From Leeuwenhoekiella blandensis MED217 (GTDB lineage Bacteria; Bacteroidota; Bacteroidia; Flavobacteriales; Flavobacteriaceae), in assembly GCF_000152985.1 (NCBI RefSeq), contig NZ_CH672395.1, positions 2,246,262-2,310,261 on the forward strand: a DNA stretch of 64,000 nucleotides, read 5' to 3'. The notes beneath the pieces were generated by a model, which saw only the letters and a program-made list of their open reading frames with translations, was not told the origin of the DNA and searched no databases. A program made the position numbers and the translations under genes. Positions 1 through 64,000 of the stretch are shown here, piece by piece. Each line of letters starts with the position of its first letter. Position 1 is the first letter of the stretch.

Positions 1-16
1 AGTAATTATTGAAGGT

Positions 17-2887
17 CTACTTCTTTATTTCTTCAAGCTTAACTTCGTTCCCCTCTTTATCGAGAAGCATTACTTCGTCAAAGCCCATATCTTTAAATTG
101 CTGGTACTGCGTTGCCGCATCTCCAACAACCAAATACGCCATTTTTGACTCATCAAGATACTTATTGGCTAAAGCTTTGTGCTGCTCTAAGGTCATATTC
201 TTGATCGTTGCTTCTTCCTGCTCGATATAATTAGGATCTAGATCGTAAGCACTACGCTCTTGCAACATTCCTAAAAGCGAACCTTGTGTTTCAAAACGAC
301 GCGCATTAGACTTGATCAAAGCGTTTTTAGTAAACTCTAGATCTTCAGGCGAAATACCTTCTTTATATTTCTGAATTTCATCTCTAAAGATCGAAACCGA
401 TTCACCGGTGGTGTTGGTTCTTACAGAAGAAGATGCTGTAAAAGTTCCCGGAATTTTACTTCCGCTAAAACCAGAACGCGCACCATAGGTGTACCCTTTT
501 TCTTCGCGCAATACCAGGTTTACATTACCGCTGAACGAACCTCCTAATTTGTAATTCATCACCTCTGCAGGATAGAAATCTTTATCGGTACGTGGCATAG
601 AGATGTATCCAATATTGATCACCGACTGCTTCGCGTTAGGAACATCCACAAAATAAAGCGATGCTTTATCTCTGTTGTTCTCTATCGGGAATTCAGGAAT
701 CGTCACTTCTTTAGCCTCCCAGTTCTCTTTAAGACCTTCTAAGGAAGCTAATGCCTGACTTTCGCTAATATCTCCCACTACGTGAAAACGACTTACGCTA
801 GGAGAAAAATAGTTGTTGTAGTAGTCTTTTAAATCTTGAATTGTGATCGCTTCAACAGACTCTACAGTTCCTGAAGTAGAATACGCTAATGGATGGTTCT
901 CTCCATAGAGACGCTTGCTATACACACGATTTGCGATCACATTAGGATTTGCATCAGAACGTTTGATCCCGTTGATCGTACTTGTTTTGATACGTGCAAA
1001 TTCTTTCTCGTCCCAACGTGGCTCTAAAAGAATCTCCTGCACTAATTCCATGGTCGCATCAAAGTTACGCGCCAGTGTATTTCCTCTTAAAACAATAGAC
1101 TCATCACCGGTATACATATTGATGCTTGCTCCAAGACGGTCTATAGCTTCTTCTAATTCTAACGGAGTTTTAGTCGCTGTACCTTCCATAAGAATGTCGC
1201 TCATCAAGTTAGCCACTCCATTTTTGTTTAGATCATCTAATAAATGTCCTCCTTCAATCACAAGGCTGAAGTTTACTAGCGGAAGTTCGTCTTGAACGAT
1301 TCCATAAACTTCCATTTCATTAGGTAATTCGGCAGTCCAGCTTTCCGGAATATTCAATTCTGGAGTCTCTCCCATAGGAGGTGCTACAGAACGGTCAAAC
1401 TTAGAAGGTGTTTTCTCGATCTCAACATCTGCATCAACAATTTCGGTCTCTACATTTTCGGTGATCTCTTCTTCAACAACCTCAGCTTTTTCTGAATTTT
1501 CAGCGATAAGCTCTACTTGTCCTTTTGGTACAAAACTGGTCATTACATAAGGCTTCCCTTTTACGTATTTTTCATAAACACGCATTACATCTTCAGCAGT
1601 AACTGCTTTAATATTCTCAATATCATCTTCGATAAACCCGGGATCTCCGGTAAACACATCGTATTGTGCCAGTTGGAACGATTTCCCTAACACACTACTG
1701 ATGCCATTATAAAAGTCAGTTTCCAGACCTGCTTTAATACGCTCAATATCTTCAGCCTTCACGCCTTCTTCTTCAAAAAGCGCAAATGCTTTATTAATTC
1801 CGGTTTCTACACTATCCAGATCAACACCAGAGTTAGCGGTAACCGAAACTCTAAATTTCCCTGCAATTTGATCAGAGCTGTTAAATGCAAACGGACGTGA
1901 AGCCAGCTCCATATCTTCTACTAGAACGCGGTATAAAGGCGCTTTCTTTCCGTCTGATAAAATTTCGCCTAAGAAATCTAAAGCATACGCATCGTCTGTA
2001 TACTGCTCTACCGTAGGCCAAACCATATTCAGCTGGGGTGCTGTAGCAAAGTTGTCTTCGTGATACAAACGCTTGGTCTCGTCTAAGGTTACGTTTTGAA
2101 CCGGTAAAGGTTCTACTTCCTGACGCTTTTTAATTTCGCCAAAATACTTTTCTACCAATTCTTTAGTCTTGCCTTCTTCAAAATCCCCGGCAATTACAAG
2201 CGTGGCATTGTTAGGGCCGTAGAATTTATCGTAGAATTCTTTTACATCCTCTACAGTAGCGTTTTGAAGATCTTCAAGTTCACCAATCACCTGCCAGCTG
2301 TACGGGTGACCATCAGGGAATAAATTCTTGTCAATCACCCAACTGGTATGTCCGTAAGGATTGTTATCAACACGCTGACGTTTTTCATTCTGAACCACTT
2401 CTTGCTGGTTTGCAAAAGCCGATTCTGTTACGGTATTGATAAGAAAGCCCATACGATCAGACTCTAACCACAACACAGTTTCTAATGCATTGTTAGGTAC
2501 TACTTCGTAATATACGGTACCATCTTGCCAGGTTCCCCCGTTTAAAGTACCACCGGCATCCTGAATGGTTTTAAAGAATTGATCTTGCGGAACGTTTTCT
2601 GATTCCTGAAAAAGCATATGCTCAAATAAGTGTGCAAATCCCGTACGCCCTTTCTTCTCACGGTTAGATCCTACGCCATACTGAATGGCTACAGATACAA
2701 TAGGGTCACTCTTGTCTTGATGAAGCACAACGTTTAACCCGTTCTCGAGTTCGTACTTCTCGTAGTCGATTGATAATTTGGCTTCTGCGACATCGCCCGT
2801 ATCGGTTTCTTTGTCTTCACAAGAAACAAAGGTTGCCACAAACAATGACAACATAAGCGCCATTGGTGTCCATCTCGTTTTGATCAT
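17..2887 (-). CDS. M16 family zinc metallopeptidase, two-domain lipoprotein
   Basis: A 956-residue protein of the pitrilysin/insulinase family (M16), expected to degrade peptides at the cell envelope. The N-terminus is a lipoprotein signal with lipobox Cys at residue 23 (FVSC). The inverted zinc motif HLFEH is at residues 86-90, with a downstream Glu in EVVQNEKRQ as the likely third ligand. The second half is another M16-fold repeat without HxxEH, the usual arrangement of one active and one structural half. An acidic Glu/Val-rich linker near residues 465-490 joins them. The start is supported by a good promoter just upstream (2967-2998). The function is known at family level; the substrate is unknown. 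Confidence 0.93.
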   Translation of the reverse strand: MIKTRWTPMALMLSLFVATFVSCEDKETDTGDVAEAKLSIDYEKYELENGLNVVLHQDKSDPIVSVAIQYGVGSNREKKGRTGFAHLFEHMLFQESENVPQDQFFKTIQDAGGTLNGGTWQDGTVYYEVVPNNALETVLWLESDRMGFLINTVTESAFANQQEVVQNEKRQRVDNNPYGHTSWVIDKNLFPDGHPYSWQVIGELEDLQNATVEDVKEFYDKFYGPNNATLVIAGDFEEGKTKELVEKYFGEIKKRQEVEPLPVQNVTLDETKRLYHEDNFATAPQLNMVWPTVEQYTDDAYALDFLGEILSDGKKAPLYRVLVEDMELASRPFAFNSSDQIAGKFRVSVTANSGVDLDSVETGINKAFALFEEEGVKAEDIERIKAGLETDFYNGISSVLGKSFQLAQYDVFTGDPGFIEDDIENIKAVTAEDVMRVYEKYVKGKPYVMTSFVPKGQVELIAENSEKAEVVEEEITENVETEIVDADVEIEKTPSKFDRSVAPPMGETPELNIPESWTAELPNEMEVYGIVQDELPLVNFSLVIEGGHLLDDLNKNGVANLMSDILMEGTATKTPLELEEAIDRLGASINMYTGDESIVLRGNTLARNFDATMELVQEILLEPRWDEKEFARIKTSTINGIKRSDANPNVIANRVYSKRLYGENHPLAYSTSGTVESVEAITIQDLKDYYNNYFSPSVSRFHVVGDISESQALASLEGLKENWEAKEVTIPEFPIENNRDKASLYFVDVPNAKQSVINIGYISMPRTDKDFYPAEVMNYKLGGSFSGNVNLVLREEKGYTYGARSGFSGSKIPGTFTASSSVRTNTTGESVSIFRDEIQKYKEGISPEDLEFTKNALIKSNARRFETQGSLLGMLQERSAYDLDPNYIEQEEATIKNMTLEQHKALANKYLDESKMAYLVVGDAATQYQQFKDMGFDEVMLLDKEGNEVKLEEIKK

Positions 2888-2966
2888 AGATGTTAGTTTT
2901 TTGATTAATAAAAAGTTAAATACGTTCCTAACTGTTAGAAAAGACGCAATAATTGCGCCGAAGTTA

Positions 2967-2998
2967 CAAAACTATTAGGGTTTATTTAACGAAATCAA
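2967..2998 (-). promoter_or_regulatory. Bacteroidota-type promoter for the M16 gene
   Basis: On the minus strand TTG (2998-2996) is followed after 21 nt by TAGTTTTG (2974-2967), matching TTG-N(17-23)-TAnnTTTG. A short palindrome, CGCAAT-A-ATTGCG at 2945-2957, lies just downstream in the 5' leader and could be an operator. Position and spacing are seen; activity is inferred. Confidence 0.6.
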
Positions 2999-3012
2999 AA
3001 AACTGATGCATA

Positions 3013-3693
3013 TTATTCAGCGGCGTTCTCTGCGCGTATTTTTTCTAGCTCTTCTTGCGTGAGTACTCTAAAGGAGAATTTATAGCCTTCATAGATGGCG
3101 ATTCCGTAGAATAGAAGATCCATTGGGCTGAAGGTTTCAGAAAGCAGTTCTGGCAAATAGGCGTAGTCAAAATATAAAGCAGTCTCCAAAAGCGTAAGAT
3201 CTTGAGCATTGGCTACCAACCCAAAAATACTGAATATGTTCCCAACAAATACAGCGACAAATGCAATGGCGCCTCCCCAGATCCCAAAGATCTGACTGAT
3301 TCCTTTTCCAATCAATCGAATGGTAAAACCTACGCCGGCTCCTATCGCCACTGCCATATACCCGATCTGAAACTCAGTCAAAACAGTAATAGTTCCCCAG
3401 AGAATAGCTCCTATTAAACCGGCTATCAAACCACAGATCACGGCGGGAATTAAATTTTCCTGACTTTTTACATATTCCAGATCTTCTTCAGAAAGCTTTT
3501 CTCTGACCTGGCTCATCTCTAAGCCTTCGGTTTGATGAGAAACGACTTTAACCGCGGTATCTTCTTTAAAATCTATACAGGTATTTTCAAAAGAAGCTTT
3601 TTCATTGGTGAGTTTACAAAGAATACCTTCTTTCATATTCATTTCTCGGTTGAGGCATCTTTTGCAAAAAGCCAATTGCGCATCTCTGGTCAT
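3013..3693 (-). CDS. Membrane protein with N-terminal Cys motif, unknown function
   Basis: A 226-residue protein that I cannot assign to a characterised family. The first 40 residues carry four cysteines (C10, C13, C26, C39) in a C-x2-C-x12-C-x12-C layout, which could bind zinc. Residues 80-165 hold about three hydrophobic segments rich in Gly and Ala, one of them reading AVAIGAGVGF. The C-terminal part has another hydrophobic stretch. It lies between the M16 peptidase and the YifB ATPase on the same strand, with gaps of over 100 nt on both sides, so it is probably its own unit. Coding is likely because of length, sensible composition and a start context close to its neighbours. Function unknown. 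Confidence 0.75.
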   Translation of the reverse strand: MTRDAQLAFCKRCLNREMNMKEGILCKLTNEKASFENTCIDFKEDTAVKVVSHQTEGLEMSQVREKLSEEDLEYVKSQENLIPAVICGLIAGLIGAILWGTITVLTEFQIGYMAVAIGAGVGFTIRLIGKGISQIFGIWGGAIAFVAVFVGNIFSIFGLVANAQDLTLLETALYFDYAYLPELLSETFSPMDLLFYGIAIYEGYKFSFRVLTQEELEKIRAENAAE

Positions 3694-3795
3694 TTTGATA
3701 GTTGTTTAACGATTAAGCAACAAGTATCTTAAAAAAATTAACAGTATCAAATAATTTTGGATAATTAAGACATACTCTAAATAATATTAGAAATA

Positions 3796-5334
3796 CTATC
3801 CCAACCAACCATCGCGATCGAGACTTCGGTACTGAATGGCTTCTGTAATATGATGTGCCTGTATGTGTTCTGAAGCTTCTAAGTCGGCAATGGTGCGCGA
3901 AACCTTAAGAATACGATCATACGCCCGTGCAGAAAGGTTAAGTTTTTCCATCGCATTTTTCAATAAGGTTTTTGAAGTCTCATCCAATGCGCAGTGCTGT
4001 CTGATTTGTTTAACACCCATTTGCGCGTTGTAATTGATGCTTTCGATTTCGGTAAATCGGTTGGTTTGTAGTTTGCGGGCTTCGGTAACTCGCTTTCTGA
4101 TTTCCACACTGCTTTCCGCTTTGCGTTCTTCAGAAAGTTTATCAAAAGACACAGGAGTCACTTCAATATGAATATCAATACGATCTAACAAGGGGCCGGA
4201 AACTTTACTCAAGTAGCGCTGCATTTCGGCAGGTGTGCTGCTCACAGGCGCACTGGGATCGTTAAAATAACCACCCGGACTGGGATTCATACTGGCGACC
4301 AGCATAAAACTACTGGGATAGGTCACCGTAAACTTAGCCCGGGAAATCGTGACTTCACGATCTTCCAGCGGTTGCCGCATCACTTCAAGAACCGTACGTT
4401 TAAATTCGGGCAATTCGTCTAAAAAGAGTACTCCGTTGTGCGCCAAAGAGATCTCTCCCGGTTGAGGATACGCCCCACCGCCTACGAGTGCGACGTCTGA
4501 AATCGTATGGTGCGGACTTCTAAAAGGCCGCTGTGCCATCAAGCCTAGGTTTTCACGCATTCTGCCTGAGACGCTGTGTATTTTTGTCGTTTCGAGCGCT
4601 TCACGTAAGGTCATTGGCGGTAAGATAGAAGGCAAACGCTTTGCGAGCATTGTTTTACCCGCACCCGGCGGACCGATCAAAATAATATTATGTCCACCGG
4701 CCGCGGCGATCTCCATACACCGTTTAATCGACTCCTGCCCTTTTACATCACTAAAGTCAAACTCGGGATGCTCTAAGGCAAGAAAAAATTCGTTACGCGT
4801 GTCAACAATGGTGCGCTCTAAAGGTGCATCATTATCAAAATGCTCGATCACCTGCGCAATAGAATCTATCCCATAAACTTCGAGATCTTTCACAATAGCT
4901 GCTTCCTTTGCATTTTGACTGGGCAGCAAAAACTTTTTGAATCCTTCTTCCTGTGCTTTGATCGCAATTGGCAAAGCACCGCGTATGGGTTGCAGACTTC
5001 CGTCTAACGAGAGTTCGCCCATAATGACATAATCCTCTAAATGTTCCGCTTTTATTTGTCCGCTTGCTACAAGAATACCTATTGCCAGCGTAAGATCGTA
5101 GGCGCTTCCCTCCTTGCGTAGATCGGCTGGAGCCATATTCAGCGTGATTTTCTTACCGGGAATTTTAAAACCATTATTCTGAAGTGCGGCAGCAATGCGG
5201 TAATTGCTTTCTCTGATCGCATTATCAGGCAATCCCACCAAGTGATACCCAATACCTTTATCAATATTTACTTCGATCGTAATTGTAGAAGCCTCAACGC
5301 CAAAAACCGCTGAGCCATAAACCTTTGTAAGCAT
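3796..5334 (-). CDS. comM: YifB/ComM family Mg-chelatase-like AAA+ ATPase
   Basis: A 512-residue AAA+ protein of the YifB/ComM family. Characterised ComM is a hexameric helicase that promotes branch migration during integration of transforming DNA. An N-terminal ChlI-type Lon-like domain (about residues 20-145) precedes the ATPase. Walker A GPPGAGKT is at 221-228 and Walker B VLFLDE at 302-307, and a C-terminal Mg-chelatase helical domain ends near 505. Length and domain order are normal for the family. It appears to be a single-gene unit 74 nt downstream of the FAD-binding gene. Its role in natural transformation here is family knowledge, not visible in the sequence. Confidence 0.93.
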   Translation of the reverse strand: MLTKVYGSAVFGVEASTITIEVNIDKGIGYHLVGLPDNAIRESNYRIAAALQNNGFKIPGKKITLNMAPADLRKEGSAYDLTLAIGILVASGQIKAEHLEDYVIMGELSLDGSLQPIRGALPIAIKAQEEGFKKFLLPSQNAKEAAIVKDLEVYGIDSIAQVIEHFDNDAPLERTIVDTRNEFFLALEHPEFDFSDVKGQESIKRCMEIAAAGGHNIILIGPPGAGKTMLAKRLPSILPPMTLREALETTKIHSVSGRMRENLGLMAQRPFRSPHHTISDVALVGGGAYPQPGEISLAHNGVLFLDELPEFKRTVLEVMRQPLEDREVTISRAKFTVTYPSSFMLVASMNPSPGGYFNDPSAPVSSTPAEMQRYLSKVSGPLLDRIDIHIEVTPVSFDKLSEERKAESSVEIRKRVTEARKLQTNRFTEIESINYNAQMGVKQIRQHCALDETSKTLLKNAMEKLNLSARAYDRILKVSRTIADLEASEHIQAHHITEAIQYRSLDRDGWLG

Positions 5335-5408
5335 AATTTTTAAGTTGGTTTTCTAAAGAAACAATATTATTTCCAACTTTTGAAATTAGTTTACTGGTTT
5401 TTAAAGGT

Positions 5409-7139
5409 TTAAACTCTTTTAAGAACTCCTTCAGCCCATTTTCGTGCAGGTTTTCCAAAACATTCGATCAAATCATCCACTCCCACAACACTGCCTTTGG
5501 CAAGCCTTCCTAATAGGGCGATATGTTGATGGGTGTTTCCACCTTGACTGATGATACGGCCATCTTCTAAAGTATGCAGACCTAATTTATAACTCACGGC
5601 ATCAACGCGCTTATCTTCTCTGAGATGCTCCACTAACGAACTACTAACTGCTTTAAGCTGCGGCGCATCGATCACCGAATTAACCATCACATCAACTGCT
5701 ACCGATTGCGCTCCTTTTGTTAAGCGCCAGCCTTCTTTGATCAACTGTATTTCGGGATCCTTTACAAAATTAAGATTCAGTACTTCTGATTTTACCAAAG
5801 CTATAAGTTGCTGCACACTTTTAACCGGTGGTCCGTAAGAATAGCGTTTACTGGCCTCGATGTACTTTACCACATCTACCATCGCGTCATCTCCTAAATT
5901 CATATAGGTATAATCGTGATACAACACACTTAAAGCAAAACGCCAGACCTGACCCAGACAGTAATCCAAACTAATATCAGTTTTACCGCAAGCCATCTTA
6001 AGATAAAGCTCCATCGCCTCCAAAGGTTCGGTATTATGACTTACGAGTAAGGTATGTTCATGCCCTGGGTTCTTAATCAGTTGTAAGGTTAATGCTGAAA
6101 GTTGCTCTAAAGAAAGATCAGTAGTTCTCGCTTTGGTCTCCAATCTTTGATAAATACTACTCGTGATCTGCGCTATAGCTTCAATTAAGAACGAAGCATC
6201 TTTAATTTCAGAAGCGTTAGCTTCTGCGGTCTCTATCGCCTTGATGAGTAATTCATTTTCTTCAGGAGTAGGCTTAAACCAAGTGTCAATTGCTTCAGAA
6301 AGGGGTTTAGGTACGGGCGGTAAGCCATTTAATGAAAACGCTACCAACTCGCGCGGCGCCTCAGCTGAAGGTTTATATTCAAATTCAATGGAATTAGAAA
6401 TAGGAACAAATTCACCACCAAAACCTATGCTCAAAGCTCTAACCTGATCCACCATAGACAATCCAAAACCGCGTAGCGCGATTTTCGTTTTAGGCGTAAT
6501 CTCATCTGTCTCTAAAGCTCCTACAGGATAAGGATCTTTATACAGTTTTAAGTTATGTTTCTTGGCGTGTACATCCCATTCAGATAATTGCTTAGAATCA
6601 TAAGTAGGCTGATGACCAATCGTGAGTACGACTTCATCTACTTTGTAGTGATCCCCTGCTTTGGTCACGATCGTACACCCCGAGGCCTCCGGCTCGATCT
6701 GTACAACTTCATGTTGATAAAGTTCCAATAATCCTGCTCCGCTAAGCGCTTGTTTTAGGGTCTCAAAACGCTCGTTTAAATAGCTTCCTATTTTGGAGCG
6801 TGAAGGAAAGTGGTCCTGGTCTCCAGACGCTTCTCCTTCAATCAGCTCCAACCATTCCTGATAACCCGGAAATTGTGGAAGGTAAACTTCGTCAAAAGAA
6901 AGCGCTTCGCGGCCTGCCAAATTGTTTGATAAGTTACGCTCGTGAATATTAGACAAATTGGTAGCCACCTGATCGGGAGACCATATTTGGCCGGCACCGG
7001 GATACGGTGAAGCTTCAAACAGGAGCACTTGCAGCGGTTGCTTAATATCTAAGTGCTTCTTTGCAACATAAAGACTTTCGAGAGCTGCAAGTCCACGTGG
7101 TCCCACACCTACAATACCAATTTTAAACGTTTTTGACAC
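5409..7139 (-). CDS. FAD/NAD(P)-binding protein (NAD_binding_9 type)
   Basis: A 576-residue protein opening with a Rossmann dinucleotide motif, GVGPRG at residues 11-16. It fits the large FAD/NAD(P)-binding family (Pfam NAD_binding_9) that is common in Bacteroidota and lacks a firm substrate. The segment FGLSMVDQVRAL and a second glycine-rich strand around residue 220 fit a two-domain flavoprotein. No signal peptide is seen, so it is likely cytosolic. It stands alone between convergent-looking gaps, 74 nt before yifB and 107 nt after the amylase gene, so the context gives no pathway. Oxidoreductase or monooxygenase activity is inference. Confidence 0.8.
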   Translation of the reverse strand: MSKTFKIGIVGVGPRGLAALESLYVAKKHLDIKQPLQVLLFEASPYPGAGQIWSPDQVATNLSNIHERNLSNNLAGREALSFDEVYLPQFPGYQEWLELIEGEASGDQDHFPSRSKIGSYLNERFETLKQALSGAGLLELYQHEVVQIEPEASGCTIVTKAGDHYKVDEVVLTIGHQPTYDSKQLSEWDVHAKKHNLKLYKDPYPVGALETDEITPKTKIALRGFGLSMVDQVRALSIGFGGEFVPISNSIEFEYKPSAEAPRELVAFSLNGLPPVPKPLSEAIDTWFKPTPEENELLIKAIETAEANASEIKDASFLIEAIAQITSSIYQRLETKARTTDLSLEQLSALTLQLIKNPGHEHTLLVSHNTEPLEAMELYLKMACGKTDISLDYCLGQVWRFALSVLYHDYTYMNLGDDAMVDVVKYIEASKRYSYGPPVKSVQQLIALVKSEVLNLNFVKDPEIQLIKEGWRLTKGAQSVAVDVMVNSVIDAPQLKAVSSSLVEHLREDKRVDAVSYKLGLHTLEDGRIISQGGNTHQHIALLGRLAKGSVVGVDDLIECFGKPARKWAEGVLKRV

Positions 7140-7246
7140 AGAAATGATTTTGGGATTATGAAGTTGAAACGATAAAGGTACGGCGTAACACTTTAGGAAG
7201 TCGTTAAGCTTAAGCCATAAGGTATTAAGCTTATCATAAATATGCC

Positions 7247-9118
7247 TTATTCTACCCTAAAAACAAAAGACTGAAGTGGCTTAATATCTACACGCATCCT
7301 TCCTGACTGCTCTTCTATAGTTAGCCTTGCTTCTTCTTCGCCATAAAGCTGATCTATTGCTTTGTAAGTTCCGTCGTTGAGCTTCCATTGCTGAATGATA
7401 TCCTGCGGAAGCTGAAGCTCAAAACCAAAGGTGTCCTTAGCATCAAAATTGGTTACGATGATGAGTTTATCGGTTTCAGACCAGCGTACAAAGGAGTGCA
7501 CGCGGTCGTTGTACCATTCGGTATGTTGACGATTATGCCAGTGAATATCTGCATACGCTCCCATTATCGCCGAATTCTCAAGACTGAAATTCAATAGGCG
7601 TTTATAAAAATCTCTAAGCGCTAGTTCTTCTGAAGTAGATTTTCCACCATCAAAGTTTTTATCATTAACCCAACGCACCACACTGGGCACGCTTCCGTAG
7701 TCAAAAATGGAGGTACGGGTAGGGTCACCAAAACCTAAATCTTCCAAAGCCGGCTCACCCAATTCCTGACCAAAATAGATCATCGTAGGCGACTTGCTGA
7801 TCAATGCCGAAACAACCATCGCAGGTTTTCCCTTTTCTGCATTTCCGGCAAAGGCATCACTGGCGATACGCTGCTCATCGTGGTTCTCGAGAAAATGCAG
7901 CATATTGACTTCAATGTCTTCCTGGTATTTTAAAATGGGTGCAAAATGATCTGTGCTTCCGTGACCTTGCATCACGTGTTTTATGGTATCATACAACTCA
8001 ACTTTATCGTATAAATAATCCATTTTACCTTTAAAAATGTATTCGCGATACAGCTGCGGATTATAAACTTCGGCCATTAGAAACGCATTGGGACGCTCCA
8101 TTTTAATAGCGGCATTCATATAACTCCAAAACTCAACTGGCACCATTTCGGCCATATCATAGCGAAACCCGTCAACACCTTTCGCAATCCAAAATAAAGC
8201 AATGTCTTTAAATTGTTTCCAAGAAGCCGGTACTTCTTTGCCTTCCCAAAATTCAAAGTGCTTTTTATAATCCCAATGTCCTGCATCCTCAGGCAATTCA
8301 TCAAAATCCTTATGCCCTTCCGGACTCACGCCGTAGTTGATTTTTACGGTCTCATACCAATCGTTCTGATCAGGCTGTGCATCGCGCGAACCGTTACCGG
8401 TCCATTTTGCCGGTGACTCTATAAAGTTATGATCTGCGGTTTTAACTTCTTCACCACCCAAAGGCTGATATCCGTTTTGCCACTCCGGGACTTTAAAATC
8501 TTCACCGGGAATATAATAGAAGTTGTTATGCTTAGCGTAAGCTACAGAAGTATCATCGTTTTTACCAAAGGCAATGCTGCTTTGTGGCGTATTCAGGCTT
8601 TCATATTTGCGGGCAACGTGATTCGGAACGATATCTATTATCACTTTTAATCCTGCTTCATGAGTGCGGTTGATGAGGGCTTCAAATTCTTCAAGACGGT
8701 TTTCCGGGTTTACGGCCATATCAGGATCTACTTGATAATAGTCTTTTACAGCATAAGGCGATCCCGCCCTACCTTTGACCACATCGGGATCATCGTTTGA
8801 AATCCCATATTCAGTATAATCTGTGATCACCGCGTGATGTGGTACACCGGTATACCAAATATGTGTAACCCCAAGATCTTTGATTTCCTGAAGCGCTTTA
8901 GGAGTAAAGTCAGCAAACTTTCCTACTCCATTTTCTTCAATAGTACCCCAAGGTTTATTTGTGGTGTTGGTATTCCCAAAAAGTCGGGTAAAAACATGAT
9001 ACACAACTTTTTTTTGGTTGGTCTTTATAGGCATCATAGCTGATTTTTGAATTGAATTACTCTGACCGCAAGAGATCAAAATAAGTAGGAACAAGTTAAC
9101 AAAGCTGTATTTAATCAT
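7247..9118 (-). CDS. GH13 alpha-amylase family lipoprotein
   Basis: A 623-residue glycoside hydrolase of family GH13, which acts on alpha-glucans. The N-terminal signal has lipobox Cys17 (LISC), so it is probably membrane-anchored. The (beta/alpha)8 motifs are intact: IIDIVPNH near 160-167, DGFRYD with nucleophile Asp321, MAE with acid/base Glu350, and ENHDEQ with Asp414. A C-terminal beta domain ends the protein. Unlike typical sus operons it has no SusC/D partner next to it, so it may be a housekeeping periplasmic amylase. The exact subfamily and product size cannot be told from sequence alone. Confidence 0.93.
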   Translation of the reverse strand: MIKYSFVNLFLLILISCGQSNSIQKSAMMPIKTNQKKVVYHVFTRLFGNTNTTNKPWGTIEENGVGKFADFTPKALQEIKDLGVTHIWYTGVPHHAVITDYTEYGISNDDPDVVKGRAGSPYAVKDYYQVDPDMAVNPENRLEEFEALINRTHEAGLKVIIDIVPNHVARKYESLNTPQSSIAFGKNDDTSVAYAKHNNFYYIPGEDFKVPEWQNGYQPLGGEEVKTADHNFIESPAKWTGNGSRDAQPDQNDWYETVKINYGVSPEGHKDFDELPEDAGHWDYKKHFEFWEGKEVPASWKQFKDIALFWIAKGVDGFRYDMAEMVPVEFWSYMNAAIKMERPNAFLMAEVYNPQLYREYIFKGKMDYLYDKVELYDTIKHVMQGHGSTDHFAPILKYQEDIEVNMLHFLENHDEQRIASDAFAGNAEKGKPAMVVSALISKSPTMIYFGQELGEPALEDLGFGDPTRTSIFDYGSVPSVVRWVNDKNFDGGKSTSEELALRDFYKRLLNFSLENSAIMGAYADIHWHNRQHTEWYNDRVHSFVRWSETDKLIIVTNFDAKDTFGFELQLPQDIIQQWKLNDGTYKAIDQLYGEEEARLTIEEQSGRMRVDIKPLQSFVFRVE

Positions 9119-9224
9119 GACGGAAAATTACATAATACTCTGTAATCATATACTAGCCTGCGTTTACAAATTTAAGAATGCAATCAACCTAAAATTTTAA
9201 CAAAAGGCTAAATCGTTTAAATAG

Positions 9225-9259
9225 GCATAAAAAACAAAAAGGGGGAAAATCCCCCTTTT
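9225..9259 (-). terminator. Rho-independent terminator
   Basis: A near-perfect hairpin with arms AAAAGGGGGA and TCCCCCTTTT around a 3-nt loop. Read on the minus strand it is followed by TTTTTGTTTTTTA, a strong U-tract. It suits the end of the tilS-to-9654 operon. The plus-strand reading has only TTTTGTTG after the stem. Confidence 0.75.
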
Positions 9260-9362
9260 GTTGCTGATAGAATATAAATACTTTTATCTCGTATTAATCA
9301 ATAAAGATTATTACCGTTTATAATCTAATTATTAGGGGAATTAAATTTTAAACGTATTAATG

Positions 9363-9412
9363 ATTTAGGGGTGAAAGGCACTCTGCGCGAGCAGGGTGTT
9401 TTTCTTTTTTAG
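9363..9412 (+). ncRNA. 50-nt stem-loop element, copy 1 (possible sRNA 3' end or terminator)
   Basis: A conserved leader (ATTTAGGGGTGAAAGG) is followed by an 8-bp stem (9379-9386 with 9391-9398), a GCGA tetraloop of the GNRA type, and a U-tract TTTTTCTTTTTT. It is 48/50 identical to copy 2 at 9510-9559, and the only two differences form one compensatory base pair (C-G here, T-A there). This supports a selected RNA structure. The Rfam Flavo-1 motif is the first known family I would test, but I could not compare it. Confidence 0.6.
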
Positions 9413-9509
9413 ACGGTTTGTAATAAATCGAAAAATTATAAAACGATTTAGTGGAATTTTAACAGAAAGAGTTGCAAATATATTTTGTAAATTTACAATG
9501 TCATTGACA

Positions 9510-9559
9510 ATTTAGGGGTGAAAGGCACTTTGCGCGAGCAAGGTGTTTTTCTTTTTTAG
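9510..9559 (+). ncRNA. 50-nt stem-loop element, copy 2
   Basis: This is the second copy, 147 nt downstream of copy 1 on the same strand. The stem is 9526-9533 paired with 9538-9545, again with a GCGA loop and a TTTTTCTTTTTT tail. The leader is identical to copy 1. No perfect promoter is seen; the preceding 50 nt are very AT-rich (TTGCAAATATATTTTG). It may be an independent small RNA, a tandem terminator, or part of one transcript with copy 1. Confidence 0.6.
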
Positions 9560-9653
9560 GCCTATTTCATCCCCCTTTAATTTTTATAAAACACAGATTT
9601 ACTGCAATTTAATATGTTCAATTTTTTTCTTGTAAGTCAAGGTTGAATTGAAA

Positions 9654-9872
9654 TTACTCTAGTTTATTTTTTTCTCGTTTTCGAAATTGATAATTGAAAC
9701 GGTCTCTTCTTATCAGAATACGTTTTCTGAAAATCAGGAATAGTATATAGCCTAGCCAACTAAAAATGGCTACCAAAAACAACCAAAACCAAAGCTCTCT
9801 GGAAGACTTGAATTTGCGGTAGCGCAACTCTAGTAATACCAATAGGACAAACAGTATACGTAAATAAACCAA
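9654..9872 (-). CDS. Small membrane protein, PLDc_N-like
   Basis: A 72-residue protein with two hydrophobic segments (about residues 2-15 and 27-47) separated by a basic turn and ending in a highly basic tail. The pattern LWFWLFLVAIFSWLGYILF resembles the PLDc_N membrane domain found in small stand-alone proteins. It starts with TTG only 2 nt after the stop of the DUF885 gene, which suggests translational coupling and the last place in the tilS operon. The start is uncertain because the frame stays open upstream. No specific function can be given. Confidence 0.5.
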   Translation of the reverse strand: MVYLRILFVLLVLLELRYRKFKSSRELWFWLFLVAIFSWLGYILFLIFRKRILIRRDRFNYQFRKREKNKLE

Positions 9873-9874
9873 GC

Positions 9875-11701
9875 TTAAGCTTTTTGCTTTTCTGCAATAA
9901 AATCGTCAATCATTTCCTCCAGAATAGAAAGCGGTACTGCACCTTGCCCTAAAACTACCTCGTGGAATTCTCTGATATCAAAAGTTTCCCCAAGTGCTTT
10001 TTCTGCTTTTGCTCTAAGATCAAGAATTTTATTCATTCCTACTTTGTAAGCTGTTGCTTGTCCAGGCATCACAATATGACGTTCTACCATTTTGATGCAA
10101 TCACTTTCGGCATTGGGTGTATTGTCTTTGTAATAGGCGATCCCCTCTTCACGCGTCCATTTCTTGTCGTGAATACCTGTATCGACAACGAGACGGCACG
10201 CACGCCAAAGTTCCATAGCGAGACGTCCAAAATCGGCATAAGGATCTTCATAAGCTCCCATTTCTTTTGGTAAATACTCGCAATACAATCCCCAACCTTC
10301 TACATACGGCGTATAACCGCCAAACTTCCTAAACTTTGGGATTCCTTCTAATTCCTGAGCAATCGCCAGTTGCATATGATGTCCCGGGATTCCCTCGTGA
10401 TAGGCCAAAGCTTGCATTTGATATTTAGGCATCGCTTTAATATCAAATAAATTGGCATAATAAATTCCAGGTCTTGATCCGTCTGGAGCAGGCGAATTGT
10501 AAAACGCCTTACCGGCACTTTTCTCTCTAAAAGCCTCTACCCTTTTAACGACAATTTCCGCTTTGGGTTTGGTGATGAATAGTTCGTCTAAACGCGCACG
10601 CATAGCATCTATAATGCGTTTTGCTTCTTTCATATATGCGGCTCTTCCGGCATCTGAATCTTCGTAGTAAAACTGTTCATCGTTACGCATAAACTCAAAA
10701 AAGTCTTGCAAGCTTCCATCAAAACCTACTTGATCTTTTATGGCTTCCATTTCGGTGTGAATGCGTTCTACTTCATCCAACCCTAATTGATGAATTTCTT
10801 CAGCCGTCATTTCGGTAGTTGTGGCTCGATTTAGCGCAATTGCATAAAATTTATCTCCTCTGGGAAACTTCCACGCGCCATCATCTGTAGTTGCTCTTAC
10901 TTTTTGACTTTCTATGAACGTGATCAATTCTTCGTAAGCCGGCTGTAAACTATCTTTTAAAGCTTGATTAGCTTCTTGTAAAAGTATTGCCTTTGTTTCA
11001 GTATCAATGTCCAGCGCTTCTACCTTAGATTGAAAATCGGCAAGTATTGGCATCTGCGTGCTCGACTCGTCAAAAGGCTGACCTTTTAAAATATTTTGAC
11101 TGTCTTCAAGCACACGATCTAATACAAATTTAGGCGGAACGATCTGATTGGTTTCACGAATGCCCAATTGATTGCGAAGCTCTGTAAATAAAGGCTTAAC
11201 TCCTTTAATTCTTGAAATGTATGCCTTAGCATCGGCAACACTATCAATGCGATGTTTGTTGATCAAAAATGCAGGAACACTCGCATGTAAGCCAAACATT
11301 TGATTGACCGGATAATTATAAAAACGATACTCATAGTCTTCGATCTCGTTTTCCAGATTGAGTTTGTAAAGCTTATAACTTATTTGAGTAACGCTATCTA
11401 AAGCGGCCAGATCAACCTCTGATTCCAGGTAATCCAGCCGCGCTTTAGCTTGTTTAAGATCTTCAGCCATCTGGTCTGATGAAATATCATCCCATTTACC
11501 ATAATTTGTCTTTAAGCCTAAACTGGTTTGCCACTGCGGCGATTGGGCGACATCTTCGTCAAACTTGGTATCAAACCAAGAATTAAGCGACGCGCTGGCT
11601 TCCGTTATTTCAGCTTGGGTGTACTGCGCTTCTTCTTGATTTTTACACGAATTGTAAAAAAGCACAATACTAAAAAAAACTATGACTGACTGAACTCTCA
11701 T
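9875..11701 (-). CDS. DUF885 family putative metallopeptidase lipoprotein
   Basis: A 608-residue DUF885 protein. The N-terminus is a lipoprotein signal with Cys19 (YNSC), so it is likely anchored at the periplasmic face or in the outer membrane. The motif HEGIPGHH at residues 435-442 is the family's zinc-peptidase-like signature. An upstream segment with FRE/KSAG and a downstream segment with EGWGLYCEYL complete the usual pattern. It begins 5 nt after the CocE-type gene, so the two are co-transcribed, which fits joint processing of peptides or acyl-peptides. The substrate is unknown. Confidence 0.88.
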   Translation of the reverse strand: MRVQSVIVFFSIVLFYNSCKNQEEAQYTQAEITEASASLNSWFDTKFDEDVAQSPQWQTSLGLKTNYGKWDDISSDQMAEDLKQAKARLDYLESEVDLAALDSVTQISYKLYKLNLENEIEDYEYRFYNYPVNQMFGLHASVPAFLINKHRIDSVADAKAYISRIKGVKPLFTELRNQLGIRETNQIVPPKFVLDRVLEDSQNILKGQPFDESSTQMPILADFQSKVEALDIDTETKAILLQEANQALKDSLQPAYEELITFIESQKVRATTDDGAWKFPRGDKFYAIALNRATTTEMTAEEIHQLGLDEVERIHTEMEAIKDQVGFDGSLQDFFEFMRNDEQFYYEDSDAGRAAYMKEAKRIIDAMRARLDELFITKPKAEIVVKRVEAFREKSAGKAFYNSPAPDGSRPGIYYANLFDIKAMPKYQMQALAYHEGIPGHHMQLAIAQELEGIPKFRKFGGYTPYVEGWGLYCEYLPKEMGAYEDPYADFGRLAMELWRACRLVVDTGIHDKKWTREEGIAYYKDNTPNAESDCIKMVERHIVMPGQATAYKVGMNKILDLRAKAEKALGETFDIREFHEVVLGQGAVPLSILEEMIDDFIAEKQKA

Positions 11702-11706
11702 AAATC

Positions 11707-13551
11707 TTATTTTAACACATTAAACTGAATTTCAGAATCTCCAAAAACGGTATGTGTTTGTTTCTGGAAATCTTCAGCACTTGCTTTATAAATATTTGGC
11801 ACAAAAGTCTGTGGATTACGATCGATTAACGGAAACCACGTACTTTGAATTTGAATTTGCACTTTGTGCCCTTTTAGGAAGGTATGGTTTACCCCTTGCA
11901 AGGTCAAATCAACTTCGGTTTTTTGATTCGGTTCAAAAGCTTTAGGGGCTCTGAAACTCTCACGAAAACGGCCGCGCATCACTTCGCTACGCACCATCAT
12001 ATGGTAATTGCCCATTTTAAGGTATTTCTGCGTTTCAGGATAATCTTTGGCATCATTAGGATATACGTCAATCACTTTTACCACCCAATCTGCCGCAGTA
12101 CCTGTGGTTGCCACTTTTAATTTGGCTAAAATTTCACCGGTAATCGTCATATCTTCGTCTAAAACTTCAGTCTCATACACCAATACGTCTGGTCTTCGAG
12201 CTGCAAAACGCTGATCATCGGTCATATACTTTCTTGGCGTAAACACCATTTTAATATCTTCAGAATACGGAACCGGTTTTGAAGGATCACTTACAAATGC
12301 ATTTGCATAATCTGCTATAGCGTTCTCGGTAAGTTTTTGATCTGCTCCTAAATAAAAGCTTTTGGTTTCAGCAGCTTTTGGTGGCCATTGTGCATAGCTG
12401 TCCCACTCCCGCGAACCACTGTCATACATAGAAGCCTCAGGAAAATCAATGGTTCCTTCTCCATCATTTTTTAAGAAATGGTTGAAGAACACTGTCTCAT
12501 AGTTTTGCTGAAAATCTCTTGAAAGATTATCTCCAAAATATACGTTTCCTATAGCCTGACGCTCACTTGAGCGCGCCCAGTCTCCGTGACTCCACGGCCC
12601 GTAAACCAAAATGTTATAATTATCGCTGGTTTCTTCGATCTTTCTGTAGGTATTGAACGGTCCATAAAGATCTTCGGCATCAAATAAACCGCCTACAACC
12701 ATAACAGCAGGCTTGATATCATTTAAATGCTGAATGATTCCGCGGCTTCTCCAGAACTCATCATAATTAGGATGGTCTTTAATTTGCTGCCAGAATACAT
12801 TATCTTCTTTGTAATACGCATCTAAATTGGTCAACGGACCTGCATCTAAGAAAAATTGATATTGATCTTGTGAAGGAAGGTCAGGAAAAGCGTACCAAGG
12901 CTTGGTTACCGGCTCGTCTTTCATATAACCGAAAAGCGAAATCGCTCTCCAGTAGCTTTCTAAAAATGCCCCATTATGATGAAAATCATCAAAGAAGAAA
13001 TCTGAAATACACGCTTGTGGAGAAACTGCTTTAAGCGCAGGATGTTCACTTAACAACGAATAGGTGGCATAAAAACCGGGATATGAAATTCCCCAAGTTC
13101 CCACATTTCCATTGTTGTTGTCTACGTTCTTTACAAGCCAATCGATCGTATCATAGGTATCGCTGGCCTCATCAACTTGTTTTCCTTTTTTATTCGGAAT
13201 ATAAGCACGCATATTGTCGTAAACGCCTTCACTGTTCCAACGGCCACGCACATCTTGCTGCACAAAAATGTTACCTTCTTCAACCATAAATTGATTAGGT
13301 CCTATTCTGCCTTTGAAGTTTTCTTCTCCATAAGGTGCACAGCTATACGGCGTACGCATCATTAAAATAGGATACTCTTGTGATTTATCTTTTGGCGAAT
13401 AAATGGTTGTATGTAACATTACACCATCGCGCATTTTAATTTTTACTTCTTTCTTGTCGTAATGCTCGCGAACGTATGCTTCGGTTTGCGCTTGAGCAGC
13501 AACTACGAGAAGTAAGAATACTGCAGTAATTAGATTTTTAATGTTCTTCAT
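11707..13551 (-). CDS. CocE/NonD family alpha/beta hydrolase (X-Pro dipeptidyl-peptidase type)
   Basis: A 614-residue S15/CocE-type hydrolase with a cleavable signal peptide (hydrophobic core 9-19, likely cut after AQA). The nucleophile elbow GISYPG places the catalytic Ser at residue 156. Further on, GGLFDAED supplies the Asp and PWSHGDW the His of the triad. The C-terminal half is the jelly-roll domain (PepX_C) typical of the family. Members hydrolyse acyl esters, beta-lactam amides or X-Pro peptides. Tight spacing to DUF885 (5 nt) and to the DsbD-like gene (13 nt) puts it in the same operon. The real substrate cannot be read from the sequence. Confidence 0.9.
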   Translation of the reverse strand: MKNIKNLITAVFLLLVVAAQAQTEAYVREHYDKKEVKIKMRDGVMLHTTIYSPKDKSQEYPILMMRTPYSCAPYGEENFKGRIGPNQFMVEEGNIFVQQDVRGRWNSEGVYDNMRAYIPNKKGKQVDEASDTYDTIDWLVKNVDNNNGNVGTWGISYPGFYATYSLLSEHPALKAVSPQACISDFFFDDFHHNGAFLESYWRAISLFGYMKDEPVTKPWYAFPDLPSQDQYQFFLDAGPLTNLDAYYKEDNVFWQQIKDHPNYDEFWRSRGIIQHLNDIKPAVMVVGGLFDAEDLYGPFNTYRKIEETSDNYNILVYGPWSHGDWARSSERQAIGNVYFGDNLSRDFQQNYETVFFNHFLKNDGEGTIDFPEASMYDSGSREWDSYAQWPPKAAETKSFYLGADQKLTENAIADYANAFVSDPSKPVPYSEDIKMVFTPRKYMTDDQRFAARRPDVLVYETEVLDEDMTITGEILAKLKVATTGTAADWVVKVIDVYPNDAKDYPETQKYLKMGNYHMMVRSEVMRGRFRESFRAPKAFEPNQKTEVDLTLQGVNHTFLKGHKVQIQIQSTWFPLIDRNPQTFVPNIYKASAEDFQKQTHTVFGDSEIQFNVLK

Positions 13552-13564
13552 TTAAGGGTGTTTA

Positions 13565-15565
13565 TTAGTCATTGAATTTAGAAATTCCTTCTTCAAGCCA
13601 GGCTTCAAATTCGTCTACATCTGGTGTGTAGCCTACCGGCGTGTTAAGTTCGTTATCGTTATGATCGAGCAGTACATAATACGGCTGCGCGTTGATCTGA
13701 TATTTTTCAATCTGAAAGTCGCTCCATTTATTACCAACAGTTTGAATGCGTTTGCCGGTAACTTCACTAACATATTGTTCTGCTTCCGGAAGCTCTTCTT
13801 TTAGATCTACAAATAACGAAATGAGCACCACGTCATTTTGTAGTTTTCCTAAAATTTGAGGTTCGCCCCAAACGCGTTCTTCCATCTTACGGCAGTTTAC
13901 ACAGGCCTTCCCTGTAAAATCTAAAAGTACCGGTTTATTTTCAGCTTTTGCATACGCCATTCCTGCATCATAATCGGTAAAGGTCACCAGTTGATAGGGA
14001 CCAAGTTCGGCTTCTTCAGGCAGCTCACCTTCCGTTAATCCTGCAACACTACCTTTAGAATAACCAACACCATAAGGCGATTCACTATAATTTAAGGGTG
14101 GTGGAAAACCGCTGATCAACTTCAACGGGGCGCCCCATAGGCCGGGAATTAAATACAGTGTGAATGATAGGACGAAAAGCCCTAAAATCAATCTTCCTGA
14201 AGAAATATGCGGCAACGGACTGTCGTGTGAAAGTCTGATTTTTCCGAAAAGATAAAACGCCATTGCACCAAAAATAGCGATCCAAATCGCTAAGAATACT
14301 TCGCGTTCTAAAATATGCGCTTGCAGTACCAAATCAGCATTGGATAAAAATTTAAAAGCTAAGGCAAGCTCTAAAAACCCTAAAACCACTTTTACTGAAT
14401 TTAACCAACCTCCAGATTTTGGTAAAGAATTCATCAAACCAGGAAACAAGGCAAACAAAGCAAACGGAATCGCGATGGCAAGTGAAAAACCAAGCATTCC
14501 TAATACCGGAGCGATACCACCTTCTGAAGCCGCTTGTACCAATAAAGTTCCTACAATAGGTCCTGTACAACTGAAGCTTACAATGGCCAAGGCCAAAGCC
14601 ATAAAAAAGATGCCTACAATTCCGCCGCGATCTGCTTTTCGATCCACCGCATTTGCCCAAGAATTAGGCAGCATAATCTCAAAAGCTCCAAAGAATGAAA
14701 TGGCAAATACAACCAGAAGTATAAAGAATACTAAGTTGAACCATACGTTGGTCGATAAGGCATTTAGCGCATCTGCACCAAAAATTCCCGTTACAATCGA
14801 ACCTAACAGTACGTAGATCACTACGATGAAAACTCCGTATAATATGGCGTTTCTACGGCCGGTTGCCAGACTCTTACTTTGCTTTGTAAAAAAGCTCACC
14901 GTCATGGGGATCATTGGGAACACACAAGGTGTCAACAATGCTAAAAAACCTGATGCAAAAGCCACGAAAAAGATGGTCCATAAGTCTTGCTTTTCCTCTT
15001 GCTTCACAACTTCTTTTACCGGTTCAATTTCTTCGACTTTCTCTTGAACTTTACCATAGGCTTGAAATTCATTAAAGTCTTGAAACACCTGTCCTTTTTC
15101 GGTAGAAAGGTCAAAAACAATATATTTTTCTTCATTGATGCAAACCTCTTTACACACCTGATATTTCAAGATTAGCTTGACGTATTCGGTGGTTTCTTCA
15201 GCTTTTATCTTTTGGGTAAGCTGTGCCGTTTCTGAAAAAAACGTCTCATCAACTTCAAAAATATCGCTATAGGCTGTAGTGGTCTCGCTTTCTTCAGTAG
15301 GACCTTCTAAGGTATAGGCTTCGCCGGCTTCAAGAAATTCTAATTCGAGCGGTAAAGACCCACCCGGATCTGTAAACTGAGAATACACATGCCATTCAGG
15401 CTCGATGCTCGCATTTAATTTTAAAGTATAAGAAGCTGTCTCTGATTTTTCAACAGAAGCTTCCCATTGTACTGGATTTTGAGTCTCTGCGCCGGGCCCA
15501 AAACCTTGTGCATTTCCTGTAAGGGTAAAAACAAGCAATACAAGAATAGAGCAGTATTTAATCAT
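13565..15565 (-). CDS. dsbD: DsbD-like thiol:disulfide interchange protein
   Basis: A 666-residue protein that carries reducing equivalents across the inner membrane. The domain order is signal peptide, periplasmic DsbD-alpha domain (about 25-155, with Cys pair VCKEVC), a membrane core with about eight segments, and a C-terminal thioredoxin domain with active site CVNC at 555-558. The core has the expected Cys in TPCVFP and in SCTGP. This is the complete alpha-beta-gamma set. Its start overlaps the tilS stop by 8 nt, so it is transcribed with tilS. Likely roles are periplasmic disulfide reduction and cytochrome c maturation. Confidence 0.93.
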   Translation of the reverse strand: MIKYCSILVLLVFTLTGNAQGFGPGAETQNPVQWEASVEKSETASYTLKLNASIEPEWHVYSQFTDPGGSLPLELEFLEAGEAYTLEGPTEESETTTAYSDIFEVDETFFSETAQLTQKIKAEETTEYVKLILKYQVCKEVCINEEKYIVFDLSTEKGQVFQDFNEFQAYGKVQEKVEEIEPVKEVVKQEEKQDLWTIFFVAFASGFLALLTPCVFPMIPMTVSFFTKQSKSLATGRRNAILYGVFIVVIYVLLGSIVTGIFGADALNALSTNVWFNLVFFILLVVFAISFFGAFEIMLPNSWANAVDRKADRGGIVGIFFMALALAIVSFSCTGPIVGTLLVQAASEGGIAPVLGMLGFSLAIAIPFALFALFPGLMNSLPKSGGWLNSVKVVLGFLELALAFKFLSNADLVLQAHILEREVFLAIWIAIFGAMAFYLFGKIRLSHDSPLPHISSGRLILGLFVLSFTLYLIPGLWGAPLKLISGFPPPLNYSESPYGVGYSKGSVAGLTEGELPEEAELGPYQLVTFTDYDAGMAYAKAENKPVLLDFTGKACVNCRKMEERVWGEPQILGKLQNDVVLISLFVDLKEELPEAEQYVSEVTGKRIQTVGNKWSDFQIEKYQINAQPYYVLLDHNDNELNTPVGYTPDVDEFEAWLEEGISKFND

Positions 15566-16868
15566 AGTGTGCGGTAAATTTTAAAAATTGTGAAGTATTT
15601 GGGGTTACTTTATATCGATCATCAGTGCGTGCTCCTACAACCCAGATGATGTCTTGGTCGTTACAAAGCAGCCAAACTGACTCTTTATCTAATGTTGAAA
15701 ATTTTAAGTCTTTAAAAAACTTACTAAGCTTTTTCTTGCCTTTAAGCCCAAAAGGATAAAACCAATCGCCTTCCTCCCACTTTCTAAGTTTTAAAGGAAA
15801 CTTTAACTGTTCGGCATCAAAAATAGCTTCGGTTTTAGTTAAATCAGTCAATTGCTCCACATTTTCTTTCATCAGGGTTAGACCATTAAGATCGATTTTC
15901 TCAATATCTACGTACCAAAGCACTTCCTCAGTTTTGGCTTGATGTTCGGTCAACAAAAGAAAATCACGGTCCTTGATAAGTCGATGCTTTGTTGTGGCCA
16001 CGTATTTGCCCGGCTGCGCATCGAGTAAATCATAAATATCATCCCAAGCAGTAAATTCAAAATCCTTTAAAAGTTGGTATAGAACGGCTTTGGTATTCGG
16101 CGTTTCTTTTAATTTCTGAATATTGAATTGATAGCCCTTAAAGGATTGGGTCACGATCTGTGAAAATAACAAGGCTGTATAATCTTCTAGCAGAAGTGCT
16201 GTTTCTTTTAAATGCTGCTGACTTTTTTGAAACTGCGTCAAAAACTGCGGAGCGGCTTCTTCTAAAGCAGGAATTGCGTGATGTCTTAAATGATTGCGCA
16301 AATACTTGTCTGAAGCATTGCTGCTGTCCTCCCGCCACGCTAGCGTATTTGCTTCGGCATAGGTTAAAATCTCTTCTCTGCTAAAAGGCAATAACGGACG
16401 TACGAGTCGGTCGTTTTCGGCAGTAATTCCGGTAAGTCCGTTTAATCCTGAACCTCTGCTCAAATTGATGAGAAAGGTTTCCAGATCATCTTTTGCGTGA
16501 TGCGCTGTAGCAAGAAAAGGTAAATGGTGAAGTTGACAAAGTTCTTCAAACCAGTGATATCGCAATTCCCTCGCCGCCATTTGAATAGACACTTTTTGGT
16601 CTTGAGCATAGGCTTCGGTATCAAAGTTCTGCAAGTGAAACTTCACGTGAAGTTTTTCGGCTAGCTTTTCAACAAAAACCGCATCTGCATCGCTCTCCTT
16701 TCCGCGGAGGTTAAAATTGCAATGCGCGATCTCAAAATCGATCTTACACTCCGAAAACAAATGCGCTAAAACCACACTGTCCAATCCGCCACTTACCGCC
16801 AGTAAAAAACGAGCGTTTAGTAGCTTTTTAAAATGGGATTCAATATGAAGTTTAAATGTTTTAATCAT
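15558..16868 (-). CDS. tilS: tRNA(Ile)-lysidine synthetase
   Basis: TilS adds lysine to C34 of the tRNA(Ile) CAU anticodon, an essential step in decoding AUA. The ATP-binding PP-loop SGGLDS is at residues 26-31. A second conserved block (TAHHAKDD, then LSRGSGLNGL and RPLLPFSR) identifies the N-type ATPase. The C-terminal third is the TilS_C substrate-binding domain. I start it at the ATG at 16868, giving 436 residues; the frame is open 20 codons further upstream, but that extension does not look like TilS. It is the first gene of the operon that continues into dsbD. Confidence 0.93.
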   Translation of the reverse strand: MIKTFKLHIESHFKKLLNARFLLAVSGGLDSVVLAHLFSECKIDFEIAHCNFNLRGKESDADAVFVEKLAEKLHVKFHLQNFDTEAYAQDQKVSIQMAARELRYHWFEELCQLHHLPFLATAHHAKDDLETFLINLSRGSGLNGLTGITAENDRLVRPLLPFSREEILTYAEANTLAWREDSSNASDKYLRNHLRHHAIPALEEAAPQFLTQFQKSQQHLKETALLLEDYTALLFSQIVTQSFKGYQFNIQKLKETPNTKAVLYQLLKDFEFTAWDDIYDLLDAQPGKYVATTKHRLIKDRDFLLLTEHQAKTEEVLWYVDIEKIDLNGLTLMKENVEQLTDLTKTEAIFDAEQLKFPLKLRKWEEGDWFYPFGLKGKKKLSKFFKDLKFSTLDKESVWLLCNDQDIIWVVGARTDDRYKVTPNTSQFLKFTAHYD

Positions 16869-17227
16869 AAAAACAAGTGCTGTTCTTGCGCTGTCTCTTT
16901 TATAAAATTTAAAACCGTAAATATACAATTTAAGCTGCGTAAGCCTGTAGATGAAATGCCAACTTTATTGGCCCCGCCAAAGGGTTTCATACTCTGAGGC
17001 TTGCCTCTAAATTGACAATGCTTTTTCAACCAATGCCATCTGGGCCTGCCTTTGTCGGCAAACAGGCTTGCCCTGAGGTAGTTTATTTAGTAAGTATTTA
17101 ACGCATTAGGTTTTTGAAATTTTCAATTTGATGGGCTTAATATTGTATTTTTAATCGAAACCCTATGTAACATGTGTTACGAGCATATCAATGCACACAG
17201 TATATATTTGCCCATAAATTTGAATCC
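16869..17227. other. Divergent intergenic region between tilS and the SulP gene
   Basis: The stretch of 359 nt holds one copy of a dispersed repeat (16964-17037). Next to it is a separate imperfect hairpin (about 17044-17067, arms GCCTG/CAGGC and TTTG/CAAA). The rest is AT-rich and must contain both divergent promoters, but I see no perfect TTG...TAnnTTTG pair. I find no protein-coding sequence in it other than an unlikely N-terminal extension of SulP. Confidence 0.5.
16964..17037 (-). repeat. Dispersed intergenic repeat, copy A
   Basis: Read on the minus strand, this copy shares with 25840-25929 the blocks GGCATTGGTTGAAAA, TCAATTT, GAGTAT, ACCCTTTG and GCCAATAA in the same order. Between TCAATTT and GAGTAT it carries a small hairpin, GAGGC-AA-GCCTC. 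Copy B has a different, larger palindrome at that place. Two copies in unrelated intergenic regions indicate a repeat family in this genome. Confidence 0.6.
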
Positions 17228-18943
17228 TTGAAGAAATTCTTTCCCATATTTGACTGGTTACCAAACTACAGGAAAAGCTACTTAGCCGGTGATATTTCTG
17301 CTGGAATAACTGTGGGTATTATGCTTATTCCGCAAGGAATGGCGTATGCCATGATTGCCGGTTTACCTCCGGTATTTGGACTTTACGCCGCTCTTTTACC
17401 TCAGGTAATTTATGCGATTATGGGTACATCGCGCCAACTGGCAATTGGACCGGTAGCGATGGATTCGCTCATAATTGCATCAGGTTTGGGAGCGCTGTCG
17501 CTAAGCGGTATCAACGAATATATCTCGATGGCTATTTTTCTGGCGTTGTTTGTTGGAATCATTCAAGTATTGATGGGTTTTTTAAAAATGGGCTTTTTAG
17601 TCAATTTTTTATCCAAGCCTGTGATTAGCGGTTTCACTTCTGCAGCCGCCTTAATAATAGGTATCACACAACTCAAACACTTATTAGGTATCACGGTAAG
17701 CAGCAATAAAACCCTGCCTATCATTAAACAAACCCTTGCGCAGCTTGATCAGATCAATCCTGTTGCAGTAGCGGTAGGACTTGCCGGTATTGGAATTATG
17801 TTATTGATCAAACGTATAAGTAGTCAAATTCCCGCTGCTATTGTTGTAGTCATCTTTGGTATTTCACTAGCTTATTTTACGCCACTTACCAATTACGGAC
17901 TCATTCTCGTGGGAAAAATACCGGATGGCTTACCGAGTTTTGGTGTTCCATCGGTTCCTTGGGAAGATCTTGGTCAGCTTTTCACCCTTGCACTGGCAAT
18001 GTCCTTAATCGCTTTTATGGAAGTCGTATCTATTGGTAAAGCACTCGAAGAAAAGGTAAAATCCAATACGATCAATCCCAATCAAGAACTTATAGCTTTG
18101 GGAACAGGTAATATCGTGGGGTCTTTCTTTCAATGTTATCCTACTACCGCTGGTTTTAGCCGTACTGCGGTAAATTTTCAAGCAGGTGCAAAAACGGGAG
18201 TTGCTGCTTTTATTAGTGCAAGCTTGGTTGCGCTTACCCTACTCTTTCTGACTCCGGTTTTCTATTATTTGCCTAATGCCATTCTTGCTTCGATCATTAT
18301 GCTGGCGATTACAAGCTTGATCGATCTTAACTATCCTAAAGAGCTTTACAAGAATCAAAAAGATGAGTTTCTATTGCTAATCGCTACTTTTCTAATCACC
18401 TTATTTGTTGGGATTCAAGAGGGAATTATTCTAGGTGTTTTGTTCTCATTACTCTTGATGGTTTACCGCACCTCAAAACCACATATGGCAGTGTTGGGTC
18501 AAATAAAAGGAACCACATATTTCAAAAACATCAACCGTTTTGCTACCGACATCATCGATCGTAAAGACATCTTGGTCGTGCGTTTTGATGCACAATTGTT
18601 CTTCGGAAATAAAGACTACTTCTATAAAGAGCTTAAAAAACATATTAAAGCAAAAGGTCCTGAACTTAAAACCATTATCATCAATGCTGAAGCGATAAAT
18701 TATGTTGACAGTAGCGCTATTTATATTTTGAAATACCTCATTCTAGAACTGCGACAAAAAGAGATCACCTTAATGATCGCCGCTGCTACCGGACCTACAC
18801 GCGATATTCTGTTTAAAACCGGAGTTACGGAATTATTAGGTGCCGAAAACTTATTTGTACGTGTGGTTGAAGCAGTAGAATTTATTGACGGCGTGCATCC
18901 TCGTACCGAAATTGAAGATCGTGTCTCCCGACAGAAATTTTAA
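17228..18943 (+). CDS. SulP family inorganic anion transporter
   Basis: A SulP/SLC26 transporter, about 571 residues, for sulfate or bicarbonate-like anions. It has the N-terminal signature (VGIMLIPQGMAYAMIAGLPP), 10-14 membrane segments, and a cytoplasmic STAS domain from about residue 425 with the NYVDSSA motif. I place the start at TTG 17228 (MKKFFPIFDWLP), because SulP proteins begin close to that motif; an in-frame GTG at 17174 would add 18 residues. The gene ends exactly next to the convergent LpxR-like gene with no spacer. The transported anion cannot be decided. Confidence 0.9.
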   Translation: MKKFFPIFDWLPNYRKSYLAGDISAGITVGIMLIPQGMAYAMIAGLPPVFGLYAALLPQVIYAIMGTSRQLAIGPVAMDSLIIASGLGALSLSGINEYISMAIFLALFVGIIQVLMGFLKMGFLVNFLSKPVISGFTSAAALIIGITQLKHLLGITVSSNKTLPIIKQTLAQLDQINPVAVAVGLAGIGIMLLIKRISSQIPAAIVVVIFGISLAYFTPLTNYGLILVGKIPDGLPSFGVPSVPWEDLGQLFTLALAMSLIAFMEVVSIGKALEEKVKSNTINPNQELIALGTGNIVGSFFQCYPTTAGFSRTAVNFQAGAKTGVAAFISASLVALTLLFLTPVFYYLPNAILASIIMLAITSLIDLNYPKELYKNQKDEFLLLIATFLITLFVGIQEGIILGVLFSLLLMVYRTSKPHMAVLGQIKGTTYFKNINRFATDIIDRKDILVVRFDAQLFFGNKDYFYKELKKHIKAKGPELKTIIINAEAINYVDSSAIYILKYLILELRQKEITLMIAAATGPTRDILFKTGVTELLGAENLFVRVVEAVEFIDGVHPRTEIEDRVSRQKF

Positions 18944-19897
18944 TCAATTGAATTTATAGGTTCCGGCTAAAATTGCAAATCGGTGCGGGTCGTTTCCTTT
19001 TATTTCACCTTCGGTATAATTCCATTTTAAACCGATCGTATAGCGTTTCTGCGAAAAGAAAAACCCAACGTGTCCATTTAAAATACTGTGATTTACAAGA
19101 TCGCGGGGAACTACTTTTTCGCCTTGCGCATTTGCATTTTCAATGGTCGCATTAAAAGCAGAAAAATTCATATTGAAACCGGCTTCGAGAAAAAATTCGG
19201 TTTCTCCAGAACCTAAAAGACTTTGTTGGCGCGCCACCGATTTGCCAATAGTATTAAATTGACCAAATCTAAAATAAGCACCTTGCTCAAAAAGGGTAAA
19301 AATGTTTCCGGCAGAAATTCGACTGAAACTGTAAAGATTCAGCCATTTTTCAGTGAAAATATCTTGAGCGTAATTCGCTCGTACATTGAAACCAAACTGA
19401 TTAGGAATCTGCTCTTCCCATTGATCTACAAAAATGTCTCTCGAGAAGTTTTTGTGAATAAAATTCTGTATTTCCCCTGCTTGCACTGCGGGTCCTAAGA
19501 TCCCTAAATCTACTTTCAATTGAAGAAACGCCTTTTTAAATCCGTAGTTATTAGCAAAATCTACATAACCCCAACCAGCATATGGCTGTCTGGTTTTGAC
19601 GATTTGGTAGGTTCGCGCATAATCTGGCGTGTATGCTTGAATGTGCAACCCAATATTCTGACTAAACGCCTCCTTATTTGAAAAAAGCGATGCGAGCATA
19701 CTGGAATTTTGCGGTAGCCAGTTAAAACCCAGATGAATTCCGTAAGTATAATGCCAGTCTGTACGTGTCCCAAAGATCGTAAAATCATTGTCGTGGCCTG
19801 TCAGCACTTCATATTTATAGGCGGGGTCCTGCTGTGCTTTCAGTAGAAAAGAAATCAAAAAAAGCCACAAAGCAATACCGATTTTTACAATCTTCAT
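18944..19897 (-). CDS. LpxR-like lipid A deacylase family outer-membrane protein
   Basis: A 317-residue protein with a signal peptide (cut near KAQQ) and a pattern of alternating aromatic strands ending in Phe/Asn, as in an outer-membrane beta-barrel. The early block NDFTIFG...TDWHYTYG matches the DUF2219/LpxR family, in which LpxR removes the 3'-acyloxyacyl group of lipid A using a conserved Asn/Asp pair and Ca2+. Length matches the family (about 300-320). Its stop abuts the SulP stop. Family assignment is good, but deacylase activity is only known for some members. Confidence 0.8.
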   Translation of the reverse strand: MKIVKIGIALWLFLISFLLKAQQDPAYKYEVLTGHDNDFTIFGTRTDWHYTYGIHLGFNWLPQNSSMLASLFSNKEAFSQNIGLHIQAYTPDYARTYQIVKTRQPYAGWGYVDFANNYGFKKAFLQLKVDLGILGPAVQAGEIQNFIHKNFSRDIFVDQWEEQIPNQFGFNVRANYAQDIFTEKWLNLYSFSRISAGNIFTLFEQGAYFRFGQFNTIGKSVARQQSLLGSGETEFFLEAGFNMNFSAFNATIENANAQGEKVVPRDLVNHSILNGHVGFFFSQKRYTIGLKWNYTEGEIKGNDPHRFAILAGTYKFN

Positions 19898-19996
19898 TGG
19901 TCTAAACTAAACAGTTTTAAATTTAAACACAACCGCTTTCATAAGAATGTCAAGATTTGATTAAATTTAAAAAGCAGGGTTTAATTCATTAAAACT

Positions 19997-20467
19997 ATGT
20001 CACAAGCAGCAGCTCTGGCTCAAAGACTTCAGGAAGTGATTCTTGAGGGTACGTGGATCGCCAATACCAATTTTAAAAAGGAACTCGATAACACCGCACT
20101 TGACGAAGTTTCTATACAAATTAAAACCTACAATACTGTAGCGATTCTTGCGCAACATGTTCATTATTACATCGCAGGTGTAAAGCAGGTTTTTCTTGGT
20201 GGTGAACTCAGCATTAGCGATCGGTTTAGTTTTGATTTTGAGCCTATGCAAAACGATGAAGCGTGGCAAAACTTCTTGGCGCTTTTCTGGAAAGATACCG
20301 AAGAACTCGTCAATTTGATCAAAACCTTAACCAACGATCAATTAGACGCTATTTTTGTAAAAGAAGCCTACGGAAGCTACAAGCGCAATATTGAAGCACT
20401 TATTGAACACAGTTATTATCATTTGGGGCAAATCGTACTCCTGCTAAAAACCGAAGGAACAACGTAA
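19997..20467 (+). CDS. DinB-like four-helix protein (DUF1572 type)
   Basis: A 156-residue, mostly helical protein of the DinB/YfiT-like superfamily. Metal-binding His candidates are seen at HVHYYI (helix 2) and at the C-terminal EHSYYHLGQI, the usual three-His layout of the fold. Members include mycothiol- and bacillithiol-dependent transferases, but most Bacteroidota proteins of this type are uncharacterised. It is followed after 30 nt by the sterol-desaturase-like gene and is probably co-transcribed with it. No signal peptide is seen, so it is cytosolic. Confidence 0.8.
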   Translation: MSQAAALAQRLQEVILEGTWIANTNFKKELDNTALDEVSIQIKTYNTVAILAQHVHYYIAGVKQVFLGGELSISDRFSFDFEPMQNDEAWQNFLALFWKDTEELVNLIKTLTNDQLDAIFVKEAYGSYKRNIEALIEHSYYHLGQIVLLLKTEGTT

Positions 20468-20497
20468 TTTTATAGCACTGAAACCGACTTATAAAAC

Positions 20498-21379
20498 GTG
20501 GATAAATATCTAAAGATTATACAAGATTCCTTTACAGGATATTTTAATTACCTGATTGATGAGATCACCAATCCCGGGTGGACTAATTATTTCTACTGGC
20601 TTCTTGGGCTCTCGTTGCTTGTTTTTGCATTTGAGATCATTATTCCCTGGCGTAAAAAGCAACCAATTTTTAGAAAGGGATTTTGGCTCGATGCGTTTTA
20701 TATGATCTTCAATTTCTTTCTGTTCTCTTTGATTGGTTATAACGCACTCTCCAATGTTGGCGTTGAACTCTTTAATGACTTTTTAGGACTTTTTGGGATA
20801 GATAATTTGGTTGCGATCGAGGTTCAGGACTTTCCGGTTTGGGCGCAACTTTTAATCATGTTTGTTATTGCCGATTTTATTCAATGGAATGTACACCGAA
20901 TGCTACATCGCGTGCCGTGGTTGTGGAAATTTCATCAAGTGCATCACAGTGTAAAAGAAATGGGCTTTGCGGCTCAATTTCGGTTTCATTTTGTGGAGAC
21001 CTTAGTATATAAAAGTGCGCAGTACATTCCGCTGGCGATGATCGGTTTTGGGATCGAACAATTTTTTGTGGTGCATATGTTTTCGGTATTCATCGGTCAT
21101 TTAAACCACGCCAATCTCGATTGGAGTTATGGTCCGCTGGGTTATGTTTTAAACAATCCACGTATGCACATATGGCATCACGCTAAAGCGCTTCCGCCAG
21201 AACATAAATACGGGATGAATTTCGGCTTAAGTCTAAGTATTTGGGACTATCTTTTTGGCACCGCATACATCCCAAAAAGCGGAAAGAATATTGAAATAGG
21301 TTTTGACGGAGATGAGCGCTTCCCGCACGATTTTACGGGACAACTCACCTATCCTTTTAAGGAGCATTCTACCAAATAA
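20498..21379 (+). CDS. Fatty acid hydroxylase / sterol desaturase family membrane protein
   Basis: A 293-residue integral membrane di-iron protein. The His clusters typical of the family are present: HRMLH, HQVHH, then HLNH and WHH in the C-terminal half. About four membrane segments precede and flank them. The start codon is GTG at 20498. Enzymes of this superfamily hydroxylate or desaturate lipids, sterols or carotenoids; the substrate is not evident. A strong terminator (21413-21449) ends the DinB-hydroxylase unit. Confidence 0.88.
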   Translation: MDKYLKIIQDSFTGYFNYLIDEITNPGWTNYFYWLLGLSLLVFAFEIIIPWRKKQPIFRKGFWLDAFYMIFNFFLFSLIGYNALSNVGVELFNDFLGLFGIDNLVAIEVQDFPVWAQLLIMFVIADFIQWNVHRMLHRVPWLWKFHQVHHSVKEMGFAAQFRFHFVETLVYKSAQYIPLAMIGFGIEQFFVVHMFSVFIGHLNHANLDWSYGPLGYVLNNPRMHIWHHAKALPPEHKYGMNFGLSLSIWDYLFGTAYIPKSGKNIEIGFDGDERFPHDFTGQLTYPFKEHSTK

Positions 21380-21412
21380 TTGCAGTTTTAGTATTCAAAA
21401 GCTAGTGTATCA

Positions 21413-21449
21413 AAGGTTACACCCACAAGCTGTAGCCTTTTTTATTTTT
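21413..21449 (+). terminator. Rho-independent terminator
   Basis: Arms AAGGTTACA and TGTAGCCTT (9 pairs with one G-T wobble) surround a 9-nt loop and run into TTTTATTTTT. It ends the hydroxylase transcript and separates it from the MBL/rhodanese gene. Confidence 0.8.
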
Positions 21450-21467
21450 GAGTAAAATTTCAATGCT

Positions 21468-22805
21468 ATGACAATTAAACAATTTGAATACAAACCTTTA
21501 GCCCATTTTTCTTATGCGATTTTAAGTGAAAACAAGATCGCTTTAGTAGACCCGGAACGCGATCCCGCGCAATACTATGCCTTTGCAGAAGAGCATAATG
21601 CGCAAATCGTGGCTGTTTTTGAAACACACCCGCACGCCGATTTTATTTCTTCTCACCTACAAATTCATAAAGAAACGGGCGCTACTATTTATGCGAGTAA
21701 ATTATTAGGCGCAGACTACGCGCACGAGCATTTTGATGATGGTGACCTGGTTGAAATAGGAACTATCAAATTTAAAGCGATAAACACTCCGGGGCACTCT
21801 CCAGATAGCATCACGATAGTCGCTTCCACCGAAAATGAAACCGCTCTTTTTACAGGAGATACTTTATTTATAGGTGATGTAGGTCGTCCTGATCTGCGTG
21901 AGAAAGCAGGAAAAATGAAAGCTAAGCGCATAGACCTTGCAAAGTCTATGTATAAGACGATGACAAGTGCTTACAACGAATTTACCGATGATGCGGTTGT
22001 TTATCCCGCGCACGGAGCAGGTTCGCTTTGCGGAAAAAATATGAGCAGTGATGGCAGCAGCACACTTGGTGAGCAACGTGCTACCAACTGGGCTTTTAAA
22101 GAGCAATCTGAAGAAACTTTTGTAAATCATTTACTGGATTCTCAGCCGTTCATTCCGCATTATTTTGGTTATGATGTGGATATCAATAAAACCGGAGCGC
22201 TAAACTTAAATAGCAGCTTGGCTGATATCCCTTTAAAACTTTATGAAACGCTCCTGAATGGTGATGCATTAGTTATAGATACCCGTTTAGAAGAAGACTT
22301 TAAGAATGGGCATAAGCGGAACAGTTTGAATATTATGGCGACCAAACCAGAGCATAAATTTGAAACCTGGTTGGGTGCGATTGTAAAACCTGAAGAAGAA
22401 TTTTGCCTTGTTTCTAACAGCGCTGCACACGCTGAAACGCTACTCGATCGCGTGAGCAAAATAGGTTATGAGCATCAAGTTAAAATGGTCTATACGCTTG
22501 GTGAACAAGATTGGCTCAAAATGAAGGATTTGGATCTGGAAGATTTCAAGAAAAACACAAAAGCATACACCATTGTTGATATTCGAAATCAAAGTGAAAC
22601 GGAATCCGGCAAATTCTTTGATCACGCCATCACCATCCCACTGAATGAATTGCGCGATCGGTATGAAGAGATTCCGGTAGATAAACCTATTGTGGTGCAC
22701 TGTGCCGGTGGCTATCGTAGCGCTGCCGGAAGCAGTATTTTAGCAATGCATATTGATGAAGTTACCGTCTATGATCTAGGAGATGCAGTAAAAGACTTTC
22801 AATAG
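21468..22805 (+). CDS. MBL-fold hydrolase with two rhodanese domains (persulfide dioxygenase-like)
   Basis: A 445-residue sulfur-metabolism protein. Residues 1-235 are a metallo-beta-lactamase domain with the motif THPHADFISSH and the later FTGDTLF and PAHG, as in ETHE1-type persulfide dioxygenases. Two rhodanese domains follow. The first (about 250-350) has Ser/Asn where the catalytic Cys would be, so it is likely structural; the second has Cys412 in HCAGGYRS and should be active. Oxidation of glutathione or low-molecular-weight persulfide to sulfite is the expected reaction. The gene is close to cydAB on the same strand. Confidence 0.88.
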   Translation: MTIKQFEYKPLAHFSYAILSENKIALVDPERDPAQYYAFAEEHNAQIVAVFETHPHADFISSHLQIHKETGATIYASKLLGADYAHEHFDDGDLVEIGTIKFKAINTPGHSPDSITIVASTENETALFTGDTLFIGDVGRPDLREKAGKMKAKRIDLAKSMYKTMTSAYNEFTDDAVVYPAHGAGSLCGKNMSSDGSSTLGEQRATNWAFKEQSEETFVNHLLDSQPFIPHYFGYDVDINKTGALNLNSSLADIPLKLYETLLNGDALVIDTRLEEDFKNGHKRNSLNIMATKPEHKFETWLGAIVKPEEEFCLVSNSAAHAETLLDRVSKIGYEHQVKMVYTLGEQDWLKMKDLDLEDFKKNTKAYTIVDIRNQSETESGKFFDHAITIPLNELRDRYEEIPVDKPIVVHCAGGYRSAAGSSILAMHIDEVTVYDLGDAVKDFQ

Positions 22806-22812
22806 CATTTAA

Positions 22813-23250
22813 ATGAAAAAGGTATACAATATTTTATTTGTAACACTGCAAATGATAATAATGTGTGCCTTTTTCTTTCCAATAAGCCTTCTTAAATTCA
22901 GATTACCGGAAGCCTTTAACTACGGTGCTTACACCTTTATTGTTTTCGGAATGTTATTCGTTGTCATTGCCCTTTATCAATTACGGCATCAATTATCACC
23001 TTTTCCTAGTCCGCGTAAGAATTCAAGCCTTATAGACTTCGGAATATTTAGATACAGTAGACATCCTATCTATTTTGGAATTTTACTTTCATATTTAAGT
23101 TTATCGATCCTGTTTGAAGATGTATACAAGCTCGTTTTGACAGCTGTTCTTTACCTCTTCTTCTGCTGGAAGTCTACTTTTGAAGAAAACTTACTCGTGG
23201 CGCGCTTTCCCAAATACAAGATTTACAGAAAGAAAACCCCAAGGTTTTAA
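22813..23250 (+). CDS. Isoprenylcysteine carboxyl methyltransferase-like membrane protein
   Basis: A 145-residue protein with three or four membrane segments. The C-terminal half has the ICMT/PEMT signature: RYSRHPIYFG, then a hydrophobic stretch and FEENLLVARFPKYKIY. In this superfamily the RHP...E motifs bind S-adenosylmethionine. Bacterial members methylate unknown lipids or small molecules. It starts 7 nt after the MBL/rhodanese gene, so the two are probably co-transcribed. The substrate is unknown. Confidence 0.85.
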   Translation: MKKVYNILFVTLQMIIMCAFFFPISLLKFRLPEAFNYGAYTFIVFGMLFVVIALYQLRHQLSPFPSPRKNSSLIDFGIFRYSRHPIYFGILLSYLSLSILFEDVYKLVLTAVLYLFFCWKSTFEENLLVARFPKYKIYRKKTPRF

Positions 23251-23348
23251 GTCCTTTTAATTTCAAAAAAAATGAAAGAACTTTAACAAGAAAACCTAGT
23301 GTTTTCAAGCTTTCAACCCAAGATTGGATTGTAAATTTATATCAGAAT

Positions 23349-23367
23349 AAAAGCTTCAAAAGCTTTT
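23349..23367. promoter_or_regulatory. Inverted repeat in the cydA leader
   Basis: Arms AAAAGCTT and AAGCTTTT separated by CAA lie 29-47 nt before the cydA start. This could be an operator or a leader hairpin. No matching known regulator site is recognised. A TAAATTTA element (about 23331-23338) just upstream may be the -7 region. Confidence 0.4.
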
Positions 23368-23395
23368 ACAAATCAACCTCCAAGAACCCGTAAAA

Positions 23396-24778
23396 ATGGA
23401 TGTCGAATTACTCGCCCGAATTCAATTTGCCTTTACAGTAGCCTTTCATTACATCTACCCACCTCTAAGTATCGGAATTGGATTATTGATGGTCATCTTT
23501 GAAAGTCTATATGTAAAAACCAAAAAAGAAGATTACCACATTCTTGCAAAGTTTTGGACTAAAATTTTTGCACTCACATTCGGAATTGGTGTTGTTACCG
23601 GCATTGTAATGGAGTTTGAATTTGGCACCAATTGGGCTACCTATTCGCGTTATGTTGGAGATGTTTTCGGAAGCGCGCTCGCAGCTGAAGGTATTTTTGC
23701 TTTTGCACTTGAAAGTGGTTTTTTAGGCGTGTTACTTTTTGGCTGGAACCGTGTAAAACCTTGGGTTCACTTGGTTTCAACAATCGGCGTATTTTTAGGT
23801 TCTATGTTTTCTGCGATCTGGATCGTAGTCGCAAACAGCTGGCAGCAAACGCCGGCAGGCTACCACATTGTAGGTGAGGGTATGAAAGCCCGCGCAGAGA
23901 TCACCGATTTTTGGGCAATGGTTTTCAATCCGTCGAGTGTAGAGCGTATTTGGCACGTTTGGTTAGGTGCTTTTCTAGCGGGAGTATTCCTAATTCTTAG
24001 TGTACACGCCTACTATATCTTAAAAGGACGTTATGTGAGCATTTCAAAAAAAGCATTTAAGATCACACTTATCATTGCTACTATAACTTCACTCGCTCAA
24101 CTTGTAGCAGGGCACGCATCAGCAGAAGTCGTTGCAGAACATCAACCTGCAAAATTAGCAGCACTTGAAGGACATTATGATGAAAACGCTGCGGCAGATA
24201 TGTATCTTCTGGGTTGGGTAGATCAAGAGAATCAAGAAGTGACCGGTTTAGCAATTCCCGGTGGATTGTCGTTTTTATTAGATCAGGATTTTGAAGCTCC
24301 TGTAACCGGTTTAAATGCGTTCCCCGAAGATGAACGCCCTTCTCAGGTTAATGCTGTTTTTCAGTTTTATCACCTTATGGTTGCCATCGGGATGTTTTTG
24401 ATCGCGCTTACTTTATATGCTTCTTTTTTAATGTGGAAAAAGAAACTGTTTACTAAAAAGTGGTTGCTTTGGGTTTTTGTGTTCACAGCTCTGCTTCCGC
24501 AGATCGCTAATCAAGTAGGCTGGTTCTCTGCAGAAATGGGGCGGCAACCTTGGGTGGTTTACGGCTTACTGCGCACTAACGAAGCCTTTTCTCAAGCGGT
24601 AACGGCTAATCAAGTCTTATTTTCTTTAATCCTATTTTTTGCCGTCTACGCCCTGCTCTTTTTACTTTTTGTTTACTTACTGAATAAAAAAATTAAGCAC
24701 GGACCTTACGAAGAGGCCAATGATGAAGATGACGACAGACCATTAACCAAAGAAATTAGCGAAGTAGTAACAGGATAA
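23396..24778 (+). CDS. cydA: Cytochrome bd ubiquinol oxidase subunit I
   Basis: CydA (460 residues) carries hemes b558, b595 and d of the bd-type terminal oxidase. His18 in FHYIYPP is the expected heme b595 ligand near the N-terminus; RIWHVW and the Met of AIGMFLI are the likely b558 ligands. The conserved GRQPWVVYG block is present. The protein is shorter than the E. coli subunit, as in short-Q-loop CydA. The next gene is cydB 9 nt downstream. The complex sits in the inner membrane and reduces oxygen at low tension. Confidence 0.96.
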   Translation: MDVELLARIQFAFTVAFHYIYPPLSIGIGLLMVIFESLYVKTKKEDYHILAKFWTKIFALTFGIGVVTGIVMEFEFGTNWATYSRYVGDVFGSALAAEGIFAFALESGFLGVLLFGWNRVKPWVHLVSTIGVFLGSMFSAIWIVVANSWQQTPAGYHIVGEGMKARAEITDFWAMVFNPSSVERIWHVWLGAFLAGVFLILSVHAYYILKGRYVSISKKAFKITLIIATITSLAQLVAGHASAEVVAEHQPAKLAALEGHYDENAAADMYLLGWVDQENQEVTGLAIPGGLSFLLDQDFEAPVTGLNAFPEDERPSQVNAVFQFYHLMVAIGMFLIALTLYASFLMWKKKLFTKKWLLWVFVFTALLPQIANQVGWFSAEMGRQPWVVYGLLRTNEAFSQAVTANQVLFSLILFFAVYALLFLLFVYLLNKKIKHGPYEEANDEDDDRPLTKEISEVVTG

Positions 24779-24787
24779 CAGAATAGT

Positions 24788-25825
24788 ATGGAAACAATTT
24801 TAGGTATAGATTATCCCACGTGGTGGTTTTTAGTAATTGGCGGTTTATTCTCAGGATATGCAATTTTAGATGGATTTGATTTTGGTGCAGGTGCTTGGCA
24901 TCTCTTTTTTAAAAAGGAATTGAATCGTCGTATTGCACTTAATGCTGTTGGTCCTGTTTGGGATGGAAACGAAGTTTGGCTCGTGATTGGCGGCGGAGCG
25001 CTATTTGCCGGTTTCCCTGTGATGTACGCGACACTTTTTTCTTCGTTGTATATTCCGTTTATGCTGTTTTTGATCTTCATCATTTTCAGAGCCATTTCAA
25101 TCGAATTTAGAGGAAAAGAAGAAATGCTTTGGTGGCGTAAACTTTGGGATGTTTGTTATAGCATTTCAAGTATAATGCTCGCTTTTTTGCTAGGTGTCGT
25201 TTTAGGAAATGTGCTGCAAGGCTTTGCCATAGGCGAAAATTACCAATATACCGGCTCCGGCTTTTTTGAATTTCTGAATCCGTATGCGATTATGACCGGA
25301 GTAACGACACTTGCGTTGTTTATGGCACACGGAGCCATTTACCTGCTTCTAAAAACCGAAGGAGCGATGTTTGAAAAACTCACCAATCTACTCCAAAAAG
25401 GAATGATCTTTTTTATGGTGAGCTTTGCGATCACTACGCTGTATACACTGCTTTACATTCCGCATTTGTCTGACGACTTTAAAAGTGCTCCTGTTCTATT
25501 TGCGGTACCGGTGCTCACCTTTTTGAGTATTGCAAACGTACCACGATTGGCAAGTAAAAAAAATTACAAACTTGCATTTTTCTTTTCATCGCTAACCATT
25601 AGTTTATTGCTGGTTTTAGTTGCTGTAGAACTTTATCCTAACCTACTCTTTTCTACAGTTGACCCAAAATATAGTATCGATGTTTATGAAGCTGCTTCTT
25701 CTGAGCGTTCTTTAGGGATTATGCTTTTATTTGTAGCCATCGGTGGTCCGCTGGTTTTAGGATATACCTTTTTTGTGTACCGTACCTTTAGAGGAAAAGT
25801 CAAACTTGACGATCATAGTTATTAA
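24788..25825 (+). CDS. cydB: Cytochrome bd ubiquinol oxidase subunit II
   Basis: CydB (345 residues) has eight or nine membrane segments and the usual N-terminal FSGYAILDGFDFGAG and GPVWDGNEVWL blocks. It pairs with CydA to form the oxidase. No cydX-like small gene or cydCD exporter follows; instead a repeat and a terminator lie downstream. Length is normal for the family. A stop at 25823-25825 is followed by the repeat copy B. Confidence 0.96.
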   Translation: METILGIDYPTWWFLVIGGLFSGYAILDGFDFGAGAWHLFFKKELNRRIALNAVGPVWDGNEVWLVIGGGALFAGFPVMYATLFSSLYIPFMLFLIFIIFRAISIEFRGKEEMLWWRKLWDVCYSISSIMLAFLLGVVLGNVLQGFAIGENYQYTGSGFFEFLNPYAIMTGVTTLALFMAHGAIYLLLKTEGAMFEKLTNLLQKGMIFFMVSFAITTLYTLLYIPHLSDDFKSAPVLFAVPVLTFLSIANVPRLASKKNYKLAFFFSSLTISLLLVLVAVELYPNLLFSTVDPKYSIDVYEAASSERSLGIMLLFVAIGGPLVLGYTFFVYRTFRGKVKLDDHSY

Positions 25826-25839
25826 AATAGATAAACATC

Positions 25840-25929
25840 CTGAGGCATTGGTTGAAAACGAATTTTCAATTTCGAGGCATCCCGATAGCTATCGGGATGG
25901 AGTATTATACCCTTTGACGGCGCCAATAA
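25840..25929 (+). repeat. Dispersed intergenic repeat, copy B, with 20-nt palindrome
   Basis: This copy shares block order with copy A at 16964-17037: GGCATTGGTTGAAAA, TCAATTT, GAGTAT, ACCCTTTG and GCCAATAA. Its centre is a perfect palindrome at 25879-25898 whose core is CCCGATAGCTATCGGG. It sits between convergent cydB and the GH30 gene, next to a terminator. Confidence 0.65.
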
Positions 25930-25955
25930 AAAAGCCCCTATAACGGGGCTTTTTT
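25928..25955. terminator. Bidirectional Rho-independent terminator
   Basis: Arms AAAAAAGCCCC and GGGGCTTTTTT form an 11-bp stem with a 6-nt loop, with T-tracts in both directions. It can end both cydAB (plus) and the GH30 gene (minus). Confidence 0.9.
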
Positions 25956-26009
25956 GCTGCTTAAAGTATAAAACACACTTATAATTAACCTTAAACAGTT
26001 TTCTATAGG

Positions 26010-27581
26010 CTAGCTTTTTGTTTCAAGAATTACAGTAACCACAGCCTTTTCAGGGATCTCAAATCCGTTGTTGGTTGTTAGCTCTTTCAGTTCTAGATTA
26101 TGTTCTTCCGAAGTTATGTAGCTACTTGCTTTATAAGATTCGCTATACTTTGATAATGCTACCGCTTTACTTTTTTCGGTATCATTTATAAAAACAAGTA
26201 CTATTTTATCCTTTTCCGGACTTCTAAATGCTGAATACAAAAACTTCTCATCTGGTGTTGACGCTTCAAGCTCCTGAAGATGTATACGCGTATATCCCGG
26301 GCGAATAAATCTACTGTAATTACCAAGCGTCCAGAGCATTTTACTTTCGTAAACAGTTCCATCATTTTTGTTTTTATCGATATAAACCAGACCATCTTTA
26401 TAATCATAGGCTGAGATTGCGGTCCACCAATGCCACGCACTAGCGTTTGCGACGACCAGATCGGTATTGATCACTTTTGCCATATACAATGCTGCGGTCA
26501 TTCCTAAATCTCTACCATTACCTTCGATTTCACCAGCATTATCCCCTAGGATGCAATATTCACTCATCCAGAAATGTAGATCTGAAATTTCATCTATGGC
26601 ACTGTTAAGCTGTTTACGCTGATCTACAAGTCGTGAAAATGGTGAAGTTGTAAAATAACTGTGTGCGGAAACAGCATGATTTACTCGTGCCAAATGACCC
26701 AGATAGTTTTTTGAATTAGTATTAAAAAAGGTTTGAATCACGTTTGCTCTTCCTGATTTGTTTCCGTTTTCAAACAAATAGTTTATTTGAGCGGTTTCAG
26801 GAATATCAATATAGGTGGTGTTAAGATTGCGCCGTTGAAGTTCGTGATCTAAGGCTACAACCAAATCTTTTATCTGATCGTTCCAAAAAGGAGTTCCTTC
26901 TTGACCACCATCTGCCCAATCCCATTGCGGTTCATTTATAGGACTTATATAATTTATATCCAGGCCTATTTTTGAAAAGCCTTCGGTCACATCTGCAAGA
27001 TATTTTGCGAACGCCTTATTTTTAGTGGGATCAAGGTTACTTTGAGCCTTATCGCTGGTATAGGCTTTTCCGTTTCTGGTGAATTGAACCGGCGGACTAT
27101 TAGAAAAAACCAATAGTTGTTCTACACCTCGTTCTTTTGCAGCTTTAGCAAACCAAACTTGTCCGCTTTGCTTGCTCCAATCGTACGTTCCTTCTTGAGT
27201 AAGAAAACTTTCCGCTCTGCGCCATTCGTCGCGAATACCGCTAGATTTTCCTTGCTCTGCACTACCCGCTCCTAAATTAAAGCGCCAAAGACTTAAGCCT
27301 ATTCCTTTAGGATTTCCATCTTGATCATTCTGCGTGCTGAAAAGCAAATCAGCGATTTGTTCTCTTTTTTCTAAAGGCCAATTTTTGCCTACAAATTGCA
27401 CTGACCACGCATCTGACGCACCAAAATTATCGATCTTTTGAAAAGTCGTCTCAGCATCTAAATCTAAATGAATTAAATCTGGTGACTTCTGATCTTCCCT
27501 ATTTGAATGCCAACTTAGCAATGTTAAAACAACAAAGAGGCCGAAAAAAAGAATTCCTATTTTAAAACTTGTGATCTTCAA
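26010..27581 (-). CDS. Glycoside hydrolase family 30
   Basis: A 523-residue GH30-type enzyme with one N-terminal membrane segment or uncleaved signal (residues 8-23). The catalytic pair is visible: acid/base Glu217 in SPINEPQW and nucleophile Glu341 in WMSEYC. A C-terminal beta-sandwich follows the barrel. GH30 includes beta-1,6-galactanases, glucosylceramidases, xylanases and fucosidases; the subfamily is not certain. Next to GH2 and an exo-galactanase-like GH43, a beta-galactan-related target is plausible. A 150-nt gap separates it from the FG-GAP lipoprotein gene upstream. Confidence 0.85.
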   Translation of the reverse strand: MKITSFKIGILFFGLFVVLTLLSWHSNREDQKSPDLIHLDLDAETTFQKIDNFGASDAWSVQFVGKNWPLEKREQIADLLFSTQNDQDGNPKGIGLSLWRFNLGAGSAEQGKSSGIRDEWRRAESFLTQEGTYDWSKQSGQVWFAKAAKERGVEQLLVFSNSPPVQFTRNGKAYTSDKAQSNLDPTKNKAFAKYLADVTEGFSKIGLDINYISPINEPQWDWADGGQEGTPFWNDQIKDLVVALDHELQRRNLNTTYIDIPETAQINYLFENGNKSGRANVIQTFFNTNSKNYLGHLARVNHAVSAHSYFTTSPFSRLVDQRKQLNSAIDEISDLHFWMSEYCILGDNAGEIEGNGRDLGMTAALYMAKVINTDLVVANASAWHWWTAISAYDYKDGLVYIDKNKNDGTVYESKMLWTLGNYSRFIRPGYTRIHLQELEASTPDEKFLYSAFRSPEKDKIVLVFINDTEKSKAVALSKYSESYKASSYITSEEHNLELKELTTNNGFEIPEKAVVTVILETKS

Positions 27582-27731
27582 CTTGTGAATAAAAGCTTCT
27601 GTTAATTAATTGATAACGATTACAATTATCTAACTTTTCTAAGATTATTGCCGTCTACAAAATGCTCTTATTGGAGGTGTAGAACGTTCAAAACATAAAA
27701 TGGAACACTTTTCTACATAAAATCAAAGTGC

Positions 27732-30700
27732 CTATGGATTCACTTCGTGCAAACTCGCAAAATCGTTATTACGCGTAACCAAAACTTTGGTGGCTCCTGA
27801 AGCAAAACGTACCAAATTGAGATCACGAATGTCCCCACGCAAATTTAACTGTTCAGCTTCTTTGAGTGAGATCCATTTACCATTTTCAAATTGAAGTAAA
27901 CTACCAAAAGAAGCATCCATCTGCCCCAGACTTATTTTGAAAGGAAAGAAATTACCGGCTGCTAAAACTTCTTTATTTCCATCGTTATTGAAGTCTTCAA
28001 CTATAAAATGCTGCACTACCGAAGCTTGTGCTTCAACTGGTAAAGGTTCTAAATGGAAAGATTCATTTCCTGAATTCACCAAAACCGAAGAACGCAATTC
28101 TTTAATATCAAGAACAAATCGAGGTTTGATTTGAGCTACTTCCAGCAATTCTTCAGTGGTGGTTTTTGCATAATCTTCATAATACGGAAAGTGCTTCTTC
28201 AACCCGGGAACTTGTGCTAAAAGTTCGTCCCGACCGGCTAGCGGATAATTTTTATGCTGAATATAATAGGACAAGATCGGATCAATTCGGCCATTATTAT
28301 CAATATCTTGAATGTAATACCGCATAGGCTCTTCTGCCGAAGCTTTTAATTGCGAATTGAGCCCCATATTTCCTAATAAATAATCAGTGTCCCCGTCATT
28401 ATCAAAATCAAAAGGAACAATTGAAGTCCACCAGCCTGTAGCATCGTTGAGATTATAGGCATCACTTTTGGCTAAGACGCCTTGTTTATTCTTTAATATC
28501 GTGATTGGCATCCACTCTCCTACTACGATCAAATCTTGCCAGCCGTCTGCATCAATATCTTCCCAAATGGCGTCGGTAACCATTCCTAAGTTAGCAATAT
28601 CATAATTGCGCTGCGCTTCAAAAACAATACGACCATCGCTACTTTTATTCTCGAGCAAGATACTTTTGGGAGTCATAGGATAGTTTTTTCCGTTCAATCG
28701 TCCTCCTACAAATACGTCAAGATCGCCGTCCTTATCAAAATCTGTTGCTTTGACGGTTGCACCGCTAAAACGCATATCAGGTAAAGCATCTTTAGCCTCA
28801 GTAAACTTGGCATTGCCGTCATTAAGGTATAATCTATCCTGATAGAAATCATCACCGTTAAACGCTTCATTACCACCACTCACAACATACAAGTCTAAAT
28901 CTCCATCTCCATCGGCATCAAAAAACAAGGATCCTAAATCTTCTTGAGCAGTCGCCCCGGGGGAAGTCCAAGGTTGATTGTCATTAAACGGTTTAAACGT
29001 TTCATCTGTTTGACCAAGAAACAGAACTGCCGGTTGCTCTTTTGCAGCTTCAAAATAAATATCGTCATTACCATCATTATTGAGGTCTGCGACACTGGCT
29101 TTGCCGCCTAACATTGATGCTCTGTAAAGAATTAAATTCTCACTATTAAAGTCTTGGTACGCATTTTCTTGATGCTTAAATTCAAGGTTTGATGTTTTTG
29201 TAATGTCTTTAAAGAATGCCTGAGCTTCATTTGATCCTGAACTGGCATATGCTTCAGCATCTTCTTCTTTAAGTACCAAGGTTTGATTGACTTTAAAATC
29301 TTTAAGTACCGAAGTTTTTCCGCCAGGCCAAAGGATTTTAAGTTCGTCAACATTTTGAATTGCTCCTGTACCAAGGGTCAGCACAGGTTCTACTGAAGAT
29401 TGATAACCGCGACCATAATAGACTTCTTGATAAACAGTGGTTGAATCGTTTAGCTTCAGCAAGACTTTTGCTCCTAAGGCTTTAGCATTTTGACCGGAAC
29501 CTTCCAGTTGAATTTTTAAATAATTATGGTTGAGATTATTTGTGTTGTTTTGGTACAAACTTATTGGAGCATTGAGATTATTGACAATAAGATCAAGGTC
29601 GCCATCATTATCAAAATCTGCATAAGCAGCTGCATTGGATACCGTTTTTTTCTCAATTCCCCATTCTGAAGTCTTGTCTACAAATTGCGCCTCACCCTTA
29701 TTTTTGTAGACATAATTAGATACTTTGGTCGAGGACATTTTACTAACCAAGAGTCCAATATCTACATTTGAATGCGACTGTTGCGCTTGACTGATCGCTT
29801 CATTTACCGTATAGTTTGTAAAATCAAGATTGCTAAAGTCTCTCAAATAACCATTGGTAATAAAGATGTCTTTGAGGCCGTCATTATCAAAATCTGCCAG
29901 TAAAGGCGCCCAACTCCAATCTGTATTAGAAACGCCTGAGAGTTGCGCTTGCTCACTAAAAGCTAAACTTGAATCTGCCGAAACACTTCGGTTTAACTGA
30001 AGCGTATTACGCATATATTGATGATGGTAACCGCTATCTACAAGCGTGCGCTCTCTATTGAATTGATCGGGACCTTTAAGTACTTTTTGTCGGTAATTAT
30101 CCTCAGGCAACATATCAAGGACAAACACATCAGGCTTTTGATCATTATTTAAATCAGCAATATCAGAACCCATTGAAAATTTTGATAAATGACCGAATGC
30201 GGATTTTGAAATGTCTTTAAAGGTTCCGTTTTGTTGGTTTATGTAACAAAAATCCTGTTCTACATAATCATTAGTCACATAAATATCAGGATAACCGTCA
30301 TTGTTTAAATCGCTTATTGAAGCACTGAGGCCAAAATTTATTCCGGTCCCATTAATCCCAGAACCTTCAGAAACTTCAACAAATTTGTTTCCAATATTTT
30401 CAAACAATTTATTGCCATAATACGGATGTCTGAGACTTCGTAACTTTTTTACGTTTATAAGGGTATTGTAAAATTTATTGGCGTGATTCAATAAAAACAT
30501 GTCCAAATCGCCATCCAGATCATAATCTAAAAAATAGGCTTGTGTGCTAAAGCTTCCCGCCGCATCCAGACCATATTCTTTGGCCATTTCTTTAAAAACA
30601 GGAACACCGTCTGCATTATTGCCCTGATTGATGAATAACGCATTGGATCTACCTTCATAATTTGGTATAACCGGCTCAGCATGGCCTTCTTTTTTTGAAT

Positions 30701-31100
30701 TTCCGGAATAGGACAAATACAGATCCATCAAACCGTCACCATTCACATCTGCGGCTGTGACACCTGTTTTCCAGCCTTGCTTTTCTTTGATTTCGGCAGT
30801 TTGGGTTACGTCTTTAAAGTTCCATTTACCAAGATTAAGAAATAGTTTATTGGCAACCTGATTCCCAGAAAGATATACATCTGCAAAACCATCGTTGTTA
30901 AAATCTGCCACTGCAACGCCACCACCGTTATAAAAATACTCGTAGGTCATCACATTCTCGGCATCAGTTTCAGTGAGCCTATTTTCAAAATCTAAACCTG
31001 CTTCAAAGGCATCTACTTCTGTAAAAAGTGTTTTTTCTTTACACGAAAGCATAAAGAAAGCTGAAAATAAAATACCAACAGAACATCTATATAAAGACAT
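27732..31100 (-). CDS. FG-GAP/VCBS repeat lipoprotein with ASPIC/UnbV domains (CRTAC1-like)
   Basis: A 1122-residue secreted lipoprotein (lipobox Cys20, LSC) made of many FG-GAP/VCBS beta-propeller repeats, seen as recurring DFNNDG, DLNNDG and DFDNDGD Ca2+-binding loops. An ASPIC/UnbV domain lies near residues 520-600 (GSGQNAKALGAKV, LTLGTG). It appears to be two propellers joined by this domain. Proteins of this kind are common in Bacteroidota PULs and are thought to bind glycans or surfaces, but no activity is proven. It begins 43 nt after the GH2 stop and is likely co-transcribed. Confidence 0.85.
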   Translation of the reverse strand: MSLYRCSVGILFSAFFMLSCKEKTLFTEVDAFEAGLDFENRLTETDAENVMTYEYFYNGGGVAVADFNNDGFADVYLSGNQVANKLFLNLGKWNFKDVTQTAEIKEKQGWKTGVTAADVNGDGLMDLYLSYSGNSKKEGHAEPVIPNYEGRSNALFINQGNNADGVPVFKEMAKEYGLDAAGSFSTQAYFLDYDLDGDLDMFLLNHANKFYNTLINVKKLRSLRHPYYGNKLFENIGNKFVEVSEGSGINGTGINFGLSASISDLNNDGYPDIYVTNDYVEQDFCYINQQNGTFKDISKSAFGHLSKFSMGSDIADLNNDQKPDVFVLDMLPEDNYRQKVLKGPDQFNRERTLVDSGYHHQYMRNTLQLNRSVSADSSLAFSEQAQLSGVSNTDWSWAPLLADFDNDGLKDIFITNGYLRDFSNLDFTNYTVNEAISQAQQSHSNVDIGLLVSKMSSTKVSNYVYKNKGEAQFVDKTSEWGIEKKTVSNAAAYADFDNDGDLDLIVNNLNAPISLYQNNTNNLNHNYLKIQLEGSGQNAKALGAKVLLKLNDSTTVYQEVYYGRGYQSSVEPVLTLGTGAIQNVDELKILWPGGKTSVLKDFKVNQTLVLKEEDAEAYASSGSNEAQAFFKDITKTSNLEFKHQENAYQDFNSENLILYRASMLGGKASVADLNNDGNDDIYFEAAKEQPAVLFLGQTDETFKPFNDNQPWTSPGATAQEDLGSLFFDADGDGDLDLYVVSGGNEAFNGDDFYQDRLYLNDGNAKFTEAKDALPDMRFSGATVKATDFDKDGDLDVFVGGRLNGKNYPMTPKSILLENKSSDGRIVFEAQRNYDIANLGMVTDAIWEDIDADGWQDLIVVGEWMPITILKNKQGVLAKSDAYNLNDATGWWTSIVPFDFDNDGDTDYLLGNMGLNSQLKASAEEPMRYYIQDIDNNGRIDPILSYYIQHKNYPLAGRDELLAQVPGLKKHFPYYEDYAKTTTEELLEVAQIKPRFVLDIKELRSSVLVNSGNESFHLEPLPVEAQASVVQHFIVEDFNNDGNKEVLAAGNFFPFKISLGQMDASFGSLLQFENGKWISLKEAEQLNLRGDIRDLNLVRFASGATKVLVTRNNDFASLHEVNP

Positions 31101-31143
31101 GTTTTATACCGTTTTAAATATCTAGGTTAGAAAAATACAAAAC

Positions 31144-33558
31144 TTATATACTTTTGATTTTAATCGTATTAGATAGTTTTTTTGAATTCGTCACTTTAAG
31201 CAAAATATCCCCTTTTTCTGAAGTACTTCTGAGAATGACTAAAGCTCTTCCATTCCAGGTTTTTCTAGAATGACTTGGGTATGCTGTAGTGTCTTTGAGA
31301 TTTGCATTGTCTGTCGCTATAATTTCTGCAGGTCCCTCTACTGTAAAGTCTAAAAGCTGGTCTTGAGTTGGATTCAGAATTCCTTCTTCATCCTGAAGCT
31401 CTACCTGAATGTAGGCTAGATCCTGTGCGTTGGCTACAAGCGTATTATTTTCTGCAGTCAGTTTAATCTGGTCAACAGCTTTGGCTGTTTGTAAGAGCGT
31501 GCTTTCTTTTAGAACTCCATTTTCAAAGGCTTTTGCTACCAAGGTTCCCGGTTGATATTCTACATCAAAACTTGCTATAAATTCAGTCTCTCGAGAAACC
31601 TGTTGTGCTTCAATCAGGCGGTTATTCAAGTATAGTTTTACTTCAGGATATTTGGTATATACTTCAACCGTAATTGGTTTGCCTACATGTTGAGGCCACG
31701 TCCAACTAGGCCAAGTAGGCCAAACCGACCACATGGTTTCTTTAATCTGTTTTCCTTCAGGATTAGGCTGCTTAACCGCCATATAGATCTTTTCAGAATT
31801 ATTCCATAGCATATCTCGGTAATGCGAGATAGGCTTACGCCAACCTATTAAATCAATATCTCCACAATAGGCCCCATGCCAAGGAAAATGATCTGCAGAC
31901 CAATGCTCGCCATCAGGTTCTTCACCGGCTATATAAAATCTACCTATTCCGGATTCGCCTAAATAATCCATCGCAGTCCACACATAATCTCCAATGACGT
32001 ATTGGTGCTTTTGCGTCATATCCCAACAGAAAAAAGCATCACGAGGATACGATTCGGTTTGCACCATAACACGCTCCGGCACGCGCTCGTGATCAGACTC
32101 CGCGCGATGCAATTGATAATTATAACCACCTATATCGTGTACTGAAAATAAAGGATCAAAAATCTGCCAATCATTATCCCAAGTGGTCATTGCAGAAGTA
32201 ACCGGTCGCGTTGTATCCAATTCTAAAACTGCATTTTTCAAAAGCTGTGCTGTTTTTACCGCTTCGGGATCTTTTCGTTCAATAATCTCATTACCAATAC
32301 TCCACATTACGATTGAAGGGTGATTGCGATCACGTGCCACCATTGCCTGAATATCTTTTTTATACCAAAGATCAAAATACCTCGCGTAATCATAAGGTGT
32401 CTTTTCCGTTCGCCAACCGTCAAAAGCTTCGTCAATAACCAAGAGACCGATACTGTCACAAGCCTTTAAAAATGCTTCTGAAGGAACATTATGCGATGTA
32501 CGCACCGAATTAAATCCTGCATCTTTGAGAAGTTGCACTTTACGAATTTCAGCACGATCAAAAGCAGCCGCTCCCAGAGCACCGTTATCGTGGTGCATAT
32601 TTCCGCCATTGATTAAAACGCTTTTCCCATTTAGAACAAAACCGTCTTTTGAATTATATTCAATCGTACGAATACCAAAAGTTTCTTCAACCTCATCAAT
32701 AATTTTGCCTTCAGAATTTTTTATGGCAAGTTTTAAAGTATAAAGATTAGGATTATCAGGACTCCATAATCTCGGATTTGGAAGTTCTAATGCTAAAGTG
32801 CCTTTTCGAATCTCACCGGGAACATTCTTAAGTGCTAATTCAGATTTGAAGGTTTCTTCTTCTGTCTCAACCGAAGCAGTGACCCTGTATTCCTGAATAG
32901 TTTTTGTCTCATTTATTATAGCCGGGCTTATATGTACTGAAGCTTTATTCTTATCTACTTCAGAAGTGTTGATAGCGACTCCATTTGTTTCAAAATGTAA
33001 TGGATTATTTACCTGAATTTTAACGTGTCTGTAAATACCAGAACCACTAAACCAGCGCGAATTGATCTCTTCAGAATTATCAACTTTAACCGTTATAACA
33101 TTTTGTTCACCAAACTTTAAATATTCTGAAATATCGAAGTAAAATGGAGAATATCCATACGGCTGAATACCTACTGAACGGCCGTTTACAAAAACTTCTG
33201 CGTTCATATACACTCCGCCAAAATGAATATAAATCTTCTTATTTTCTAGCTCTTCAGGCACTTGAAATGTTTTGCGATACCAACCCAAACCATTTTTAAA
33301 ATAGCCGCCGGCTCCTGCAGACGGGTTTTCTTGAGCTAAAGGGAATTGTACACTCCAATCGTGAGGTAATACAAGATCTTCCCAACCGGAATCATCGAAA
33401 TTTGGGTCAATAGCCTTCTCATCTGCACTTAAGCTGAACTTCCAACCGTGGTCAAAGTTTTGAGTTTTTGATGTTTTATCAAGATTTTGTTGCGCTTTTA
33501 GTGGTAACATGCTCAAAACGAACACAAAAACTGCAAGCAATGCATTTGGTTTTTTCAT
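31144..33558 (-). CDS. GH2 beta-galactosidase-like glycoside hydrolase
   Basis: An 804-residue secreted GH2 enzyme with signal peptide (cut near KAQQ). Domain order is sugar-binding jelly roll (about 30-185), immunoglobulin-like (190-300) and TIM barrel (305-590), followed by a DUF4982-type and a further C-terminal beta domain. Acid/base Glu424 is in SIGNE and nucleophile Glu502 in VQTESYP. GH2 covers beta-galactosidases, glucuronidases and mannosidases; beta-galactosidase is the most likely for this architecture. It heads the GH2-FG-GAP unit. Confidence 0.9.
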   Translation of the reverse strand: MKKPNALLAVFVFVLSMLPLKAQQNLDKTSKTQNFDHGWKFSLSADEKAIDPNFDDSGWEDLVLPHDWSVQFPLAQENPSAGAGGYFKNGLGWYRKTFQVPEELENKKIYIHFGGVYMNAEVFVNGRSVGIQPYGYSPFYFDISEYLKFGEQNVITVKVDNSEEINSRWFSGSGIYRHVKIQVNNPLHFETNGVAINTSEVDKNKASVHISPAIINETKTIQEYRVTASVETEEETFKSELALKNVPGEIRKGTLALELPNPRLWSPDNPNLYTLKLAIKNSEGKIIDEVEETFGIRTIEYNSKDGFVLNGKSVLINGGNMHHDNGALGAAAFDRAEIRKVQLLKDAGFNSVRTSHNVPSEAFLKACDSIGLLVIDEAFDGWRTEKTPYDYARYFDLWYKKDIQAMVARDRNHPSIVMWSIGNEIIERKDPEAVKTAQLLKNAVLELDTTRPVTSAMTTWDNDWQIFDPLFSVHDIGGYNYQLHRAESDHERVPERVMVQTESYPRDAFFCWDMTQKHQYVIGDYVWTAMDYLGESGIGRFYIAGEEPDGEHWSADHFPWHGAYCGDIDLIGWRKPISHYRDMLWNNSEKIYMAVKQPNPEGKQIKETMWSVWPTWPSWTWPQHVGKPITVEVYTKYPEVKLYLNNRLIEAQQVSRETEFIASFDVEYQPGTLVAKAFENGVLKESTLLQTAKAVDQIKLTAENNTLVANAQDLAYIQVELQDEEGILNPTQDQLLDFTVEGPAEIIATDNANLKDTTAYPSHSRKTWNGRALVILRSTSEKGDILLKVTNSKKLSNTIKIKSI

Positions 33559-33849
33559 GAATTTTAAAATATTCGGTAGGAAATCTTCACCTCTAAAAGC
33601 CTTGGGCTAAATGATTGCTATTTGATCTTAAGCCTTACCTTCGCATTTAAAGAAATCGATTTCGTAATCTAAAGACAATGATATAATTATTTCAAGGTCA
33701 AGACAAGGTAATTTTTGCCCGATTTCGGGGTATAAAGTGTTCAGAAGAACTTTAGGAAGTTAAGAAAAATGTACTTAAAAAGATTTGTAACCTAGTTTAC
33801 TATAAAGAAAGACTGTAATTGAAGCCTCTAATAAGAACAACTTCAATAT

Positions 33850-36051
33850 TTAATAACAGTCCATTTTGATTTGACCGCGTTGCTGATAATAACTTAAAGA
33901 TTTTAGTTGATAGGTTTCACAAATAACCTGAAGCGCAGCAATCACTTCTTTTTGCATACTAATAGACCCACAAATCATGAGAACGGTTCCATTTTTTAAT
34001 GCATTAGAAAAAGCTAAATGATTACTGGCAATCAAGTGCTGCACATAGATCTTTTCTTTTCCTAAACGAGAATATACCGGAACAAATTTTGAGAGCAACC
34101 CACGCTCCAATGCTGTGCTGATCTGGTTTTCATAAAGCGCAAAACTTGCTTCATTTTTAGCCCCCCAATACAAGATGCGTTCCTTTTTGTTTTCATTATC
34201 AGCCATCATTCCTAAAAATGGGGCAATTCCTGTTCCTGTAGCAATCAGGATAGCATTTTGATTTTTCTTTAAGTGAAATTCAGGGTTTTTAACACGTACG
34301 GCATTAAGTGACGCTCCAACTTCAATATCATTGAGATAGTTAGAACACAGCCCAAATTCGTGTCTTTTTATACTTAAGAGCAGTTCACCATCTAAATTCT
34401 TTCCTATAGAATAAAGGCGTTCGTGTGTGTCCTTTTGAGGATAAATGGCCAATAAATCACCTGATCTAAATTTGATCGATTTCTCGGGACGTACCGTTAC
34501 TAAAAAGGTATTATCCGGACTTTCTTGAGCATAAGTTTTTGCTATTACTTCAAATTTTTGAGGCTTTTTACGGGGCTTGGTTACGGTATTGTCTCTGGGA
34601 ACTTCTAGTTTAAGAGCTAATCGCTCTCCCCATTGATCTACCCATTGATCAAAGGCCTCCCAGGATTTATTATTTATGGTGTACACCTTAAGCAATTCTT
34701 TGGCTACCGGGCTTGCGCGCAGCGCTTCGTCTACATCAAAAGCATATTTACAATAGCTTGGATACGCCAACGAACCAAAACCAACCACACTGTATTCAAA
34801 TTGTGGGATGTCTTTAAACGTATTAAGCAAGTTTAAAAATTTGGTGGCGTTTGCAGGAGGATCGCCGTCCCCATAGGTCGAGGTAAATATCACCAATTGC
34901 TTCATCTTTGGGAATTGCTGATATTTATCCATTTGGGTAAGATGAACCTTTATGTCTTTATTGAGCAGCTCTTTATAAAATAAACTCGCAAAAGACATCG
35001 TACTCCCGGTCTCAGAACCGACGAGGATTACAATTTCGCTTTGCGCAGCTTTAAATTTATTTTTGATTCTCCCTTTGCGACGCATAAACGTCATCTTGAA
35101 TCCGGAATAAATAAAGAATAAAATACTAAAACACGCCGCCGCCAATATCACAGCCCAAATGACACTTCCACGACCTGTATGTAAAACCGTGCTGTAGTAC
35201 GATAACATATTGACTAACGGATACGAAAGCTCACTAATTACTTCTCCTGTAACTTGATTTACAAGAAGCTCTCGATCGGTTAAACTTATTTTATAAGGAT
35301 CTTCGACATCAGGACTAAACGGAAATTCGATGTATCGAACATCTGCTATTGTTATATTTTTTAAAGCTGGAAATTCGGCTAAATTCCTTTGTGGAGTGTC
35401 GGTTATAGAAGTGTAGTCAACATCGTGAGTTAACACGATATCGGGTGAAATTTCAAAACGCTGAAGCGAAAGATAAACACCTGTAAGCGTAATGATAATG
35501 ATAGGAATAAGCGATAAGCGTCCTAAATAAATATGATAATAAGAATAAAAATTATCCTTTATGATTCGGTTGAAGAACGCACGTATACCTTGTTGCCTTT
35601 TTATGATTAAAATAAGGCCGGTAATACTGATAAGAAATAATAAAAAGGAAGCAAGACCTACAAAAAAACGTCCTGTGCTTTTTAAGAATAGACTGCGGTG
35701 CAAACTGGTTGCAAATTGAAAAATTTCGGCTTGTTTTTCAATTTCACCTACTTTTTTTCCTGTTAACGGATTGATATAAAAATCACCGCTGTCGCCTTCC
35801 ATACTCAGTACAGAAGCCTTCACAAAACCTGCTTCATCAATTTCAACACTTAAGACTTCGTCATAATTTGACTTAAGTGTATCGATGAGCTGCGTTACAG
35901 GAATCTGGGTTTGATCACCACTGTAGTTTAATGCAGCGTGGTCAATAGGTTCAAACGCCAGAATGATTCCTGTTACAGAAGCAAGAAGTATGAATAAAAA
36001 AGAAGATACAGCCAATGCCAGATGACTGTATCTCCATATTGATAAAATCAT
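33850..36051 (-). CDS. PepSY transmembrane protein fused to flavodoxin/FAD reductase
   Basis: A 733-residue inner-membrane redox protein. Four membrane segments (about 10-33, 129-150, 176-196, 297-318) form a PepSY-TM module with His10, His118 (SLHR), His173 (YYHIY) and His291 (LHTGR) as likely heme ligands. A flavodoxin domain follows (GSETGST from 345), then an FAD/NADPH reductase of the sulfite-reductase flavoprotein type (RLYSIG, GTGIAPFLGM). PepSY-TM proteins such as FoxB reduce ferric siderophores in the periplasm; here the cytosolic NADPH module is fused. It lies 3 nt after the DUF2271 gene. Ferric or flavin reduction is inference from the family. Confidence 0.87.
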   Translation of the reverse strand: MILSIWRYSHLALAVSSFLFILLASVTGIILAFEPIDHAALNYSGDQTQIPVTQLIDTLKSNYDEVLSVEIDEAGFVKASVLSMEGDSGDFYINPLTGKKVGEIEKQAEIFQFATSLHRSLFLKSTGRFFVGLASFLLFLISITGLILIIKRQQGIRAFFNRIIKDNFYSYYHIYLGRLSLIPIIIITLTGVYLSLQRFEISPDIVLTHDVDYTSITDTPQRNLAEFPALKNITIADVRYIEFPFSPDVEDPYKISLTDRELLVNQVTGEVISELSYPLVNMLSYYSTVLHTGRGSVIWAVILAAACFSILFFIYSGFKMTFMRRKGRIKNKFKAAQSEIVILVGSETGSTMSFASLFYKELLNKDIKVHLTQMDKYQQFPKMKQLVIFTSTYGDGDPPANATKFLNLLNTFKDIPQFEYSVVGFGSLAYPSYCKYAFDVDEALRASPVAKELLKVYTINNKSWEAFDQWVDQWGERLALKLEVPRDNTVTKPRKKPQKFEVIAKTYAQESPDNTFLVTVRPEKSIKFRSGDLLAIYPQKDTHERLYSIGKNLDGELLLSIKRHEFGLCSNYLNDIEVGASLNAVRVKNPEFHLKKNQNAILIATGTGIAPFLGMMADNENKKERILYWGAKNEASFALYENQISTALERGLLSKFVPVYSRLGKEKIYVQHLIASNHLAFSNALKNGTVLMICGSISMQKEVIAALQVICETYQLKSLSYYQQRGQIKMDCY

Positions 36052-36054
36052 AGC

Positions 36055-36540
36055 TTAATTGCTTGCCATCAATCGTACATATCTTATGTAACCTTTACCG
36101 GCAAATTTACCATTAAGGCTCGCCTGGTCAAGCGGAATCATAAGATCATCCTGATAATACTTTTGATCTTCAACAGCGGTTTCAAATCTCAGTTTATAAC
36201 CACTGTCTATCTTGTCCTGAGCAATTTTGAATGAACCTATCCCACGACCACCGGCACCTACAGTAGCTCCGGCAATACCATCGATATTTTCATTTTTTAC
36301 TTTTTGCTGCTCCCACCATCCGGTAAGATCTGGATACCACTCTTCGTCATCTCCCTGAACTAAAAGGGTTTTTTCATACTCGCCTTCAGGATTGATGAGC
36401 GACACAACAACATACGCACCTTCTCCACTATAGTTGGTTATTTGAATTAAACATTTAAATGTGGTTTCTGCAGGTTCTTTTTCAACAAAAGAAAAAAGGG
36501 TAAAGCAGAATAATCCTAATACTAATGTTTTTAATCTCAT
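36055..36540 (-). CDS. DUF2271 domain protein, secreted
   Basis: A 161-residue protein with an N-terminal signal peptide (hydrophobic 5-18) and a DUF2271 fold: an Ig-like beta domain with YSGEGAYVVVSLINPEG, then WYPDLTGWW. DUF2271 proteins often accompany PepSY-TM and ApbE flavin transferase genes, which suggests a periplasmic part in electron transfer. No ApbE gene is in this window. It is in a tight unit: 23 nt after the ankyrin gene and 3 nt before the PepSY reductase gene. Confidence 0.82.
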   Translation of the reverse strand: MRLKTLVLGLFCFTLFSFVEKEPAETTFKCLIQITNYSGEGAYVVVSLINPEGEYEKTLLVQGDDEEWYPDLTGWWEQQKVKNENIDGIAGATVGAGGRGIGSFKIAQDKIDSGYKLRFETAVEDQKYYQDDLMIPLDQASLNGKFAGKGYIRYVRLMASN

Positions 36541-36563
36541 AATTTAAAATGAATTGTAATCGC

Positions 36564-38063
36564 TTATTTTAAAAAATCTATGCTTGCTTTGCTGCTAGCT
36601 AGAATTTCGTTTTCACTGGCAAGATCATAAATACTCTCACCAAAATCTGTAGTTACACTGGTATCTGCACCATTAGCTACAAGCAACTCTAGAATTTCAG
36701 TATTGTCTGCTCTTAATGCTGCAATTTGTAATGGTGTATTTCCGTCTTTATCAGCCTGATTAACATCAATTTCTAAAGCCAAAGCTTTTTTGGTTAACGG
36801 TAAACTGTTTTTCTTAACGGCTAACAGTAGCATGTTCTCTTTATTCTCTTGAGTAGCAGCAAAATCAACGCCTTCTTCTGCAAGCAACTCCATTTTTGCA
36901 TCAAAAGCTGCTGCGTTACGTGGATTGTAAGCATCAGCCAAATAGAACATTAAAGTATTTCCTTTATCATCAACAACAGATGCATCTGCACCTTGGGCAA
37001 TTAAATAACTTACCACTTCAGGAGAATTTCCTGCAACGGCTCTACTTAGCGCTGAAATGCCTTCTTCATTAGTATGGTTAATTGCTTCAGTCTTCTCTTC
37101 AAATAATTTTACTACTTCAAGACTATTTCTAGAAGATGAATAGATAAGTGGTGTGTTTCCTTCACCGTCTACCGCAGTAGGATCTACTCCTTTTTCTAAG
37201 AAATAATTGAAAATGTCCATATCCTGATTTCTTCCGGCAAGCACGTGAAGCGGATTGGTTCCTGTAGTGGTAGTAACGTTTGCTTCAATACCTAATCCTT
37301 CTAAATATTTAAATACTGAAAGCGGACTAGAACCACGGCGAGAACCTTGTGCTGCAGCAAGTATTGCGTTTCCACCTTCATTATTTTTAGCTTTAGGATC
37401 AATACCTTTTTCGATGAGCTTGTTCATCATTTCTACATTTCCTGAGCGAGCAGCGTAGATGAAAGCGTTGTTACCATCCTCATCGGTATCGGTAAGAGCA
37501 AGACCTTTATCTTCAAAATAATCGATCATTTTGAAGTCTTTTTGACTTGGTAAGATCAAAAGCAATGCGTTTGCACCGTGATGCGTTTTTTCTACTTTAG
37601 GATTAGAACCCTTAGCGATTAAATAGTCATAAATCTTAGTATCTGTAACGCCTGCATTTGCAGCAAAATTAAGCACCGAATAGCCGTGATCATCTACAAG
37701 GTCCATTTTTGCACCGGCATCAGCAAACTTTTTTACTAAAGGAAAATTTCCTCTAGAAGCCGCCCAAAAGATATAAGTACGACCATCGTGCGTAAGTTTA
37801 TTTACTGAATTTCCCTCTTGAGCAAAAAGATAGTCAATCACTTCTTCTGAAGCATCGCCAAAAATAGCCATAACCACAGGATCAAAATTACTTCCGTTAG
37901 CCTCTGAAGGATCATTACCTGCAGCGACCGCCGCCTTAACCTCTGCTAAGGAAGGTTTTTGACCCCAAAAATCTCTAGAGAGTAATTGGTTTGACTCTTG
38001 CGCTGTGAGCGTTAAGCTAAAGAGTATTACAAGAGCGCTAATTATATATCGCACTGAATTCAT
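36564..38063 (-). CDS. Ankyrin-repeat protein, exported
   Basis: A 499-residue protein with a signal peptide (cut near TAQ) followed by about twelve ankyrin repeats covering almost the whole length, with recurring GNTPL, G(A/V)DP and LLV.NGAD elements. It has no enzyme domain. It is the first gene of the unit with DUF2271 and the PepSY reductase, and a palindrome-like site resembling a Fur box lies in its leader (38073-38094). It probably serves as a periplasmic scaffold or protects a partner. That role is inference. Confidence 0.9.
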   Translation of the reverse strand: MNSVRYIISALVILFSLTLTAQESNQLLSRDFWGQKPSLAEVKAAVAAGNDPSEANGSNFDPVVMAIFGDASEEVIDYLFAQEGNSVNKLTHDGRTYIFWAASRGNFPLVKKFADAGAKMDLVDDHGYSVLNFAANAGVTDTKIYDYLIAKGSNPKVEKTHHGANALLLILPSQKDFKMIDYFEDKGLALTDTDEDGNNAFIYAARSGNVEMMNKLIEKGIDPKAKNNEGGNAILAAAQGSRRGSSPLSVFKYLEGLGIEANVTTTTGTNPLHVLAGRNQDMDIFNYFLEKGVDPTAVDGEGNTPLIYSSSRNSLEVVKLFEEKTEAINHTNEEGISALSRAVAGNSPEVVSYLIAQGADASVVDDKGNTLMFYLADAYNPRNAAAFDAKMELLAEEGVDFAATQENKENMLLLAVKKNSLPLTKKALALEIDVNQADKDGNTPLQIAALRADNTEILELLVANGADTSVTTDFGESIYDLASENEILASSKASIDFLK

Positions 38064-38072
38064 TATTTATTC

Positions 38073-38094
38073 TTTTTTAGATTAATTATAAATA
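38073..38094. promoter_or_regulatory. Fur-box-like site in the ankyrin gene leader
   Basis: The sequence contains TTTAGATTAA followed by TTATAAATA, an imperfect palindrome in the style TTTAGA-N-TCTAAA. The 10-mer TTTAGATTAA is shared with the reverse complement of the site at 38370-38386. It lies 10 nt upstream of the ankyrin start, so binding could block translation or early elongation. The Fur assignment is inference. Confidence 0.4.
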
Positions 38095-38369
38095 GGTGGG
38101 TAAATTTAATTATTTTTTGGTTTTCGGTCTATGTCTTCCTTGAATATTTTCAGGATAAATTTTAATATTAAAATAGATGAGAAATCTATGCTACATAAAG
38201 CGTTTCGGCACAAATACAATTCAATAAAAATGACATTTCGTTCTAGGAATTTCCTGTATTAAAGTTCATTATTTTTTACTTCCCATTATAAAATCGTAGT
38301 TTAAGCATTCAATCTTTAATCTCCTACTTCGCTCTCATTCGGCAACAAAACTACTGAATAATTTTATTT

Positions 38370-38386
38370 TTATTTAATCTAAATAA
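38370..38386. promoter_or_regulatory. Palindromic operator (Fur-box-like) upstream of the DUF6607-like gene
   Basis: A perfect inverted repeat TTATTTA-ATC-TAAATAA, 17 nt. It occupies the -33 region that would pair with the -7 box TAGTTTTG at 38397-38404. A repressor bound here would block the promoter. Its shape fits iron-responsive sites seen in Bacteroidota, but the regulator is unknown. Confidence 0.5.
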
Positions 38387-38396
38387 GATATTTTAT

Positions 38397-38418
38397 TAGT
38401 TTTGAACTATCAAAACTA
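38397..38418. promoter_or_regulatory. 22-bp inverted repeat containing the -7 box
   Basis: Arms TAGTTTTGA and TCAAAACTA, 9 bp each and perfect, are separated by ACTA. The left arm starts with TAGTTTTG, a match to the TAnnTTTG -7 element, 22 nt before the DUF6607-like start. It may be an operator that overlaps the start of transcription, or a hairpin at the 5' end of the mRNA. Confidence 0.5.
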
Positions 38419-38426
38419 TATTTCCT

Positions 38427-39317
38427 ATGAGAAACCTACTACAATCAACTGTACTGCTTCTATTTATTAGTATTTCTGTTCAAGCTCAATCTAAAAAGGA
38501 TCAAGACAGACAAGCCATAAAAGATATGTGTGGCTGTTATGAAGTAACTTTTAAATATGCAGAAACTTTTTCTCCAGACGGCAATTACAAAAAGCACGAC
38601 GATTACTATGCGTCTGCCCTAGAATGGGCTCAGCTTATTGAAGATGAAGAAAACAAGATCTCCATTCAGCATTTACTTGTTGTACAAGACACGATGGTGA
38701 TTAAACATTGGCGTCAAGATTGGAGTTTTGAAGACCCAAATCTTTTTATCTATGATGCTAATAACACCTGGAATCGTGTTGAAAAGGATGATCAAAGCAT
38801 TAAAGGGCAATGGGCGCAAAAAGTATATCAAGTAGATGACAGTCCTAGATATTCCGGTTCTGCCACTTGGATTCACGTTGATGGTAAAAAAATCTGGCAA
38901 AATACAACTCCTGCTCCTCTACCTCGCAGAGAATATACACATAGAAGTGATTACAATATTATGGAGCGTAACAATCAGGTTCAAATCACCACGTACGGAT
39001 GGTTACACGAACAGGATAACTCAAAAGTTTTGCACGCTGCTGATGCCGACGATCGCATTATAGCAGAAGAAAAAGGATATAATATTTATGAGCAAGTAGC
39101 AGATGAGCGCTGCGCAGCTGCACAATCCTGGTGGGAAGCCAACCAGGAACTCTGGGCAAAAGTCAGAAAAGAATGGGATCGTATTTTGGCATCAAAAGAA
39201 CGCCTGAAATTGAAAAAGAAAGTTGATGGAAAGCGCCTTTACAGTGTTTTGTTTGATCTTAAACCAACTGCAACAACCGCAGAAATACACCAAGCGATTA
39301 TTGCATTTGTTGAGTGA
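38427..39317 (+). CDS. DUF6607-like secreted protein
   Basis: A 296-residue protein with a signal peptide (cut near VQAQ). The mature part is rich in Trp and Tyr, with WRQDWSFEDP, NTWNRVE, KGQWAQKVYQVDDSPRYSG and REYTHRSDYN. This resembles the uncharacterised DUF6607 family of Bacteroidota. Cys pair MCGCYEV lies just after the signal. It is divergent from the ankyrin-DUF2271-PepSY unit and shares its control region, so a common role in iron or heme handling is possible. Function unknown; the family name is given from memory of such proteins. Confidence 0.7.
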   Translation: MRNLLQSTVLLLFISISVQAQSKKDQDRQAIKDMCGCYEVTFKYAETFSPDGNYKKHDDYYASALEWAQLIEDEENKISIQHLLVVQDTMVIKHWRQDWSFEDPNLFIYDANNTWNRVEKDDQSIKGQWAQKVYQVDDSPRYSGSATWIHVDGKKIWQNTTPAPLPRREYTHRSDYNIMERNNQVQITTYGWLHEQDNSKVLHAADADDRIIAEEKGYNIYEQVADERCAAAQSWWEANQELWAKVRKEWDRILASKERLKLKKKVDGKRLYSVLFDLKPTATTAEIHQAIIAFVE

Positions 39318-39340
39318 GTGGAATGAACTTTCCTAAAATG

Positions 39341-39375
39341 AAAAGAGTCCTCAAATTGAGGACTCTTTTTTTCTT
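39341..39375. terminator. Bidirectional Rho-independent terminator
   Basis: A perfect 13-bp stem (arms AAAAGAGTCCTCA and TGAGGACTCTTTT) with an AAT loop and a run of T on the right. It ends the DUF6607-like gene and can also stop the convergent SusC/D operon. Confidence 0.9.
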
Positions 39376-39426
39376 TAAACGTTTTAAACACACTCACACA
39401 TAAACGTTTAAACTAAAATCATGTAA

Positions 39427-40647
39427 TTATTCTGAAACAACAATATCCCAAGAACGTACGTTACAAAAACGTCCAGGGTTTCCATCCTTTTGAGTAGTAA
39501 TTTGTCCTACGGTAATTGTTGAGTTTTCGTCTAAGCTAAATTCTAATCTGTAGGTGTATTCATTACCCAAAGCTGCGTTGATTCGTTTATAAACCAATAC
39601 ATTATCTGCCGTTTGTACATCTGAAACATCTGGTAATGCGTCACCTTTTGCCACAACAAAATAAGAACCTCCTTCATCTGTTAAGGAATGGTTTGTATCA
39701 CGTATTAAAACATTAAGAATATAAGATGCCGGTTGTACATTGGTTACACTTTGATAAATTTTACCATTGGTTATCGCGGGAGCTCCCCATCCTGATTCCA
39801 TATTAAAAATATTGCCATTCCATTCATCCCAACCCCCGTGGCCGTTATGAATTTTCACAGGTTCTGTTGTAGTCCAATCCTCTAAGATCCCCCATCTTCC
39901 AGATATAGATGATGCTTTAAAAGGTATTGCAGCATTAACCAGTACCGGTTTTGAAATAGGTGTAAACGAAACATATTCGGTATAAAAAGTATCAATCGCT
40001 GTTTCTTCAGGTTTAAATACCGTACGATATTGATATGTTGACAACGGTTTAAAATCTGTAATAGACCAAACATCCTCATCGATTGGGACAAAAACGGTGG
40101 TTTCAACATCTGCAGTATTGGTATAAACAACCTCGGTACCAATAACCCCACTTGAAAGATCCATACCGGCATATGCAATAGCCAGACTGTCTTCAATTAG
40201 GTTATTTGCGGTTACTGGTCTATTAAAAAGTGTATTTTGATAGCGCTCACCATACACAGTTCCTGTAATATTGGAAGCTAAAGATTTATTTCCTTTTGCA
40301 TCATAAGTGCGTAACTCAAAGTTGTAAATATTCTCAGGAATATCTTCTATCATCACTTCTAACGTATCTATACCTTCTGAACGTGTAACAGGAAGGGATA
40401 GGGAATCTCGCTTATCATTCCAGAACACTCTTAGCTCGGTAATTTTTGGATCTGCGTTTACGACTCCTTGCAGCATGATTCGATTATTCCCTGAAAAGGC
40501 TTTTAAAGAATCTATACGTTCAGTGTAGCTGATTTCGCCATCAGCGGCAAACTTTTTATAGTCGTCATATTCCTCTTGAGTACAAGACCAAAAAATTGAT
40601 CCAAGCCCCAAAAAGGTGATTAATGTATATTTATAGATGTTTTTCAT
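39427..40647 (-). CDS. DUF4998 surface lipoprotein of the SusC/D locus
   Basis: A 406-residue lipoprotein (lipobox Cys22, WSC). After the anchor comes the DUF4998 domain (about residues 38-135), recognised by YTERIDSLKAFSGNNRIMLQG and DPKITELRVFWND. The C-terminal part is a separate beta-rich domain that could bind carbohydrate. Such proteins are surface glycan-binding proteins encoded after susD. It is the last gene of the minus-strand susC-susD-DUF5000-DUF4998 unit. Ligand unknown. Confidence 0.85.
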   Translation of the reverse strand: MKNIYKYTLITFLGLGSIFWSCTQEEYDDYKKFAADGEISYTERIDSLKAFSGNNRIMLQGVVNADPKITELRVFWNDKRDSLSLPVTRSEGIDTLEVMIEDIPENIYNFELRTYDAKGNKSLASNITGTVYGERYQNTLFNRPVTANNLIEDSLAIAYAGMDLSSGVIGTEVVYTNTADVETTVFVPIDEDVWSITDFKPLSTYQYRTVFKPEETAIDTFYTEYVSFTPISKPVLVNAAIPFKASSISGRWGILEDWTTTEPVKIHNGHGGWDEWNGNIFNMESGWGAPAITNGKIYQSVTNVQPASYILNVLIRDTNHSLTDEGGSYFVVAKGDALPDVSDVQTADNVLVYKRINAALGNEYTYRLEFSLDENSTITVGQITTQKDGNPGRFCNVRSWDIVVSE

Positions 40648-40663
40648 AAGTTCTAATTTTTAA

Positions 40664-41881
40664 TTACAGATTAGAATTACCATAAACCTGTAGTTCTGCA
40701 ATACCCATAGCATAGGTTCCTGCCCAGTTATCAATCATTTCAATTCTTATATAGCGCATAGGAGGAGCATTGGGATCAATATCCCAGCTGAATCCGCTAT
40801 TTGCCGTCTCAAAATCTTCGTTATTACTTTGACCGTAAGGCAAACCACTTGGCTTTACTTCTTCATAACTACCTAATAATGTCCACTCGCTAAGATCTCC
40901 TGTTGGCTCTAACTCAGCCGAACCATAAATCTTCAACTCTTTCATACAGACGTTATAAAAATATTCGCGACCGCTACCATTACCTCCATCATAGTATTCA
41001 GGATAATCCCAAATCACAATACGACTAAGCTTGGTAAGCACACCTATGTCAAAACTAGTGATGTGCGTATCTTCGATAAAGTTACCTTGCGTTAGATAAC
41101 ATCTGGGCCAGTCCCAGTTATTGCCATCCCACATCCCACTTTTAGGTGTAGAATTATGACCTGGTGCATCGTTAGGTAACCTTAAGTCACCATAATTTGA
41201 TTTAGGAATAGCTTCTTCAAATAAAGGTGTAATCGTGCTTTCTAATGTATCTGTATAGTTTAACCATCTATCACGCACAGTAAAACCAAAATCTTGGGCA
41301 AGCGTATCTAAACCTCTTAGACGTCCATTGATGATATCTGTTGAAGTATAAATACTGTTAGGGTCTGTCACATATTCACCTTGCTCATTCTTAGTGAGAA
41401 TAAGTATCGCAATATCCATACGCTCTGGATTTTCGGCGTTGACGAAAATTCCACCAAAAGCTTCTCCTACATCCAGACTGTTATATACATCGAATATTGG
41501 AGACTGCAGCGGGTTTACGGTAACGGTTACCGGTGCCGAAGCTACTTCACTTCTATTTACAGCAACCACCTCAACTTCAACATCTTCATTCCCAGTAAAA
41601 CCTTCTAGAAGCATTGAGTTTTGATAATAGGATGCTTTTACTTCCATTTCTCTACCTGTGGGCAACGTATAATTTGCTTTTATATATAACAAGTCCTCAT
41701 CATCAGGCAAGGTATAGGTAAGCTTTGCTTTACCTTTAAGATTCTCTACCTGAAGATTTGAAATTTGCTGTGGTGCACTAGAATTTGCTTCCAGCGGCAC
41801 TTGATCAACTTCTTCTGAGCAGCTCCACAAAAGGACCACAAGACTCAAAAAGAATATTTGCTTTAATGTTTTTGTTTTCAT
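40664..41881 (-). CDS. DUF4959/DUF5126/DUF5000 surface lipoprotein
   Basis: A 405-residue lipoprotein (Cys21, WSC). The first domain (about 35-115; QISNLQVENLKGKAKLTYTLPDD) fits DUF4959, the middle one fits DUF5126, and the C-terminal part (about 250-405; a discoidin-like jelly roll with WDWPRCYLT, IVIWDYPEY and MRYIRIEM) fits DUF5000. Proteins with this layout are thought to capture glycans at the cell surface. It lies between susD (21-nt gap) and the DUF4998 gene (16-nt gap). Confidence 0.85.
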   Translation of the reverse strand: MKTKTLKQIFFLSLVVLLWSCSEEVDQVPLEANSSAPQQISNLQVENLKGKAKLTYTLPDDEDLLYIKANYTLPTGREMEVKASYYQNSMLLEGFTGNEDVEVEVVAVNRSEVASAPVTVTVNPLQSPIFDVYNSLDVGEAFGGIFVNAENPERMDIAILILTKNEQGEYVTDPNSIYTSTDIINGRLRGLDTLAQDFGFTVRDRWLNYTDTLESTITPLFEEAIPKSNYGDLRLPNDAPGHNSTPKSGMWDGNNWDWPRCYLTQGNFIEDTHITSFDIGVLTKLSRIVIWDYPEYYDGGNGSGREYFYNVCMKELKIYGSAELEPTGDLSEWTLLGSYEEVKPSGLPYGQSNNEDFETANSGFSWDIDPNAPPMRYIRIEMIDNWAGTYAMGIAELQVYGNSNL

Positions 41882-41902
41882 AATCTAAATTTTTTAAGGA
41901 TT

Positions 41903-43870
41903 TTACCAACCTGGATTTTGTACCAAATTGGTATTTCTTATAAGTGATGTCTCACTTAAAGGCCAGAAGTAATCTCTTGGAGATACAAAACTTTGAAGAT
42001 GAATGGTACGCACCTGATAATAGGCTGCTTCAGATTCTCCAAAGACATTCCAACCTTGTACATCATCATTAAATTCTTCTACGGCACGTTTCCATCTCAA
42101 TAAATCCCAATAGCGCTGTCCCTCAAAAGCGAGTTCGATCATACGTTCTTGTTGAATAATGCTGCGTAAACCATCTTGTGTTGTAGGTTTATTAGGATTA
42201 ACCGAATGTGCAGCCCATGATTCTACTACGCCGTCAAGTCCTGCACGATCGCGTATACGGTCTATATATTCATAGACTTCAGCGCTAGGCCCCTCTACTT
42301 CATTCAAAGCTTCAGCATACAACAAGTATAGATCTGCGAGACGCATCTGTGGCCAAGCATAACGCTCAAAAGAACCACCGTCATTACTAAAAGTCATTCT
42401 CCAGTTTACCAGCTTTTTACAATAGTACCCTGTCTCGTTAAAGAAAAACGGATGATCACTACCACTGTAGTCACCAAATTTCCCTTCAATATGCCATTTG
42501 GTCTCATCTTGTAATGCATCACGCTTATACCATGTACTACCGTCAAAACCAAGGTCTGCATAAAAACGTGGCTCTCTGTCAAAATTCAATCTGGAAGTAC
42601 GGTAACCTTCTTCAATATTGAAGCGCTCTTCTGGTGTAGCTTCACGCAGTTCTAAAATATCGTTGAAGTCATAATTACGATCTTCGGTAATTGGGACTCC
42701 ATTATCGGTATAGAATAATCTTGCCATCGTAATCGTAGGAGACAATACCTTACGTGCTACACGTGTATTATGTCCTGCCTCTAATGGCGCCATTGCACTT
42801 GCCTGTAACCCATCTTCCCCGTCTGTTAAACTCTGCGTATTAGGCCAAATCAACTCTATACTTTCAGGATCTGTAATGGCATTGCGTATGCTCAGTTTAG
42901 TCACTGTAGTATCAGTAAGATTAAAACCTGTAACTGAAGAGTTGAATCGAAAAAGTTGAATTCCTGCTGTTTCTGCAGCGTCTATAGCTTCTTTAGCAGC
43001 ATCTGCGGCCTGTTGCCATTTGGTTGGATCATAGGTCGTGTTGTAAAGTGGTGTACCATCGGTGTTTACCATGGTCGACAGATCTGCGTTACCGTTATAA
43101 AGCGGACTCGCAGCAGTGACCAACACTTTTGCCTTTAATGATCTTGCAATTACCGAAGTAATTCTACCAAACTCGGTATTGATATCTGTAATAACCGGAG
43201 GAAGAACAGCCGCTGCTTCATCAAGAAGTTGAACTACATAGGCTATACCCTCGTCATAAGGTTCTCTTGATAGATCAAATGCCGGTGTAGGCGCATCAAT
43301 GTCTACATTTTCTCTAATGATGGGTATAGCCCCATAAAATTTCATCAGATAGAAGTGGTAATATGCCTTTAAAAATTTGGCTTCAGCAATCCAACGCTCC
43401 CGCTCTGACTGCGTGATATCGGGTACATTATTCTCATCAGACATATTTTCTATAAAAATATTACAGTGTCTGATTCCATCCCAGATCTCAGGTCCGTCAT
43501 AAGGGGCGCCTGCTTGATATTCACCTTGCCATACATTGAAATATGGATTTGAAACGCGCTGTCTACCCAATGCAATTTCTAGAGCAAAATAATCTCCATT
43601 CTCACGATTGTCTGGTACCCACATTTCATCTCCAGCTAAAAACCCTGCATTTCTACGCGGATGACCTAGACGTGGCATATAGGAGTAGCAAGTAAAAAGA
43701 TACTTTTCTGCCTCTTGACGTAAATTAAAAATCTTATCTACAGTAGCGAGTCCATCGGGTACAACATCTAAATAATCGTCCTGACACGAATTAAACCCAG
43801 CGAGTGTCGCCAAACCAAAGGCAACAGCTGCGGTACGATTCAATAGTCTTTTATATAGTATATTTTTCAT
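41903..43870 (-). CDS. SusD/RagB family nutrient-binding outer-membrane lipoprotein
   Basis: A 655-residue SusD-like lipoprotein (lipobox Cys29, FNSC). The N-terminal SusD_3-type motif (DDYLDVVPDG), the tetratricopeptide helices (AEAKFLKAYYHF) and the C-terminal RagB block (LRWKRAVEEF) are all seen. SusD acts as a lid on the SusC barrel and captures oligosaccharides. Length is on the upper end for the family. It starts 17 nt after susC, so both belong to one transcript. Confidence 0.94.
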   Translation of the reverse strand: MKNILYKRLLNRTAAVAFGLATLAGFNSCQDDYLDVVPDGLATVDKIFNLRQEAEKYLFTCYSYMPRLGHPRRNAGFLAGDEMWVPDNRENGDYFALEIALGRQRVSNPYFNVWQGEYQAGAPYDGPEIWDGIRHCNIFIENMSDENNVPDITQSERERWIAEAKFLKAYYHFYLMKFYGAIPIIRENVDIDAPTPAFDLSREPYDEGIAYVVQLLDEAAAVLPPVITDINTEFGRITSVIARSLKAKVLVTAASPLYNGNADLSTMVNTDGTPLYNTTYDPTKWQQAADAAKEAIDAAETAGIQLFRFNSSVTGFNLTDTTVTKLSIRNAITDPESIELIWPNTQSLTDGEDGLQASAMAPLEAGHNTRVARKVLSPTITMARLFYTDNGVPITEDRNYDFNDILELREATPEERFNIEEGYRTSRLNFDREPRFYADLGFDGSTWYKRDALQDETKWHIEGKFGDYSGSDHPFFFNETGYYCKKLVNWRMTFSNDGGSFERYAWPQMRLADLYLLYAEALNEVEGPSAEVYEYIDRIRDRAGLDGVVESWAAHSVNPNKPTTQDGLRSIIQQERMIELAFEGQRYWDLLRWKRAVEEFNDDVQGWNVFGESEAAYYQVRTIHLQSFVSPRDYFWPLSETSLIRNTNLVQNPGW

Positions 43871-43887
43871 AATTCTTTATTCTAATT

Positions 43888-46800
43888 TTAAAAGTCAAAT
43901 TGAAGACCAAGGTTATAAGCTGCTTGAATAGGATAGCCTAAACCATTACCTCCCATTTCAGGATCCCATAAGTCAAAGCTGCTCCACACGGCAAGGTTGA
44001 TCCCACTGGCGTAAATACGCAAGGAGCGAATACCCAATGCATCTACCAGCTTTTCTGAAGCTCTATAACCAATCTCTACATTTTTTAACCTTAAGAAGTC
44101 ATTGTTTTGTAACCACCAAGAAGAGCTCTGAGCATTGTTCTCTACCACATTTGGACTCAATCTTGGCCAAAATGCATAAGCATCTCTATTGTCTTCAGAC
44201 CAATAACTATCTGCGATAAGTTTTAAGAGTCCATTTTGTTGACCTAATTGATTACCAGTTCCTAAGACAAAAGGTGAAATAGCCGCCGAATTAATTTGAA
44301 ATGACGATCTCGCCGAACCTTGAAAGAAAACACTTAGATCAAAATCTTTATATCCTACAGTTCCTCCAAAACCATAGATCAACTCTGGAGTAGTAGGTAA
44401 TCCAATTGGAACACGGTCTAATGAAGTAATCACACCATCACCATTCACATCCCTATATTTTATATCACCACCGGTATAATTACCAAACTGTGTTGGAGAG
44501 TTATTGACTTCCTCCTGATCTGTAAATAAACGTTCGGCTATATAGCCATACATTTGAGAAGCATTATTTCCTACCTGAGATAAATATCCCAATTCGTCAG
44601 GATAGTTGAGCTCATTAGTCTGTACGACCTCGTTTGTAGCAAAGGTCAAAGTTGCTCGTGCTTGCGTCCACCACTCTTGATTGATTTGGCGATTATAATC
44701 TAGCGATAAGTCGATTCCCTTAGATTCTAATTCAGCAAAATTAACCTGTGGATTTGCAGTTAAACCAATGACATCTCCAATCTCAGTTCTACGTTGTAGA
44801 ATATTGGTTCTGTTTTGTTGATAGATTTCTGCAGTGAAATTTAAATCACGCCATAAACCTATGTCAATCCCAATATTGAATTGTTCTGAAACTTCCCATC
44901 CAATATCAGGATTTGCATAACGATCAATTGAAATACCGGGTCGTCCAAAATTATATTCCTGTCCAAAGGTTGCTCCAAATCCACCATTATTAGGGTTCAC
45001 ACGCGATAAGTAAAAGAAACGATCTTCGTCTGCATTACCAATCTCATCATTACCGGCTTTACCATAGGTGAATCGTAACTTAAGATTGCTAAACGTGTCC
45101 TTTAAACCTTCAAAATACTTCTCGTTAGATATCACATAACTCGTTCCAAATGAAGGGAAAAACCCATATCTGTTGCTTCGGTCAAAACGCTCTGAACCAT
45201 TATATCCAAAACTGAACTCAGCAATGTAACGCTTATCAAATGCATAAGTAAATCTTCCTGAAAATGTATGGTTTCTGTACTGTAAAGATTCTTGAAGATT
45301 ATCATAGTCTGTAGTCTCATAACTCTGAAGTACGTTGATCAAGAAACCTGATACTGCATGAATATCATTAAAAGTTTTATCATAATTCAGCGTAAACTGA
45401 TTGTAAATTCTTGAACTAGACTGATTGTTTGAGCCCGCAAGATTTAAGAATTCTGTACCGGGAAGACCTATAGATGATTGTGTTCCATCATTCAACACGC
45501 GCAATTGAACACCTCCGTCTACCGGATTTCTAGAGGCTTGATAATAAAATGGATTATACGCTCTACTAATAGAATATGTATTATATCTACGTATGTAGTT
45601 CATCGTACCAATTTTTAAACCTTCAGTTATAAAGTCAAGCTCTTGATCTATTGATATCTGTGCCTGAACGGTTGAATTTTTGGTCGTTCTATACCCTCTA
45701 ACCATTTCTGCATAAGGGTTTGTATAGAGTGCATTACTGGCAAGCGATAGAGGTGCATTACCAAATAGAGGATGTTGTGCTAAAGGATATAATTCAGCAG
45801 GATAAATAGAGGTAAAAGCCACTGGGTTTGCATTCACTGTAGAGGCAATGATGTCACCACCATTTGAAATTGGTCCATTATAATCATCAAACTGGCCGTA
45901 AATATTAACGGTAGCCAAGGTCGTTGGCGTAAGGTCAATATCTAGTTTACTCCGTAACGAATAGTTTTGAAGTTTGATATTACTATTAAAATTGTTGATA
46001 GGATTTACATCTAGAATACCGTTATCAATATTATACGTTCCTGAAACATAATATCGGGCACGTTCAGAACCACCACTTGCACTTATGTTGAAACTTTGAT
46101 TTATAGTATACTCTTTGAGTATCTGATTGATCCAATCATTACTAGGATATAAATAAGGATTATCTCCTGCTGCCGTACGGTCTATCTTGGTTTGTGAATA
46201 CGGTAGAACAGCTAAAGGATCACGTGTGAGCGCCGCTTCATTAGCCAAACGCATATAAGTGATATTATCTGCAAATTCAAAGTTTTGCGTATTGGTCGAA
46301 ACTCTGGAAGCTGCACGTGCACTGAATTTTGCTTTTCCTGCTTTACCACTTTTAGTAGTAATCAAAATCACCCCGTTTGCTCCTCGAGCACCATAAACCG
46401 AAGCTGCCGCAGCATCTTTAAGTACAGAAAAGGTATCGATATCGTCAGGCTGTAAACGTGCCAAATCTGTAGAGGTAGACTCTATATTATCGATAAGAAT
46501 AAGTGGATTACGTTTTCCTGAGCCAAAAGTGCTTAAACCACGGATAAAGAAATCTGAGTTGTCTGCTCCGGGCTCTCCAGATCTTTGAAAAGAAACCATT
46601 CCAGGAACACGACCTGCCATCATATTGGTCAGGTTATTGGTAGGCCCTTTTAATTCTGCAGGATTGATCGTGGCAATGGAGCTTACCTGACTTTCTTTTA
46701 GCTGTTTACCTCCAAAAGCGATAACCACGGTTTCTTCTAAAGATTCTGAGCTTAAGCTCATTGTAACGTTTATCGTTTCTTGGTCAGAAACAACTACCTC

Positions 46801-47088
46801 TTTGGTCTCAAAACCAACAAAGGAGAAAACTAGCGTTGATCCCGGAGAGACCCGTATAGAGTAATTTCCATCAAAATCTGTTGAGGTTCCATTTTGTGTT
46901 CCCTTTTCAACAACCGTTACCCCTATTAAAGGTTGATTGCTATCACTACCGTCATAGACAGTACCTGTAATAACCTGCTGTGGTTGATCATAGGCCCTAT
47001 TTGCATCTAAAGCATATGAATAACCAGACACCACTAAAAGCAATAGATAAAGTCTGGTTTTTATAACCATTTTGAGTGTGTATATCAT
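43888..47088 (-). CDS. SusC/RagA family TonB-dependent transporter
   Basis: A TonB-linked outer-membrane importer of about 1066 residues. A signal peptide (hydrophobic LLLLVV) is followed by a CarboxypepD_reg-like domain (VITGTVYD, TSTDFDGNYSI), a plug (VYGARGANGVILITTK) and a 22-strand barrel ending in Phe. I prefer the ATG at 47088; an upstream in-frame ATG at 47130 gives a poorer signal peptide. It imports oligosaccharide with SusD. A 120-nt gap separates it from the GH43 gene upstream. Confidence 0.93.
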   Translation of the reverse strand: MIYTLKMVIKTRLYLLLLVVSGYSYALDANRAYDQPQQVITGTVYDGSDSNQPLIGVTVVEKGTQNGTSTDFDGNYSIRVSPGSTLVFSFVGFETKEVVVSDQETINVTMSLSSESLEETVVIAFGGKQLKESQVSSIATINPAELKGPTNNLTNMMAGRVPGMVSFQRSGEPGADNSDFFIRGLSTFGSGKRNPLILIDNIESTSTDLARLQPDDIDTFSVLKDAAAASVYGARGANGVILITTKSGKAGKAKFSARAASRVSTNTQNFEFADNITYMRLANEAALTRDPLAVLPYSQTKIDRTAAGDNPYLYPSNDWINQILKEYTINQSFNISASGGSERARYYVSGTYNIDNGILDVNPINNFNSNIKLQNYSLRSKLDIDLTPTTLATVNIYGQFDDYNGPISNGGDIIASTVNANPVAFTSIYPAELYPLAQHPLFGNAPLSLASNALYTNPYAEMVRGYRTTKNSTVQAQISIDQELDFITEGLKIGTMNYIRRYNTYSISRAYNPFYYQASRNPVDGGVQLRVLNDGTQSSIGLPGTEFLNLAGSNNQSSSRIYNQFTLNYDKTFNDIHAVSGFLINVLQSYETTDYDNLQESLQYRNHTFSGRFTYAFDKRYIAEFSFGYNGSERFDRSNRYGFFPSFGTSYVISNEKYFEGLKDTFSNLKLRFTYGKAGNDEIGNADEDRFFYLSRVNPNNGGFGATFGQEYNFGRPGISIDRYANPDIGWEVSEQFNIGIDIGLWRDLNFTAEIYQQNRTNILQRRTEIGDVIGLTANPQVNFAELESKGIDLSLDYNRQINQEWWTQARATLTFATNEVVQTNELNYPDELGYLSQVGNNASQMYGYIAERLFTDQEEVNNSPTQFGNYTGGDIKYRDVNGDGVITSLDRVPIGLPTTPELIYGFGGTVGYKDFDLSVFFQGSARSSFQINSAAISPFVLGTGNQLGQQNGLLKLIADSYWSEDNRDAYAFWPRLSPNVVENNAQSSSWWLQNNDFLRLKNVEIGYRASEKLVDALGIRSLRIYASGINLAVWSSFDLWDPEMGGNGLGYPIQAAYNLGLQFDF

Positions 47089-47208
47089 AATTGTGTGTTG
47101 TAGTATTCTTTCAATAAATGTGATTTTCAATTGTTAATTAAGTTTCTGCTAACTGCTATTGTTTCCATAATTTTTCATTTTTTGGCTTTATTAGTTAATA
47201 TTCAGTTT

Positions 47209-48366
47209 TTATTCGGCAGGTGTTGATTCTTGGAGTTGCCAAGTGTCCTGCCATTTTATTTCGGGTTTTCCGTTGTTGATTTCCAGTGGTAACCATATAT
47301 ACCTACCGTCGATATGGTTTTTAGGATTCCATCTATCGCCCATATAGATGTAGGAAGTATCTGATTTACTTATTACCGGTAAGATGAATGTGCTTTGAGA
47401 ATGAAATGTGACTTTACTGTGCTTCCCTTTGGCCGGATTTCCAAGAGATTCCCAAGGACCAAAAATGGATGTAGCCTTGAATGATCTTGCAGGATTGGGA
47501 GCCCAACCTGTAAGCCCTGAAGTAACCATGTAATAGGTTGCTCCTTTTTTAAATATTGCCGGCGCCTCGTTTTGACCTCCCGGCTGAATACGTGCCCATT
47601 TCCCGGTAAAGCCTAGATAATCATCAGTAAGCTCAGCTATATGTAACGTTTGATTCTCTTCTGAAGAATGAATATGATATGCACTACCGTCATCATCTAC
47701 AAAAAGAGTCATGTCTCTAGACATTTGACCTTCTTCAAAATCGCGTCTTACATAAAGACCATTTTTGAGCGCTGTTGTCCACTCTGGTGTCCACCACTCC
47801 AACTTATTATCTGAGGCGCTGCTTAGCTTTTGATCTTCTGAAAAATTAATGGGCCACTGCCCTGCATTTGGTCTATAGGATTTGAGATAGGTAAAAGGTC
47901 CCATAGGAGATTTACTGGTTGCCACACCTGTTCTTGCAGCTGCATAGCCTTGACCTTTGAGTTCAAGGTGAAACCACATAACATAGTTTTGCGTTTTCTC
48001 ATTATATATAACTTTTGGGCGCTCTATTACAGATCCAATGGTGATTTCAGAATCAGGATCTTCTGACACACTTAGTGCCACTCCTTCATTCGTCCAATTG
48101 TAAAGATCAGTAGATGAATAAACTCTGACCCCTACCTGTGCCAGACTGTTTTTATTTTTATGCTCACCATACCAATAGTAAATTCCATCTTCTTCAAATA
48201 TCCCACCACCATGCGCATTTATGTGCTCGTGGTTGGTATCTAGCCATAGCGATCCTGGTGAAAAGTAGGTATGTTTTTCAGAGAGTTGCGCATTAGAAAA
48301 ATACCCACATAGCAATCCAAAAAACAACAACATTAAAAATTTCTTTACATATTGTATGTTTGCCAT
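47209..48366 (-). CDS. GH43 family hydrolase, exo-beta-1,3-galactanase-like (subfamily 24/34 type)
   Basis: A 385-residue secreted five-bladed propeller with a signal peptide. The first blade has NAHGGG at residues 50-55, where most GH43 enzymes have an Asp (catalytic base). This absence is known for the galactanase subfamily GH43_24, where a Gln is thought to help. Here NEAPAIF supplies the likely acid Glu and HSQST a Gln candidate. The protein has no CBM. The gene lies ahead of susC, and its upstream region is shared with the HTCS gene. Subfamily 24 versus 34 is not settled. Confidence 0.78.
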   Translation of the reverse strand: MANIQYVKKFLMLLFFGLLCGYFSNAQLSEKHTYFSPGSLWLDTNHEHINAHGGGIFEEDGIYYWYGEHKNKNSLAQVGVRVYSSTDLYNWTNEGVALSVSEDPDSEITIGSVIERPKVIYNEKTQNYVMWFHLELKGQGYAAARTGVATSKSPMGPFTYLKSYRPNAGQWPINFSEDQKLSSASDNKLEWWTPEWTTALKNGLYVRRDFEEGQMSRDMTLFVDDDGSAYHIHSSEENQTLHIAELTDDYLGFTGKWARIQPGGQNEAPAIFKKGATYYMVTSGLTGWAPNPARSFKATSIFGPWESLGNPAKGKHSKVTFHSQSTFILPVISKSDTSYIYMGDRWNPKNHIDGRYIWLPLEINNGKPEIKWQDTWQLQESTPAE

Positions 48367-48588
48367 AGTTGTTATAAATAGTTAAAATATTGTTTCGTAT
48401 ATTTTTAACGAAATCGAAATAGTAATCAACTTCGAATACAATTTTCACATATTTTAAGAGTTTTGGCAAGGGTCAAAATGGCAAAATAAGGGGGTGTAAA
48501 TGCGCATTCATCAATAAAAACATATATTTTCAGTTTTTTCACCAACGTTTACTCTTATTCTTTATATTATCTTTAAAATTCTAGTGTT

Positions 48589-51500
48589 ATGGTCCTTTCA
48601 AGACATTCTGTAGGTTTTTTCACTTTAATAGTGTGTTTTATATGCATTACTCCTACCCTAATTTTTGGCCAAAAAAATGAAAATACCAAGACCGGATTTT
48701 TAGACAAAGAGCTTACCTTTTATAGTTTGGACACTCAAAATGGACTCTCAAATAATATTGTTAAAACCATTGGAGAGGATGCTCTAGGATTTCTTTGGAT
48801 AGGTACTTCAGATGGACTCAATCGTTATGATGGGAACGCATTTGAAATATTTAGAAAAGAAAATTCTGGACTTTCAAACAACTACATTCAAGACATTTCT
48901 TTTGCACCAGATGAACGTATTATACTTGCTACAGACGGCGGGATCAACTTCTATGATTCAAAAACAGAACGCTTTGATCTCTTAAATAACTATTATCCGG
49001 GTCTCAAACTAAGTGTAAACTCATCTGTTGTTCTTGACCATAATCGCTATGCTATAGGTATTTACAATCAAGGTCTGTTTGTATATAATGGCACAGAAGA
49101 AATCGCATATAAAGGAGCTTCTAACAGCCCCGTAAAAGAGTTATCTTCTTTAAAAATCTCCTGTATTGCCAAGCAAAATGATTCTATTATTTGGGTAGGA
49201 ACCTTTGACAAAGGGCTTAATCGTTACAATATCAAAACAGATATAGTAACTCAAATCCCGTTAACTGTTCAGAACACTACAGTTAAAGAAATAAATACAG
49301 TATATGTTGATGATGAGGCTAATGCGTGGATAGGTACTGAAAATGGACTTTTTGTTCAAAAAGCAGACGGCAAGTTTTTACACCTTGATAAAAGTGCCCA
49401 TTCAACTAGATTATCAGGTAATCGCATTATGGCTATTACAAAAGATGATTTGGGAAATCTTTGGGTAGGTACTTATAATGACGGCTTAAATGTGTTTAAC
49501 ATAGAAAGTTTTCTCGATCAAAGCCAGGCGTTTTCTGTCGTGAAATTTAAGCCTAATGATAATAACAGTAGTATCACAAATGCATCGATAAACACACTTA
49601 AAAAAGACCGAAATGGATACATTTGGATAGGCACCAATGCCGGATTGAATTTTGTTGACCCTGCAGGTGAGCCTGTGAGGCTTTTAAAAAGTGATCTAAC
49701 CGGTGGTGAGAAACTGAAACATAACAGAATTAATGACCTCATTCTTTCTAATAAAGGTATTATTTACCTAGCAACCGATGGCGGCGGAATAGATACCTAT
49801 AACCCACAATCAGGAGCTTTACACCATGATGTTTACACCATTCAAAATGGACTCAAAACCAATTACCTTAATACCCTTGCTGAAGATGATAATTCAAACT
49901 TATGGGTTGGCACCTATCAAAAGGGATTACACAAATTAGATCTAAAAAGCAATCAATGGAGTTATTATCTGCAAGGCGCTAAAGAAGATGGTAATGATGT
50001 AAGGTGCCTATTTGTAGATCACGCACAACAGTTGTGGGTGGGAACAAACCGCGGCGGACTTTTTAAATACAATAAACAAAAAGATACATTTGAATACATA
50101 GATCAACTTGATGCGATAAGTCCAAAAATGGATATCAGAGCGATAGACGAAGATCAAAATGGTACCCTTTGGATGGCCACTTACGGTAACGGGATACTCA
50201 AATACAACCCTGAATCGGGTGAGGTTGCTTCCTTTTTTAATGGAAATCTTCCCGGAATTACCAGCAATGTAGGCTTTAGTATAAAAGTTTTGGACGATGG
50301 CACTATCGTAACTGGTCTTAAACATGGCGGTCTCGTTCGTTTTAAGGAAGGAGATTCTAGTGCTAAAAATTATACCGAATTTGATGGGTTAAGCAATAAT
50401 ACTGTTAATAGCATTATTGATTATAATGGTGCTTACTTGATCTTAGGAACCGATAAAGGGATTAGCAAGTTTAATCTTAAAGATGCGACTGTAAAAAGTT
50501 TAAATTTTTTCAATAACATTCAAGTAAGTGAATATAATGAAGGAGCTGCCATAAAAAGTTCTGACGGAACTTTATATTTTGGCGGAAACAAAGGCGTCAC
50601 AATTTTTAATCCAGAAAAATTAGAACGTAAGAACATAAAAGGTTCCTTAATTATTAAAGATTTTAGACTTGCCAATGAAGAAGTTTTAGTAGATCCTAAT
50701 GATTCTAAAGCTATTTTGGACCAATCCATTATTTATAAAGAGGAAATTAAACTCGCACATAACCAAACTAATTTTTCACTCGCTTTTACAAATTTGAGTT
50801 TTCCCTTTGCTACAACTACAAACTACTCGTATCTACTTGACGGCTACAATGAACATTGGATTGATCTAAAAAACACCAATCGTATCAATTTTAGCAATAT
50901 TCCACACGGTAATTATGTACTAAAAATCAAAGCTGAAAATCAGGCTGAATCCCCAAAATATAAAGAGCTTGCCATTACAATTGCACCTCCATTTTGGGAA
51001 ACCTGGCCTGCCTATTTATTTTATATTGTAACTCTTTTCATATTGATTTGGGCTGGATTGAAATATTATGCTGAACGTGTAAAACTGAAGAATTCACTCA
51101 TTTTTGAACAACGCCAACGTCAACTTGAACAGGAAATTAATGAAGAGAGAATTCGGTTTTATACCGGCTTTTCTCATGAATTGAAAACACCACTCACTCT
51201 TATACTTGCTCCTCTTGAAAGTTTGTTAGAAAATGCGGTTCATAAACAACAACGCAAAAATCTCAAATTGATTAAACGCAATGCGAATAATCTTCTTCAG
51301 TTTATTAATAAACTTCTTGAGTTTAGAAAAAGTGAAGAAGGTCTGAGCAATTTAGATTTAAAAGAGTACAACATCACAAAAAATATCTCTAACTGGATAG
51401 ATGCCTACCAGCCGCTGCTTAAAACCAAAAACATCGACCTGATCTTGTCAAAGCCTCAGTTCCCTATATCTGTATTTTGTGATTTGGAAAAAATTCAAGT

Positions 51501-52713
51501 GATCATAAATAATTTGGTTTCTAACGCTATAAAATACAGTCCAGAAAAAAGCAAAATTTATGTAAAGGTTGATACAATAGATAATTACCTTCAAATACGG
51601 GTAAAAGATTCAGGAGCAGGAATCGATCAAAAAGATCTAGAGCAAATTTTTGAATGGTACTATCAATCTAATATGTCATTAAAAAAAGATGGCAGCGGTA
51701 TAGGGCTAGCACTTTCCAAACGCTTTGCAGAGTTACATCAAGGAAGTTTAGAAGTTACAAGCGAAAAAGGAAAAGGTTCGTGCTTCACTCTTAAAATACC
51801 TTATGACGATCAATTGCTGGATGCGTATTTGGACAATGATCAAAATGCGGTTTCCAATAAAAAAACTATAGAAAATCAATTACTTGAAAACGTTTCTACT
51901 TATAAAGAACAAACTCCTGTTAATAATCTTTTAGTCAAACCAGACAATAATCGCAAACTCCTTCTTTTGATTGATGATAATCCAGACATACTAGAATTTT
52001 TAGATGGAGTTTTGAGTCAAGAGTATGATCTAATTCACGCAGAAAATGGAGAGATAGGTATCAATCAAGCTATAAAATATATTCCTGATCTTATCATTAG
52101 TGATATTATGATGCCTATTAAAAGTGGAATTGATTTATGCCAATTTTTAAAAGGAAAAAAAGAAACTTCACATATTCCAATCATCTTACTATCGGCAAAA
52201 AATAATTGTGAAACCATCGAAACAGGATATACCGAAGGTGCTGATGATTACATGATTAAACCGTTCAATGTAAAAGTGCTAAAAGCACGCATTACCAATT
52301 TGATACACGGCAGAAAACTCTTGCTTCAAAATTTTGCAAAAAGTAGCGAAGCCTCACGATTAAATACTGAAGAAGAAAACAAGCTTCTTGAGTTTGAAAA
52401 ACAATTTCTTTTAGAGTTTAAAGAAATTGTTCTTCAAAATATGCAGGAAGATGGAAAGCTTGTCACCACCGTTGCACAAGAAATAGGAATGAGCAGATCA
52501 TCGCTTTACAGAAAGATTAAAGCGCTTACAGGTAAAAATATCAATAACTACATAAGAACTATAAAAATAGAGCACGCAGCTTATTTAATTGAGAAACAAA
52601 ACTTTGGCATTGCTCAAGCGGCTTATGAAGTAGGCTTTAGTGATCCTAAATATTTTAGAAAGATTTTTAAACAGCGGTTTGGTAAAACTCCATCAGATTT
52701 CAAACCCAATTAA
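48589..52713 (+). CDS. Hybrid two-component system regulator (HTCS) of the PUL
   Basis: A 1374-residue sensor-regulator in one chain. Signal peptide; 14-bladed periplasmic propeller with repeats such as LWIGTSDGLNRY and LWVGTYNDGLN; Y_Y_Y domain; membrane segment 807-826; histidine kinase with His863 (FSHELKTP); ATPase (NLVSNAIKYSP, GSGIGLALS); receiver with Asp1172 (IISDIMMP); and a C-terminal AraC-type HTH (about 1270-1374). It senses an oligosaccharide in the periplasm and activates PUL genes. It is divergent from GH43-susCD. Confidence 0.95.
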   Translation: MVLSRHSVGFFTLIVCFICITPTLIFGQKNENTKTGFLDKELTFYSLDTQNGLSNNIVKTIGEDALGFLWIGTSDGLNRYDGNAFEIFRKENSGLSNNYIQDISFAPDERIILATDGGINFYDSKTERFDLLNNYYPGLKLSVNSSVVLDHNRYAIGIYNQGLFVYNGTEEIAYKGASNSPVKELSSLKISCIAKQNDSIIWVGTFDKGLNRYNIKTDIVTQIPLTVQNTTVKEINTVYVDDEANAWIGTENGLFVQKADGKFLHLDKSAHSTRLSGNRIMAITKDDLGNLWVGTYNDGLNVFNIESFLDQSQAFSVVKFKPNDNNSSITNASINTLKKDRNGYIWIGTNAGLNFVDPAGEPVRLLKSDLTGGEKLKHNRINDLILSNKGIIYLATDGGGIDTYNPQSGALHHDVYTIQNGLKTNYLNTLAEDDNSNLWVGTYQKGLHKLDLKSNQWSYYLQGAKEDGNDVRCLFVDHAQQLWVGTNRGGLFKYNKQKDTFEYIDQLDAISPKMDIRAIDEDQNGTLWMATYGNGILKYNPESGEVASFFNGNLPGITSNVGFSIKVLDDGTIVTGLKHGGLVRFKEGDSSAKNYTEFDGLSNNTVNSIIDYNGAYLILGTDKGISKFNLKDATVKSLNFFNNIQVSEYNEGAAIKSSDGTLYFGGNKGVTIFNPEKLERKNIKGSLIIKDFRLANEEVLVDPNDSKAILDQSIIYKEEIKLAHNQTNFSLAFTNLSFPFATTTNYSYLLDGYNEHWIDLKNTNRINFSNIPHGNYVLKIKAENQAESPKYKELAITIAPPFWETWPAYLFYIVTLFILIWAGLKYYAERVKLKNSLIFEQRQRQLEQEINEERIRFYTGFSHELKTPLTLILAPLESLLENAVHKQQRKNLKLIKRNANNLLQFINKLLEFRKSEEGLSNLDLKEYNITKNISNWIDAYQPLLKTKNIDLILSKPQFPISVFCDLEKIQVIINNLVSNAIKYSPEKSKIYVKVDTIDNYLQIRVKDSGAGIDQKDLEQIFEWYYQSNMSLKKDGSGIGLALSKRFAELHQGSLEVTSEKGKGSCFTLKIPYDDQLLDAYLDNDQNAVSNKKTIENQLLENVSTYKEQTPVNNLLVKPDNNRKLLLLIDDNPDILEFLDGVLSQEYDLIHAENGEIGINQAIKYIPDLIISDIMMPIKSGIDLCQFLKGKKETSHIPIILLSAKNNCETIETGYTEGADDYMIKPFNVKVLKARITNLIHGRKLLLQNFAKSSEASRLNTEEENKLLEFEKQFLLEFKEIVLQNMQEDGKLVTTVAQEIGMSRSSLYRKIKALTGKNINNYIRTIKIEHAAYLIEKQNFGIAQAAYEVGFSDPKYFRKIFKQRFGKTPSDFKPN

Positions 52714-52736
52714 CAGGATAATTGAAGCTCCAATTA

Positions 52737-54140
52737 TTAGGTTGATTCTAGCAATAAGACCCAATCATTACCCTCGTAAATTTCGCCCGGCGGATCAAAC
52801 ACTTGTGTTCCTTCATTTTTGAACATACCTATAGATTGCTTGCTTCCGTCCTTTGGATTGTACCATAATGCATCTACTTGATCGCCTTCAATTTTATCCA
52901 TATGTACTTCAATTGTTCTACCGGTATAGGTGTAGATCATTGCATAATCGGCTCCGCGTGTCGCTGCGAGATAATTGTAGCGTTCACCTTGATTCACAAT
53001 TAAATCTTCATCAGGAACTCTATTCATATATGGGTAAGACAACATCAATTGCTTAAGATACTGCATCTGCCCTGCTCCCTCGGCTTGGAGCGCAACCTGC
53101 CAATCCATCTTATTTCCATAGGCGCCTTCGCCATCTTTTTCAGTGTAAAACTGCATTATAGCACTATGCCCATAAGTGAAACCCGCAGCACCTGCAAAAA
53201 CCGACCAATATGCATATCTGCGCACATCATTTTCATTCCATAAAGGTTGCAGCGTATCGTGTAGACCTTGAGGAATTCCTTCATAAGAGGGTTCACCATC
53301 GAGTGTAGGCTTTGTGGGTTTTAAGTTGTAATCCACAGTTACATAACGCCAGTTATCTTCACCAAAACCTTTTTCTGAATCATCCTGATCATAGGTTCTA
53401 TGCCCCGACTGAAACATATTAAAATCTAACCAAGATGCTGTATGAAACCAGTCTGAAGATTGCTGTCTGCCTCGCGGATGAAAAGTTTGTAAAAGCTGTG
53501 GTGTTTCCGCGTGAATACTCGTCCCCAAGGCATTCCATACTTCCTTATACTGATCACCAAAAGTATCCCCCCCATTAAGCCAAATTATATTGTTATTTTT
53601 AAATCGATTTCCTAAAAAGCGTCCATACTCTTCTGCTTGTGCTACAGACACTTTACCAGAGTTCACATTCCCACCCCAAACCGGAACTAACGCCACATAC
53701 AAACCTTTTTGCTCTGCAAGATCAATTGCATAAGCCATATGGTCCCAATAATCGTAAGAAGCTGTATTTAGACTATCACCCGCTATCACATTGGGAGTGT
53801 TTATTTGATCCTCAATCAACGCCTTTGAACCATATACATTTTCTACATCTAATGTATGCAGCACCATCACTTGAATGACATTAAAACCTTTTTTCTTACG
53901 GTCATCAAAGTATGCAGCAATAGCTTCTCGATCCAATTTTTTTAATAATAACCAAGCGGTATCGCCCAGCCAAAAGAAGGGATCACCATTTGCTCTTTTA
54001 AAAAAATGCGCATTATCTGCAATCTCGATAGGTTGCAAGGTCTCAGGTTGTTCATGACCTTGCGATTCCCTCTTGTCTTTGCAACCTAAAAGCACTAAAC
54101 TAACCAACAGCCATCCGGCAATTACGATCCTTTGTATCAT
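52737..54140 (-). CDS. GH140-like / DUF4038 glycoside hydrolase lipoprotein
   Basis: A lipoprotein of 467 residues from ATG 54140 (lipobox Cys20, LLGC; an ATG at 54161 would add seven residues). The DUF4038 barrel has GDPFFWLGDTAW at the start. Asp192 (NGGDTFG) and Glu283 (LDGEPSYE) lie close to the catalytic Asp and Glu positions reported for the apiosidase BT1012 (GH140). A C-terminal beta domain follows. The residue positions are seen; apiosidase activity is not shown and related members may act on other sugars. It is convergent with the HTCS gene. Confidence 0.8.
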   Translation of the reverse strand: MIQRIVIAGWLLVSLVLLGCKDKRESQGHEQPETLQPIEIADNAHFFKRANGDPFFWLGDTAWLLLKKLDREAIAAYFDDRKKKGFNVIQVMVLHTLDVENVYGSKALIEDQINTPNVIAGDSLNTASYDYWDHMAYAIDLAEQKGLYVALVPVWGGNVNSGKVSVAQAEEYGRFLGNRFKNNNIIWLNGGDTFGDQYKEVWNALGTSIHAETPQLLQTFHPRGRQQSSDWFHTASWLDFNMFQSGHRTYDQDDSEKGFGEDNWRYVTVDYNLKPTKPTLDGEPSYEGIPQGLHDTLQPLWNENDVRRYAYWSVFAGAAGFTYGHSAIMQFYTEKDGEGAYGNKMDWQVALQAEGAGQMQYLKQLMLSYPYMNRVPDEDLIVNQGERYNYLAATRGADYAMIYTYTGRTIEVHMDKIEGDQVDALWYNPKDGSKQSIGMFKNEGTQVFDPPGEIYEGNDWVLLLEST

Positions 54141-54243
54141 ATAGTTAAACCTTTTATACAAAGTAACAAAAAGATAACAAACAGGAATTGAGCGATTTAA
54201 AATCAGAAAAAGACTTAGGTGCTAAACCACAGTATTTAATCTA

Positions 54244-54588
54244 TCAATTATAAAAGGTCATTTTGATGATTGTAATGTCAAGATCTTCGGTCACTTTTAT
54301 GGGCTGAGAAAGACACTTTATTAAAAAGCCATCTACAAAAATTAAATACACTCCTCTTTCAAAGCCCGTTACGAGATCATCACCATCAAATTTAGAGTCT
54401 ATTCCAGTTGTTTTTAAAAATGAAGAAAGCGATGCAATAGAATTATCGATTCTACATTGTTCTTCTTCAGCCCTGTAACGGTCCAAAATCAATTCTTGAA
54501 CATTTTGTGGAAAACTGGGAGTTAAATAACTAATTCTACTCGTTTTGCTTTCTCCTACATTGCGCAGATTTAGGGTTATTTCGTGCAT
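54244..54588 (-). CDS. Hypothetical protein
   Basis: A 114-residue protein with mixed charge, no signal peptide and no membrane segment. I do not recognise a family. The sequence looks natural (alternating helical and strand stretches, ends in KMTFYN). It lies alone between the GH140-like gene and the efflux operon, on the minus strand, so the context gives no clue. Confidence 0.5.
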   Translation of the reverse strand: MHEITLNLRNVGESKTSRISYLTPSFPQNVQELILDRYRAEEEQCRIDNSIASLSSFLKTTGIDSKFDGDDLVTGFERGVYLIFVDGFLIKCLSQPIKVTEDLDITIIKMTFYN

Positions 54589-54629
54589 ATGTGAAATTGA
54601 ATTCGTTAAAAATCAAGTTCAATTTTTGA

Positions 54630-54761
54630 ATGTCACAAGAACCTACTTTTCTCGCGAATTCAAAAACCGATGATGAAACCAATCACCAAGCTATGTACGA
54701 TTTTAGGACTTACCTGGTTTTCAAAATAGGATGGAAAGAATGGGAGCATCTCAGCTTTTAA
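54630..54761 (+). CDS. Possible 43-residue protein
   Basis: An ATG-to-TAA frame of 44 codons on the plus strand between the hypothetical gene and the flavin reductase gene. The C-terminal part is aromatic (YLVFKIGWKEWEHLSF). No signal peptide or known motif. It might be a real small gene or a remnant of a longer one; coding is uncertain. Confidence 0.25.
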   Translation: MSQEPTFLANSKTDDETNHQAMYDFRTYLVFKIGWKEWEHLSF

Positions 54762-54782
54762 ATATAATCAGTCGCTTAAAAG

Positions 54783-55325
54783 CTATGCTATAGTTATTTG
54801 TGACCGAAGCAAAAGCTCACTTATGCGCTGAAATTTCTCTTCATAAATTATCGAAAATCGATCTTCTTCATATAAATATTCTCTTGCAATGGGGACGCTA
54901 TACGGCAATGCCCACGCACGCAAAGTGGCTACAATATTTCTTAAACTATCGATCCCTGTTGAAGCGTTTGCACCATAACCCCAGCAAATGAACGCAATAA
55001 TTTTATGCGTTAAATATGGATTTTCGTCTTTTGAACTTAAAATTAACCAGTCCAGACAATTTTTCATCGCGCCAACCATTCCGCCGTGATATAACGGACT
55101 AAGCCAAATGTGCCGATCGTATTCTTTAAAAACTTGCAACATTTTTGTCACCGAATCTGGAACTTCTGAAAAATCTTCCTCAAAAAAGGGAATATCATAT
55201 TCAGATAAATTAAAAATTACCGACGTTGCTCCCAGCTGCAACAAGTATTCCTTTAAATAATTCGCAATTTCCTGCGACGTATCATTAGATTTATTGAGTG
55301 TGCCGTTAAATATTAAAACTTTCAT
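54783..55325 (-). CDS. NADPH-dependent FMN reductase family protein
   Basis: A 180-residue flavodoxin-like protein. The first strand and loop (LIFNGTLNKSNDTSQE) bind flavin phosphate, and SPLYHGGMVGAMKNCLDWL is the conserved NADPH_dep_FMN_red block. Cytosolic. It is the last gene of the efflux operon, 45 nt after the ferredoxin-cyclase gene. It could supply electrons to the neighbouring Fe-S protein or act on a quinone or drug; this is inference. Confidence 0.85.
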   Translation of the reverse strand: MKVLIFNGTLNKSNDTSQEIANYLKEYLLQLGATSVIFNLSEYDIPFFEEDFSEVPDSVTKMLQVFKEYDRHIWLSPLYHGGMVGAMKNCLDWLILSSKDENPYLTHKIIAFICWGYGANASTGIDSLRNIVATLRAWALPYSVPIAREYLYEEDRFSIIYEEKFQRISELLLRSQITIA

Positions 55326-55370
55326 TTTTTAGCATTCGTTTTAACTGGTTAATTCTTCTGAATCAACTTT

Positions 55371-56312
55371 TCATTTCTCCTTTTTATACTGAAAATGTTC
55401 TCCTATTTTATACAATATGAAGGCTTCTTTTACACCTTTCATCTTCTCGCTAGAAACTTCTGCTTCTGGAGGAACATCCAATAGTTCATAAACCGCTTCA
55501 GAAATCACAAAACTGTTGTCTAGCTTTTTGGTTAATTCCTGAATTCTCGCGGCAACATTCACCGCATATCCCATCACGATTTGATGCGGTCTATTTTCCA
55601 ACAACAAATCACCGGTGGCAACTTTCCCTAGATGTGCACCAATCCCTACTTCGATCTCTTCATTAAAATAGCGCTGAAAATATTCAGTATTTAGTCGTTT
55701 TAATTCCTTCAGGATCGCAAAACCACAGTTTACGGTATCCAGTACACTGGCTTTAGTTGTCTTTTCAAATCCAAAAGCAACATACAGTCCGTCGCCATTG
55801 GTTTCAATAATTTTTCCTTCAAATTGCCGAATGATCTTTTCGAAATTAAAGAACAGCTTCCGTATGATATGAATCACATCAAAAGCCAAATGCTGCTCGG
55901 CAAAAGGCGTAAAATTCCGAACGTCTAAAAAAAGTAAACACAAGCGTAATTCTCTACCAATATTCTCGTTTTTATTCAGCTTATTTCTAAGGTATAACGG
56001 GTAATCACTCTCATCGTTCATAATCCGTTTTATTTTTACTGAACCCGATTTCACGTAGGTCTGGCAAGCCAATCGAACATTTTTAGGAAGCTCAAAGTAA
56101 GTTCTCAGTTTTGCTTCCGCAGCATTAATTTCTGAAAGGTTTTCTTCGCCCTTCACAATTAAGATCCTGCAGGTAGAACATCTGGCTTTGCCCCCGCATT
56201 CACAGCAAAATGGAACGTTCTTCTTTAATGATGCCTCTAAGATTGATTCTTTAGAATTGATCAAAAATGAGGCATCATTAACAAGGTTAATATGGTGATA
56301 AGATTTTACCAT
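55371..56312 (-). CDS. 2Fe-2S ferredoxin - class III adenylate/guanylate cyclase fusion
   Basis: A 313-residue fusion. Residues 1-95 are a plant-type ferredoxin: Cys39, Cys45 and Cys48 (ECGGKARCSTC) plus Cys83 (LACQ) give the usual C-x5-C-x2-C...C set. Residues 120-305 are a class III nucleotide cyclase with metal Asp130 (FLDVRNFT) and Asp174 (NGDG); the domain includes GIGAHLG and VNVAARIQ. Redox state of the cluster could control cyclase activity. It begins 33 nt after the TolC-like gene. Product (cAMP or cGMP) is not certain. Confidence 0.88.
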   Translation of the reverse strand: MVKSYHHINLVNDASFLINSKESILEASLKKNVPFCCECGGKARCSTCRILIVKGEENLSEINAAEAKLRTYFELPKNVRLACQTYVKSGSVKIKRIMNDESDYPLYLRNKLNKNENIGRELRLCLLFLDVRNFTPFAEQHLAFDVIHIIRKLFFNFEKIIRQFEGKIIETNGDGLYVAFGFEKTTKASVLDTVNCGFAILKELKRLNTEYFQRYFNEEIEVGIGAHLGKVATGDLLLENRPHQIVMGYAVNVAARIQELTKKLDNSFVISEAVYELLDVPPEAEVSSEKMKGVKEAFILYKIGEHFQYKKEK

Positions 56313-56345
56313 CCCACATCAAGTTTATATTGGTTAATTTTTACC

Positions 56346-57788
56346 CTAATTTTTATTTTCTTCGGAAATAATCTCGGCATTCTCGCTATTCCAACCGCCG
56401 CCCAGTGCTTTGTAAAGATCGATCAGCGCCAGTTTTTCGGCCAGAACATCATTGATGTTATTGATCTCGGCACGCAGCAAACTTTGCTCAGCCGTTAGCA
56501 CATCGGTATAATTGGTTTGCGAATTATACTGAAGTAACTTTTTCGTATAATCAACCGACTTATTCAAGGCTTCTAACTGCAAAGCGCGTTTACTAATCTT
56601 AGAGTTGGCTGTTTTAAAAGCAAACACTGCATCTGAAACTTCTTTCCCGGCATCCAGCAAAGCTTCCTGAAAATTATTAAAGGCGATTTGTTGCTCGGCT
56701 TTGGCCGTTGCTAAATTCGCTTTATTGATCCCCTTGTTGAATATCGGCTGCATTAAACCGGCAGCGATATTCCCAAAAAGCCCTATGTTTTTAGTAAAAA
56801 GATCGTCCCACTCAAAACTTGAAAACCCGGCACTTCCTGAAAGTCCAAATGAAGGATAGAACTGTGTTCTTGCAACATTGGTTAATTCGAACGCACGACG
56901 ATACTCCAGTTCGGCCTGCATCACATCTGGGCGATTTGCCATTAGATCTGCAGGATCTCCTATCGAAAGTTCAGGCATATTCATTTCAGCAAAATCATCA
57001 AAACCGCTACGCTGAATTTCACCTGGCTTTCTAGCCAGTAAAATCGACAACGCATTTTCAATTTCTCTAATTTGCTGTTTCACATCTGGAATTAAAAGTT
57101 CGGCTTCATATTGGTTGGCTTCGCTTTGCACCACGGCAGCACCGTTAACCATATTTGAGCTTTTAAGCTTCTTCATCGTTGCTACATAAAATTTTCGGTT
57201 TTCCGCAGTTTCTTCTAAAGTTTCCAGTTGCTTATCCAGAGCAATTAATTGATAGTAATTTATCGCAATATTGGCTACGAGCTGTGATTCGATTGCTTGT
57301 TTAGAAGCCTGAGTTTGCAAAAGCGCAGCTAAACTGGCACGTTTTGCGCTACTCAATTTCCCCCAAACATCAGCTTCCCAGGAAGTCGAAATCCCAAGGT
57401 CGTATTGCGTTACATCCTTAATAAATCCAAATCCTTGAGTGTAAGATAATCGAGATTTAGCCACAGATGCACTTCCTTCCAAACTGGGTAAGAATGCTTT
57501 TTTACTCTGCTTCAGCAAAGCATTGGCGCTGTTTACACGCTGTATCGCATTCTTTAGACTATAATTTTCAGTTAAACCTTCTTCAATATAATTCAGCAGA
57601 TAAGGATCTGAAAAGAATTGATCCCAATGCATCAAAGGTGCTTCCGGCACTTCAACTTCAGCTGCCATTTCTTTTCTGAAAAGTGCCTCAGTATCTGCTT
57701 CCGGTTTTTCGTAATCTTTGGTTATTCCGCAGGAAACCAAAAGAAAACTAAGACTGAAGGCGTATATATAAATGATATTAGATCTCAT
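56346..57788 (-). CDS. RND efflux outer-membrane lipoprotein (TolC/NodT family)
   Basis: About 480 residues from the ATG at 57788 (lipobox Cys20, LVSC); further in-frame ATGs at 57809 and 57827 would overlap the pump gene or lengthen the signal. Two OEP repeats form the channel: YQLIALDKQLETLEET and YTKKLLQYNSQTNYTDVLTAEQSLL. NRPDVMQAELEYR is the typical NodT-type block. It forms the outer-membrane tunnel for the pump encoded just upstream, 10 nt away. Confidence 0.92.
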   Translation of the reverse strand: MRSNIIYIYAFSLSFLLVSCGITKDYEKPEADTEALFRKEMAAEVEVPEAPLMHWDQFFSDPYLLNYIEEGLTENYSLKNAIQRVNSANALLKQSKKAFLPSLEGSASVAKSRLSYTQGFGFIKDVTQYDLGISTSWEADVWGKLSSAKRASLAALLQTQASKQAIESQLVANIAINYYQLIALDKQLETLEETAENRKFYVATMKKLKSSNMVNGAAVVQSEANQYEAELLIPDVKQQIREIENALSILLARKPGEIQRSGFDDFAEMNMPELSIGDPADLMANRPDVMQAELEYRRAFELTNVARTQFYPSFGLSGSAGFSSFEWDDLFTKNIGLFGNIAAGLMQPIFNKGINKANLATAKAEQQIAFNNFQEALLDAGKEVSDAVFAFKTANSKISKRALQLEALNKSVDYTKKLLQYNSQTNYTDVLTAEQSLLRAEINNINDVLAEKLALIDLYKALGGGWNSENAEIISEENKN

Positions 57789-57798
57789 AACATTAAAT

Positions 57799-60700
57799 TT
57801 ATTCTTCATTAGTTGCAGGTTTACCACTTACTTTTTCCTGTAAAGACTGGAAAAGCATAAAGAGCGCCGGGATCACAAAAATTCCGAATAAAGTCCCGGT
57901 AAGCATTCCACCAACTGCGGCTGTACCGATAGATCGGTTACTTACTGCTCCTGCTCCAGAAGCCAACATCAACGGCACTAATCCGAAAATAAAAGCAAAT
58001 GAAGTCATCAAAATAGGTCGTAAACGTGCGCGTGCTCCCTCAACTGCTGAAGTAAATAAGCTTTCCCCATTTTTACGGTGCATAAGGGCAAATTCGACAA
58101 TTAGGATCGAGTTTTTTGCGAGCAGACCAATAAGCATTATCAAACTGATCTGAAGGAAAATATTGTTATCGATCCCGAATAATTTTGCGAATAAAAAGGC
58201 TCCTGAAAGTCCGAAAGGTAAAGGCAACAATACCGAAAATGGTAGAATATAGCTCTCGTATTGAGCAGCCAGTAAAAAGTACACAAATACCAGACAAAGT
58301 ATAAAAATGTAAACCGTCTAGCTACCACTACTTACCTCTTCCCTACTTAAACCGGCAAACTCATATCCAAATTGTTTTGGTAAATTCTCATCGGCAACTT
58401 CCTGAATCGCTTTCACCGCATCACCCGAACTGTAACCCGGCGCCGGAACACCCGTTACATTTGCTGACGTATACAAGTTGAAACGTCTAATAAATTCAGA
58501 TCCATAAACCTTTTTAAGCGTTACAAACTGCGTAATGGGCACCATTTCTCCCTGAACGGTTTTTACCATCACTGCGTGAAGATCTTCTGGTTTGGCACTA
58601 AACACAGGATCAGATTGAACCATAACACGATATTGTTTATTAAACCGGTTAAAATCTGAAGCGTAAATTCCGCCATAATATCCTTGCATTACGGCTAACA
58701 CCTGATCTGGCGTGATCCCTGCCATTTCGCATTTAGCGATATCAACTTCCAGCTCAAATTGTGGGAAATTGTTATTAAACGAAGTGGTCGCATATAAGAT
58801 CTCGGGACGTTGGTTTATCGCTCCCAAATAATTTTGCACCACACCGCTAAACTGATCCATATCGTTTGCTGTTCTATCCTGAAGATTGAACTCAAATCCA
58901 TTTGTGTTTCCAAATCCCTGAAGCGTAGGCGCTGCAAAGAAGATGATATTGGCTCCTTTTATTCCAGAAGTCTTATTGAATAAATTATTCACTACACTTT
59001 CGATATCCTGGCCTTCACCAGCACGTTCTTCCCAATCTTTTAAACGAATGAAAAATGCACCGTAAGAACCACCGGCACCACTAATAAGATCCTGCCCCGC
59101 CATTCTGGTTGAAGATTCAACTTCAGGAACCGTTCTAATAATACTATCGATTTGATCGGTTAAAGCTTCGGTTCTTTCTAGAGAAGCTGATGGTGGTAAG
59201 ATCACATTTCCGAAGATGGCTCTACTATCTTCCGCAGGAACAAATCCTGTAGGTGTATTTTTGATCAGGAACCACGATAACACAGAAAATGCTGCAATAC
59301 TTCCCAAAGCCAGCCATTTTCTTTTCAGTAAAAACTGAACTCCTTTTACATATTTTGCGGTGATCGCATTAAAGGCAATATTAAATCCTGCATAAAAACG
59401 TTGAATTCCGGTCTTCTTTTTATGATGATCTTCAGAATGTGGTTTTAAGAAAATCGCACACAAAGCAGGACTCAGCGTTAAGGCATTTACTGCAGAAATT
59501 ACAATAGCAATTGCCAGTGTAAGACCAAATTGCTTATAAAAAACTCCAGCTGAACCACCAATAAAAGATACCGGCACAAACACGGCGGCCATCACAAGCG
59601 TGATCGAAACGATCGCACTGCTAATTTCGCTCATTGCACTCAGCGTTGCTTTTCTAGCAGATTTTGCACCTTCATCTAACTTAGCGTGAACTGCCTCGAC
59701 GACCACAATTGCATCATCTACAACAATACCAATAGCGAGCACCAGTGCGAAAAGTGTAAGTAGGTTAATTGTAAATCCAAAAACTTTTAGGAAAAAGAAG
59801 GTTCCTACAATTGCCACCGGAACCGAGATCGCCGGGATTAACGTAGATCTAAAATCCTGTAAAAAGATAAACACCACGATAAATACCAAAATAAAGGCTT
59901 CGATAAGTGTGTGCTCCACTTTTTCTATGGAAGCATTTAAAAATTCGTTGGCATTCAAAAACGGTGAATACTCAATTCCTGAAGGAAAATCTTTAGAACT
60001 CTCCTCAATAATGCGCTGGCATTCGTTGATCAATTCATATGCATTAGAACCTGCTGTTTGACTCACCGCAATCGAAGTACTTGGATAACCCTGAGTTGTG
60101 GTGCTACTGCCATAACTTAAAGCACCCAATTCTACTTTTGCAATATCGTCTAATCGCAAAATATGCCCATCTTTATCGGCTCGTACAATGATATTTCCAA
60201 ACTCTGATGCGGTTTGTAATCGTCCTTTATATTTGATAGTGTATTGAAAAGCCTGATCGCCATTCACACCAAACTTACCCGGAGCCGCTTCAATGTTTTG
60301 CTGGCGTAATTTTGCGATCACATCATTAGGAACTAAACCATAAGAAGCCATCACATCTGGCTTCAGCCAAATCCGCATCGAGTAATCACGAGCCCCGTAG
60401 ATAAAGGCATCGCCAATTCCGTTTACACGTTTCAGTTTTGGAAGGATATTCAGGTTTACATAATTCTGCAAAAAGTTTTGATCGTAGGTGTCTTTGGTAC
60501 TATGCAAACTAAAAATATACACCAGACTGGTTTGCTTTTTACTGGTAGAAACTCCCGCTCTAATCACCTCTTCTGGCAATAAACTATTGGCTTTATTCAC
60601 CCGGTTTTGAACGTTCATAGCAGCCAGGTCTGGATCTGTACCCAAATCGAAATAGATCGTGATCGTTGCACTACCATCGTTACCCGCGGTAGAGGTCATA

Positions 60701-60930
60701 TACTGCATATTTTCTACCCCATTAATTTGTTCTTCTAAAGGGATCAAAACACTATTTCTAACCACATCTGCATTCGCTCCCTGGTAAGAGGCAGTCACTT
60801 CTACCGTAGGCGGTGCGATATCGGGATATTGCGAGATAGGAAGGGTAAACAATCCCAGCAATCCCAGGATCACGATGATGATCGATATCACCGTAGAAAG
60901 CACTGGTTTACTTATAAATTTTTGTAACAT
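57799..60930 (-). pseudogene. RND efflux pump inner-membrane subunit (AcrB family), interrupted by an amber codon
   Basis: The frame from 60930 to 57799 would encode a 1043-residue AcrB-type pump but has one in-frame TAG at 58320-58318 (codon 871). There is no frameshift: both parts are in the same frame. In related pumps this position is usually Gln (SSGSQ...YIF), so a CAG to TAG change is the simplest explanation. The 870-residue front part keeps PN/PC domains, TM1-TM7 and the TM4 Asp pair (VVDDAIVVVEAV); TM8-TM12 follow the stop. Without readthrough the pump should be dead. Sequencing error, recent mutation or suppression cannot be told apart here. Confidence 0.88.
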
Positions 60931-61014
60931 ATTTTTAAATTTAAGACAATAAGCATCCAGGATCGACTATGTAAAAAACATAGCAATCAAACACTTAATC
61001 GTATTTCAAATAAT

Positions 61015-62106
61015 TTACTGGGTAATGATATTCGGTTTAATTTGAAGGCTGTCGCGAAGTGTTCCTGCGCCTTCAAAAACGATGATATCTCCTTCTGAAA
61101 GTCCTTCGGTTACCACAAATTTGTTGTCTACGGTGGTTGGCATCGTTTTAATTTCTGAAGTAAAAACGCGATCGTCTTTTACTTTATAGACCATTCGTTT
61201 ATCCTGAAGTTCGAAAGTAGATTTCTGCGGAACCATTATTGCTGAAGAAAATGCCTGCGGAATAAGGATTTTTCCACTACCACCACTACGTATTCTCTGA
61301 TTGGCATTTGGAAAAACCGCGGTAAGTCGTGCCGATCCTGTTTGCTGATTTAATAATCCGCTAATCGCTGTAATTTCACCTTCGCTTTCTAAGATACTAC
61401 CGTCTGAAAGCTGAAGCTTCACTTTAGGGAAAGATTTCAGTTTATCATCAACCGAGTTTCCTTCGTGATCAGCGTAAAATTCTAAATATTCTTTTTCGTC
61501 CATAGAAAAATAGACTTTCACATTATCGATGTCAGAAACTACGGTTAACGGCGCGACTACTTGCGGACTTATCAAACTTCCTGTACGATACGGAATTGCA
61601 CCAACAACTCCATCAACCGGACTTTTAATGAACGTATATCCCTGATTGGCCTGCGCCTGAGCTAAAGAAGCTCTTTGTGCTTCCAGATCTAGTTTAGCAG
61701 CATCCAGTTCGTATTGATTTATAATGCCTTCTTCTACAAGCGGAGTAGCTTTTTGAACTTTTAATTCGGCATTTTTAACAGCAGATTGTGCGGCTTTTAC
61801 CACTTCGTTATACTGCGGAGCATCAATCTTAAAGAGAAGATCTCCCTTTTTTACTCGGCTTCCTTCTTCAACATAGATCTTCTGTAAATAGCCATCAATT
61901 CTGGGACGAATTTCAATATCTTCTTCCCCTTGAATAACCGCAGGATATTTTCGCTGAAGTGTAGTTGGCGCTTCTGTAATTTTTAAAACCGGATATTGCG
62001 GAACAGCCTGCGCCATATTCTGGCTGCTTTCTTCTTTACAGGAAGACCACAAAGCTCCAAAAAGGATGAGCATCAAAAAGCTGATCCTGTTGTTATAGTT
62101 TATCAT
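61015..62106 (-). CDS. RND efflux periplasmic adaptor (membrane-fusion protein)
   Basis: A 363-residue lipoprotein (lipobox Cys23, WSSC) of the AcrA/HlyD type. The biotinyl-lipoyl-like halves are seen (IRPRIDGYLQKIYVEEGSRVKKGDLLF and IKSPVDGVVGAIPYRTGSLI region), flanking a helical hairpin, then a beta-barrel and a membrane-proximal domain. It links the inner-membrane pump to the outer channel. First gene of the efflux operon, 84 nt ahead of the pump gene. Confidence 0.93.
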   Translation of the reverse strand: MINYNNRISFLMLILFGALWSSCKEESSQNMAQAVPQYPVLKITEAPTTLQRKYPAVIQGEEDIEIRPRIDGYLQKIYVEEGSRVKKGDLLFKIDAPQYNEVVKAAQSAVKNAELKVQKATPLVEEGIINQYELDAAKLDLEAQRASLAQAQANQGYTFIKSPVDGVVGAIPYRTGSLISPQVVAPLTVVSDIDNVKVYFSMDEKEYLEFYADHEGNSVDDKLKSFPKVKLQLSDGSILESEGEITAISGLLNQQTGSARLTAVFPNANQRIRSGGSGKILIPQAFSSAIMVPQKSTFELQDKRMVYKVKDDRVFTSEIKTMPTTVDNKFVVTEGLSEGDIIVFEGAGTLRDSLQIKPNIITQ

Positions 62107-62246
62107 TTTCTTAGGTGTTTAGGTTCGAAAAACACATAGGAGTGGCTGTCAAGAAAACAAACTGTTTTTTGATTACACGGTTTTTCGTGATTTAAAAAGA
62201 ATTAAATCCGGCTTTTTGAACTCACCGAATTTATAGGATAGTGAAC

Positions 62247-62858
62247 TTATTTTATTGCTTCCTGGTAGCGTTTCTCTACTTCGTCCCAGTTTACAAGTTT
62301 CCAGAACGCACCAATATACTCAGGTCGCTTATTTTGATAGTTTAGGTAGTAGGCGTGCTCCCAAACGTCTAATCCCAAAATTGGAGTACCATTATCATCA
62401 GCAACATCCATTAATGGATTGTCCTGATTAGGAGTAGAAGTCACTTTTACTTTTTTGTCTTCTCCTACGATGAGCCACGCCCATCCAGAACCAAAACGCG
62501 TTGCAGCTGCAGCATCAAAAGCATCTTTAAACGCTTCAAAAGAACCGTAAGCATCGTTAATTGCTTTTGCTACTGCTCCTGTTGGCTCGCCGCCACCCTT
62601 AGGACTTAAAATGGTCCAGAATAGCTTGTGGTTATAATATCCTCCTCCATTATTTCTAATTCCTTTAGGAAGTTCTGAGACCTTTGTAAAAAGGTCTTCT
62701 AAGTCCTCATCTATAAGTTCTGCTTCTTCCAAAGCAGCGTTGAGTTTAGTGGTATAGCCTTGATGATGCTTTGTATGATGAATTTCCATCGTAGCTGCAT
62801 CTATATAGGGTTCTAATGCAACATAGGCATAAGGTAATGCCGGCAATTGATAACTCAT
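62247..62858 (-). CDS. Superoxide dismutase, Fe/Mn type
   Basis: A 203-residue cytosolic SOD that turns superoxide into oxygen and hydrogen peroxide. All metal ligands are seen: His27 (EIHHTKHH), His77 (YYNHKLFW), Asp164 and His168 (LDVWEHAYY). Whether it uses Fe or Mn is not clear. The promoter TTG-N19-TACTTTTG (62927-62898) is good and overlaps a palindromic operator, so the divergent SufR-like regulator probably controls it. Confidence 0.96.
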
Positions 62859-62897
62859 ATCTTTGTAGTTTTGAAAATTAAACTTTTAATTACATTA

Positions 62898-62914
62898 CAA
62901 AAGTAGTACTTTTG
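62898..62914. promoter_or_regulatory. Palindromic operator between sod and the SufR-like gene
   Basis: A perfect inverted repeat, CAAAAGTA-G-TACTTTTG. The left arm is the -7 box of sod; the right arm is a TAnnTTTG match pointing at the regulator gene. A dimeric HTH protein bound here would cover both. The half-site TACTTTTG also occurs at 63783-63790, before the DinB-family gene. Confidence 0.6.
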
Positions 62915-62927
62915 AATAATAAACCAA
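62898..62927 (-). promoter_or_regulatory. Promoter of the superoxide dismutase gene
   Basis: Minus strand: TTG at 62927-62925, 19-nt spacer, TACTTTTG at 62905-62898. This matches the Bacteroidota consensus TTG-N(17-23)-TAnnTTTG. The coding start at 62858 leaves a leader of about 35 nt. Confidence 0.65.
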
Positions 62928-62945
62928 ATAATTACTTTGTTTATT

Positions 62946-63575
62946 ATGGAAAATAACATTTCAGATAACGAAAAGGCGGTTTCGATACTTAAAACTAAGG
63001 GCGAACAAACGATAAAAGAAATAGCAAATGAGCTCGGCGTTACCACTGAAGGCGCACGTTTTCAGCTATTAAAATTATCTAATGAAGGACTGATAAAATC
63101 TGAAAGCAGATCAAAAGGTCGCGGAAGACCTCAGCAGGTGTGGTCGCTTACGGCAAAAGGTCACGCACGTTTTCCTGATACACATTCTGGGCTTACCGTA
63201 AAATTGATAGAAAAAATCAAACAGAATCTTGGTGAGGAAGCTTTAAACGAAATTATCTATGCCGCTGGTCAAGACAATATTTTGAGATATAAAGATCAAA
63301 TTAATGCCGATGACAGTCTTGAAGATAAGCTTACAAAGCTAGCAGCCATTAGAACTTCTGAAGGCTATATGGCTCGATTTGAAAAGGATGAAGATGGGAG
63401 CTTTATGCTTATTGAGAACCATTGCCCTATTTGTGAAGCAGCAAAAACCTGCCAGGGATTCTGTAAATCTGAGCTTAAAACTTTTAAAACTATACTTGGA
63501 GAAAACGTTCAGATCAAACGCGTACACCACATTCTAGAAGGTGCACGCCGCTGTGCATATAAGATCGAAGAGTGA
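62946..63575 (+). CDS. SufR-like winged-helix Fe-S transcription regulator
   Basis: 209 residues from ATG 62946 (an in-frame TTG three codons upstream is not needed). The N-terminal winged helix (about 5-70; IKEIANELGVTTEGARFQLLKL) is of the DeoR/ArsR type. The C-terminal Cys set C160-x2-C163-x5-C169-x3-C173 plus Cys203 (RRCAY) matches SufR-related proteins that hold an Fe-S cluster. It is divergent from sod, with a shared operator, so it likely senses Fe-S damage or oxidative stress and represses sod and itself. No suf operon is in the window. Confidence 0.85.
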   Translation: MENNISDNEKAVSILKTKGEQTIKEIANELGVTTEGARFQLLKLSNEGLIKSESRSKGRGRPQQVWSLTAKGHARFPDTHSGLTVKLIEKIKQNLGEEALNEIIYAAGQDNILRYKDQINADDSLEDKLTKLAAIRTSEGYMARFEKDEDGSFMLIENHCPICEAAKTCQGFCKSELKTFKTILGENVQIKRVHHILEGARRCAYKIEE

Positions 63576-63782
63576 TGGGTAGGTTTTTGCCTGAGCCTGT
63601 TCTACTCACTGGCATTCTATAATTTGATTCTGGAATATCCTCTAGTCAAAATTCAACCGCTTTATATGATTCTCATTTAAAGATTAAAGTTTGTACCCTA
63701 ATCTTTTTAGAACAGACCTTTTTATAAATAAAAATTAGCTGAGCTATTTTGCTACTGACAAACCCTTGTCACCCTGCCTCAA

Positions 63783-63790
63783 TACTTTTG
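63783..63790 (+). promoter_or_regulatory. -7 element / operator half-site before the DinB-family gene
   Basis: TACTTTTG, identical to the half-site of the sod operator and a match to TAnnTTTG. A TTG at 63766-63768 is only 14 nt upstream, which is short for the -33 element. It is 34 nt before the start codon. Confidence 0.35.
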
Positions 63791-63824
63791 ATTTAAATAT
63801 AAAAACAACCTAATATTTTAAATT

Positions 63825-64000
63825 ATGAGTATTCAACAATCACACTTGGAGCAAAATCAAGTACTTACATCAGATGAATTATTAGCGCACTGGCAAGGAC
63901 ATCGCAATCTTACACGTAAGCTTATTGAAGTGTTCCCGGAAGATCATTTTTTTAAGTATAGCATTGGTGGTATGCGCACTTTTGCAGAAATGACGACTGA
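63825..64000 (+). CDS. DinB family protein, 5' part only
   Basis: The frame from ATG 63825 runs off the window after 58 codons. The start SIQQSHLEQNQVLTSDELLAHWQGHRNLTRKLIEVFPEDHFF resembles the first helices of DinB-like proteins, and GGMRTFAEM is typical for the loop to helix 2. The second half, with the rest of the metal ligands, lies outside. It follows the SufR-like gene by 249 nt and shares the half-site motif with the sod operator. Confidence 0.7.
   Translation, partial: MSIQQSHLEQNQVLTSDELLAHWQGHRNLTRKLIEVFPEDHFFKYSIGGMRTFAEMTT

Follow-up and report, generated by a model that had tools for sequence, protein, structure and literature searches.

Two nearly identical 50-nt elements lie close together in non-coding DNA of Leeuwenhoekiella blandensis MED217, and they raise the question whether they simply terminate neighbouring genes or belong to small RNAs (sRNAs) with genes of their own. 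The window analysed here is a stretch of 64,000 nt from the complete 4.24-Mb genome; copy 1 occupies positions 9363-9412 and copy 2 positions 9510-9559, both on the plus strand with a spacing of 147 nt. These coordinates and the 48/50 identity of the two copies had been given in an earlier note on this DNA and were correct on re-checking. The same is true of its observation that the sole differences inside the 50-mer form one base pair (9383/9394, C-G in copy 1; 9530/9541, T-A in copy 2) and that a GCGA loop closes the stem in both copies. The pairing of the stem was also confirmed, but its length was not: instead of the 8 bp originally proposed, the fold gives 14 bp, with GAAAGGCACYYUGC pairing with GCARGGUGUUUUUC, because GAAAGG in front of the former stem (9373-9378 in copy 1) pairs with UUUUUC (9399-9404). 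The leader, described earlier as wholly unpaired, therefore contributes GAAAGG to the stem, and only AUUUAGGGGU is left single-stranded, at 9363-9372 in copy 1 and 9510-9519 in copy 2. We refer to this invariant stretch, a putative seed, as the G-box; in the fold it could also form weak G-U pairs with the U-tract. The terminator hairpins, each of 14 bp plus U-tract, span 9373-9410 (loop 9387-9390) and 9520-9557 (loop 9534-9537). The corresponding 60-mers fold at -22.8 and -21.6 kcal/mol, with z-scores of -5.0 and -5.5 (about 5 SD below dinucleotide shuffles), and 0 of 200 shuffles folded as well as either copy. The full leader does not occur again within the window.

We observed the tandem pair at the same locus in 11 of 13 Leeuwenhoekiella genomes, the exceptions being G008 and the incomplete G012. 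Two further genera (genomes G240 and G224) carry tandem pairs near orthologous genes, with the same leader and another stem. TTTAGGGGTGAAAGGCA is identical across all 22 copies in the genus, and TTTAGGGGT is identical in these 22 copies and in both copies of the two other genera. When 14 diverse homologues, drawn from four genera, are aligned, the stem changes but the box UUUrGGGGuGAAA does not. Variation within the genus includes the C-G/U-A exchange noted above and an upper stem that is rewritten in the divergent G007; loops in other species read GUGA, GAAA or GCAA, all of the GNRA type except in the most divergent copies. Stem cells of the 14-homologue alignment are paired in 179 of 179 cases, both partners have changed in 7 of the 14 pairs, and the covariation score of 0.45 compares with 0.18 for shuffled and at most 0.10 for slid alignments, the shuffles never being as good. 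Because of this complete pairing, the double-sided changes and the score above both controls, the covariation is strong evidence, at the level of sequence comparison, for a selected RNA structure. Covarying homologues that keep the leader, which the earlier note had regarded as the support to look for, thus exist. In covariance-model searches, ordinary terminators score similarly. Most of the weak matches across the family lack the leader and are of the type AAAACCACTTTGCGAAAGCAAGGTGGTTTTTT, ordinary terminators of genes; for this reason we relied on leader and promoter instead of score. Exact leader matches in viral contigs and in one MAG have no hairpin and were set aside as chance. At one further site (G254:C1:388839-389413) three matches to the R1 model are spaced by about 265 nt; these are tandem terminators, the first of them a AAACCACTTTGTGAAAACAGGGTGGTTTTTTT terminator-like hairpin without the leader.

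The main sigma factor of flavobacteria is described with the consensus TAnnTTTG at -12 to -5 (PMC9723704). In 10 of 10 genus genomes each copy is preceded, at a constant position, by a box reading TAnnTTTA, so that by resemblance to this consensus each unit has its own predicted promoter. The -7 box of copy 1, TACTTTTA, is located at 9279-9286 and predicts a +1 at 9291, which lies 70 or 73 nt before TTTAGGGG in all ten genomes while the nn bases vary. A TTG at -33 (9258-9260) is found in only some of the species. For copy 2, the -7 box TAAATTTA at 9488-9495 predicts transcription from G9500, exactly 11 nt before TTTAGGGG in 10 of 10 genomes, with TAAA, TAGC, TAGA and TATA variants; a canonical TTG at -33 of this copy is missing. 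Further upstream of copy 2, at about -56 to -48, the element CGATTTAGT (9444-9452) is a possible activator site. CGATTTA[GC]T is retained in 9 of the 10 genus genomes, and the spacer between it and the -7 box varies in sequence at a nearly fixed distance.

The conserved unit exceeds 50 nt: about 72 conserved nt precede copy 1, including a hairpin with GGGG in its loop. The predicted small RNA 1 (9291-9410, plus strand, 120 nt), drawn from folds, alignment and pair counts, would consist of a 5' hairpin, the hairpin with the GGGG loop (9335-9338), the single-stranded G-box and the terminator, and in several species its predicted 5' end is the first base of a hairpin. Its 5' helices are less well supported than the terminator stem, with 94% of cells paired and two pairs with double changes. 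The predicted small RNA 2 (9500-9557, plus strand, 58 nt), based on promoter spacing and fold, would comprise a short 5' leader, the G-box and the terminator.

The earlier note had left the choice between a small RNA and a duplicated regulatory terminator; that pair of alternatives is supported, and promoter spacing together with the change of neighbours favours two sRNA genes. On the opposing reading the elements do no more than terminate neighbouring genes, as intrinsic terminators that have been duplicated, and have no RNA function. Their 3' halves are indeed good intrinsic terminators, and many flavobacterial genes end in similar hairpins. Neither the invariant TTTAGGGGT box nor the fixed -7 boxes would be needed by a terminator, however, and a separate terminator-like hairpin, a GC-rich inverted repeat with a T-run (AAAAAGGGGGAAAATCCCCCTTTT, 9236-9259, plus strand), already stands upstream and would insulate the pair. 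Comparison of 12 related loci showed a similar hairpin at a similar distance upstream in 7, which include loci from two other genera. No plus-strand gene reads into the elements within the window, and the downstream genes seen are convergent. Among species the gene upstream is variously amylase, YifB, a 928-aa plus-strand gene or another, and the pair persists. We consider a terminator-only origin improbable, and the termination of a neighbouring gene is excluded as the main explanation because the pair has its own upstream hairpin, the upstream genes change and the downstream genes are convergent. The varying upstream neighbours argue for autonomous sRNA genes in place of gene terminators, and sRNA genes are preferred over bare terminators since the -7 boxes are fixed and the pair survives changes of the upstream gene. 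The analysis thus favours each element being the 3' end, that is, a putative seed box plus an intrinsic terminator, of a predicted small RNA. The 3' terminator of each unit is a covarying 14-bp hairpin with a U-tract, as expected of an sRNA gene. A short peptide is a far more remote alternative. GTG AAA GGC and the following codons read VKGTLREQGVFLF in both copies, the two differences are synonymous, and by eye the frame is open and the differing bases are silent in many copies of the genus. Nevertheless, homologous stems vary in length by 2 and 3 nt yet pair perfectly, an in-frame stop falls within the loop of G240 (VKGILA*), and the frame would have to cross the terminator. We rejected peptide coding because length changes and an in-frame stop break the frame; with pairing retained throughout, the units are taken as non-coding.

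The genome has two more sRNA-like units in which the same box precedes a terminator, one near an asparaginase gene and one near a superoxide dismutase (SOD) gene. The former, hereafter the third unit, lies 3' of the asparaginase gene (G000:C1:3778992-3779036, L134, plus strand), contains UUUGGGGUGAAA and has its own TAnnTTTG box, and shares with the window pair a core of GGGGTGAAAG, hairpin and TTTCTTT. All 13 genomes of the genus keep it, even the ones that lack the pair, as do G240 and G224. Across genomes the approximately 45 nt before its hairpin are nearly unchanged while the stem is rewritten, and a TAnnTTTG-like box is found at a similar place upstream in nearly all of them. G230 and G397 have one such unit. 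Using these types to build a model (R2) led to further types with the order ATAAGTAGGTT, hairpin, TTTGGGG and terminator. One of these is adjacent to asparaginase and is by synteny orthologous to the third unit, its orthologues in other genera beginning with ATAAGTAGGTTGA. The other lies between a gene for a glutamine-amidotransferase-domain protein and the gene for an Fe/Mn superoxide dismutase; it is nearly invariant, often tandem, and present in 2-5 copies per genome in many Flavobacteriaceae. The Leeuwenhoekiella genome has one copy of this SOD-adjacent type, CCATAACATAAGTAGGTTAAGTTCATGGTAGATTTGGGG plus terminator, on the minus strand (G000:C1:17234-17265; L190:8235-8266).

A search for the class motif ATAAGTAGGTTN{12,42}TTTGGGG gave matches in 299 of the 397 genomes of Flavobacteriaceae, or 185 of the 237 genera. 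Two to five copies are common, many of them in arrays with a spacing of about 200 nt; a single match was seen in the reversed control. In a phylum-wide sample the exact motif was matched in six genomes, all of them Flavobacteriaceae. Across the order, the core model recovered outside Flavobacteriaceae only matches that, judged by eye, resemble ordinary terminators. The window pair has the features by which we define the G-box sRNA class, namely a -7 box, UUUrGGGG, an intrinsic terminator and occurrence in several genera. From the sequences it is likely that the pair belongs to this wider class as paralogues. We go no further than likely because a shared design and a short core are all that joins them, and it speaks against a common class that RNAs of different loci share only that core. 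A broader proposal is that most Flavobacteriaceae possess a family-wide sRNA system of up to three loci (SOD, asparaginase and window), uncatalogued in Rfam, that has been amplified in tandem repeatedly, varies hardly at all in its core and would act as a core regulator through the GGGG box. We hold this tentatively and rate it at somewhat below even odds. Rfam 15 yielded 0 matches in the window at the gathering cut-off. Among 13 related loci, including class representatives, none of the matches with E up to 0.05 was relevant. PyrR and BTnc231 matches at about 20-24 bits were discarded as far below cut-off, and other Bacteroides sRNA models gave only weak sub-threshold matches. The earlier note had named Flavo-1 as a possible relative; its model gave no match at gathering score, nor at E up to 10. 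Our literature searches found no description of the element. The pair and the wider class are probably an uncatalogued group of sRNAs.

How might such RNAs act? Our best explanation, to which we assign a probability of about 0.6, is that each of the two elements forms the 3' half of one of two adjacent, independently transcribed sRNA genes (predicted 9291-9410 and 9500-9557), which belong to the wider G-box class and regulate mRNAs by base pairing. The alignments establish the conservation, covariation, promoter spacing and synteny of the pair, and we infer from sequence that both units are transcribed. Each RNA would begin at its own sigma-A-type -7 box and end at its covarying intrinsic terminator, exposing AUUUAGGGGU just 5' of the terminator and running into GAAAGG. 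The G-box would then pair with C-rich sites in mRNA 5' untranslated regions, as sibling sRNAs do, and the two copies may serve dosage or separate control. The G-box is presumed to be the active part because it is invariant beside a rewritten stem. We also considered whether AGGGGUGA pairs with the 3' end of 16S and dropped the idea, since the duplex requires a bulge and the GGGGC types do not retain it.

The RNAs could instead bind a protein through repeated GGGG, in the linker and in the loop of RNA 1, and titrate it in the manner of CsrB/RsmZ-type RNAs. RNA 1 exposes GGGG twice, a GGGGG-loop hairpin was seen by eye upstream of the first G240 copy, and the sites occur in multiple tandem copies across the family. 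Moreover, the commonest type has a core that hardly varies across many genera, which exceeds the need of a short seed. RNA 2 has only a single GGGG, which counts against such titration, and we regard this mode of action as unlikely. As a best guess, base pairing is ranked first and protein binding second.

For the preferred base-pairing mode, near-complements of the leader are only mildly commoner than in the reversed control (about 61 versus 39 matches). Several of them were rejected as lying within coding sequence or in gene-distal stretches. A candidate target site, CCTTTCACCCCTATA, is located in the 5' untranslated region of a gene for a 175-aa protein of no known family (L241:494-509 and orthologous loci), 28-29 nt before the ATG. 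It occurs in four species whose flanking sequences have diverged. Its complementarity to the G-box RNA is perfect over 13 nt, and a fifth species carries one further change. Within the genus, the genomes with a close orthologue of the 175-aa gene are precisely the ten that carry the standard pair, while G007, G008 and G012 have distant or no relatives. We treat the site as a lead only, because five other genomes contain pair and gene but not the site.

Characterised sRNAs are few in Flavobacteriia, which to our knowledge lack Hfq. The G-box class, present in about three quarters of the sampled Flavobacteriaceae and a candidate new Rfam family, combines covarying terminators and tandem copies with a short box that does not vary and with start sites that can be predicted; being compact and testable, it might serve as a way into RNA regulation in a family of ecological importance. 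NgncR_162/163 of Neisseria and LhrC1-5 of Listeria are reportedly known regulators present as near-identical paralogous copies within one genome; the window pair resembles them in its paralogous copies, although the species are unrelated and the window RNAs are predictions from sequence. Flavo-1 is likewise an RNA motif widespread in Flavobacteriaceae, but its model does not match the window. FopS and GibS are paralogous sRNAs of Bacteroides thetaiotaomicron, FopS being about 65-70 nt (PMC11697453, PMC7366714). As described there, they resemble the predicted RNAs in being short paralogous sRNAs of Bacteroidota with canonical primary-sigma-type promoters and a conserved seed (PMC11697453). FopS/GibS are characterised by an R1/R1' seed at the 5' end and by RbpB binding, and FopS is reported with 14 members per genome, whereas the window pair has its box before the terminator and tandem genes. 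The Rfp sRNAs of Flavobacterium psychrophilum are reported as independent sRNAs, some conserved beyond the species, and among them Rfp18, described with at least three stem-loops, affects metalloprotease mRNAs (PMC9723704). The predicted RNAs of the window would likewise be independent sRNAs of flavobacteria, a likeness drawn from the description of the Rfp sRNAs. The nearest well-studied system is FopS/GibS by function, and by taxonomy the nearest are the Rfp sRNAs.
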